From assembly GCA_028293565.1 (NCBI GenBank), contig JAQGON010000004.1, positions 1-35,327 on the forward strand: DNA of 35,327 bases, read 5' to 3'. Source of the DNA: Verrucomicrobiota bacterium (GTDB lineage Bacteria; Verrucomicrobiota; Verrucomicrobiia; Opitutales; Opitutaceae). The notes beneath the pieces are model-generated. The model searched no databases, was not told the DNA's origin, and worked only from the letters and a program-made list of their open reading frames with translations. The stretch's first letter is position 1. Every line of letters starts with the position of its first letter. The position numbers and the translations under genes are program-made. Positions 1 to 35,327 of this stretch are shown here, one piece after another.

Positions 1-1296
1 GAGACGTTCAACGGGCTGCTGCGCCTTTCGGAGGAAGGCCAGGTCATGCGGGTGTTTTTCCTGCTGTCGGCCGCGCTGGTGTGCCTGCTCGGGACCGTGA
101 CTCTCGCCCGCCAGCCGGAGCCGCGCACGGAGTTCTACCACATCGTGCTCGTCGTCACGGCGGCGATGATGCTGCTGGCGCAGAGCAACCACTTCGTGAT
201 GCTGTTCGTCGCGCTCGAGACCGTGACGGTGGGGTTCTACATCCTCGTGAGTTATTTCCGGTCCAGCGCGCTCTCGCTCGAGGCCGGGCTGAAGTACCTC
301 GTGATGGGGGCGCTGAGCTCGTCGATCCTCCTCTTCGGCATCGCGCTGCTTTACGGCGTCGCCGGGAATCCGATGCTTCCGGGGCATTCCCGCTCCGCGA
401 TGAACTTCGACGCGCTGGCGGGGTTTCTCGCGGCCAATCCCCATGACTTCCTGGCCGGGGTCGGCATCGTCCTCGTCCTCGCCGGCGTGGCGTTCAAGAT
501 CGGCGCGTTTCCGTTTCAGGTCTGGATCCCGGATGTCTACCAGGGCGCGCCGACTCCCGTGACGGCGTTTCTCGCCGTGGCCTCGAAGGCCGCGGGCTTC
601 GTGGTCCTGCTCGTCCTGGTCCGCACCTTCGCCGCGTATGCCTGGCTGACCCTTCCGATCCTCACGCTGATGGCCGCCGCGACGCTGCTCTTCGGAAACA
701 TCGCCGCGCTGACGCAGCACAACGTGAAGCGGCTCATCGGCCTCTCCGGCGTTTCCCACGCAGGATTTCTCCTGATGGGCGTGGTGGCCGCGGCCGCGAC
801 GCCGCTCGGCTACGGCGCGATTTATTTTTATCTGTTCGCCTACCTGCTGGCTTCATTCGCGGTCTTCGGCGTGATGGCGCACGTCGGCGGGCAGGACGAT
901 GCCGACCAGGAACTGGCCCACTATGCGGGTCTGGCCAAGGAGCGTCCGTTTCTCGCGCTCGTGCTGGCGATCGGACTCGGCTCGCTCGCGGGAATTCCTC
1001 CGCTGGCGGGCTTCATGGGGAAGCTCTTCATCTTCATCGCCGCCTTCCAGACCGGCCATTACGGCCTGCTCCTGGTAGCGGTCGCCAGCGTGGTGATCTC
1101 GATCTACTATTATTTCGGATGGATCCGCGCCGCCTTTTTCCAGACCTGGAAGCAGCCCGCCGGCGACGGAACGCTACGCCTCCTGCGCGCCCCCGTGGGC
1201 GTGCTCGCCCGCGTGGCCCTCGGAATTCTCGCGGCAGGCACGGTCGTCCTCGGATTTTATCAGGGGCCGTTCGGCGGGTGGTTGAGATGGCGCTGA
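1..1296 (+). CDS. nuoN: NADH-quinone oxidoreductase subunit N, 5' end cut by window
   Basis: This is an antiporter-like, proton-pumping membrane subunit of respiratory complex I. The reading frame is open from base 1 and continues upstream of the first ATG at 46, with residues that fit the family, so the gene enters from outside the window and the ATG at 46 is internal. The visible 431 residues are almost all hydrophobic helices. They include the family-typical stretches ETVTVGFYILVSYFR, LKYLVMGALSSS, FKIGAFPFQVWIPDVYQGAP and HNVKRLIGLSGVSHAGFLLMG, in NuoN order. Family members are usually about 480 residues, so roughly the first tenth is missing. NuoN is normally the last gene of the nuo operon, which fits the palindrome 7 bp after its stop and the convergent gene beyond. 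Identity is secure; NuoN is preferred over NuoL or NuoM on the order of motifs and position at an operon end. Confidence 0.95.
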   Translation, partial: ETFNGLLRLSEEGQVMRVFFLLSAALVCLLGTVTLARQPEPRTEFYHIVLVVTAAMMLLAQSNHFVMLFVALETVTVGFYILVSYFRSSALSLEAGLKYLVMGALSSSILLFGIALLYGVAGNPMLPGHSRSAMNFDALAGFLAANPHDFLAGVGIVLVLAGVAFKIGAFPFQVWIPDVYQGAPTPVTAFLAVASKAAGFVVLLVLVRTFAAYAWLTLPILTLMAAATLLFGNIAALTQHNVKRLIGLSGVSHAGFLLMGVVAAAATPLGYGAIYFYLFAYLLASFAVFGVMAHVGGQDDADQELAHYAGLAKERPFLALVLAIGLGSLAGIPPLAGFMGKLFIFIAAFQTGHYGLLLVAVASVVISIYYYFGWIRAAFFQTWKQPAGDGTLRLLRAPVGVLARVALGILAAGTVVLGFYQGPFGGWLRWR

Positions 1297-1303
1297 CCGG
1301 AGG

Positions 1304-1398
1304 TCGCAGTTCGGAGTTCGCAGATCGCAGTTCAGATCGGCGCAGGCGTTCGCCGCTCGATTAAAATCGAACTGCGATCTGCGAACTCCGAACTGCGA
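1304..1398. repeat. Perfect 30-bp inverted repeat between convergent genes
   Basis: The arms at 1304-1333 and 1369-1398 are exact reverse complements over 30 bp, with a 35-bp loop. Each arm is itself built from repeated GCAGTTCG / CGCAG-type words. The element starts 7 bp after the nuoN stop and ends 6 bp before the stop of the opposing gene at 1405, so it fills the whole junction. It could act as a terminator for both strands, but neither side has a clear U-run. A mobile palindromic (REP- or MITE-like) origin is also possible. Confidence 0.9.
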
Positions 1399-1404
1399 TT
1401 CCGA

Positions 1405-2085
1405 TCAGCGCCAGCTGCCCTGGATGAAGACGTAGGATCCGCCGCGGCGCTCCCAGCGCGGGCCTTCCCAGCGGCCGTGGCCGCGCGGGGGGAGTTCCCA
1501 GCGTCCCTGGACCCATTCGTAACGATGACGGCGCCGGACCCAGTAGCCTTCGATCCACACATATTGCGGGCCCGGGGGTCCGATGCGGACCTCATGGCGC
1601 GGCGGGGGCGGAGCTTCGACGGCGATTTCGTCATCCTGATTGCGGTCGCGCCGATCATCGTAACCACGGCGGTCATCGTTGGCGCGGCGGTCGTCGCGCT
1701 GCTCGTAAACGACGCGGTCGCTGCGGTCCTGCATCGGCGCGGAGGGGACGCTCCAGTAGCCGTCCACCCACGTCTGGCTGCGGTCATCCCAGCGGCTTTC
1801 CACCCAGGCGGCGCTGGGCTGCGGCGGGCGGACCCACATGCCGGGCATCCAGACCCAGTCGCCATTGCGCCAGGTTTGATGACCGGCGACCCAGACATAG
1901 CCGGGGCCGGGCGAGACGGTGATGCGTTCCTCGACGCGGCGCGGCGGCGCGCGATGAATGACCACCGGCGGCGGCGGACCGATGCGCAGGCCGAGGTCGA
2001 CGGAGACATGGGATTCCGCGCGGGCGCTCGCGCCCAACGCGAGCGCGCAGCAAACGGCGGGGAGGGTGAGGAGGGAGGTTTTCAT
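1405..2085 (-). CDS. Secreted YXWGXW/WxxGxW-repeat protein
   Basis: A 226-residue protein of unknown function, probably exported. The start at 2085 gives a good signal peptide (MKTSLL, a hydrophobic core, then ASARA before ESHVS). The mature protein has two blocks of tryptophan repeats. The first, about residues 60-110, contains GYVWVAGHQTW, WVWMPGMWV and TWVDGYW. The second, at the C terminus, contains QYVWIEGYWV, YEWVQGRWEL and YVFIQGSW. They match the YXWGXW repeat family of envelope proteins. A charged linker rich in D and R (DDRR, YDDRRDRNQDD) separates the blocks. The gene is convergent with nuoN and divergent from the ThyX-like gene, with 132 bp between their starts. A longer upstream open frame exists, but it would bury the signal peptide, so 2085 is preferred. 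Confidence 0.8.
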   Translation of the reverse strand: MKTSLLTLPAVCCALALGASARAESHVSVDLGLRIGPPPPVVIHRAPPRRVEERITVSPGPGYVWVAGHQTWRNGDWVWMPGMWVRPPQPSAAWVESRWDDRSQTWVDGYWSVPSAPMQDRSDRVVYEQRDDRRANDDRRGYDDRRDRNQDDEIAVEAPPPPRHEVRIGPPGPQYVWIEGYWVRRRHRYEWVQGRWELPPRGHGRWEGPRWERRGGSYVFIQGSWR

Positions 2086-2217
2086 GGGATGGGATTGGTT
2101 GACGAAACGACGCGGCGGCGGGCGGCGGACCAGGGCAGCCGTCAGGGCCGAGGGTGACAGACCGCGCCAAAAGACGTTTGTTTCCGGCCGGGAATCTGCC
2201 TCATTGGCCGCCGCCGC

Positions 2218-3564
2218 ATGAAAGTCACCGGACTCGCCCTTGTCCCGCCGCCCAGCGCCTCCGACCTGCCCAAGGTCACGCCCGAGCTGCTGGCCTCGGT
2301 GCTCGCCCGCTATTCGCGGAGCAACGAGGGACTGGCGGCGATCCTGGGCAAGGTGGACATCGCCAACCCCGACGCGTCGATCGACCGGATCCTGAAGTTT
2401 GTCGATTACGGGCATGCCTCGATCGGCGGGCTGACGGGCGGCCTCGCGATCGCGCTCGACGGAGTCTCGATGTGGCTCGCGTGGAAAATTTTCGAGATCG
2501 CGACGATGGCCGACGGCCAGGAGTCGAGCACGCGCTACATCACGATGGACGCGGCGAATCTTCCGGCGCCGGCCGAGATCGGCATCCCCGAGGACCTCGT
2601 GGCGCGGTGGCAGGACGTGATGGGGGCGGCCTTCGCGGCGTATCATGCCGAGTACCTTCGCCTCGACCTGCTCGCGACGGCGAAGCCCGACCTGGTGCGG
2701 TTGCCGCCCGAGGCGAAGCCGGCGGTGGTGACGAGGCTGCGCAAGAATTACGCCCTCGACCGGGCCAGATATTTCATCCCGTTCGCCACGCGCACGAACC
2801 TGGGGCTCGTGCAGTCCTCCCGGATGTGGTCAATGACGGTGAAGCAGCTCGATTCGCTCCCGAATCCGGAGGCGCGCGCGGCGGCGAAACTGATCCGCGA
2901 CGAGCTGCTCAAGCAGTCGCCGCGGCTCATGCGGCACAGCTTCGCGGAGAAATCCTACGAGGAGCAGGCCCGGCAGGAACTTTCGGCGAGCGTCAAACTC
3001 GGGCTCGAGCGGCTCTCGGCCGAGCCCCTCGACGATGAAGTCTGGGTCAAGATCGACCGCGAGACGCCGCCATGGCTGGCCGAGACGCAGCCGATCTCCG
3101 AGGCGCTGCGCCACCGGGCGAACCGTTACGGTCACCAGGGGCTCGCGACGCGGCGCGCGCGCGTGACGTTCGCCTGGAACAACCTCGCCCTCGCCGAACT
3201 GCGCGACCTCAACCGGCATCGCACCGGCCATCGTTTCACGCCGATGGTCCAGGGCGGCTTTTATCTCCCGCGGGAAATCGAGCATCGCAACCATGCCGTG
3301 CTGCTGCGCCAGCAGCTGGAGCTCACGCGCGAGCTGCTGCGGCGCGGCTCGCCGGCGTACGTCTATTCGCTGCTGCTCGGGGCGCAGACGCCCTTTGAGC
3401 ACTCGACCCACGCGGACAAGTTCCTCTACGAGGCGGAGCTGAGGACCGGGATGGGGGCGCATTTCCGCTACGCGGAGCACCTGGGCGCGGCGCTCCGGGA
3501 ATTTTTTCATCAGATGCCGGCGGCGCGCACCTGGGTGGTCGAGGGCACGGCAGAGCCGGAGTGA
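2218..3564 (+). CDS. Tandem ThyX-like (FAD-dependent thymidylate synthase family) protein
   Basis: A 448-residue protein made of two ThyX-like halves. The N-terminal half has ARYSRS (30-35), GHASIG (65-70), QESSTRY (101-107) and an ARYFIPFATRTNLG segment near 183-196. These correspond to the family's GH(x)S, ExSxRY and AR-x-LP motifs. The C-terminal half has GHQGLA (305-310), then RDLNRHRTGHRF (329-340) and a second terminal E-R pattern. Classical ThyX is about 220-260 residues, works as a homotetramer, and carries RHRxxSxNExSxR in one chain. Here RHR is in the second half and the ESSTRY-type part in the first, so neither half holds a complete motif. It may be a two-domain ThyX or a relative with another flavin-dependent role. 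The ATG at 2218 has no strong ribosome-binding site. No thyA is present in the window. Confidence 0.75.
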   Translation: MKVTGLALVPPPSASDLPKVTPELLASVLARYSRSNEGLAAILGKVDIANPDASIDRILKFVDYGHASIGGLTGGLAIALDGVSMWLAWKIFEIATMADGQESSTRYITMDAANLPAPAEIGIPEDLVARWQDVMGAAFAAYHAEYLRLDLLATAKPDLVRLPPEAKPAVVTRLRKNYALDRARYFIPFATRTNLGLVQSSRMWSMTVKQLDSLPNPEARAAAKLIRDELLKQSPRLMRHSFAEKSYEEQARQELSASVKLGLERLSAEPLDDEVWVKIDRETPPWLAETQPISEALRHRANRYGHQGLATRRARVTFAWNNLALAELRDLNRHRTGHRFTPMVQGGFYLPREIEHRNHAVLLRQQLELTRELLRRGSPAYVYSLLLGAQTPFEHSTHADKFLYEAELRTGMGAHFRYAEHLGAALREFFHQMPAARTWVVEGTAEPE

Positions 3565-3772
3565 GCAGGCCGACGGGAAAACCGCGGGCGGCAAATGCTC
3601 GATTCCAGACATCGGCGGCGTGCGGAATTGGTTTGCTGCGAACAGCTAGTGCTGCGACACAGGTGAATCCCCCATGACATTGTCCGGCGCACCCCTCGCG
3701 GTTCCTGCGAGCGTTGGTTTCCCTGCTGAAAGTGACGCGTCTGTGTCGGCGAGTTGACCGCGGGAATCTGGC

Positions 3773-4546
3773 ATGAGCACGTTTCGCGTCCTCCAGTTTA
3801 ACATGCAGTTCGGGCAGATTTGGGACGAGACCTATCCCGATCGCGCGCCCATCCGGCTGGAGGCGACGCTCGACGAGATCCGGGCGCACGACGCCGACAT
3901 CGTCCTCCTGCAGGAGGTCGAGAAGGCCCTGCCGGGAGGCGTCCAGCTCAAGCCCCCGCCGAACTACATGCGGCTGCACGCGGAGCTCCCGGGTTACGAC
4001 AGCTGGTTTTCCTACCCGCGCGCCGATCCGCGCGAGCTGCCGTTCGGACTCGGGCTCGCGATTTTCTCGCGCGGACAGCTGCATGACCATTTCCGCATGG
4101 ATCTGCCCTCGCCGCCGATCGAGTTCGAATTCTTCGGCAAGCGGACGACGCCGACGGACCGGCTCCTGATCGGAGCCTACACGACGATTCTGGGCCGGCA
4201 GGTGAAGGTCTTCAACACGCACCTCCTCGCGTTTTTCATGCTCGGGTCGAGCAGCACGGCGAACCCGTTTCAGCGCAACCTCGTCGCCGAGCAGCTGGCG
4301 GATTCGCACGGCCCGACGCTGTTGTCGGGCGATTTCAACGTGAGCCACCATGAGACCCTCGTGTCGCAGTTCGCCGAGGCGGGTTATGCGACGGTGCAGC
4401 AGACCGAGATCACCTGGCGTCGCCGGCCCTTCGTGCTCGACCACATATTCTTCAACTCCCAGCTCCGCTGCGTCGCGCATCGGGTCGTGCCGACACCCGC
4501 CTCCGACCATCACATCATCGTGGCGGATTTTGAGTTCACGAGGTGA
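3773..4546 (+). CDS. Endonuclease/exonuclease/phosphatase-fold protein
   Basis: A metal-dependent phosphoesterase-fold protein of 257 residues. The catalytic motifs occur in family order: QFNMQFG (8-14) with the metal-site Asn, LLQEVE near 45-50 with the metal-binding Glu, NTHL in the middle, SGDFNV near 187-192, LDHIFF, and SDHHII close to the C terminus. These match the D-N, D and D-H residues of the DNase I/APE1/sphingomyelinase fold. There is no signal peptide and no extra domain, so it is probably cytoplasmic. The substrate (nucleic acid, phospholipid or sugar phosphate) cannot be read from sequence. The 208 bp upstream contains no other gene. Downstream lie two palindromic repeat copies and a convergent small gene. 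Confidence 0.88.
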   Translation: MSTFRVLQFNMQFGQIWDETYPDRAPIRLEATLDEIRAHDADIVLLQEVEKALPGGVQLKPPPNYMRLHAELPGYDSWFSYPRADPRELPFGLGLAIFSRGQLHDHFRMDLPSPPIEFEFFGKRTTPTDRLLIGAYTTILGRQVKVFNTHLLAFFMLGSSSTANPFQRNLVAEQLADSHGPTLLSGDFNVSHHETLVSQFAEAGYATVQQTEITWRRRPFVLDHIFFNSQLRCVAHRVVPTPASDHHIIVADFEFTR

Positions 4547-4556
4547 GCTGAAGAAC

Positions 4557-4686
4557 CGCAGAAGGGGATGGCCGCAAAAAAGCGCAAGGGCTCGGCGGCT
4601 CCGGATTGAGTCTCTCGTGCGCCTATGGGCGCGATGGCAGCTCCTTCGCAACCCCGGAGTCCTTGCGCATTTTGGCGGCCAACCTC
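4557..4686. repeat. 130-bp palindromic intergenic repeat, copy A
   Basis: First of two direct copies, beginning 10 bp after the stop of the phosphoesterase gene. It opens with CGCAGAAGGGGATGGCCGC and ends with GGCGGCCAACCTC. The left part (GGCCGC, a run of A, GCGCAAGGG) is an imperfect reverse complement of the right part, and the inner sequence is also partly self-complementary around CCTATGGG. The whole unit can therefore fold into one long hairpin. No reading frame of note is conserved between the copies. Confidence 0.88.
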
Positions 4687-4762
4687 GGCGCCGTCTGGTC
4701 GGGCGGGTTGACCTTCGCGCCTTCGCGTTTAGCTCGACGCGGTTTAAACGCAGAGACTGTTT

Positions 4763-4891
4763 CGCAGAAGGGGATGGCCGCAAAAAAGCACAAGGGCTCC
4801 GCGGTTCCGGATTGAGTCTCCCGTCGCCTATGGGCGCGCTGGCAGCTCCTTCGCAACCCCGGAGCCCTTGCGCTTTTTTGCGGCCAACCTC
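4763..4891. repeat. 130-bp palindromic intergenic repeat, copy B
   Basis: Second direct copy, differing from copy A by about a dozen scattered changes. Its right arm (CCCTTGCGC, a run of T, GCGGCC) is the exact complement of the left arm of copy A, while its own left arm carries one change. The 76 bp between the copies contain a further small inverted repeat (GCGTTTA at 4725-4731 with TAAACGC at 4745-4751). Together the two copies occupy most of the 363-bp gene-free stretch 4547-4909 between two convergent genes; no gene was found there. Confidence 0.88.
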
Positions 4892-4909
4892 CGGTCGGCG
4901 CTCCGAAAT

Positions 4910-5191
4910 TCAAGCGCGGCGGGCGCGTTCCTTTTCCTCTTCGCGTTCCTCCTCGAGGCGCGCTCGCTCGCTGGAAAGCTGCTGCTGCACTTTCTGGACT
5001 TCCTCCGGCTTCTGCGCGGCGTAGGCCTCGTTCAGCTGTTTCTTGAGGAAGATTTCGCGCTCGGCGATTTTCCCCTGATAAACCCGGTCAATCTCGGCCA
5101 GCCGCGCTTTCTTCTCCGCGGTCATCGGACGGCCTTTGTCGGGATCGGATTTGGCGAGCCGTTCCATCGCGAGTTCGTAGGCGCTTTTCAT
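4910..5191 (-). CDS. Small charged coiled-coil protein, unknown function
   Basis: A 93-residue hypothetical protein. It begins MKSAYELAMERLAKSDPDKG and continues as a highly charged helix rich in E, K, R and Q (KKQLNEAYAAQ, EEVQKVQQQLSSERARLEEE). No signal peptide, membrane segment or cysteine is present. It looks like a single long coiled coil. Its codon pattern resembles neighbouring genes, the start is a plain ATG, and the opposite strand has only a frame that reads as a shadow, so I take it as a real gene. It ends 18 bp from palindromic copy B and starts 304 bp before the ComEC start-distal end (its own start is 56 bp from the comEC stop). No function is assigned. Confidence 0.6.
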   Translation of the reverse strand: MKSAYELAMERLAKSDPDKGRPMTAEKKARLAEIDRVYQGKIAEREIFLKKQLNEAYAAQKPEEVQKVQQQLSSERARLEEEREEEKERARRA

Positions 5192-5247
5192 GGAGCCACG
5201 CTACTCGATCGCGGCGAGGAATCCACCGAAGAATTCACGCCCTGGCC

Positions 5248-6888
5248 CTAGGCGAACTGCAGGCCGAAGATGAGCGTCAGGACGACAACCGCAAAAGGCG
5301 GCCAGAAGCCGCGGCTCCATCCGCGCCACGCAGCGGCGTAACCCGCCAGCATCGAGGCCATCAGAGCGACGAGCGCAACCGATCCCATGCCCGGCAATCG
5401 AAACGACGCGGTGAACCACATGGCGGGAACCTGGAGGTTCAACCGGACTCCCGTGTCGACGACCCACAACACCAGAACCGCGGCGTGATTCGCCAGACTG
5501 CATCCGAGCGCGAATCCGGCCAGTCCGCTCAGCAGCGAAACCAGGCCGAGCAGGATCACGAGGGAGGAAACCGGAATCACCCACAGGTTGGCCAGCAGCG
5601 CTCCGGGAGTGAGCGTCTGGAAAAATTCGGCGCCGGTCACTGCGCTGACCAACGACGACGCGACGCCGATCGCCATCGCGGAAAGGACCGCTCTCCACGC
5701 CGCGTCGAGCAGGCGCCGGGGTCGTTTCCACGAAATCTTCGGCAGGTCGCGAAACAGCTCCGCCACCTGCAGCCAACGCTCGGCCAGCGGGAGTCCCAGC
5801 AGGAGCAGCGCGGCGACGATCCCGTAGCTCATCTGGAAACTCGCGCTGAAAAGATCGAGGGGTGCGGTGAGCAGCACCACCAGCGCCGAAGCGGTCAGGG
5901 CGGAAAGGGGATTGCGCGGCAGGCGCAGCACGAGGGCGACCTCGACGAATGCGACCATCACGTACGCGCGGACCGCGGACGGCGCGCAACCGGTGAGATC
6001 GACGTAAAGCCAAAGCGCCGAAAGCCCGAACGCGAGCACCGCCCAGCGCGGCAGGCGAAGCAGCGAGAGCATCGCGTGAAGTCCGATGCTGATCACGGCG
6101 ATGTGCAGCCCGCTGATCGAAAAGACGTGCATCGTCCCGCTCTGCCGAAAGCGGAGAACCTGCTCCGGCGTGAGCTCGTGCTGCTGGCCGAGCAGCATGG
6201 CCCGCAGGATGCCGACGAGGGCGGGCCGTTTTTGGACGACGGCCTCGCCGAGGATGGCGGAGAGTTTTTCCAGGCCGCGGTTGCAGAACCTCCGATAGGC
6301 CGGGGGCGGTTCGACTTCGGCGAGAAGGCGCCCGCGCGTAAGGCGAAAATTGATTCCCGCGTTGGCCAGGTATCCGTCGAAGGTGCTGACTGGCGGATTG
6401 CGCGGCAGGGCGGCGATCACGCCGGTTGTTTCGACAATCGCCCCGCGGGCGGCGGCGGAGATTCCGCGGCGGGAAATGGCGGAAAAATAGACGCCCTGTC
6501 CGGCGAGTTCCTGAAGCGGACTTTCCGCGCGGAGGATCCGCCCGAGGCCGACGGACTTCCTTGGGTCCGCCTGGGGAAACAGGCGATCCACGCGCACCTG
6601 CACGCGCGCTTCGCGCGGCGGCAGCGCGTCCCACACCGCGAGTCGCTGCCGGTGCAGGGAGTGGCTCGCCGTCCCGGCGAGCGTCATGGACAAGACGATC
6701 GCGAAGGACCAGCAGCGCGGTCGTGCCAGCCGAATTGCGATGACGCTCCCTGCGGAAAAAATGGCCGCACCCGTCAGGAGCCATCCGATCGGCGCGAGAT
6801 CGCGCGCCCGGCCCATCGCGAGCCCGGCCATGAACGGGAGAACCAGCCACAGCAGTGGCGCACGGTGTCCAAGGCTGCGGCTGACCAT
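5248..6888 (-). CDS. comEC: ComEC/Rec2 family DNA-uptake channel protein
   Basis: An integral membrane protein of 546 residues, related to the channel that moves single-stranded DNA across the inner membrane in natural transformation. The N-terminal part has membrane helices followed by a soluble OB-like segment (about residues 90-190). The competence core then contains LRAMLLGQ, FSISGLHIAVI, TGCAPSAVRAYVM and SASFQMSYG, which are diagnostic of the family. The remainder is hydrophobic helices to the C terminus. Full-length ComEC proteins (about 750 residues) end in a metallo-beta-lactamase domain; none is present here, and the stop falls after the last helix. It is divergent from rarA with a 189-bp intergenic region. 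No other competence gene is in the window. Confidence 0.9.
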   Translation of the reverse strand: MVSRSLGHRAPLLWLVLPFMAGLAMGRARDLAPIGWLLTGAAIFSAGSVIAIRLARPRCWSFAIVLSMTLAGTASHSLHRQRLAVWDALPPREARVQVRVDRLFPQADPRKSVGLGRILRAESPLQELAGQGVYFSAISRRGISAAARGAIVETTGVIAALPRNPPVSTFDGYLANAGINFRLTRGRLLAEVEPPPAYRRFCNRGLEKLSAILGEAVVQKRPALVGILRAMLLGQQHELTPEQVLRFRQSGTMHVFSISGLHIAVISIGLHAMLSLLRLPRWAVLAFGLSALWLYVDLTGCAPSAVRAYVMVAFVEVALVLRLPRNPLSALTASALVVLLTAPLDLFSASFQMSYGIVAALLLLGLPLAERWLQVAELFRDLPKISWKRPRRLLDAAWRAVLSAMAIGVASSLVSAVTGAEFFQTLTPGALLANLWVIPVSSLVILLGLVSLLSGLAGFALGCSLANHAAVLVLWVVDTGVRLNLQVPAMWFTASFRLPGMGSVALVALMASMLAGYAAAWRGWSRGFWPPFAVVVLTLIFGLQFA

Positions 6889-7077
6889 GCGCGTTGCTGT
6901 CGAACGAGCGGCCGCGAAGAAACCCGAAAATCAATCGATGCAATCGCCTGACGCAGAAAGTCGATCGACGGGCGGCTGTTCACGTCCTGTCGCGACCTTC
7001 CCTTCCAATTCAGGGTCATCCGAAATCGCGTCGCCAAGCTTTTCATTGCACGCGATTCGTGTTCATTCGGAAACCTC

Positions 7078-8445
7078 ATGGCGGCTGCCGACCAGACCGA
7101 TTTTTTTGCGGAGGAGGCCCGGTCTCCCAATGCAGACACCCCTGCGAAGCGCGCGCACCAGCCGCTCGCGGCGCGTATGCGTCCGCGCACGTTGGCCGAA
7201 GTCGTGGGCCAGGATCACCTGCTCAAGCCCGGGAGTCTGCTGCCGCGGCTCGTGACGCAGAACCGGTTTGGCTCGCTCCTCTTCTACGGGCCGCCGGGCT
7301 GCGGCAAGACGAGCATCGCGGAGGCGATCGCGAACGAGACGAAGAGCCGCTTTGTGCGGGTCAACGCCGTGATGTCGAACGTCGCCGAGCTGCGCGAGAT
7401 CCTCGCCGCTGCGCGCCGGGTTCCCTCCGCGGGAACGATCCTGTTCATCGACGAGCTTCACCGCTTCAACAAATCGCAGCAGGACCTGCTGCTGCCCGAC
7501 GTCGAGGAGGGAACGGTCCGGCTGATCGGCGCGACGACCCACAACCCCGGATTCTACGTCAACCCGCCGCTGCTCTCGCGCAGCCATCTGTTCCGGCTGG
7601 AACCGCTCGCGCCGGCGGCGGTGGCGGGCGTGCTGCGCGCGGCGCTGGCGGACGTCGAACGCGGGCTCGGCTCGCGGCGCGTGACGGCCGGGGACCGGAT
7701 TCTCGCCGACCTCGCGGTGTTCTGCGACGGCGACCTGCGCCGGGCGCTGAACGCGCTCGAGGTCATCGTGCTCAGTCTGGCGGAAGGCGCGGCGATCACG
7801 CCGGCGGACCTCGAGGTGTTCGCGCGGGAGCGGAGGATCCGTTACGATGCGAACGAGGACGAGCACTACGACACCATCTCGGCATTCATCAAGAGCTGCC
7901 GCGGGAGCGATCCCGACGCGGCGATGTACTGGCTGGCCAAGATGCTGGCCGGCGGCGAAGACCCGCGCTTCGTCGCGCGGCGTCTCGTGATTCTGGCGAG
8001 CGAGGATGTCGGCCTCGCCGATCCGCAGGCCCTGCCGCTCGCGGTGGCGGCGCACCACGCGTGCGATTTCATCGGACTCCCCGAGGCGGAACTGACGCTG
8101 GCGCACGCCACGCTGTACATCGCGACGGCGCCGAAGAGCAACTCCGCGACCCTCGCCCTCGGCGAGGCGCACCGCTTGCTGAAGGAGTCGCCGGTCCAGC
8201 CGGTGCCGCTCCCGCTCCGCGACAAGAGCGGCGCGGCGAGCCGGCAGAACGAGCACGGCAAGGGCTACCGGTATTCCCACGATTACCCCGAGAATATTTC
8301 CGGGCAGGATTATCTCGAGAAGCCGCTCGCGCTTTACACGCCGAAGACCGCGGGATGGGAGGCGAAGATCGCCGAGCGGCTCGCCCGCTGGCGCGAGTTG
8401 AAGGAGTCGCTCCAGGCGCGGAAGGCGCGGGAGAAGGCGACCTAG
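7078..8445 (+). CDS. rarA: Replication-associated recombination protein RarA (MgsA) AAA+ ATPase
   Basis: A 455-residue AAA+ ATPase of the clamp-loader-related RarA/MgsA/WRNIP1 family, acting at stalled replication forks. Residues 30-50 hold the family signature PLAARMRPRTLAEVVGQDHL. The Walker A motif GPPGCGKT is at 71-78 and Walker B ILFIDELHRF at 121-130. The sensor-type stretch LIGATTHNPGFYVNPPLLSR follows, and the C-terminal tetramerisation region includes AMYWLAKMLAGGEDPRFVARRL and GKGYRYSHDYPE. Length is normal for the family. The ATG at 7078 is the natural start, with only divergent promoter space behind it. It is followed by an unknown protein 135 bp downstream. Confidence 0.96.
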   Translation: MAAADQTDFFAEEARSPNADTPAKRAHQPLAARMRPRTLAEVVGQDHLLKPGSLLPRLVTQNRFGSLLFYGPPGCGKTSIAEAIANETKSRFVRVNAVMSNVAELREILAAARRVPSAGTILFIDELHRFNKSQQDLLLPDVEEGTVRLIGATTHNPGFYVNPPLLSRSHLFRLEPLAPAAVAGVLRAALADVERGLGSRRVTAGDRILADLAVFCDGDLRRALNALEVIVLSLAEGAAITPADLEVFARERRIRYDANEDEHYDTISAFIKSCRGSDPDAAMYWLAKMLAGGEDPRFVARRLVILASEDVGLADPQALPLAVAAHHACDFIGLPEAELTLAHATLYIATAPKSNSATLALGEAHRLLKESPVQPVPLPLRDKSGAASRQNEHGKGYRYSHDYPENISGQDYLEKPLALYTPKTAGWEAKIAERLARWRELKESLQARKAREKAT

Positions 8446-8580
8446 CCCCTCGCATGCTCGTAGCAGCCGAGGTCACGAGGCTGGTCAAACCCCTGGCCGC
8501 CGGCCAACACCTGCGCAGGCGGAACCGCCGTTCCGCTTTGAGATTGAAGGCAACGGCGCGGTGTATGCTGATGGGTCCCG

Positions 8581-9507
8581 GTGGAGTCCTCCGATACCAG
8601 GCCAATATTCCAGCAAGCTTGGGTCACGCCGACCTATCCGGAGGTGCTTCTGCGGCTTCGTCAGGTCGCGAACGGCATCGAGTCGTGCGGGCCGTACCCG
8701 GGGCTGCGCTGGATCACCGAGACCGACGATCTCATCCACCGCGCGCGACCGCAGGACCTGGAGGACGCGGCCTGCGAGATTTCGGCGATCGACGGCGCCG
8801 AGGTGGGAAATTACGCGCGCGAACTCGTGGGTTCCTACCTTTCCTCGCAGCTCCTGCCGCTCGAGGATGGCGAGGGGCTCGAAGGCTATTGGTATTCGGC
8901 GGTCGGAGTCGTCGTCGTCGAACCCGGCCCGGCATCGTATCCGAGCATCCGCCTCACGCCCGAGGCGATGGCCGGGGTGCAGCAGGCCTTCCGCACCTAT
9001 TTCGAGGGCCGCGGCGACATCGTCTGCGTCGTCTCGCCCGTCACGCTTCCGATCAGCTATCTCAAGCAGTCCGGGCCCGGCGTCTCGCGCCACATCCTGT
9101 ACACCGCCGATATCCTCCAGAACAGCGAGAAGGGCATCAACGAGGGCCACGGCCCGCGCGTGTTCGCGCGCGCGATTTACGGGGTGCCGCCGCATTTCCC
9201 CCCGTCGACGGATGTGCGCGAGCTCGAGCGGGCGGGCGCGGCGCACGACCCGTGCCTGCCGGAGCACGCGCACGTCCTGCCGTTCCTGGTGTCGCTGACG
9301 CGCTTCGACGATCCCGGCGCGATCAAGTGGGCCAGCCGCCTCTTCCGCGACAGCAAGGACGCCGCGGAGGCCAAGGGGAAGCTGCTGCTCCAGATCGCGA
9401 CCCAGATCTACGGGATCAACCCGGAAATCTTCGGCCAGCTGGAGATGGATCCGGACGCCTACTTTCTTTCGGGTGGCGCCTACGAGCAGGTGATCCGAAA
9501 AAAATAG
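8581..9507 (+). CDS. Conserved-looking hypothetical protein, unknown function
   Basis: A 308-residue protein that I do not recognise. It starts at a GTG; the nearest in-frame stop is a TGA at 8569, so no earlier ATG is possible. The sequence is soluble, with balanced charge, no signal peptide and no membrane helix. Distinct stretches are VANGIESCGPYPGLRWITE, ELVGSYLSSQLLPLED, YWYSAVGVVVVEPGP, RGDIVCVVSPVTLPISYL and HVLPFLVSLTRF. None matches a catalytic motif I know. It lies downstream of rarA on the same strand and ends 28 bp from a convergent glycosyltransferase. The coding pattern is even throughout, so it is probably a real and intact gene. Confidence 0.75.
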   Translation: MESSDTRPIFQQAWVTPTYPEVLLRLRQVANGIESCGPYPGLRWITETDDLIHRARPQDLEDAACEISAIDGAEVGNYARELVGSYLSSQLLPLEDGEGLEGYWYSAVGVVVVEPGPASYPSIRLTPEAMAGVQQAFRTYFEGRGDIVCVVSPVTLPISYLKQSGPGVSRHILYTADILQNSEKGINEGHGPRVFARAIYGVPPHFPPSTDVRELERAGAAHDPCLPEHAHVLPFLVSLTRFDDPGAIKWASRLFRDSKDAAEAKGKLLLQIATQIYGINPEIFGQLEMDPDAYFLSGGAYEQVIRKK

Positions 9508-9535
9508 GAGAACACGGGCATCCGGCCCTTTCGAC

Positions 9536-10897
9536 TCAGGCAATCCGCAGCGAGAGATAGATCACGGCAAGCTGCCGCGGATCGATCGCGGTCTGGAGGA
9601 ATCCGGCGTAGCGCAGCACTAGGTGGTTTTCTCCCGCGCGCAGCGGAAGGGCGCACACGATCCGCTCGCGCTGGTTGACGCGCTGGAAAACGTGGCGGTG
9701 AACCACGGTGCCGTTCAGCTCCACCGCGACGTCCTGCCGCTCGGCATACGTGAGCGCTTCGATCGCCAGGCGGGCCTGGCGCGGCGCCGGGGATTCGACG
9801 AGCAGCTCCGTCGCCGGCGCCTGTCCCCAATGGAAATTCGGCAGATAGGCTTCGGGCACCGGGCCCTCGTTCGGTCCCAGGCCCCCGACGATCCGATAAC
9901 CGGAAAACGCGTCGTCGCGTCCGGCGTAGGTGGAGGCCGTCAGGTCTTCGGCCGACAGCCGCCGCAGCGGCGAACCCGTTTCCATGGGCATGACCGGAGC
10001 ACCGATCCGGTCCATCAGCTGCCCGTGGCTGGACGCGAGTTTTTCCAGGTAAGGCAGCAGCGCCCGGATGATCCGGTGCGATTCCGTCGCCGCCGCCGTG
10101 AAGCGCAGCGGACCGCCGAGATAATCGAGCGGCGCGGTCCGGAGGTTTTCCGCGCGATGAAGGCTCGTCTCGAAAAACAGCTCGGGATTTTCCGCGAGCA
10201 GCTGGAAGCTCAGCCGGTAGTGCACGTCGAGGCCCTCGTGCGCGCGTCCGCGGCTCAGTTTCTGCAGCTCGGCCAACGCAATCCGCATCGCCTGCTGTCC
10301 CGGCGAGCGCAGGGAAAAATGCGCGAGCTGGAACGGCGCCGGCAGCAGCTGCTCCGGCAGCGCGCGATCGCCCCGGTAGATCGCGTGGCTCCCTTTGCCG
10401 GCCGCGGCGCCCGGGTCGGCGGCCAGCGCGGCGGGGACAATGATCTTCCGGGCGTTGCCCGGCTTGCAGTGTGTCAACCGCACGACGGGATTGGTCTCCG
10501 CGGGATTATCCCTCGGCGTGGGGTAATAGTTCAGCAAGGGCAGCGTCGCCGGCCCCGTCCCCGAAAAACCCGCGAGACATTTTTCCAGCGCGGGTCTTCC
10601 CGGGCCGGTCAGGAATTCGTCGGCATCGAGCGGAAAGATCCAGTCGGCGCCCCAGTCCGTCACCGCGAGCCGGGTGAGATGGTTGCTGCGCGCCTGCTGG
10701 AGGTTGCCCAGCGCGTCGTCGGTGAAGACCGTCAGCGGCAGACCCTCCGCCAGGAGCCGGCCGAGGATTTCGCGGGTGCCGTCCGTGCTGTCGTGGTCGA
10801 ACACCAGATGATGATCCGTCCACGCGCGGGCGTGCCGCACGAAGGGCTCGATGACATCGGCTTCGTTTTTGACGATCGAAACGGCGACGAGCTTCAT
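9536..10897 (-). CDS. Family 2-like glycosyltransferase with C-terminal beta-sandwich
   Basis: A 453-residue protein. The N terminus (MKLVAVSIVKNEADVIEPFV) is typical of GT2-like enzymes of the Glyco_tranf_2_4 type, followed by DHDSTDGT (34-41). A DAD metal/nucleotide-sugar motif lies at 91-93 within WIFPLDADEFL. The catalytic part runs to about residue 230. The last 85 residues (TELLVESPAPRQ, DVAVELNGTVVHRHVF, PLRAGENHLVLRYAGF) read as alternating beta strands, like a carbohydrate-binding or galactose-binding-like sandwich. The start at 10897 was chosen because the family motif begins at that Met; the open frame continues upstream without family similarity. The gene is divergent from ribBX (160 bp). 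Acceptor and donor are unknown. Confidence 0.8.
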   Translation of the reverse strand: MKLVAVSIVKNEADVIEPFVRHARAWTDHHLVFDHDSTDGTREILGRLLAEGLPLTVFTDDALGNLQQARSNHLTRLAVTDWGADWIFPLDADEFLTGPGRPALEKCLAGFSGTGPATLPLLNYYPTPRDNPAETNPVVRLTHCKPGNARKIIVPAALAADPGAAAGKGSHAIYRGDRALPEQLLPAPFQLAHFSLRSPGQQAMRIALAELQKLSRGRAHEGLDVHYRLSFQLLAENPELFFETSLHRAENLRTAPLDYLGGPLRFTAAATESHRIIRALLPYLEKLASSHGQLMDRIGAPVMPMETGSPLRRLSAEDLTASTYAGRDDAFSGYRIVGGLGPNEGPVPEAYLPNFHWGQAPATELLVESPAPRQARLAIEALTYAERQDVAVELNGTVVHRHVFQRVNQRERIVCALPLRAGENHLVLRYAGFLQTAIDPRQLAVIYLSLRIA

Positions 10898-11057
10898 GGA
10901 TCGGGAATCCTGAGCAAAAGCCGAGGGGACACGCAAAGGCGAACATCGGACGGGTTTCGAGAGGGGAAGGGAACTGCCGGACGTCCGGTGTCCGCCGTTG
11001 GCCGGCGGGCGATTGACAGCTCGCAGCCGCGGCGAGACGGTGGACCTTCGTCTTGTC

Positions 11058-12161
11058 ATGAGTGTTTCCACCGCCAGCCCGTTTGACCCCGTTGACGCCG
11101 TCGTCGCCGACATCGCCGAGGGGAAACTCGTGGTCGTGACGGACGACGAGGGCCGGGAGAACGAAGGCGACCTGGTGATGGCCGGCTCGAAGGCCACTGC
11201 GGCCACGGTGAACATGATGATCCGGCATGCGCGCGGATTGATCTGCGTGCCGACGATCGCGGCGCAGCTGCGGCGCCTCAGCATCGGCCCGATGGTGCAG
11301 GAAAACCGCGAGTCGCAGAAGACGGCCTTCACGATTTCAGTCGACGCGGCCGAGGGGATCACGACGGGGATCAGCGCCGCGGACCGCGCGCGCACGATTG
11401 CCGTGCTGGCGGATCCGGAGTCGGCGCCCGACGCGCTGGTGCAGCCCGGCCATGTTTTTCCGCTGCGGGCGAAGGAAGGCGGCGTGCTCGAACGGGCGGG
11501 GCACACCGAGGCGGCGGTCGATCTCGCGAAGCTCGCCGGATTGCCGCCCACCGGCGTGATCTGCGAAATCCTCAACGAGGATGGCGCCGCGGCGCGGCTG
11601 CCGGAGCTGGTGGAATTCAAGCGGCGTTTCGGCCTCAGAATGGTCTCGATCGCCGCGCTGATCGAGTACCGTCACCAGCGCGAGCAGCTGGTGGAGCACG
11701 TGTGCACGCGGGATTTTCCCTCGGAGTACGGGGCGTTCACGCTGCAGGTCTTCCGGAGCCGGGTCGACGACCGGCATCATCTGGCGTTCACCATGGGGAC
11801 GCTCGGGCCCGAACCGATCCTGGTGCGCGTGCACAGCGAGAACCTCCTGAGCGACGTGTTTCGCGCGAAGGGCATGGAGAGCCATCACTCGCTCACGGGC
11901 GCGCTGGACCGCGTCGCGCGGGAGGGCAGGGGTGTCGTGCTGTACATGGAGCAGCCGGACGGCGGGCGCGACTCGCTCCGCCGGCTGCTCGAGACGCCGG
12001 GGACCGCGCCGGCGCCGGTGAGTTTCCGCGATTACGGAATCGGCGCGCAGATCCTGGTCGCGCTCGGGCTCCGCAAAATCCGTCTGCTCACGCACTCTTC
12101 GCGGAGGGTCGTGGCGCTGGATGGCTACGGCCTGGAAATCGTCGAGCAGGTTCATCCGTGA
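11058..12161 (+). CDS. ribBX: DHBP synthase fused to a degenerate GTP cyclohydrolase II domain (RibBX-like)
   Basis: The N-terminal part (1-205) is 3,4-dihydroxy-2-butanone-4-phosphate synthase, which converts ribulose 5-phosphate for riboflavin synthesis. It has DDEGRENEGDLVMA (29-42), RHARGLIC (57-63), GISAADRA and GHVFPLRAKEGGVLERAGHTEAAVDLA (from 131). The C-terminal part (215-367) has the GTP cyclohydrolase II fold (VRVHSENL, GRGVVLYMEQ, DYGIGAQIL, RLLTHSSRR). It lacks the zinc cysteines: the usual HSEC is HSEN (259-262) and the usual RCDC is KGMES (271-275). The EGRNIG active-site stretch is replaced by QPDGGRD. This resembles the RibBX variants described in Proteobacteria, which do not open GTP. 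A separate RibA would be needed elsewhere in the genome. The start at 11058 is preferred over an upstream ATG at 10998, whose first 20 residues do not fit the family. No FMN riboswitch motif was found upstream. Confidence 0.88.
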   Translation: MSVSTASPFDPVDAVVADIAEGKLVVVTDDEGRENEGDLVMAGSKATAATVNMMIRHARGLICVPTIAAQLRRLSIGPMVQENRESQKTAFTISVDAAEGITTGISAADRARTIAVLADPESAPDALVQPGHVFPLRAKEGGVLERAGHTEAAVDLAKLAGLPPTGVICEILNEDGAAARLPELVEFKRRFGLRMVSIAALIEYRHQREQLVEHVCTRDFPSEYGAFTLQVFRSRVDDRHHLAFTMGTLGPEPILVRVHSENLLSDVFRAKGMESHHSLTGALDRVAREGRGVVLYMEQPDGGRDSLRRLLETPGTAPAPVSFRDYGIGAQILVALGLRKIRLLTHSSRRVVALDGYGLEIVEQVHP

Positions 12162-12216
12162 TTTGGTGGTTGCGGCGCGAATTCTTCCCGCTTCCTGTGT
12201 CCGACTTCTTTCCCAT

Positions 12217-12690
12217 ATGAGTCTTGCCGCTTCTCCGTCCCTGGCCGCCGATGGCCGCTCGTTCACCGTCGGCATTGTGGCGGCACGCTATAACTCGCTC
12301 ATGGTCGAGACTCTGCTGGAACGGGTGGCCGGCGAGCTGGAGCGCTCCGGAGTGAGGGGAAAACGCCTGACGGTGATCCGCGTGCCGGGCTCGAGCGAAC
12401 TTCCGGTCGCCGCCCAATGGGCCGCGCGCCGCCGCGGGATTGACGTGGTCATCGCGCTGGGCGTGCTGGTGCGGGGCGACACCATCCACTACGAGCTGAT
12501 CGCCGATGCGGTCACGCACGGGCTGCAGCAGGTCGCGCTGGCGGCGGGCGTGCCGGTGATCAACGGCGTGATCGTCGCGGAAAACGCCGCGCAGGCGAAG
12601 GCCCGCTGCGGCGGACGGATCGATCGCGGCGCGGAGTTCGCGCGCGCGGCGCTGGCGATGGCCGCGCTGAAGAAAAGGATTTCCCGATGA
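12217..12690 (+). CDS. ribH: 6,7-dimethyl-8-ribityllumazine synthase
   Basis: This enzyme condenses the RibB product with 5-amino-6-ribitylaminouracil in the penultimate riboflavin step and usually assembles into pentamers or icosahedral shells. The 157-residue chain has VGIVAARYNSLMVETLLE, the substrate-binding VPGSSELP (usual form VPGAFELP), GVLVRGDTIHYELIAD with the catalytic His, and PVINGVIVAENAAQAKAR followed by RGAEFARAALAM. The family length is normal. The start at 12217 (MSLAASP) was chosen over a longer open frame beginning within ribBX, because the extra residues are not family-like. It lies 55 bp after ribBX and overlaps nusB by 4 bp (ATGA), giving the common ribBA-ribH-nusB order. 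Confidence 0.93.
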   Translation: MSLAASPSLAADGRSFTVGIVAARYNSLMVETLLERVAGELERSGVRGKRLTVIRVPGSSELPVAAQWAARRRGIDVVIALGVLVRGDTIHYELIADAVTHGLQQVALAAGVPVINGVIVAENAAQAKARCGGRIDRGAEFARAALAMAALKKRISR

Positions 12691-13130
12691 GCAAAGCCCA
12701 GTTTGCCCAGCGACGCGATGGTCGTGTGGCCGCCCTGCAATACCTGTTCGCGTGGGGGATGAACCCGCCGAAAAACATCGCGGACGATCTCCGGGTTTTC
12801 TTCGAGAACATGGAGCATCCGCGCGAGTACTACGCGTTCGGCGAGGAGCTGATCCACGGCGTGATCGAGCATCAGCCGGGCATCGACGCGCAGATCAAGG
12901 GGCTCGCGCACAACTGGGAATTCGAGCGCATCGCCAAGATCGACCTCACGATCATGCGCCTGGCGATGTTCGAGATGCTTTTTCGCAAGGACATCCCGCC
13001 CGTCGTGTCGATCAACGAGGCGATCGATCTTTCGAAGCAGTTTTCCAACGCCGACGCCAAGCGGTTCATCAACGGCATCCTCGACCGGGTGAAGGACAAC
13101 CTCGGCCGGGATGCGCGCAAGGCGGAATAG
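12687..13130 (+). CDS. nusB: Transcription antitermination factor NusB
   Basis: A 147-residue all-helical RNA-binding protein that joins NusE in rRNA antitermination complexes. It begins SKAQFAQRRDGRVAALQYLFAW, the usual RR-x-x-R-x-x-A-x-x-x-L-Y pattern. The C-terminal half contains the family stretches FERIAKIDLTIMRLAMFEMLF, PPVVSINEAIDLSKQF and AKRFINGILDRV. Its ATG overlaps the ribH stop (ATGA), so translation is probably coupled. An AAAGGA purine stretch lies about 8 bases upstream inside ribH. The gene is intact and of normal length. Confidence 0.95.
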   Translation: MSKAQFAQRRDGRVAALQYLFAWGMNPPKNIADDLRVFFENMEHPREYYAFGEELIHGVIEHQPGIDAQIKGLAHNWEFERIAKIDLTIMRLAMFEMLFRKDIPPVVSINEAIDLSKQFSNADAKRFINGILDRVKDNLGRDARKAE

Positions 13131-13218
13131 GACTTGATCGCGAAGGCGCGAAAGGCAGGAAACGCCGCAGCCGTCCCTTCCGCCCACCGGTTCTTCCCCG
13201 CTTCCGCGATTTTCCGCC

Positions 13219-14139
13219 ATGTTTGGACTCTTCAAGAAATTCAAGGACGGGCTGGCGAAGACCGTTTCGGCGATCGCGGCCAGGACGACGGGACTTTTTG
13301 GCGGGCGACGGATCGACGCGGCCTCGCTCGGTGAACTGGAAGAGGCCCTCTATACGGCGGACTTCGGCGTCGAGACGACGGCCGAGATCCTCGCCGAAAT
13401 CAAGCAGGCCTACGCCAAGGACAAGGAAATCGAGGGCCATGCGGCGGCGGAGATCGGCGCAGCGGTTCTCCGGCGGGTCCTCGCCGGCGCTGAGGGAGTG
13501 CTGGATCTGACGCCGGGAGAAAATCCGGCGGTCATCGCGATGATCGGCGTCAACGGCTCGGGCAAGACGACCACGTCCGCCAAGCTGGGGTGGAGGCTCA
13601 AGCAGGAGGGCCGCTCGGTGATCCTGGCGGCATGCGACACTTTTCGCGCCGCCGCGGTGGAGCAGCTGAAGACGTGGGCCGTGCGCCTCGACCTCGAGAT
13701 CGTCGCAAGCCACACCGGCGCGGATTCGGCCGCGGTGGCGTTCGACGCGTGGCAGGCGGCGAAGGCGCGCGGACGCGATTTCCTGATCGTCGACACCGCG
13801 GGCCGGCTGCACACGAAGTCGAACCTGATGGAGGAACTCGCGAAGATCCGCCGCGTCCTGCAGAAAAACGACCCCTCCGCCCCGCAGCATCGCTGGCTGG
13901 TGGTCGACGGATCGCTCGGGAGCAACTCGATCGAGCAGGCCCGCGTCTTTCACCAGAGTTTCGGCCTGACGGGTCTCGTCGTCACCAAACTCGACGGCAC
14001 GAGCCGCGGCGGCGCGATCGTGGGAATTTACCGGCAGCTGAAGATCCCGATCTATTTCGTCGGACTGGGCGAGCAGGCCGAGGACCTGCAGCCGTTCAAC
14101 GTCGAGCACTACGCGAAAGCGGTGTTTGGCCTGGAGTGA
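13219..14139 (+). CDS. ftsY: Signal recognition particle receptor FtsY
   Basis: The membrane-associated SRP receptor GTPase that docks ribosome-nascent chains at SecYEG. The 306-residue form has the N helical domain (about 1-95) and the G domain with GVNGSGKTTTSAKLG (110-124), DTFRAAAVEQL (140-150), DTAGRLHTKSNLMEEL (192-207), TKLDGTSRGGA (256-266) and the terminal GLGEQAEDLQPFN. The acidic A domain of E. coli FtsY is absent; the amphipathic start MFGLFKKFKDGL may give membrane contact, as in other short FtsY proteins. The usual DATTGQN loop reads DGSLGSN (230-236), losing the Gln that is near-universal in this GTPase family. It follows nusB after 88 bp containing small GCGAAGGCGCG-type repeats and is convergent with the TonB receptor gene. 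Confidence 0.95.
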   Translation: MFGLFKKFKDGLAKTVSAIAARTTGLFGGRRIDAASLGELEEALYTADFGVETTAEILAEIKQAYAKDKEIEGHAAAEIGAAVLRRVLAGAEGVLDLTPGENPAVIAMIGVNGSGKTTTSAKLGWRLKQEGRSVILAACDTFRAAAVEQLKTWAVRLDLEIVASHTGADSAAVAFDAWQAAKARGRDFLIVDTAGRLHTKSNLMEELAKIRRVLQKNDPSAPQHRWLVVDGSLGSNSIEQARVFHQSFGLTGLVVTKLDGTSRGGAIVGIYRQLKIPIYFVGLGEQAEDLQPFNVEHYAKAVFGLE

Positions 14140-14171
14140 CGCCGGATCGGGTCCTCACGCCCGGTCAGTGG

Positions 14172-14226
14172 GTCGACGCCAGCGCGCTCCACCCTTCGGT
14201 CAGGGCGGAAACGCGCGGGCGCCGAC
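14172..14226. terminator. Possible bidirectional terminator hairpin after ftsY
   Basis: Arms 14172-14186 (GTCGACGCCAGCGCG) and 14212-14226 (CGCGCGGGCGCCGAC) pair at 13 of 15 positions. The 25-base loop itself contains CCACCCT facing AGGGCGG. It lies between the stops of the convergent genes ftsY and the TonB receptor. There is no T-run, so intrinsic termination is only suggested by position and fold. Confidence 0.4.
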
Positions 14227-14229
14227 GGC

Positions 14230-16326
14230 TCAAAAGAGGAGTCTCACGCCACCGGTCAGGTTTCGCCCGGGCAGGGGCGCGACGTCCTTCAGGAACGAGC
14301 TGTGCACGCGGGCTTCCTGGTTCGTGAGATTGGTCAGCCGGAGAAACAGCTCGAGGTTGGCGAGCCGCCCCGGAATCGTCCGGCTCACGCTCGCATTGAG
14401 CAGCGTGTAGCCGGCGGTCTCGGTCTCCTCGGGAGCGACGCGATCCTGCCGGAAAACGTGGCGGGCCTCGACGCCCAGGATCCAGCGTTCGTTCTCGTAG
14501 TGCAGGCCCACCGCCGTCCGCAGCGGCTCGATCCGCGGCAGCGGCTGATGATCGGTGGTCTGCTCGGCGTGAACGTAATCCGTCATCAGGTCGAGATGCA
14601 GGTGATAGCCGGTCCCTTCGACGAGGTGGAGCGTCAGCTCCGCCTCCCCGCCGTAAAAGAGCGCGTCCTTCGCGATGAACTGATAGATCGGAAGGTAGGA
14701 GGTGTCGGGCGGGACGGGATACGGCTCGAACGTGCCGGAGGCGTCGGCGAAGTAGAAGGACGCGTCGCGCTGCTCGAAGATGAAATTCTGGAACCGGTTC
14801 ACGAAGCCGCCGACCGATCCCGTGATGAACCCCGCGCGTTTGCGCAGCACCACGTCGAGGCCGAGCGAGGATTCCTTGGACAGGCCGGTCGTGCCGATTT
14901 CATAGGCGTTGGTCCCGCCGTGCGGTCCGCTGGAAAAACTCTCCTGCGCCGAGGGGATGCGCTGGGAATAAGCCACGGAAACGCCGAGCGAGTAATCCTT
15001 CGCCAGGTAGTAAACCGCGCCCGTGGACAAGCTGACCCCGTGGTCGCGGCGGGTTTCCCCGGTGGCGGCCGAATAGCCCGGGTAGGACGGGAGGTCCGTG
15101 CGCACGTGGCCCAGCGCGATGCTCTGGGCCTCGTAACGCCCGCCGAACTGCAGCGTCAGCGACGGATCGACCTTGTACGACTCGAGAAAGAAGACGGCGT
15201 GGTTCAGCGTGAGCGAAGGCGGGGTGACGACCTCCTCTCCGATCGCGGAGAAATCGCTCCGCGACGTCTGGACTCCGACGGTGCCCGAGAGGTTGCCGAA
15301 ATCCTGCTGGCTCAGCTCGATCCGCCCCTCGTACGCATGGTTGTGGAAGGTCGTGTTGGGGAGCCCCGTCGTCTCGTCGACCTCGGCATGGTTGTAGTCC
15401 GCGATGCCGAACCGGGCCCGCGCGCCCTTGAACGGCCCGAACGGCCGCGTGATCTCGGCGCGGAAGTCGGCGCGGCGCTGCTTCATGTCGATCTCGATCG
15501 GCTCGCCGGTCGGCACGCCGTAACGGGTCTCGTACTGGCTGACGGCCACTCCGACGGTGCCCGCCTTGCCGAAAAACGCCGTGCCCAGCGTGCCGCTCTT
15601 CGTCGAGATTGCGCTGTTGGCCAGCGTGCCCTTGTTTTCCGGATTCGAAGGGTCGGCATAACCGGGAATCGAGACGTCGTCGGTTTCGGTGCGCAGCGCG
15701 TTCAGCTGGAAGGCGACGTGCGAGTTGCCGGCGGTGAGGGCGAGCACGCCGGTGCGCTCGTTGGACGCGGTGTCGAAGCGCAGCTCGGTCCGGCCGGTGA
15801 CCGGAGTGGCCGGCGCGGCCGACGGGATGCGGTTGTCGATGACGTTGACAACGCCGCCCACCGCGGAGCTGCCGTAGAGCAGCGTCGCCGGGCCGCGCAG
15901 CACCTCGATCCGCTCCACGAGCAGGGGCTCGACGCTGACGTTGTGGTCGGGGCTGACGTTCGAGGCGTCGAGCGAACCCACGCCATTGTCGAGCATCCGG
16001 ACCCGGTCGCCGCCGAGGCCCCGGATCACGGGCCGGCTTGCGCCGGGGCCGTAGTACGTGGAGTTGACGCCGGGGGTCGCGGAGAGCGTTTCGCCGAGGG
16101 TCGGCGCGAGCTGGAGGCGGAGTTCGTTGCCGGCGAGGATCGAAGCGCCTTGGGCGAGATCGAACGCGGTCTTGGCGTCCGGTCCGCTGCTGACGACGAA
16201 GGCGTCGAGGCTGAGGATCTTCTCGTCCGGAAGCGGAGCCGGAGAAAGGGGCGCCGGCGCGGTTTGCGCTTTGGCGAGCAGGGCGGCGGAGAAAAGGAAA
16301 AGGGAGATTTTTTTAAATGAGTGCAT
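14230..16326 (-). CDS. TonB-dependent outer-membrane receptor, ZnuD-like (probable zinc or other metal)
   Basis: A 698-residue TonB-dependent receptor. The start at 16326 gives a signal peptide (MHSFKKISLFLFSAALLAKAQ). The plug domain has AGNELRLQLAPTLGETLSATPGV, GASRPVIRGLGGDRVRML and the ERIEVLRGPATLLYGSSAVGGVVNVID block. The barrel follows and ends in RNLTGGVRLLF with a terminal aromatic. A barrel segment near residue 465 (SAQESFSSGPHGGTNAYEIG) resembles the GPH-x-x-T-x-x-Y/F-E-x-G stretch of ZnuD-type zinc receptors. Several extracellular segments contain His (YNHAEVDE, TTFHNHAYE, DHQPLP). Zinc specificity is inferred from this and from the neighbours. The gene follows, on the same strand, a small His-bearing protein and the P-loop/membrane fusion, separated by 95 and 34 bp, and the three may form an operon. 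Confidence 0.85.
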   Translation of the reverse strand: MHSFKKISLFLFSAALLAKAQTAPAPLSPAPLPDEKILSLDAFVVSSGPDAKTAFDLAQGASILAGNELRLQLAPTLGETLSATPGVNSTYYGPGASRPVIRGLGGDRVRMLDNGVGSLDASNVSPDHNVSVEPLLVERIEVLRGPATLLYGSSAVGGVVNVIDNRIPSAAPATPVTGRTELRFDTASNERTGVLALTAGNSHVAFQLNALRTETDDVSIPGYADPSNPENKGTLANSAISTKSGTLGTAFFGKAGTVGVAVSQYETRYGVPTGEPIEIDMKQRRADFRAEITRPFGPFKGARARFGIADYNHAEVDETTGLPNTTFHNHAYEGRIELSQQDFGNLSGTVGVQTSRSDFSAIGEEVVTPPSLTLNHAVFFLESYKVDPSLTLQFGGRYEAQSIALGHVRTDLPSYPGYSAATGETRRDHGVSLSTGAVYYLAKDYSLGVSVAYSQRIPSAQESFSSGPHGGTNAYEIGTTGLSKESSLGLDVVLRKRAGFITGSVGGFVNRFQNFIFEQRDASFYFADASGTFEPYPVPPDTSYLPIYQFIAKDALFYGGEAELTLHLVEGTGYHLHLDLMTDYVHAEQTTDHQPLPRIEPLRTAVGLHYENERWILGVEARHVFRQDRVAPEETETAGYTLLNASVSRTIPGRLANLELFLRLTNLTNQEARVHSSFLKDVAPLPGRNLTGGVRLLF

Positions 16327-16421
16327 GGCGAACCTGAGTTGAAGAACGAATCGAGGCGCACGGATCCCGTGCGCGGCAAAGCGCTGGCCCGGACGGGCGC
16401 AGCACTCGACAGTGTCTTGAC

Positions 16422-16790
16422 TCAGCTTGCCGGCGGCCCCCGCTCCGGCGGATGCAGGTAGCGGGACGATGCCAGGAAAATCTCTCTGCTCCGCGGCTGG
16501 GCGACCAGATCCGCCGCGGCCGGCCCGGCCTCGGCCGCCACCACGTCGGGAACGGCCGATACGCCATGGGCGAACTGGACGACGGCGCATCCGTCGTCGG
16601 CACCGACGTCATCGTGGCCGTGCACGAACCGATGCAGCTCCGGGCTCGCCGTCAGCGCCGTCAGCAGCAGCACCAGCGCGATCCCGCCCACGGCCAGGAG
16701 ACGCTGGAACGGAGGCCCGAAATTCAGATCGCGACGAGAGGTGAACACCGCGGCCAATGTCGCCGGTCTGTCGTCGCCGTCAAGCCGCAC
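16422..16790 (-). CDS. Small membrane-anchored protein with His/Cys cluster, beside the TonB receptor
   Basis: A 122-residue protein with no recognised family. An N-terminal membrane helix (about 31-48, LLAVGGIALVLLLTALTA) is followed at once by ELHRFVHGHDD and then CAVVQFAHG. This sets H53, H57, H59, C68 and H75 within 25 residues, a plausible metal-binding patch on the periplasmic face. Similar short proteins with an LHxxxH...C...H pattern occur next to metal-receptor genes (recalled, not searched). The first codon is GTG at 16790; a GTG at 16748 is an alternative that would shorten the N terminus by 14 residues. The coding overlap with antisense frames makes the start uncertain, but the His motif and synteny favour this frame. 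Confidence 0.55.
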   Translation of the reverse strand: MRLDGDDRPATLAAVFTSRRDLNFGPPFQRLLAVGGIALVLLLTALTASPELHRFVHGHDDVGADDGCAVVQFAHGVSAVPDVVAAEAGPAAADLVAQPRSREIFLASSRYLHPPERGPPAS

Positions 16791-16824
16791 GTGGGAAAGC
16801 GGCGCCGGTCTCCGGGCCGGCTCG

Positions 16825-18078
16825 TCACTGCGGGGGAATTTTCTTCACCGGCTTTGCCGCCTGCCGGCGTTCGAACGCATCGGAGAACGCCAGCGCCGGG
16901 CCCCACCAGCCGCGACGACGCAGCAGGTCGGCCCAGCGCGCGGGCCGGATGAGGGAGACGAGGGCCATGAGCACGAGCCCGATGGCGAAAAACCGCAGCG
17001 TGAGCCACGCGACCTTTTCCCACGGACTGCCGCTCGCGAGGAGGATGCCCGCCACGATGACCAGGGGCAGCCAGAATTTCCAGCGGGTGAATTCGATCAG
17101 CCGGGCCCATGACCGGCCGCGGACGCGCGCCCCCGCCGCGGCGACCTCGACCTTGCCGGTCATTTCCTTTTCGAGCACGCGGCGCAGCGCGGCCGGCGGC
17201 TGCCGGAGGCGCCAGGCGGCGACGCAGCTGCCGGCGCAGATGATCCCGTGCACGAACGCCCATCCCCCCACCACCCACGGAAGCCCCGGGGCGGGGACGT
17301 GCAGGATCCGCGCGAGCCACAGCGCCGCCGAATCGTAGGCGCGGACCAGGTCGCCGCCGAGCATCAGGTACTCGAGGAAAAAACCCTGCAGCGAGGCCCA
17401 GACTCCGATCAGCATTCCGCCCAGCGCGACGGCCGGCGCGTTCCAGCCCAGCAGCTGCACCGTGGATCCGAAGAAAAAGCCCTGCATGAAAATCGCGAGC
17501 ATCGGACGCAGGCGGTTGCCTCCGGGCGAGAGCGCCTTCAGTCCCGCGGAAATAAACGACACCCACATCACGCGGCCCGGCTGCGTCAGCCCGAAACCGG
17601 CAAAGACCATCATCGCTCCCTGCAGCGCCGACAGAAACGTGCTGCGGAACGGAATCCTGGCGGCGTGCAGCGCCGAGCCCACGCTCATCTCGATCGCGCC
17701 GCTGGCCCCGCCGAACAGTCCGATGCGCGTCCATTCGCCAAAATCCCCGCACGCGCGCTCGAGGCGTGCGAGCGCATCCGGGGCATCCGCCTCCACGCAC
17801 AGGTCGAACCGCCGCCCGAGCCGTTGCTCGATCTCCGCGACGAGCTCCGCGCGGACGGCGATGATCACGATCCGGGGATGGTTCGCTTCGATCGCCGCCC
17901 GGAGAGGCATCAGGTCCTCGCCCTGCGATTCGAACCGCGCTAATTCGATTTTTCCGCCGCGCCCCTGCGGGCGGGCCGCGAGCTCGTCGAGGATCCTGGC
18001 CTTGCCAGAGCCCGGAGCTCCGGTGAGGCCGATCAGCAGGCCGGGACCATGCGGCTGCGTGGGGGAATCGGGTGACAT
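16825..18078 (-). CDS. Fusion of a degenerate P-loop segment with a multi-helix membrane domain, possibly ECF-type transporter
   Basis: A 417-residue protein. Residues 17-28 (GLTGAPGSGKAR) look like a Walker A loop, but the usual Ser/Thr after Lys is Ala (27). The rest of the N domain (to about 115) is short and lacks an obvious Walker B. From 117 onward come hydrophobic segments: 145-165, 170-181, 192-215, 216-240 and 267-290. A charged loop (291-335) and two more helices (335-349, 357-377) follow, ending in RWADLLRRRGWWGPALAFSDAFERR. The middle stretch with LKALSPGGNRLRPMLAIFMQG suggests an ECF substrate-binding (S) component to me. The tail recalls an ECF T component. Both are pattern impressions, not established. 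The gene lies upstream of the small His protein and TonB receptor in the same orientation. The start at 18078 is the first ATG before the P-loop. Confidence 0.6.
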   Translation of the reverse strand: MSPDSPTQPHGPGLLIGLTGAPGSGKARILDELAARPQGRGGKIELARFESQGEDLMPLRAAIEANHPRIVIIAVRAELVAEIEQRLGRRFDLCVEADAPDALARLERACGDFGEWTRIGLFGGASGAIEMSVGSALHAARIPFRSTFLSALQGAMMVFAGFGLTQPGRVMWVSFISAGLKALSPGGNRLRPMLAIFMQGFFFGSTVQLLGWNAPAVALGGMLIGVWASLQGFFLEYLMLGGDLVRAYDSAALWLARILHVPAPGLPWVVGGWAFVHGIICAGSCVAAWRLRQPPAALRRVLEKEMTGKVEVAAAGARVRGRSWARLIEFTRWKFWLPLVIVAGILLASGSPWEKVAWLTLRFFAIGLVLMALVSLIRPARWADLLRRRGWWGPALAFSDAFERRQAAKPVKKIPPQ

Positions 18079-18171
18079 CGGCGTGACGATTGCGGCGCTG
18101 GCCCGCGACACGGCAAGGTTTCTTTGGGGATTCGTGCTGGACGATGCCCGGGGGCGGAGGAAGCTCAGGGG

Positions 18172-19299
18172 ATGGCGGGCATAAAAAGCGGAAATTCCGG
18201 TGCTTCGCGGAATATTTTTGAAACCCCCGCCGGTTCTGTGCGTCGAACGGGCGTGGGATTTATTGTTTCTTCGAAAGCAGGCCGGCCGCTCGCCGCCCTG
18301 ATGACAATCTGCGCGATCCTGGGGGGAGCTGCATCGTTGCGGGCGGATCCGCACGCAGCCGCGGCCGAACCGGTGAAACAGGACACCCTGGTGTACAAGG
18401 ACGGTGACCAGATCAAAGGGCGGCTGAAGGAGCGCTCGGCCACGGAGATCGTTTTTCTTTCGACGCGGTTCGGCCTCCTGCACGTCCCGGTGGCGGACGC
18501 CAAGGTCATCCTCGCAAACGGGGATGACGACACCATGGCCGAGGTGCGGGCCCGCCGGGAGGAGGCGGAGGGTCCGTTCACCTTCTGGTCGCTGCTTTCG
18601 CTCCGCGCGCTGACCTCGCAGGTGCGCAATTTTTTCGGGCCGTGGCACGGGCGTTTCGCCGTGTCGTCGCAGGTGGTCTCGGACACCACGGATCGCACCA
18701 ACGACACGATCGAGGCGCACCTGCAGCGGAAATGGAAAAAGGACACCATCCAGATCAACGGCCGGTATGATTACAGCGAAACGAACGGGCTGGTGACGAC
18801 GGACATCGTCAAGGGCGACGCCTCGTGGCGTCATGATTTCCAATCGCGCCTCTTTGCCAGCTACACGCCGTCGGCCGAGATGAACCGGGCGTTCAGCTTC
18901 AACGGACTTCCGGCCGACTACGTCCTCGTGCAGCAGGAGCTCGGCGTCGGCGTCAATGTCTTCACCTCGCCGAAGCGCAACCTGCGCGTGGGCATGGCGG
19001 AAAACGTCTTCGACCTCTGGCAGATCGTCCCGCCCGAATCGCACAACTCGAAGACCGCCGAATCCGTCTTTCTCGAAGCCGACTGGAAGCTGCCCTGGGC
19101 CATGACGCTGACCGAGCGCGGCGTGTGGTACTATTCCATCAACACCGGCCGGGACGGCTGGGAAAACAAGATCGAGCTGGACAAGAAGCTCACCGAGACC
19201 TTCACCGTCGGAATCCGCCACGAGGTGCGTTACAACAACCCCGGCGTGCGCGTGCAGGACTACACCCTCCTGAAGCTCCTCATCGGAATCGATTTTTGA
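18172..19299 (+). CDS. DUF481-like outer-membrane beta-barrel protein
   Basis: A protein of up to 375 residues. After a hydrophobic signal-like segment (LAALMTICAILGGAASLRAD) it has a small soluble domain with DTLVYKDGDQIKGRLKERSATEIVFLSTRFGLLHVPVADAKVI. This form of opening is common ahead of the DUF481 barrel. The barrel follows with repeating aromatic-alternating strands (GRFAVSSQVVSD, DTIQINGRYDYSET, NLRVGMAENVF, ESVFLEADWKL) and ends in LLKLLIGIDF with a terminal Phe. The start is unsettled: ATG 18172 has a GGAGG 11 bp upstream but a long leader, GTG 18253 would give a normal-length signal peptide, and ATG 18301 is too close to the signal core. It diverges from the P-loop fusion gene and is convergent with the reductase, with a palindrome in between. 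Confidence 0.72.
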   Translation: MAGIKSGNSGASRNIFETPAGSVRRTGVGFIVSSKAGRPLAALMTICAILGGAASLRADPHAAAAEPVKQDTLVYKDGDQIKGRLKERSATEIVFLSTRFGLLHVPVADAKVILANGDDDTMAEVRARREEAEGPFTFWSLLSLRALTSQVRNFFGPWHGRFAVSSQVVSDTTDRTNDTIEAHLQRKWKKDTIQINGRYDYSETNGLVTTDIVKGDASWRHDFQSRLFASYTPSAEMNRAFSFNGLPADYVLVQQELGVGVNVFTSPKRNLRVGMAENVFDLWQIVPPESHNSKTAESVFLEADWKLPWAMTLTERGVWYYSINTGRDGWENKIELDKKLTETFTVGIRHEVRYNNPGVRVQDYTLLKLLIGIDF

Positions 19300-19303
19300 A
19301 TCG

Positions 19304-19410
19304 AGGTAGCACGGGTCTCCGACCCGTGAAGGTGGACACGAGCTAACGGGTGTGCTCGACGTTCTCCGTTGGCAGAGTCCGCCCACACGGGTCGGAGATC
19401 CGTGCTACCT
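19304..19410. repeat. Inverted repeat at a convergent junction, overlapping a stop codon
   Basis: Arms at 19304-19328 and 19386-19410 pair at 24 of 25 positions (AGGTAGCACGGGTCTCCGAC type sequence), with a 57-bp loop. The left arm begins 5 bp after the stop of the DUF481-like gene. The right arm covers the stop codon (19405-19407) and the last codon of the opposing reductase gene. It could act as a two-way terminator or be a mobile palindrome that came to supply a stop codon. Confidence 0.9.
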
Positions 19411-20100
19411 GCTCGGGCGGGCCTTGAGCCAGAACATGCCGGCGCCGATTTTTCGGACGGACTGGATGCGGACGTTGCTCAGGGCCTTGGACGAGTGATT
19501 GCCTTCGGTGTCGAACAGCGAGGGTTCGCCGATGCGGCCGTCGGCCACCGGCGTGAGCAGGAGGCTGATCTCATCGATCAGGCCGGCGGCGAGGAACGCA
19601 CCGGTCGTCTTGCCGCCGCCCTCGACCAGCAAACGCTTCACCCCGAATTTTTCGCCGAGGCGGCGCACGACCGCGGCAAGATTAATTTCGCCGTCGCGCC
19701 GCCCGGCCACCACATACGAAATCTCCTTGTCACGCAGGTAGGAAAGGTACGCCGCAGGCGCGGCCTCGGTGAGGACGATGACGAGGGCATCGCCTTCGAC
19801 TTCGTTTTTCTTCCACGCGAGCTTGCCCGCCGAATCAAGGACGACCGCCAGCCGCCTGGCGCTGCGCGGCGCGATCCAGTCGCCCTTCTCGACGCGCACG
19901 CTGCGCCGGCCCGCGGGACGCCGCCAGCGGCCGTTCGCGAACTCCTCCATCGTGACCCGGCCGCAGAGCCAGGCCTGCGCCCGGTAGGTGTCGGCAGTGC
20001 GGTCGTATTCCTCGTGGGCGGCATCGGGAATATTCCACCGATCCGTGCGCAAACGTCCGTCGATCGACGGCATCATGTGACAAATGACGTAGGGCTTCAT
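19405..20100 (-). CDS. RibD C-terminal-type (DHFR-like) reductase
   Basis: A 231-residue protein of the bacterial bifunctional deaminase-reductase C-terminal family (RibD_C). It starts MKPYVICHMMPSIDGRL, the DHFR-like first strand and loop. It continues with AWLCGRVTMEEFA, then a nucleotide-binding core near ISYVVAGR, LGEKFGVKRLLVEGGGKTTGAFLAAGLIDEISLLLTPV and SLFDTEG. No deaminase domain is fused, so it is a stand-alone reductase. The role may be reduction in riboflavin or pterin metabolism or another NADPH-dependent step. It lies 7 kb from the riboflavin genes, so direct pathway membership is not shown. The start at 20100 was chosen for the family-like first strand. Confidence 0.85.
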   Translation of the reverse strand: MKPYVICHMMPSIDGRLRTDRWNIPDAAHEEYDRTADTYRAQAWLCGRVTMEEFANGRWRRPAGRRSVRVEKGDWIAPRSARRLAVVLDSAGKLAWKKNEVEGDALVIVLTEAAPAAYLSYLRDKEISYVVAGRRDGEINLAAVVRRLGEKFGVKRLLVEGGGKTTGAFLAAGLIDEISLLLTPVADGRIGEPSLFDTEGNHSSKALSNVRIQSVRKIGAGMFWLKARPSR

Positions 20101-20214
20101 GGTGAAGCTGCCCGACCAGCGAGGACACGAGCAGTTCCACGCGCGACCAAGAATGTGGCGCCGCGCCAAGAGCCGGCTCGGCGCCATTCGGATCTTCTTC
20201 CGCGAGAGCGCGGC

Positions 20215-21228
20215 TCACGCTTCGCTTTTCAGGACATAGACCATTCCCTTTTCGGAGCCGATCGCGAGGAGGGTGTCGTCGGGTGACCAGGCGAGCTTCG
20301 TGGCGGCGGACGGCATTTTCACCGTGGCGCGCAGGGGCTGCTTTCGCTCCGGGCTCCACAGCTGGACCACGCCGTCGACGGCGGCGGTCGCGAGCAGGCC
20401 GTGCCGGTGCTGAAACGACACCGCGCAAATCTTCGCGTCGTGCGGCAGCATGTTGGGATCGCGGCCCTCCGGTCCTGCTCCCGCACAATCCCACACGCAG
20501 CAATCCTTGCCCCCGCCCGTCGCGAGCCAGCGGCTGCCGTGGTCGAAGGACAGTTCCTTTACCTTGCCCTCATAGCCGCTCATCTGAAGTTCGGCGTCTT
20601 CCGCCGGAATCCAGAGATGCACGGACGGATCCTGGTTGCCCGAGACGAGCCACCGGCTGTCGGGAGACCAGACGAGGGCCTGGATGCCGTTCGCATAGGC
20701 GAATTCCTTCTGGAGCAGAAAATCATCGGCATCCCACAGGCACACTCCGCCGAAATAGGAAACCGCCACGCATCCTCCGGCCGGCTGGGGGGCGAGGGCC
20801 GAAATCGTCTTGGGCGCGGGCTTGAACGTGTGGACCACGGTGCCGTCGGCGCGCAGGGCGACGAGGGTTTTGCCGGCGGCGGCGAAGAGCATCGTGGCGC
20901 TCGTCCAGCCCAGATGTTCGACCCAGGCGGATCCGAGTTCCGCGGACGCCACGTGCTGGCCGGCGCCGGGGTCCCAGAATTTCACTTCGCCGTCCTGCCC
21001 GCCGCTGGCCAGGAGGCTGGGCGAACTTTCGCCCTGCGGCTTCCAGGCGAGGCAATTCGTGCCGCCCGCGTGCCCTGCCAGGTCGGGCTGCCGCGCTCCG
21101 TCTGACCGCGCGAAAAGCGCGACCGGACCGCTCGCCGAGGCGGCCGCCAGAAGGTCGCCGCGTGGCGACCAGGCGAGGTCGATCACGTAATCGTCGAGGG
21201 CGCCCGCCCAGTGTTTCGTCAGCTGCAT
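20215..21228 (-). CDS. WD40 repeat protein
   Basis: A 337-residue beta-propeller protein. Repeats with the WD40 pattern (hydrophobic-ASGGQDGEVKFWDPG, LVSGNQDPSVHLWIP, LATGGGKDCCVWDC, LATAAVDGVVQLWSP) recur about every 40 residues, each closing near a W-D or L-W pair. About seven repeats are visible from VIDLAWSPRGDLLAAAS to the terminal GSEKGMVYVLKSEA, enough for one propeller. No signal peptide, membrane helix or enzyme domain is present. Such proteins usually serve as interaction platforms; the partner is unknown. The gene lies 114 bp upstream of the reductase on the same strand and diverges from the ABC importer operon. Confidence 0.9.
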   Translation of the reverse strand: MQLTKHWAGALDDYVIDLAWSPRGDLLAAASASGPVALFARSDGARQPDLAGHAGGTNCLAWKPQGESSPSLLASGGQDGEVKFWDPGAGQHVASAELGSAWVEHLGWTSATMLFAAAGKTLVALRADGTVVHTFKPAPKTISALAPQPAGGCVAVSYFGGVCLWDADDFLLQKEFAYANGIQALVWSPDSRWLVSGNQDPSVHLWIPAEDAELQMSGYEGKVKELSFDHGSRWLATGGGKDCCVWDCAGAGPEGRDPNMLPHDAKICAVSFQHRHGLLATAAVDGVVQLWSPERKQPLRATVKMPSAATKLAWSPDDTLLAIGSEKGMVYVLKSEA

Positions 21229-21272
21229 CGGAGGAAAGTAGCGAGCAGCGGGTTGGGCGTGGCGAGGAGAAA

Positions 21273-21339
21273 GGTGGAACGCATCGTCGCAGACCTTGAG
21301 CTTGTCGAACGTTCAGGGTCCGAGACAACGCGTTCCACC
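21273..21339. repeat. Imperfect palindrome between divergent genes
   Basis: Arms GGTGGAACGC (21273-21282) and GCGTTCCACC (21330-21339) are exact reverse complements. Inside, ACCTTGA (21293-21299) faces TCAGGGT (21313-21319). Weaker pairing extends outside the arms. It lies in the 184-bp region between the WD40 gene and the importer operon. It could be an operator, or the same kind of intergenic palindrome seen elsewhere in the window. Confidence 0.6.
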
Positions 21340-21412
21340 GATTTTCGCTGCTAGCTGCCGTTTTTTTTTCGTCGCTCCGCCCTGGCGCGGCTCGCAGCCT
21401 TTATCCGCCCCG

Positions 21413-22888
21413 GTGAAACGTTTTTTTCTCATTTCCGTCCTGGTGCTCACGGCGGCGAGTGCGGCGCTCTACTGGACGCGGCCGGAAAACCGGGGCACGG
21501 CCACGGTGCTTTACTGGATGACCCAGAACGATCCGGTGAAGCGCGAGACCGTAGCGCTGTTCCGCCAGTGGCTGGTCGACCAGGGCCTGCCGCCGGTCGA
21601 CGTGATCATCGACCATTCCAACCAGGACGTGACGAAGAAACTGGTCCAGGGCGTTTCCGGAGTCGGCGGCGACTTGATCGACCTCTATTTCTGCGAGCTG
21701 GAAACCATGCAGTCGACCGGGATGCTCGCGGATCTGACCGACGAGGCGCCGGCGGCGGGATACGCCGCGAGCACGACTTATCCGGCCATCGTCAGCGATT
21801 TCACCGTGCAGGGGAGGCAGTATGGCTACCCCCGGAACGTCGACATGACGATGTGCTGGGTGAACCGCGACACGTTCGCGCGCTTCGCGCAGCCCGAGCC
21901 GCCGCGGCAATGGAGCTGGGATGAATTCGAGGAGCGGGGCCGGCGCTTCGTCGCCGCGGCGAATCCGCCGGGCACGCGCCAGCGGATCTATTATCTCAAC
22001 CGCGTCTGGCCGCCGGTGCTGCGGCGCGGGCTCGGCCTGACGACTTTCAACGAGACCGGGACGCGCTGCACGCTGGATGATCCGCGGAATGCGGAAGTCT
22101 TCCGGCGCGTCAGGCGGTGGACGGTGGACGAGCATTTGCTTCCGACGGTGGCGGACCAGGCGTCGATGCTTGCCGACGGCACGGCGTACGACAGCTCGTT
22201 CGGGCTGTTTGCCGCGGGGCGTTTCGCGATGATTTACGAGGGGCTGTGGGCGCTCATCCGGCTGCGTCCGCTGGGCGAATTCAAGCTCGGCGCGGTCGAG
22301 CCGTTCACCGGCGGTTTCAAAAACATGGAGATCGCGAGCGGCGCGGTGGCGGTTTACGCCGGATCGAAGCATCCCGGAGCCGCGCGGCAGTTCATCCGGT
22401 TTCTGGCGAGCGAACCATTCAACCTGCTCGTGGCCCGCAGCGGCGACTCGATGCCGCCGCTGCCGGAATTCGGCCGGCACGAGGCGTTTCTCCATCCGCC
22501 CGGATTCGAGGGAGACTGGGAGACGAAGGCCGCGTTCGCGCGCGCGGGAACGACGATCGGGCTGGCGCAGAGCAAGAGTCCGTTCGTGCTGCCGAGCGTC
22601 GTGCTCAAGATCGACACCGACATGCTGCAGACGGTGATCGCCGGGCGGCTTTCGCCCGAGGACGCGGCGAAGGAGGAGGCGGAGCGGATCAACGGCGAGA
22701 TCGCGCTCACGATCAGCCAGGACGCGGCGCTGCGGCGGGAATACGAGCGGCGCCTCGAAGTCCAGCGCCGGATCGAGGCGCGCCGCGCGGCGGGCGAGGG
22801 CGTGCCGGCGGCGTGGATCCGCGATCCGTTCCATCTGGCCTATTACCGGGCCCAGGGCTGGCTGGAAAAAACGGAGGGCGCGCCGTGA
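21413..22888 (+). CDS. ABC transporter sugar-binding protein, membrane-anchored
   Basis: A 491-residue extracytoplasmic solute-binding protein of the family 1 (maltose-type) sugar class. The N-terminal helix (KRFFLISVLVLTAASAAL, 2-19) is followed by VLYWMTQNDPVKRETVALFRQW, and later by GVSGVGGDLIDLYFC, GYPRNVDMTMCWVNRDTF, WSWDEFEERGRRF, FGLFAAGRFAMIYEGLWAL, AVYAGSKHPGAARQFIRFLAS and GDSMPPLP. No lipobox Cys follows the helix, so the protein is probably tethered by an uncleaved anchor. The C-terminal 100 residues are an alpha-helical extension (DAALRREYERRLEVQRR) that ordinary members lack. The start is GTG at 21413. The next gene's GTG overlaps its stop (GTGA). The sugar is unknown. Confidence 0.88.
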   Translation: MKRFFLISVLVLTAASAALYWTRPENRGTATVLYWMTQNDPVKRETVALFRQWLVDQGLPPVDVIIDHSNQDVTKKLVQGVSGVGGDLIDLYFCELETMQSTGMLADLTDEAPAAGYAASTTYPAIVSDFTVQGRQYGYPRNVDMTMCWVNRDTFARFAQPEPPRQWSWDEFEERGRRFVAAANPPGTRQRIYYLNRVWPPVLRRGLGLTTFNETGTRCTLDDPRNAEVFRRVRRWTVDEHLLPTVADQASMLADGTAYDSSFGLFAAGRFAMIYEGLWALIRLRPLGEFKLGAVEPFTGGFKNMEIASGAVAVYAGSKHPGAARQFIRFLASEPFNLLVARSGDSMPPLPEFGRHEAFLHPPGFEGDWETKAAFARAGTTIGLAQSKSPFVLPSVVLKIDTDMLQTVIAGRLSPEDAAKEEAERINGEIALTISQDAALRREYERRLEVQRRIEARRAAGEGVPAAWIRDPFHLAYYRAQGWLEKTEGAP

Positions 22889-24366
22889 GCGCGGGGCGTC
22901 CCGTGCGCCGCTGGCTGACGGGCGTCGGTTTCCTGCTGCCGAACATCGCGGGATTCTGCGCGTTCACGCTCGCGCCGCTGGTGATGAGCTTCGCGCTCGC
23001 GTTCTCCAACTGGGACATCCTTCGCCACAATCTTTTCCGGAAGGACGCGATCCGGTTCGTCGGCCTCGGAAATTTCAGCCGGCTTTTTTCCGACCTGCAG
23101 TTCTGGCGCGACCTCGGCAACACCCTTTTCTTCCTGCTCGGGCTGCCCTTTGCGATCGCGGGGAGCCTCGCCGCCGCGCTCCTGCTGGCGCAGGTGAACC
23201 GGCGCCGGGTCTCGACCGGCTCCGCCCTGGTCGTGGCGACAGTCGTGCTGGTCTTCAGCGGGCTGGTCCTGCTCTCGGGGGGGATGGCGCAGCGCGGGGT
23301 GGTCTTTCTTTTCGGGACGATGGCCGCGGCCGTGCTGGTTTCCGGCGTGCTCACGGGCGGCACGCTTTATCGCACGCTGTTCTACATCCCGCATTTCACG
23401 GCGGGGGTCGCGACCTTCGTGCTTTGGAAAAAACTCTACAATCCGCACACGGGCCCGATCAACGCGGCGCTGCGTCCGCTGCTCGACGGGTTTTCCTCGG
23501 CCGTGTGCGCGTGGCCCGGATTCTTCGCGCTCGGCGTGCCCGCGCTGGCTGGGTGCGCGATGGTGCTGCTCGCCCTCGTGCAGGTGCGACGGCTGCGCCG
23601 TCGCTGGGACGATGGCGAGGCGGGCGCGGCGGCCGTCGCGGCCGGCATCCTCGCGCTGGCCGGGCCGGCGATGGTTTTCCTTCACTGGCATGGGATGGGG
23701 ACGGGGATCGCGGGAGGACTCGCCGGCACCGTCGGGGTCGCATTGTTCGGGGCGATTGTCCGCCGGCCCCGGCGGTGGGGGCCGATTCCGACGAATGACG
23801 CCGGCCTCGGTTCCGAGCTGAGCCTCGCGCTGATCGGCGTTCCGCTGCTCCTGCTGCTGGCGGGGGCGATCCGCGCCGGGCCGACGCTGCCCGCGATCGC
23901 GGCGTTGGGAATCGATCCTCCGGACTGGCTCGGCGATTATGCCTGGGCCAAGCCCGCGCTGATGCTGATGGCGCTCTGGGCGGCGATCGGCTCGAACAGC
24001 ATGATCCTTTTTCTCGCTGGGCTGAGCAACATTCCGCCGGAGCTCTACGAGGCCGCGGACATGGATGGCGCTTCCGCGGGACAGCGTTTCTGGAACATCA
24101 CGTGGCCGCAGCTGGCGCCGGTCACCTTCTTCATCGCGGTCATGGGCGTCATCAATGGACTCCAGGGCGGATTCGAAATGGCGCGGACGATGACGCTGGG
24201 CGGACCGGCCGGGTCCACGACGACGCTGAGTTATTTCATCTTCACGGAGGGATTCGAGATCGGCCGGCTCGGCTATGCGTCGGCGGTGGCGTGGGTGATG
24301 TTCGCCCTCGTGCTGGTTTTCACGCTCCTGAATTTCCGCTTTGGAAACCGCGATGCGAACGACTGA
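22885..24366 (+). CDS. Sugar ABC transporter permease with two insertions
   Basis: A 493-residue MalF/UgpA-type permease, far above the usual 290-320. It begins at GTG 22885, overlapping the binding-protein stop. Residues 1-105 form the expected first part (LLPNIAGFCAFTLAPLVMSFALAFSNW; FVGLGNFSRLFS). The usual RGxxLYRTLFYIPHF segment appears only at 160-171, after a 55-residue insertion with two helices. Residues 205-345 form a second hydrophobic insertion of several helices. The normal end follows: WAKPALMLMALWAAIGSNSMILFLAGLSNIPPELYEAADMDGASAG, with the EAA loop at 389-410. The ATP-binding subunit is not encoded nearby. The next permease overlaps it by 14 bp. Confidence 0.88.
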   Translation: MSAGRPVRRWLTGVGFLLPNIAGFCAFTLAPLVMSFALAFSNWDILRHNLFRKDAIRFVGLGNFSRLFSDLQFWRDLGNTLFFLLGLPFAIAGSLAAALLLAQVNRRRVSTGSALVVATVVLVFSGLVLLSGGMAQRGVVFLFGTMAAAVLVSGVLTGGTLYRTLFYIPHFTAGVATFVLWKKLYNPHTGPINAALRPLLDGFSSAVCAWPGFFALGVPALAGCAMVLLALVQVRRLRRRWDDGEAGAAAVAAGILALAGPAMVFLHWHGMGTGIAGGLAGTVGVALFGAIVRRPRRWGPIPTNDAGLGSELSLALIGVPLLLLLAGAIRAGPTLPAIAALGIDPPDWLGDYAWAKPALMLMALWAAIGSNSMILFLAGLSNIPPELYEAADMDGASAGQRFWNITWPQLAPVTFFIAVMGVINGLQGGFEMARTMTLGGPAGSTTTLSYFIFTEGFEIGRLGYASAVAWVMFALVLVFTLLNFRFGNRDAND

Positions 24367-25192
24367 ATCCAATCCTTCTCCATCGACCGCCCGCGGGCTA
24401 GGCCTGCATGTGCTGCTGACGCTGCTCGGCCTGGCGATGGCGGCGCCCTTCCTCTGGATGATCCTCGCGAGCCTGAAGACGGCGCCGGAGGCGGGCGACC
24501 CGGCGTGGCTCCCGCGCCAGGCGCAGTGGGGCAATTATCCCGAGGTGTTCCGGGTGATTCCCTTCCTGCGCTTTGCCGCCAACAGCCTCGTCGTCGCCGG
24601 CTGGGTGACGCTGCTGCAGGTCCTCACGAGCGCGCTGGCGGCCTTCAGTTTTTCGCGGCTCGAATGGCCCGGCCGCGACCGCGTGTTTTTTCTCTATCTC
24701 GCGACGATGATGCTGCCGGGCATCGTGATGCTGATTCCGAACTACGAGATCATGGTCCGCTGGGGACTGATGGACACGTTCCTCGGCCTGGTGCTGCCCT
24801 CGGCGTTCAGCGCGTTCGGCACCTTTCTGCTGCGCCAGTTTATGCTCGGGATCCCGCGCGCGCTCGACGAGGCCGCGGAGATGGATGGGGCGAGCAAGTG
24901 GCGGATCTTTTGGGACGTGATCCTGCCGCTGAGCCGGCCCGGACTGGTGACGCTCGCGATCTTCACGTTCATGGGCAACTATCACAGCTTCTTCTGGCCG
25001 TTCGTGATGATGAAGACGGTCGACAACTACACCCTGCCGGTCGGTCTGCTTTTCTTCGACTCCGAGCACGGCCAGGTCACGCACCTCCTGATGGCGGCGG
25101 TGACGATGTCGGTCCTGCCGTTGATCGTAATCTTTGTCTTCCTCCAGCGTCAGCTGATCCGGGGCATCCAGATCGGCGCCGTCAAAGGGTGA
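24353..25192 (+). CDS. Sugar ABC transporter permease (MalG type)
   Basis: The second inner-membrane subunit, 279 residues, of normal length. It has the MalG-type order: a first helix (LHVLLTLLGLAMAAPFLWMILASLKT), WGNYPEVF, a run of helices, the EAA loop LDEAAEMDGASKWRIFWDVILPLSRPGL, then NYHSFFWPFVMMK and the final helix with FVFLQRQLIRGIQIGAVKG. ATG 24353 was chosen; it overlaps the previous gene by 14 bp, so the operon is translated as a block. It would pair with the larger permease and with a shared ATPase encoded elsewhere. A palindrome begins 15 bp downstream. Confidence 0.93.
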   Translation: MRTTESNPSPSTARGLGLHVLLTLLGLAMAAPFLWMILASLKTAPEAGDPAWLPRQAQWGNYPEVFRVIPFLRFAANSLVVAGWVTLLQVLTSALAAFSFSRLEWPGRDRVFFLYLATMMLPGIVMLIPNYEIMVRWGLMDTFLGLVLPSAFSAFGTFLLRQFMLGIPRALDEAAEMDGASKWRIFWDVILPLSRPGLVTLAIFTFMGNYHSFFWPFVMMKTVDNYTLPVGLLFFDSEHGQVTHLLMAAVTMSVLPLIVIFVFLQRQLIRGIQIGAVKG

Positions 25193-25206
25193 CCGAAAAC
25201 CCGATC

Positions 25207-25384
25207 ATTTTGAACAGAAGTTAACGGAGGCAACGAAGCGCCATTCGTCGAAAACGCGAGGGTTGCAGGCAGCACATGATGTTCGGTTTGGTTTCCGAAC
25301 CCTTTCCCAAATCAGCCTCGGCGTGCAACCCGGACTCCACGAAGGGACGGCGCGTCGTTGCCTTTGTTCTCTTCTGTTCAAAAT
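25207..25384. repeat. Long imperfect hairpin upstream of the GxxExxY gene
   Basis: Arms 25207-25242 (beginning ATTTTGAACAGAAG) and 25349-25384 (ending CTTCTGTTCAAAAT) match over 36 bp with about five mismatches. Pairing continues inward: TTCGTCG with CACGAA, GGGTTGCA with TGCAACCC, and a terminal GTTCGG/CCGAAC hairpin near 25283-25302. Nearly the whole 178 bp can therefore fold into one structure. It sits between the permease stop and the GxxExxY start (80 bp). No protein-coding frame in it looks real. Confidence 0.85.
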
Positions 25385-25464
25385 GAATTCGGATCCTGTT
25401 TTTAGGTACAGGTGGCGCGAAGTTTCGTTGTGGCAGCGTCAAAAATGAATCTGAACCGGCATCA

Positions 25465-25869
25465 ATGCACCCACTCTACACCCAGGCCGATCTGGCCAGC
25501 GGGGAAATCATTGCTGCCGGAATCGAGGTCCATCGGGACAAAGGTCCGGGATTGATGGAATCAATCTATGAGCGATGCCTCGTACACGAACTCGCCCTGC
25601 GGGGATTTGCCACGGCGAGCCAAAAAATCGTCCAGATCCGCTACAAGGATTTGATTTTCGATGAACCTCTCCGCTTCGACGTCCTGGTCGAGGATTGCCT
25701 TCTGGTTGAGACGAAATCGGTGGAGCGGATTCTTCCCATCCATAAGGCGCAGCTTTTAAGCTACATGAGGCTGCTCAACATTCCCGTGGGATTGCTCCTC
25801 AATTTCCACGAAGTCGTTCTCAAGAACGGCATCTCGCGTCTGATCTTGCCCCGCGCAAATTTACCCTGA
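25465..25869 (+). CDS. GxxExxY protein, PD-(D/E)XK nuclease-like
   Basis: A 134-residue member of the GxxExxY family. The signature is GPGLMESIYE (27-36), with G29, E32 and Y35. Further family features are FDVLVEDCLLVETKSV, with D72 and the E82-T-K84 pair like a PD-(D/E)XK catalytic core, and then HKAQLLSYMRLL and GLLLNF. Members are small, spread irregularly between genomes and of unproven function; a nuclease or nucleic-acid-binding role is inferred from the core. The start is ATG 25465, with no strong ribosome-binding site. The gene lies alone between the importer operon and the convergent nitrilase and is preceded by a long hairpin. Confidence 0.9.
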   Translation: MHPLYTQADLASGEIIAAGIEVHRDKGPGLMESIYERCLVHELALRGFATASQKIVQIRYKDLIFDEPLRFDVLVEDCLLVETKSVERILPIHKAQLLSYMRLLNIPVGLLLNFHEVVLKNGISRLILPRANLP

Positions 25870-25913
25870 AGGACCTTTGCCATCGTCACCTCGCTGGCCC
25901 CGTCGCCTTCCGT

Positions 25914-26819
25914 TCAGACGGGTTTTCCGGATCGACGGGGCTTTTGCCGGACCACCGCCTTGACGAGCGGTGAATAGGTTTCGGGCCGGCGGTCGTTGAG
26001 CATGTCGGTCTTCCACACCCAGTCGTCGGCGCGGGTGAACCAGTGCGCGACGCGCGGCGCGGCCAGGTCGATCGTCGCCAGGGCGATTCCAGGATGGCGC
26101 CCGGCGTCGGCGATGATCGTCGCATCCGGCCCCACGATGCTGCTGCGCCCGATCAGCATCCCGGGCCGCCAGGCATTTTCCGGCGGACAGCCGTAGCACA
26201 CCGGCACGAAATGGATGCCGTTGTGCACCGCCGGACTCCGCAGCAGGACATCCATGAAGCCGTCGCCCCAGCCGCTCATCACATGCGGCCAAAAAATAAT
26301 CTCCGCGCCGTTCAGCGTGAGGCATCGCGCGCTCTCGGGGAAGGACGTGTCATGGCAGATCTGGACCCCGATCCGCGTCCCCGCCACTTCGAACACCGGC
26401 CACTCGTCGCCGGGCACGGTGCCGTAATCGCGCTCGTTTTCGATGCAGTGAACCTTGTGGTAGCGGCCGACCACCCGTCCCTTCCGGTCGAAAATGACCG
26501 CGATGTTCCGCACCTGCCCTTCGATGAGAGCGAGGATCGGCGCGACGATCGCCATCCGGTGACGCCGCGCGATCGGCGCAAGGCGCCTCACCGTCTCGGC
26601 CAGGGCGCGGCGAACGAGCGCCGGGGCGTTTCTCCGCGTGAGCCTGGTTCCAACGACGTTGAAGGTCTCGCCGACGCACGCGATGTCGGCGCCGCGTTTG
26701 CCGGCGGCGTTCAGCCAGGTTTCGGCGAGCGCAAAATTCGCGCGCTGCCGCTGGGCGTTGCTGCGTCCGGGAGCCGTCGACGGCAACTGGACGGCGGCGA
26801 TGGTGAGCGGGCGTTTCAT
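25914..26819 (-). CDS. Carbon-nitrogen hydrolase (nitrilase superfamily)
   Basis: A 301-residue enzyme hydrolysing a non-peptide C-N bond (amide, carbamoyl or nitrile). The catalytic triad is visible as E51 (VGETF), K122 (RYHKVH) and C155 (GVQICHD). Typical context is present: MKRPLTIAAVQLPST at the N terminus, NIAVIFDRKGRVVGRYHKVH, FPESARCLTLNGAEIIFWPHVM and MLIGRSSIVGPDATIIADAG. No signal peptide is present. Its ATG (26817-26819) overlaps the stop of the large upstream gene (ATGA), so the two are probably translated together and act in one pathway. Substrate is unknown; an N-carbamoyl or N-acetyl sugar or an amide product of the large protein is conceivable. Confidence 0.92.
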   Translation of the reverse strand: MKRPLTIAAVQLPSTAPGRSNAQRQRANFALAETWLNAAGKRGADIACVGETFNVVGTRLTRRNAPALVRRALAETVRRLAPIARRHRMAIVAPILALIEGQVRNIAVIFDRKGRVVGRYHKVHCIENERDYGTVPGDEWPVFEVAGTRIGVQICHDTSFPESARCLTLNGAEIIFWPHVMSGWGDGFMDVLLRSPAVHNGIHFVPVCYGCPPENAWRPGMLIGRSSIVGPDATIIADAGRHPGIALATIDLAAPRVAHWFTRADDWVWKTDMLNDRRPETYSPLVKAVVRQKPRRSGKPV

Positions 26820-29800
26820 TCGCGTGGGCCTTCGGCGTGCTCGAGCAGTTCCAGGCCATGGTCGTCGCGGCAGATGAGAAAACGCCCGGGCGCGAGCGCC
26901 AGCATCCGGCGCACCGGCCGGCGGATTCGCCCGCGGGGTTTCCAGGCCTGATCGAGAGAAAGGACATCGGTGCGCGTCGCCACGGTCAGCCGGCCATCGG
27001 ACTCCTGCGCCACGCCCACGACGGGACCGCCCGCGTGCCAGCTCCGCAGCACGCGCCCGTCGGCCAGGTCGACCGCGGTCACGAAGGCGTCGGCGCCCGC
27101 GGTCAGCGCCACGGGCCGGCCGTCGATCAAGCCGAGGCTGCAGGCATTGAGGCTCATTCCGCCCTCGAGCTTCCAGAGCCAGTCTTTTTTCGCCGCCGAC
27201 AGGACTCCGCAGCCGAGCTCCGTCGCCGAAAACAATGCGCCCTCCGGCGCGCCCGGGACACTCACCCATTCATACGCGAGCGAACGGCCGTTGAGGAATG
27301 GAATCACCCGGCGCAGCGCGCGAAACATCGGCTGCATGAATCCGCCGAAGCTGTGGCGGACGCCGCTCGGTCGTTCGCCGGGCGTTCCCTCATAGTATTG
27401 GATGCCATGATTCCAGCCGCAGCGCACATAGAGGTCGCCCGCTCCGGGTTTGCCGGGCGGCGTGACGAGAATGTCGAAATTCCACGGACCGTCCGAGAAG
27501 CTGTGGCCGGCGATGCCTCCGTCGGCATCCAGAAACACCATGATGCCATAGCCGCCCACCGCGAGGGCGCCGCGTCCATCCGCGCCGCGATGCCAGACGG
27601 CGAGGCAATGGATCGCGTTGAACCAGCCCATCAGGCAGTCCTTCCTTCCGCGAAACTCCTCGGCGAGCTTCAGGATTTTCCGCGGCGTCCCGTCGGCGTT
27701 GAACAAATGGAGCTCTCCGCCCAGCAGTCCGACGCAGAGCACGGGCGGACCCTGGCGATCGAGCGGCTGGGCGGAAACATGCGTCACCGGCACCGCGAGC
27801 GTCCGGCGCCAGAGCTCGCGGCCCTGGTCGTCCAGCGCCACCAGCTCGTTCACGGAATTCACCGTGATGATTTCGCTGCGGCCATCGCCATCCAGGTCGG
27901 CGGCGATCCAGTGCTGGAGCTCGGGCGCGATGAGACGATCGCTCAACACTTCCAGCCGGTGAAGCACGAAGGGACGGCCGTCGGGAGGACCCGGGATGCG
28001 CAGATGGAGCGAACGCGCCTTTTCGTTCACGGAAGCGACGCGCGCCTCGAGGCGGTTTTCGGCGTCGCGGTACCGCTTGTAACGGCGATCCGGCGCGGGA
28101 TTCACCGGACATGAGCGCCGCCCGCCGGCCGCCCTCTCGACCTCGACCTTGATTCCCGGCGGCAGCGGATTGAACGTGCGCAGCGACGGGTCGTCGATGC
28201 AGTCGCCGAGGATGTTGAGGGCTGTCACCGCCCGCGGTTCCGGGAAGACGAGGGAGAGGTCGTAATGCGGCGCCTTGGGCCATTGCGTCCAGATCTCGCG
28301 CGAGTAGCCGTCGGGCATGACGGGATCGAGCAGCTGGTCGGGCGATACGTCGACCGGCATGGGATCCGCCGTCACGCACACCTCCCGCACGCGTTCCGGA
28401 ATGCGGGTGCCGCTGTCAAACGTCCAGGCGCTGAGCCAGCCCTCATCGGGAACGGAATTTTTCGGAACTGCGGCGGCGGGCTCGGGAGGGTTGAGCGAGG
28501 TCAGCCAGGCCGAGATGGCTTTCGCGAACTGCGCGCCGAGCTTGGGCTCGAACGGCAGGGTCAGCGAATCGGCGAGCGTAAGCCCGCGGGTGTCGTTCTC
28601 CACCGTGATCGCGATGCGGGCCCCGACCGACTCGGCGGAATCTTTTTTCACCGTCAGCCGCGCCTGGGCCAGGTCGAAGCGGAGACTGACGGGAATGTTG
28701 CTGTGGATCTCGCAGGCGATGCCCGCGAGTTTGACTTCCGTCGCTCCGGCGAACGTGAGCACGCCGGCCTCGACCCAGGCGCTGGCCGCGATCGCGCTGT
28801 GGCCGGGCATCCACGTCGCGTCCCCCGCGAGCGCGACCGCGCACCACGCCCACGGCGCGGCCGCCCGCATCACGACGGCGCTGCGCGGAGTCAGCTGCCG
28901 GAGATCGATCAGCTCCGGGTCGGACTGCGTCCGGACGCGGAAGAGATTTTGAAACGTGGTTTCATCCCCGGCGCGGCAGGTACCTGCCCATCGTTGCCGG
29001 AGCACATAGGGCGCGCAGCCTCCCTGATCGAACTCCTCGTCACACGTCGAGGGCAGGCTGGCTCCGGCGACGAGCGTGAACCGGTGCCGGCCCTGGTCGC
29101 TCCGCCAGCGGCGTCCCTCGAGTTTCGCGAAGCCGGGAGTGCGCCAGGTGCACGCCGCCGAATAGGCTCCGTCCTCCTCGAAGACCACGCGGTCGATGAC
29201 GACGAAGCAGCCCTCGCCGCTCTTCGACCAGAACACGTGGCGCGTCCAGGTCGTGTGATGGTACCCGGAGAGGCGCGTCGCCGTCAGGCCGATGTCGGGA
29301 AAATCGGCGACCGCGATCCGCTCGGCGATCGGCGGCATCCGCGTGTCGTTGCGTCCGTCGCTGATGAAGAGGCCGTTCTTGTCGTGGTACGAATGCCGCG
29401 ACGTGTTCTGGACGAGAAAGACATGTCCCGACTGGAAAAACCGCACGATCGCATTCGCCGCCTGCATGTGGCCCTGCCAGCGGAACCCGCCCTGGTAGCC
29501 CTGGATCATCAGGTAGGCGTCCGCCGGGCCGTAGCCGCCGCGAAGGACGATCTTGTCGAATCCCCGCGACTGCGGCAGCCGGTTCACTCCGATGCTTTCG
29601 GGCAGCTGCCAGGTCTCGGGGGCGTTCACCATGTGGCCCGAATACTCGATGTGTTCCGGCGGCTGGTTGCCGATCGCCAGCTGGTGATCCGTGACGGGCA
29701 GGCATTCGACCTGGCCGCCCGGGTCCGGAGCGACTGGAGCGAGTTCCGGGCCGGTGTCGAATTTCTGCAGGAAAACCGGGACGAAGTGCAGGAACGAATA

Positions 29801-31159
29801 GCGCTGCGGCACCGCGAGGTTGGGCAGCTGGTGCAGAATCCATTTCAGTTTTCCATCGCCGTAATAGAACGCGCTCGCCGCCGTCTGGATCGTCGCCTCC
29901 TGCTGCAGGTACATGCCCTGGCTCTCGCCGTAGCCGCCCTGTCCTGCGCCGGAGCCATGATTGTCGTGGAGCGCGAGGCAGCGCTCGGCGACGCACCGCG
30001 CATTGCCGCTCGTGAAGAACGCGTGCCGTTCCTGGCCGAGCGCGTACCGGAACACCGTCGCGATGTTGTTCAGGGAGCTCTCGTCGTCCTGGTCGCAGAT
30101 CCGCGCCGCCGCCAGGGCGTCGAGAAACGTGCAGCACTCGGCAATCCAGCGGTCGCACAGCGCGCGCAGCGCGGGGGTCGGCTTGGCCTGCGACCGGAGA
30201 TATCGCGCCACGAGCAGAAATTCATACGTTCCTTTCCCCTGATGCCGATGCCCGAGCGGCGGCGCGCCCAGCCGCATGCGCCACCACTCGTCCTGGTTGT
30301 GCAGCGCGGTCAGCATGAGGAGACGATCGGTGCGCTCGATCTCCTCGTCCTTCAAAAAACCTCCGGCAATCAAAAGCGGCACCGCGCGCATGAACCGCTC
30401 GGCGAGGTAGTGCCAGTCGCCGTAGCCATTTTCCATTCGCTCGTTCAGCGCCAGCAGCTGGTCGCGGGCCACGTGGGCATGGCGGACGTCGCCGGTCCAG
30501 GACCACATCAGCGTGTGGGCGCCGATCAGGCGGATGGGTTCCGTGATGAACATCAGCCCGCGGGCGCGCGACGCCTGCAGCGCGGCGGAATCGGCCAGCG
30601 ACGTGTACGGCCAATCCGCGAGCTGCGCGGCGAGCCCGGGGTCGATCTCCACGTCGAGCATCCAGGGAAGCGTCGCCGACGCATCGGTCTTCGCCAGGGC
30701 GGCGACCAGGCGCTCCGCGGCGCGCTCGACACCGCGCAGCGAACCCCCGCCGACCAGCACGAGGTTCGCGCCGGTGCCGTAGGGATTCACGATCGTGCGC
30801 AGGTCGAAGCCATCCCCGCCGGGATAAGTGGCATCGGTCGAGCAGAGAAAATCGGCGTACAACGGCTGCAGCACACAATTCGTGTTCAAGCTGCCGAGCG
30901 CGACGAGCGGACGCTGGCGGTACGAGTCCGGCAGCGGCGTGCTGCGCTCCGGAATCAGCGCGGTGTCCGCGATGCATTCGGGCTCGGACCCGCTTTGCTG
31001 CCCGATCGCCGCGGCGATTTGCCCGGCCAATGCGCGATAACGCGCGTCGGACGCGGGATAGATGATCGCCGCTTTCGCGGAGCCGCCCAGGCCCAGGGCG
31101 GTCGCGCGTCGCAGGCTGCGGGGGAGGACGTCGACGGCGGGATCGCGTGGGGTCAGCAT
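26816..31159 (-). CDS. Very large lyase-like multidomain protein with C-terminal beta-propeller
   Basis: A 1447-residue protein. Residues 1-180 form an alpha/beta domain (AKAAIIYPASDARYRALAGQI, GTGANLVLVGGGSLRGVERAA) like the N domain of some glycoside hydrolases. About 190-480 is helical (SWTGDVRHAHVARDQLLAL, NGYGDWHYLAERFMRAVPLL, GTYEFLLVARYLRSQ) and reads like the alpha/alpha toroid of polysaccharide lyases. About 500-900 is beta-rich (GFDKIVLRGGYGPADAYLM, GHVFLVQNTSRHSYHDKNG, WTRHVFWSKSG), as in heparinase-type enzymes. A discoidin-like stretch lies near 950-990. From about 1083 (ADLDGDGRSEII) repeats of the FG-GAP/PQQ type run to the end. There is no signal peptide from ATG 31159 and no recognised catalytic motif, so activity is unproven. 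It overlaps the nitrilase by 4 bp. Confidence 0.8.
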   Translation of the reverse strand: MLTPRDPAVDVLPRSLRRATALGLGGSAKAAIIYPASDARYRALAGQIAAAIGQQSGSEPECIADTALIPERSTPLPDSYRQRPLVALGSLNTNCVLQPLYADFLCSTDATYPGGDGFDLRTIVNPYGTGANLVLVGGGSLRGVERAAERLVAALAKTDASATLPWMLDVEIDPGLAAQLADWPYTSLADSAALQASRARGLMFITEPIRLIGAHTLMWSWTGDVRHAHVARDQLLALNERMENGYGDWHYLAERFMRAVPLLIAGGFLKDEEIERTDRLLMLTALHNQDEWWRMRLGAPPLGHRHQGKGTYEFLLVARYLRSQAKPTPALRALCDRWIAECCTFLDALAAARICDQDDESSLNNIATVFRYALGQERHAFFTSGNARCVAERCLALHDNHGSGAGQGGYGESQGMYLQQEATIQTAASAFYYGDGKLKWILHQLPNLAVPQRYSFLHFVPVFLQKFDTGPELAPVAPDPGGQVECLPVTDHQLAIGNQPPEHIEYSGHMVNAPETWQLPESIGVNRLPQSRGFDKIVLRGGYGPADAYLMIQGYQGGFRWQGHMQAANAIVRFFQSGHVFLVQNTSRHSYHDKNGLFISDGRNDTRMPPIAERIAVADFPDIGLTATRLSGYHHTTWTRHVFWSKSGEGCFVVIDRVVFEEDGAYSAACTWRTPGFAKLEGRRWRSDQGRHRFTLVAGASLPSTCDEEFDQGGCAPYVLRQRWAGTCRAGDETTFQNLFRVRTQSDPELIDLRQLTPRSAVVMRAAAPWAWCAVALAGDATWMPGHSAIAASAWVEAGVLTFAGATEVKLAGIACEIHSNIPVSLRFDLAQARLTVKKDSAESVGARIAITVENDTRGLTLADSLTLPFEPKLGAQFAKAISAWLTSLNPPEPAAAVPKNSVPDEGWLSAWTFDSGTRIPERVREVCVTADPMPVDVSPDQLLDPVMPDGYSREIWTQWPKAPHYDLSLVFPEPRAVTALNILGDCIDDPSLRTFNPLPPGIKVEVERAAGGRRSCPVNPAPDRRYKRYRDAENRLEARVASVNEKARSLHLRIPGPPDGRPFVLHRLEVLSDRLIAPELQHWIAADLDGDGRSEIITVNSVNELVALDDQGRELWRRTLAVPVTHVSAQPLDRQGPPVLCVGLLGGELHLFNADGTPRKILKLAEEFRGRKDCLMGWFNAIHCLAVWHRGADGRGALAVGGYGIMVFLDADGGIAGHSFSDGPWNFDILVTPPGKPGAGDLYVRCGWNHGIQYYEGTPGERPSGVRHSFGGFMQPMFRALRRVIPFLNGRSLAYEWVSVPGAPEGALFSATELGCGVLSAAKKDWLWKLEGGMSLNACSLGLIDGRPVALTAGADAFVTAVDLADGRVLRSWHAGGPVVGVAQESDGRLTVATRTDVLSLDQAWKPRGRIRRPVRRMLALAPGRFLICRDDHGLELLEHAEGPRE

Positions 31160-31224
31160 GAACGCGGTGGGGGGACCGCGAGATAAGGGCTGACCCCGCC
31201 TGCGGGCAAGCTTGCAACCCGGCG

Positions 31225-32628
31225 CTACGCCAGGCACGCCTTGAAGGCCTCGGTCAGCGCGGCGCGGTCGAGCTTCCGGCCGATGAACACGAGCGTGTTG
31301 GTGCGCGGCTCGCCGCCCCATTCGCGGTCGAACTTCGCGTCGAAGAGCATGTGCACGCCCTGGAACACGAGCCGCTTCGTTGCGCCCTTCACGCTCAGCA
31401 CCCCTTTCATGCGATAGATGTCCCCGCCTTTCACGCGCAGCAGTTCGCTGATCCAGTCGTTGAGCCGTTTCCCGTCCAGTTCGCCCGGGAGGCTGATCCC
31501 CACGGACGTCACGGCGTCGTTGTGCGAGTGCGCCGCGTGATAATCGCGCTGCCAGACGGGTTGCACGGTCTCGTTGCCGACGTGGACATGGAGGGGGTCG
31601 TGACCGCACGCCTCGAAGACCAGGAACTGCCCGGCCTGCGGGATCTCGAGCGGGTAGGTGCCGTTTCCCTCGTGCAGCAGCAGGCGCTGTAGTGTCGCGC
31701 CGGGAATCACGGTGTCCCCGGATTTCAGGCGCGTCTCCCAATCGGCGAAGACCCGCACGGCGCTTTCCTGCGCGGCGGCGATCGCGGGTTCGTCCACGGA
31801 CTTGACGGGAAGGATCACGACGTCGAGCTCGTTCGGGTTCCCGTGATGATGCCCGTCGTGTTTGTGTTCGTGTTCGTGCTCATGCTCCGTGTGGTCGTGA
31901 TCGCCGTCGGCGTGGCCGATCGCGAGGCGATGCGTGCCGGCGGGCAGCGGATAGGCGCCGGCCCATTCGAACGGGTATTCCGGCTCGAGAAACTTCGGGT
32001 CGAGCTCGGTGGCGCGGCCGAGATTGAATCCGCCGACCTCGAGCACGCGATCGAGGGGAATGTCGCAGTTGCGGGTGCGGTGGATTTTGGCGACGGCGTT
32101 GATCCGGCGGATGCGGACCTCGAGCGCGTCGAGATCGGCGGGGCCGATCAGGTCGGTCTTGTTGAGCAGGATCACGTCGGCGAACGCGAGCTGCTTCACG
32201 GCTTCGTCGTCGGTGTCGAGATGCTGCAGCACGTGCTTGGCGTCGACGACCGTCACGATCGCATCGAGCCGGAAATTCCGCTTCATCTCGTCGTCGGTGA
32301 AGAACGTCTGGGCCACGGGCCCCGGGTTGGCGAGCCCGGTGGTCTCGATCAGGATTCCGTCGAGCGGGTCCTTCCGCTTCATCAGGCGGCCGAGAATGCG
32401 GATGAGGTCGCCGCGAACGGTGCAGCAGATACACCCGTTGTTCATCTCGAACAGCTCCTCGTCGCTCTGGACGACGAGCTGGTGGTCGACGCCGACCTCG
32501 CCGAACTCGTTCTCGATCACGGCGAGTTTCTTCCCGTGCTGTTCCGTGAGAATGCGGTTGAGCAGGGTGGTTTTGCCGGCGCCGAGGAAGCCGGTGAGGA
32601 CGGTGACAGGAATGGGTCCGGAGCTCAT
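31225..32628 (-). CDS. CobW/COG0523-type metal-chaperone GTPase with His-rich loop
   Basis: A 467-residue G3E GTPase. The GTPase domain has GFLGAGKT (13-20), [10 protein letters not shown] (39-48), the metal-binding CxCC as GCICCTV (65-71), [10 protein letters not shown] and NKTDL (156-160). A His/Asp/Glu-rich segment at about 239-263 ([20 protein letters not shown] and further His) is typical of zinc-type COG0523 proteins. A middle region of about 110 residues contains [25 protein letters not shown]. The CobW C-terminal domain follows, with [19 protein letters not shown]. These proteins deliver Zn, Ni or Co to client enzymes; zinc is favoured but not proven. It lies 107 bp downstream of the RND pump and 65 bp upstream of the large lyase-like gene on the same strand. 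No Zur box was recognised upstream. Confidence 0.93.
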
Positions 32629-32735
32629 GAAAGGCGAAATTGGATTTCCGAAGGCGAAAGACGCAAGCGTGGGGTGGAGCGTCCCGATTGCAAACGAGCC
32701 GGCGGAAATGAATCCCGCCCGTCCCTCCCTGCCGT

Positions 32736-35327
32736 TCAGGTCGGGGAGAGTTCGCGCTCGCGCAGCCAGGCGAAGATCACGGGCGTGACGATCAGGATGT
32801 GGACGAGGCTCGAGAGCATGCCGCCGATCACGGGCGCGGCGAGGGGCTGCATGATTTCCACGCCGGTGCGGTGGCTCCAGAAAATCGGCAGGAGCGACGC
32901 GACCGTGGTCGCCACCGTCATGACTTTCGGGCGCAACCGCAGGCGCGCGCCCTCCTTGACGGACGCAATCAGCCCGGCATGCGTCAGCCGCCCGCCTTGC
33001 TCGAGCCGCTTTCTCGCGACGGCTTCCTCGAGGTAAACCACCATCACCACGCCGGTCTGGATCGCGGTCCCGAAGAGCGCGATGTAGCCGACCCAAACCG
33101 CGACGCTGAAGTTGAAGCCCAGCGCCGCCTGCAGCATGACGCCGCCGGTGAGCGCGAACGGCACCGCCAGGATCACATGGGCCGCTTCGACGGCGGAACG
33201 AAAGGTGATCACCAGCAGGATGAAGATGATGGCGAGAACCGCCGGGAAAACATAGAGCAGAGTACGGCGGGCGCGGATCTGCTGCTCGTACTGGCCGGAA
33301 TATTCCAGGGTCATGCCCGGATCGAGTTTCACGTCGCGGGAAATCCGTTCCCTGACTTCGGCGACGAAACTTCCGAGGTCCCGGTCGCCGACGTTCGTCT
33401 GGACAAAAACCCGCAGTCGTCCGTTTTCGCTCTGGATTTCATTCGGGCCGACGACCCGCCGGATGTCCGCCACCTGCCGGAGCTGGATCGCCGCGCCGGA
33501 CGGGGTCACCATCGGAAGCTCGCCGAGCTTCTCCAGATCCTCGCGGTCCACCTGTTCGAGCCGGACCTGGAGCGGCCAGCGTTCGCGGCCGCGCAGGGTC
33601 GTCCCGACGTTCGCGCCGCCGAGTCCCGCCTCCACGTACCGCAGGACGTCGTCGACCCGCAGGCCATAGCGGCCGAGATCCTCGCGGCGCACCGCGATCT
33701 CGAGATAGGGTTTGCCCTGCACGCGCGAGGGCGCGACGCCGCTGGCGCCCTGGACCTGCTCGACCACCCGCTGGACCTCGAAGGCCTTCGCCTGCAGCGC
33801 ATCGAGATTGTCGCCGAAAATCTTCACGCCCACCTGCGCCCGGATCCCGGTGCTCGTCATCAGGACCCGGTTCTCGATCGGCTGGAGAAATCCGGGGACG
33901 TATCCCGGCACCTGCATGAGCTTGGCCGAGAGCTCGGCAATCAGCTTCGCCTTGGTGAGGCCCGGTCGCCACTGGTCCTGCGGCCGGAGCATGATCGTCG
34001 TCTCGATCATCTCGACCGGCGCCGGGTCGGTCGGCGAATCCGACCGGCCCAGCTTGCCGGCGGCCGAGACCACTTCCGGAACCTGGCGAATCACGCGGTC
34101 CTGCCACGACATGATTCTCTGCACCTCCGTCAGGGACGTCGCCGGCAGCAGGACGGGCATGAAGAGCAGCGAGCCCTCCTCGAGCGTCGGCATGAATTCG
34201 CTGCCGAAACCCCGAGTCCAGCGCGGGGGCACCGACGTGTGGCGCGCGAGCAGGGACGAGAGCGGCCGCGGCAGGCCGAAGGCGACGAGCGCGGAGAAGG
34301 CGAGGAGGCCGCCGGCGAGCGCCAGCACGGAGCGCCGGTGCGCCAGCGCCCAGTCGAGCGCCGGGTCGTAGATTCGCAGCAGCCCGCGCATCAGCCAGTT
34401 TTCATGCTCGGGCTTGAATGGCCCGCGCACGAGCAGCGTGCAGAACACGGGGACGGCCGTCACCGCCAGCAGCACCGCCCCGATCAGCGCGAAGGACTTA
34501 GTGTACGCGAGCGGGTGAAAGAGTTTTCCCTCCTGCCCGGTGAGCAGAAACACCGGCACGAAGGCGAGGATGATGATCATCATCGAGAAAAACATCGGCC
34601 GGCCCACCTGCGTCGCGGCCTCGAGCGTGAGGGCAAAGACCTCCGCCGGCGTCAGCCGGCGCCGAAGTCTCTCCTCCGCGCGCTCGCAGTGCCGGATGAC
34701 GTTTTCGGTCATGACAATTCCGGCGTCGACGAGGACGCCGATGGAAATGGCGATCCCGGTGAGCGACATGATGTGCGACGGGATGCCAAACCGGTCCATC
34801 AGGATGAACGAAATCAGCAGCGAGGCCGGCAGCGGCAGCGTGACGATCAGGATGCTCCGGAAATGGAACAGGAACAGGATGTGCGCGAGCGTCACGAGGA
34901 CGATCTCCTCCGCCAGCGCATGCTTCAGGGTGTCGATCGCGCGCCCGATCAGGTCGCTGCGGTCATAGAAGGACCGCACCGTCACGCCCGCCGGCAAGCC
35001 GGGCGCGAGGGCGGCGAGCCGCGCTTTCACGTCGGCGATGACGCGCCATGCGTTTTCGCCGTAGCGCATGACGACGATCCCGCCGACGACCTCGCGTCCG
35101 TCGACATCGAGGGCCCCGCGCCGGAAATCGCCGCCGATGCGAACGGTGGCGACATCGCGCACGTACAACGGCGTTCCCTTTCGTGGCTGAAGCGCGATCG
35201 ACTCGAGATCGGCGGCGTTGCGGACGAGCCCCAGGCCGCGGACGATGAACTCGGCGCCGTTTTCCTCGACGGTCTTGCCGCCGACGTTCCGGTTGCTCTG
35301 GGCGACGGCGTCCATCACCTCGCCGAG
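32736..35327 (-). CDS. CusA/CzcA-family heavy-metal RND efflux pump, 5' end outside window
   Basis: The C-terminal 863 residues of an inner-membrane RND proton antiporter that exports metal ions through a tripartite complex. The frame is open to the window edge (LGEV before [13 protein letters not shown]), so the N terminus lies beyond 35327. The RND features are [23 protein letters not shown] with the proton-relay Asp, [58 protein letters not shown], a porter region with [15 protein letters not shown], and a second membrane domain ([32 protein letters not shown]). Full CusA is about 1050 residues. The metal (Cu/Ag or Zn/Co/Cd) cannot be fixed here. Partner genes would lie outside the window. 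It reads into the COG0523 GTPase gene. Confidence 0.95.

Follow-up and report, generated by a model that had tools for sequence, protein, structure and literature searches.

A putative zinc-sensing leader gene ahead of ZnuD-like receptors in Opitutaceae

We analysed a stretch of 35,327 nt (hereafter the window) from a bacterium of the family Opitutaceae, in which the initial annotation had seen a metal-uptake block of three genes: a ZnuD-like receptor, a His-rich anchor and a P-loop/membrane fusion, the last proposed to be a single-chain ECF-like transporter. We consider it likely that the conserved unit is a translated leader together with the zinc receptor, run as a metal-relieved ribosome pause, and that the fusion is a separate membrane protein. 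Leader type tracks receptor type in the genomes compared, so the most likely reading is a known copper switch in a form that senses zinc. The features of the locus are the following.

14230..16326, minus strand: ZnuD-like TonB-dependent receptor, 698 aa, with plug and barrel domains (NCBIfam ZnuD, PDB 4rdr)
15943..15948, minus strand: codons of Asp127 and His128 (ZnuD Asp99 and His100)
15382..15384, minus strand: codon of Glu315 (ZnuD Glu340)
14920..14922, minus strand: codon of His469 (ZnuD His499)
16327..16421, minus strand: spacer of 95 nt between leader and receptor
16356..16374, minus strand: spacer hairpin, present in the consensus fold of the window with two relatives
16422..16790, minus strand: leader-like ORF, 122 aa, GTG start uncertain (the earlier "His-rich anchor")
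16620..16637, minus strand: LHxxxH motif, leader residues 52-57
16587..16589, minus strand: leader Cys68, 48 residues ahead of RGPP
16431..16442, minus strand: arrest-like RGPP motif, leader residues 117-120, followed by two residues and the stop
17743..18078, minus strand: remnant of a THEP1-type NTPase, fusion residues 1-112, with Walker A GSGKA and no Walker B stretch
16828..17742, minus strand: fusion membrane domain, residues 113-417; the profile, judged by eye, shows six or more hydrophobic segments

The receptor and the leader-like gene

All three ORFs lie on the minus strand, the fusion at 18078-16825 (417 aa), the small gene at 16790-16422 (122 aa, GTG start) and the receptor at 16326-14230 (698 aa). 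These coordinates bear out the common strand and the close spacing first described, with gaps of 34 bp between fusion and small gene and 95 bp between small gene and receptor; the former value assumes a start at 16790 and becomes 76 bp if translation begins at a later GTG, at 16748.

The receptor matched the NCBIfam ZnuD family (NF038289) with an E-value of 2.1e-102 and 343.9 bits, the top score among the families listed and below the family cut-off of 950 bits, and it matched the solved ZnuD (PDB 4rdr) with an E-value of 1.8e-68. It retains all four ligands of the solved zinc site, namely Asp127, His128, Glu315 and His469. These ligands are also complete in the four further receptors of the same cluster that were readable over that length (4/4), and seven copper-type receptors have at most the Asp in common with the site. 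The identification as ZnuD-like and a role of the block in metal uptake are supported.

The small gene is best read, from its sequence, as a metal-sensing nascent-peptide leader of the CruR/CutF kind and not as a His-rich anchor, given its fixed Cys-to-motif geometry, its pairing with receptors and its likeness to CruR. Precisely, each of the 22 leaders examined closely contains LHxxxH, and in each a Cys precedes a C-terminal [R/C/H][G/A]PP motif by 48 residues (20 leaders), 47 (one) or 49 (one), with exactly two residues between the motif and the stop. The motif is RGPP in 15 leaders, CGPP in four, HAPP in two and RAPP in one, and the codons of both prolines vary only silently across the set. 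In the window leader CAVV stands in place of CXXC, Val71 occupying the position of CruR's second Cys, and this leader is among the four of 22 that lack a His within four residues ahead of the Cys. Pfam DUF2946 did not match the window leader; among 19 leaders (8 H-type, i.e. zinc-type, and 11 CXXC-type) it reached E <= 1 in three, the best at E 0.0023 and 19.1 bits against a cut-off of 23.7.

The spacer that follows the leader is 95 nt long in the window and 95, 97 and 94 nt in the relatives L035, L039 and L041. Seven spacers were folded: the z-score was -3.23 in the window, -3.02 in L085, and -1.92, -1.07 and +0.20 in L035, L039 and L041, and the spacers of L038, L041 and L093 fold no better than shuffled sequences. 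The hairpin shared by the window and two relatives has 8 pairs; both partners are substituted in one of them, and two others each fail to pair in a single sequence. RNA structure in the spacer is thus not general among the seven, and it is a hint only.

Leader type and receptor type

We searched 38 genomes for ZnuD-like receptors at E <= 1e-40 and obtained matches in 22. Leader type follows receptor type, because a zinc-type leader stands ahead of the ZnuD-like receptor in 22 of these 22 genomes (not 22 independent events, since the genomes are related) and ahead of none of the copper or other TonB receptors examined, and because most copper receptors have a CXXC-type leader. The uniform zinc-type pattern was found at 19 of 19 further ZnuD-like receptors, to which G000, G002 and G049 add up to 22; two of the 19 (L128 and L129) played no part in building the pattern and both matched it. 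The same pattern was absent from all 20 TonB-copper receptors, where two stretches are shortened by contig ends, and from all 27 other TonB receptors examined in the source genome (20 + 7), a control that covers 27 of 45 other plug matches and includes three stretches (L164, L171 and L172) that may stop short of the region upstream of the gene.

CXXC-type leaders were found at 15 of 20 copper receptors, 0 of 19 zinc receptors and 1 of 27 controls, the patterns of both types having been built from leaders of the same genomes. The copper stretches without a CXXC-type match are L144 and L159 (the two shortened by contig ends), L154, L155 and L145. The L145 stretch has a Pro-rich end without CXXC. 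Away from TonB receptors, no zinc-type match occurred in 484 kb; one CXXC-type match in the 484 kb (L039, 17195) lies outside the leader cluster and looks like chance.

The small-gene family is present in 8 of 29 mapped stretches, the window counted, and a TonB receptor lies directly downstream of the leader in all 8, as well as in 19 of 19 further stretches, with three loci common to both sets. The zinc-type leader geometry is also seen ahead of two unclassified receptors.

The fusion protein

The fusion of a P-loop segment with a membrane region is real; eight relatives align with it at 48-71% identity. Its P-loop segment is indeed degenerate: GKA stands for GKT and the sequence lacks about 72 residues as far as the LVLLDEF stretch, so that the window copy is the remnant of a larger domain and has neither an intact Walker A nor an intact Walker B. 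In the structural model of the relative L009, residues 13-187 take the fold of THEP1 / HCR-NTPase (Z 14.4 with PDB 2i3b and 13.3 with PDB 1ye8, the next family scoring 9.4). In two genera the NTPase domain is shortened or without the lysine while the membrane part is retained; in a genus other than the window's, either the P-loop lysine or the entire core is lost. In the source genome, the deletion of 72 residues could be an assembly artefact; a real loss is plausible, because the NTPase core was also lost in G050, G255 and G479. The domain in the window is truncated and probably inactive.

The membrane domain, found only in the source's own family, Opitutaceae, contains six or more hydrophobic segments together with a basic C-terminal stretch, and it matched none of the families tested. 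These segments and this stretch would suit a single-chain ECF-like transporter, in which S-like and T-like parts joined to an ATPase take the metal from the TonB receptor, and so would the absence of CbiQ, ABC-3 and ZIP matches from the source genome at E 0.001, which leaves the inner-membrane zinc importer otherwise unaccounted for (ECF_trnsprt and ABC_cobalt gave no match either; NRAMP was outside this search). We regard this transporter as very improbable. The fused domain is of the THEP1 type and not an ABC-type A component, and it is shortened or without lysine in two genera; at E 10 the ECF S and T families of Pfam and NCBIfam matched none of 28 membrane domains, except for a single hit to CbiM (E 1.6). 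An hhalign comparison with seven EcfT proteins, made with shallow profiles, gave nothing, and profile searches of the PDB returned no S or T component. Two AlphaFold models (five sequences each) gave the membrane part a pLDDT of about 35, too poor for a fold search, and the search made with the L009 model barely covered that part. Plasmid searches with the membrane domain and two leaders returned nothing usable.

A conserved linkage of the three genes did not hold up, which also speaks against such a transporter: of 31 genomes with the fusion, just 2 showed it next to the small gene and a ZnuD-like receptor in consecutive order, a count from which contig ends hide some cases. The fusion is more often a neighbour of copper receptors than of zinc receptors. 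This neighbourhood table covers 28 of 29 stretches, G566 (L095) being omitted because it clusters outside the fusion family, and G541 and G553 are outside the mapped stretches. A trade-off between ABC-3 and the fusion was considered and rejected (ABC-3 in 14 of 31 genomes with the fusion vs 125 of 221 without it). Two marginal phylum matches of the fusion profile were also discarded as relatives, G445, which on visual inspection resembles a PnuC-type protein, and G257, a short Arg/Ser-rich frame. The fusion belongs to metal-receptor islands and has a decaying NTPase domain; guessing from its neighbours, it is probably an inner-membrane metal-handling protein.

Proposed mechanism and known systems

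Under scarce zinc, the ribosome translating the leader would pause at the C-terminal RGPP and, while paused, would keep the downstream message open, so that the ZnuD-like receptor is made. Under plentiful zinc, the nascent peptide would use LHxxxH and the Cys, often joined by a further His nearby, to bind the metal just outside the ribosome; the binding would relieve the pause, the ribosome would leave, and either Rho or a fold of the spacer would then turn the receptor off. The scheme is that of CruR for copper, with an altered metal site. More tentatively, and with somewhat more doubt than belief, we propose that the nascent leaders of this family contain a metal code, in which LHxxxH with a single Cys stands for zinc and CXXC for copper, each before a stalling C-terminal Pro-Pro motif, and that the zinc type is a zinc-responsive arrest peptide, of which we found no description in the open-access literature.

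The small gene could instead encode a true exported His-rich metal-binding protein, a chaperone or anchor that hands zinc onward from the receptor. The N-terminal hydrophobic segment, seen by eye, and the His content of the eight mapped members (5-11 in each protein) are consistent with this, as is the position directly upstream of the receptor. Such a carrier, however, has no need for a Cys-to-motif distance of 47-49 residues and a stop two residues later in 22 of 22 leaders, and the parallel CXXC leaders at copper receptors, together with the precedents of CruR and CutF, also make it unlikely. A leader acting as proposed might, on the other hand, sense copper, nickel, cobalt or several metals: the H-type leaders L035 and L039 stand ahead of a receptor that lacks the zinc ligands, and His-only CutF-like variants beside HupE/UreJ were linked to nickel and cobalt (PMC9973294). 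Against this stand the presence of the leader in all genomes with a ZnuD-like match and at none of the copper receptors, and the zinc ligands retained in the receptors checked, so that we hold it to be quite unlikely.

In bacteria, genes for zinc uptake are known to be controlled by repressors, Zur among them (e.g. PMC4176598). If the zinc-sensing leader is true, a peptide that senses zinc on leaving the ribosome would be a second, repressor-free route to zinc control, and paired zinc and copper leaders in one family would make it possible to exchange the metal choice one residue at a time with reporters. It would also be a caution that small "His-rich" genes ahead of metal receptors may be switches and not carriers.

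Among known systems, the receptor shares with the Neisseria zinc receptor ZnuD (PMC4557270; PDB 4rdr) the plug, the barrel and the four high-affinity zinc ligands, but it stands behind a leader and scores well below the family cut-off. The intact N-terminal domain of a fusion relative has the fold of THEP1 / HCR-NTPase (PDB 1ye8, 2i3b), from which the fusion differs in being joined to a membrane domain and, in the window, truncated. ECF transporters (S, T and ABC A components) likewise combine a multi-spanning membrane protein with a P-loop domain, whereas the fusion has no ABC ATPase and no S or T family match.

For the leader, two reports offer the comparison. CutF of Rhodobacter capsulatus, a nascent exported copper sensor, is similarly an exported nascent peptide with a metal-binding motif and a Pro-rich C terminus, but its motif is CxxxC and its target is a multicopper oxidase, controlled via a stem-loop, unlike the window leader; zinc is not mentioned in the text consulted (PMC9973294). 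CruR (bp2923) of Bordetella pertussis is the copper-responsive ORF that precedes the TonB transporter BfrG/CrtA, and its homologues stand first in operons with a predicted role in copper homeostasis; 48 residues lie between its Cys90 and Arg139 of RAPP, and three residues follow RAPP (PMC9426467). As with CruR, the window leader is a small ORF that immediately precedes a TonB receptor, with a Cys 48 residues ahead of an Arg-x-Pro-Pro near the stop and a spacer after the ORF (162 bp in CruR, 95 in the window). The two differ in the receptor, which behind the window leader is ZnuD-like, and Pfam DUF2946 misses the window copy; CruR has CXXC and RAPP, where the zinc-type leaders have a single Cys with LHxxxH and mostly RGPP.

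The zinc receptor and its locus

The analysis concerned three genes of the window, which corresponds to contig C159 in the 4.16-Mb genome G000:

18078-16825, minus strand: fusion, 417 aa, NTPase (P-loop) remnant joined to a membrane domain
16790-16422, minus strand: small gene (leader), 122 aa
16326-14230, minus strand: TonB receptor (P0003), 698 aa

As the initial annotation had stated, they lie on a common strand, 34 and 95 bp apart, the former value hinging on the choice of a GTG start for the small gene. The receptor, which it had called ZnuD-like, has Plug and barrel domains, and its best matches were ZnuD both in NCBIfam (E 2.1e-102; 343.9 bits, short of the 950-bit cut-off) and in PDB (4rdr, E 1.8e-68). 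The high-affinity site of ZnuD, in the relevant passage of PMC4557270, consists of Asp99, His100, Glu340 and His499. All four ligands are retained in P0003 in the alignment with 4rdr (numbering offset 14, counted by hand), which bears out that assignment; in the family alignment these columns are Asp127, His128, Glu315 and His469. The four were present in 4/4 other members of P0003's cluster readable over that length, a fifth (L080) being cut so that its first two ligands alone are visible. In the same alignment, the copper-type receptors (n = 7) had Asp in the first ligand column and lacked the other three ligands, and the second-cluster receptors (n = 2) had none of the four. In the whole genome of G000, neither an ABC-3 (ZnuB-type) permease nor a ZIP was found at E 0.001.

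Leader type and receptor type

The small-gene family was found directly 5' of a TonB receptor in 8/8 mapped stretches, window included, with six of these receptors in the ZnuD-like cluster and two in another. Its members end in RGPP plus two residues (RAPP in L093, CGPP in L085), with a Cys 48 residues ahead of this motif.

We read the stretches upstream of 19 further ZnuD-like receptors (three of which, L125, L127 and L135, coincide with L080, L085 and L093), 20 TonB-copper receptors (two of whose stretches, L144 and L159, end at contig ends) and, as controls, 20 other TonB receptors of G000, three of whose stretches may not extend upstream of the gene. We considered as H-type (zinc-type) any leader with LHxxxH and a Cys before [R/C/H][G/A]PP, a pattern derived from 22 leaders, precisely those of 17 of the 19 zinc stretches and five earlier ones. 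LHxxxH and two residues after PP were present in 22/22, and the distance from Cys to motif was 48 residues in 20/22, 47 in one and 49 in one.

Applied as a single pattern to all stretches, the H-type leader was found in 19/19 zinc, 0/20 copper and 0/20 control stretches, L128 and L129 being matches outside the set used to build it. CXXC-type leaders were found before 15/20 copper, 0/19 zinc and 1/27 control receptors, the last figure including seven extra controls with 0/7 for either pattern. By genome, the H-type leader was present in 22/22 with a ZnuD-like receptor (the 19, the window's, G002 and G049), these being all those with such a receptor (E up to 1e-40) in a set of 38 searched, which took in the fusion carriers along with the genus of the window and one more. 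A Fisher test of 22/22 against 0/18 gave p of about 1e-11, a value that overstates the evidence because the genomes are related. Across the window and the neighbourhoods (484 kb), the H-type pattern occurred solely at the 8 TonB loci of the mapped small-gene family; neither pattern turned up in 20 simple shuffles of the window.

Two observations count against the zinc-leader reading proposed below: no His occurs in the four residues ahead of the Cys in 4/22 leaders, the window's among them, and the second-cluster receptors at L035 4214-6334 and L039 3208-5328 stand behind H-type leaders yet lack the zinc ligands.

On contig C203 of G000, a CXXC-type leader (stop near 10582) precedes a TonB receptor with its plug from 10898 (L178, L180); the best NCBIfam match of this receptor was of haemoglobin/transferrin/lactoferrin type, below cut-off, and it is possibly a copper receptor outside TIGR01778. 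In G001 (contig C84), of the same genus and with no fusion match, zinc-type and copper-type receptors lie ~2.4 kb apart.

The fusion protein and its neighbourhoods

The degenerate P-loop segment described for the fusion was confirmed, with GSGKA as Walker A and the residues up to Walker B missing. Most relatives are ~72 residues longer, which corresponds to an intact N-terminal domain. Among six relatives scanned, DUF2478 (Pfam, cut-off 22.3 bits) exceeded its cut-off in two (L015, 25.9; L019, 22.5), stayed below it in three and was not matched in L023; NTPase_1 matches also stayed below cut-off. The predicted model of this domain in L009 was mostly good (pLDDT mostly 70-90) and matched HCR-NTPase 2i3b (Z 14.4, rmsd 3.2, 166 residues) and THEP1 1ye8 (Z 13.3, rmsd 3.4, 160 residues), the next row being well below (Z 9.4). 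In genus g37 the P-loop usually has another residue in place of its second glycine (e.g. GPGSSKT). Among members of genus g40, three carry GQGRT or GEGRT, which lack the P-loop lysine, and the NTPase core is lost in three (G050, G255, G479). Since the NTPase decays or is lost while the membrane part stays conserved (52-78% identical to the window across 27 relatives), it seems dispensable to the role of the latter.

The membrane part has at least six hydrophobic segments and gave no convincing match of any kind in Pfam, NCBIfam or PDB, so that the proposed resemblance to ECF S and T components found no counterpart there; its predicted models were unusable. We regard the fusion as an unexplained protein. 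It was present in 31/252 genomes of the taxonomic family, G000 counted, and in 9 of a phylum sample of 387, every one within this family; two marginal phylum matches were rejected as relatives. The five named relatives are all MAGs (four Opitutae, one Verrucomicrobia).

Within the limits set by contig ends, only the window and G002 have fusion, leader and ZnuD-like receptor as consecutive genes; the three-gene block claimed initially is thus not what is conserved. Fusion and ZnuD-like receptor were within 10 kb in 6/20 genomes holding both, fusion and TonB-copper receptor within 6 kb in 7/9, short contigs limiting the view in some other genomes (G482, G617). Fusions of relatives lie in metal islands with a TonB-copper receptor (in L038, TIGR01778 at 674.7 bits against a cut-off of 472.45), CusF/BNR, CobW and small leader-like genes. 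A CusF copper-binding domain is joined to BNR repeats near metal receptors in L038 (9284-11101; BNR below cut-off) and L035 (6801-8261). CobW-type genes lie near the fusion in L038 (3887-5053; best match ZigA, 319.6 bits, cut-off 600), L035, L036 and L039, and none was called beside the window fusion. At window 18373-19299 a DUF481 gene diverges from the fusion (cluster in 11/29 stretches), and 20215-21228 encodes a repeat protein, WD40-like by eye, found in 17/29 mapped stretches and with no NCBIfam match at E 0.01.

A putative zinc-responsive leader and its precedents

The small gene had been read as a His-rich anchor; its anatomy instead resembles that of a CruR-type upstream ORF. Modelled on CruR, the leader is likely to act through a zinc-responsive pause, the anatomy being what is observed here. 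When zinc is scarce, the ribosome would pause at RGPP and the receptor would be made; when it is plentiful, the nascent peptide would bind zinc with both LHxxxH histidines and the Cys, ending the pause, and the receptor would be shut off. A consensus fold for the window and two relatives contains two hairpins in the spacer, closed by a stem in which the leader's stop codon pairs with bases close to the start of the receptor. Of its 23 pairs, 2 show changes in both partners and 5 are disrupted in one sequence; folding of the other spacers was no better than that of shuffles.

According to PMC9426467, CruR, a DUF2946 ORF upstream of a TonB transporter in Bordetella pertussis, senses copper through CXXC 90-93 and arrests the ribosome through RAPP 139-142; copper lifts the arrest, so that Rho stops the operon. 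By those residue numbers, 48 residues lie between Cys90 and Arg139, as many as in the small gene, which retains the first Cys of the CXXC and has lost the second (CAVV). The window leader gave no match to Pfam DUF2946, which likewise counts against the zinc-leader reading. In PMC4176598, a Caulobacter Zur study, two DUF2946 genes are tabulated as down-regulated; CC2720, at the head of the efflux locus CC2720-26, is one of the two. The zinc-type leader was not found in open-access literature on DUF2946 with TonB or zinc or on zinc leader peptides, nor by term searches of the papers on CruR and CutF. A second precedent is CutF, for which His-only relatives beside HupE/UreJ are reported in the corresponding part of PMC9973294. 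We class the leader as a variation on the known CruR/CutF-type leaders, with the putative zinc type itself as new.
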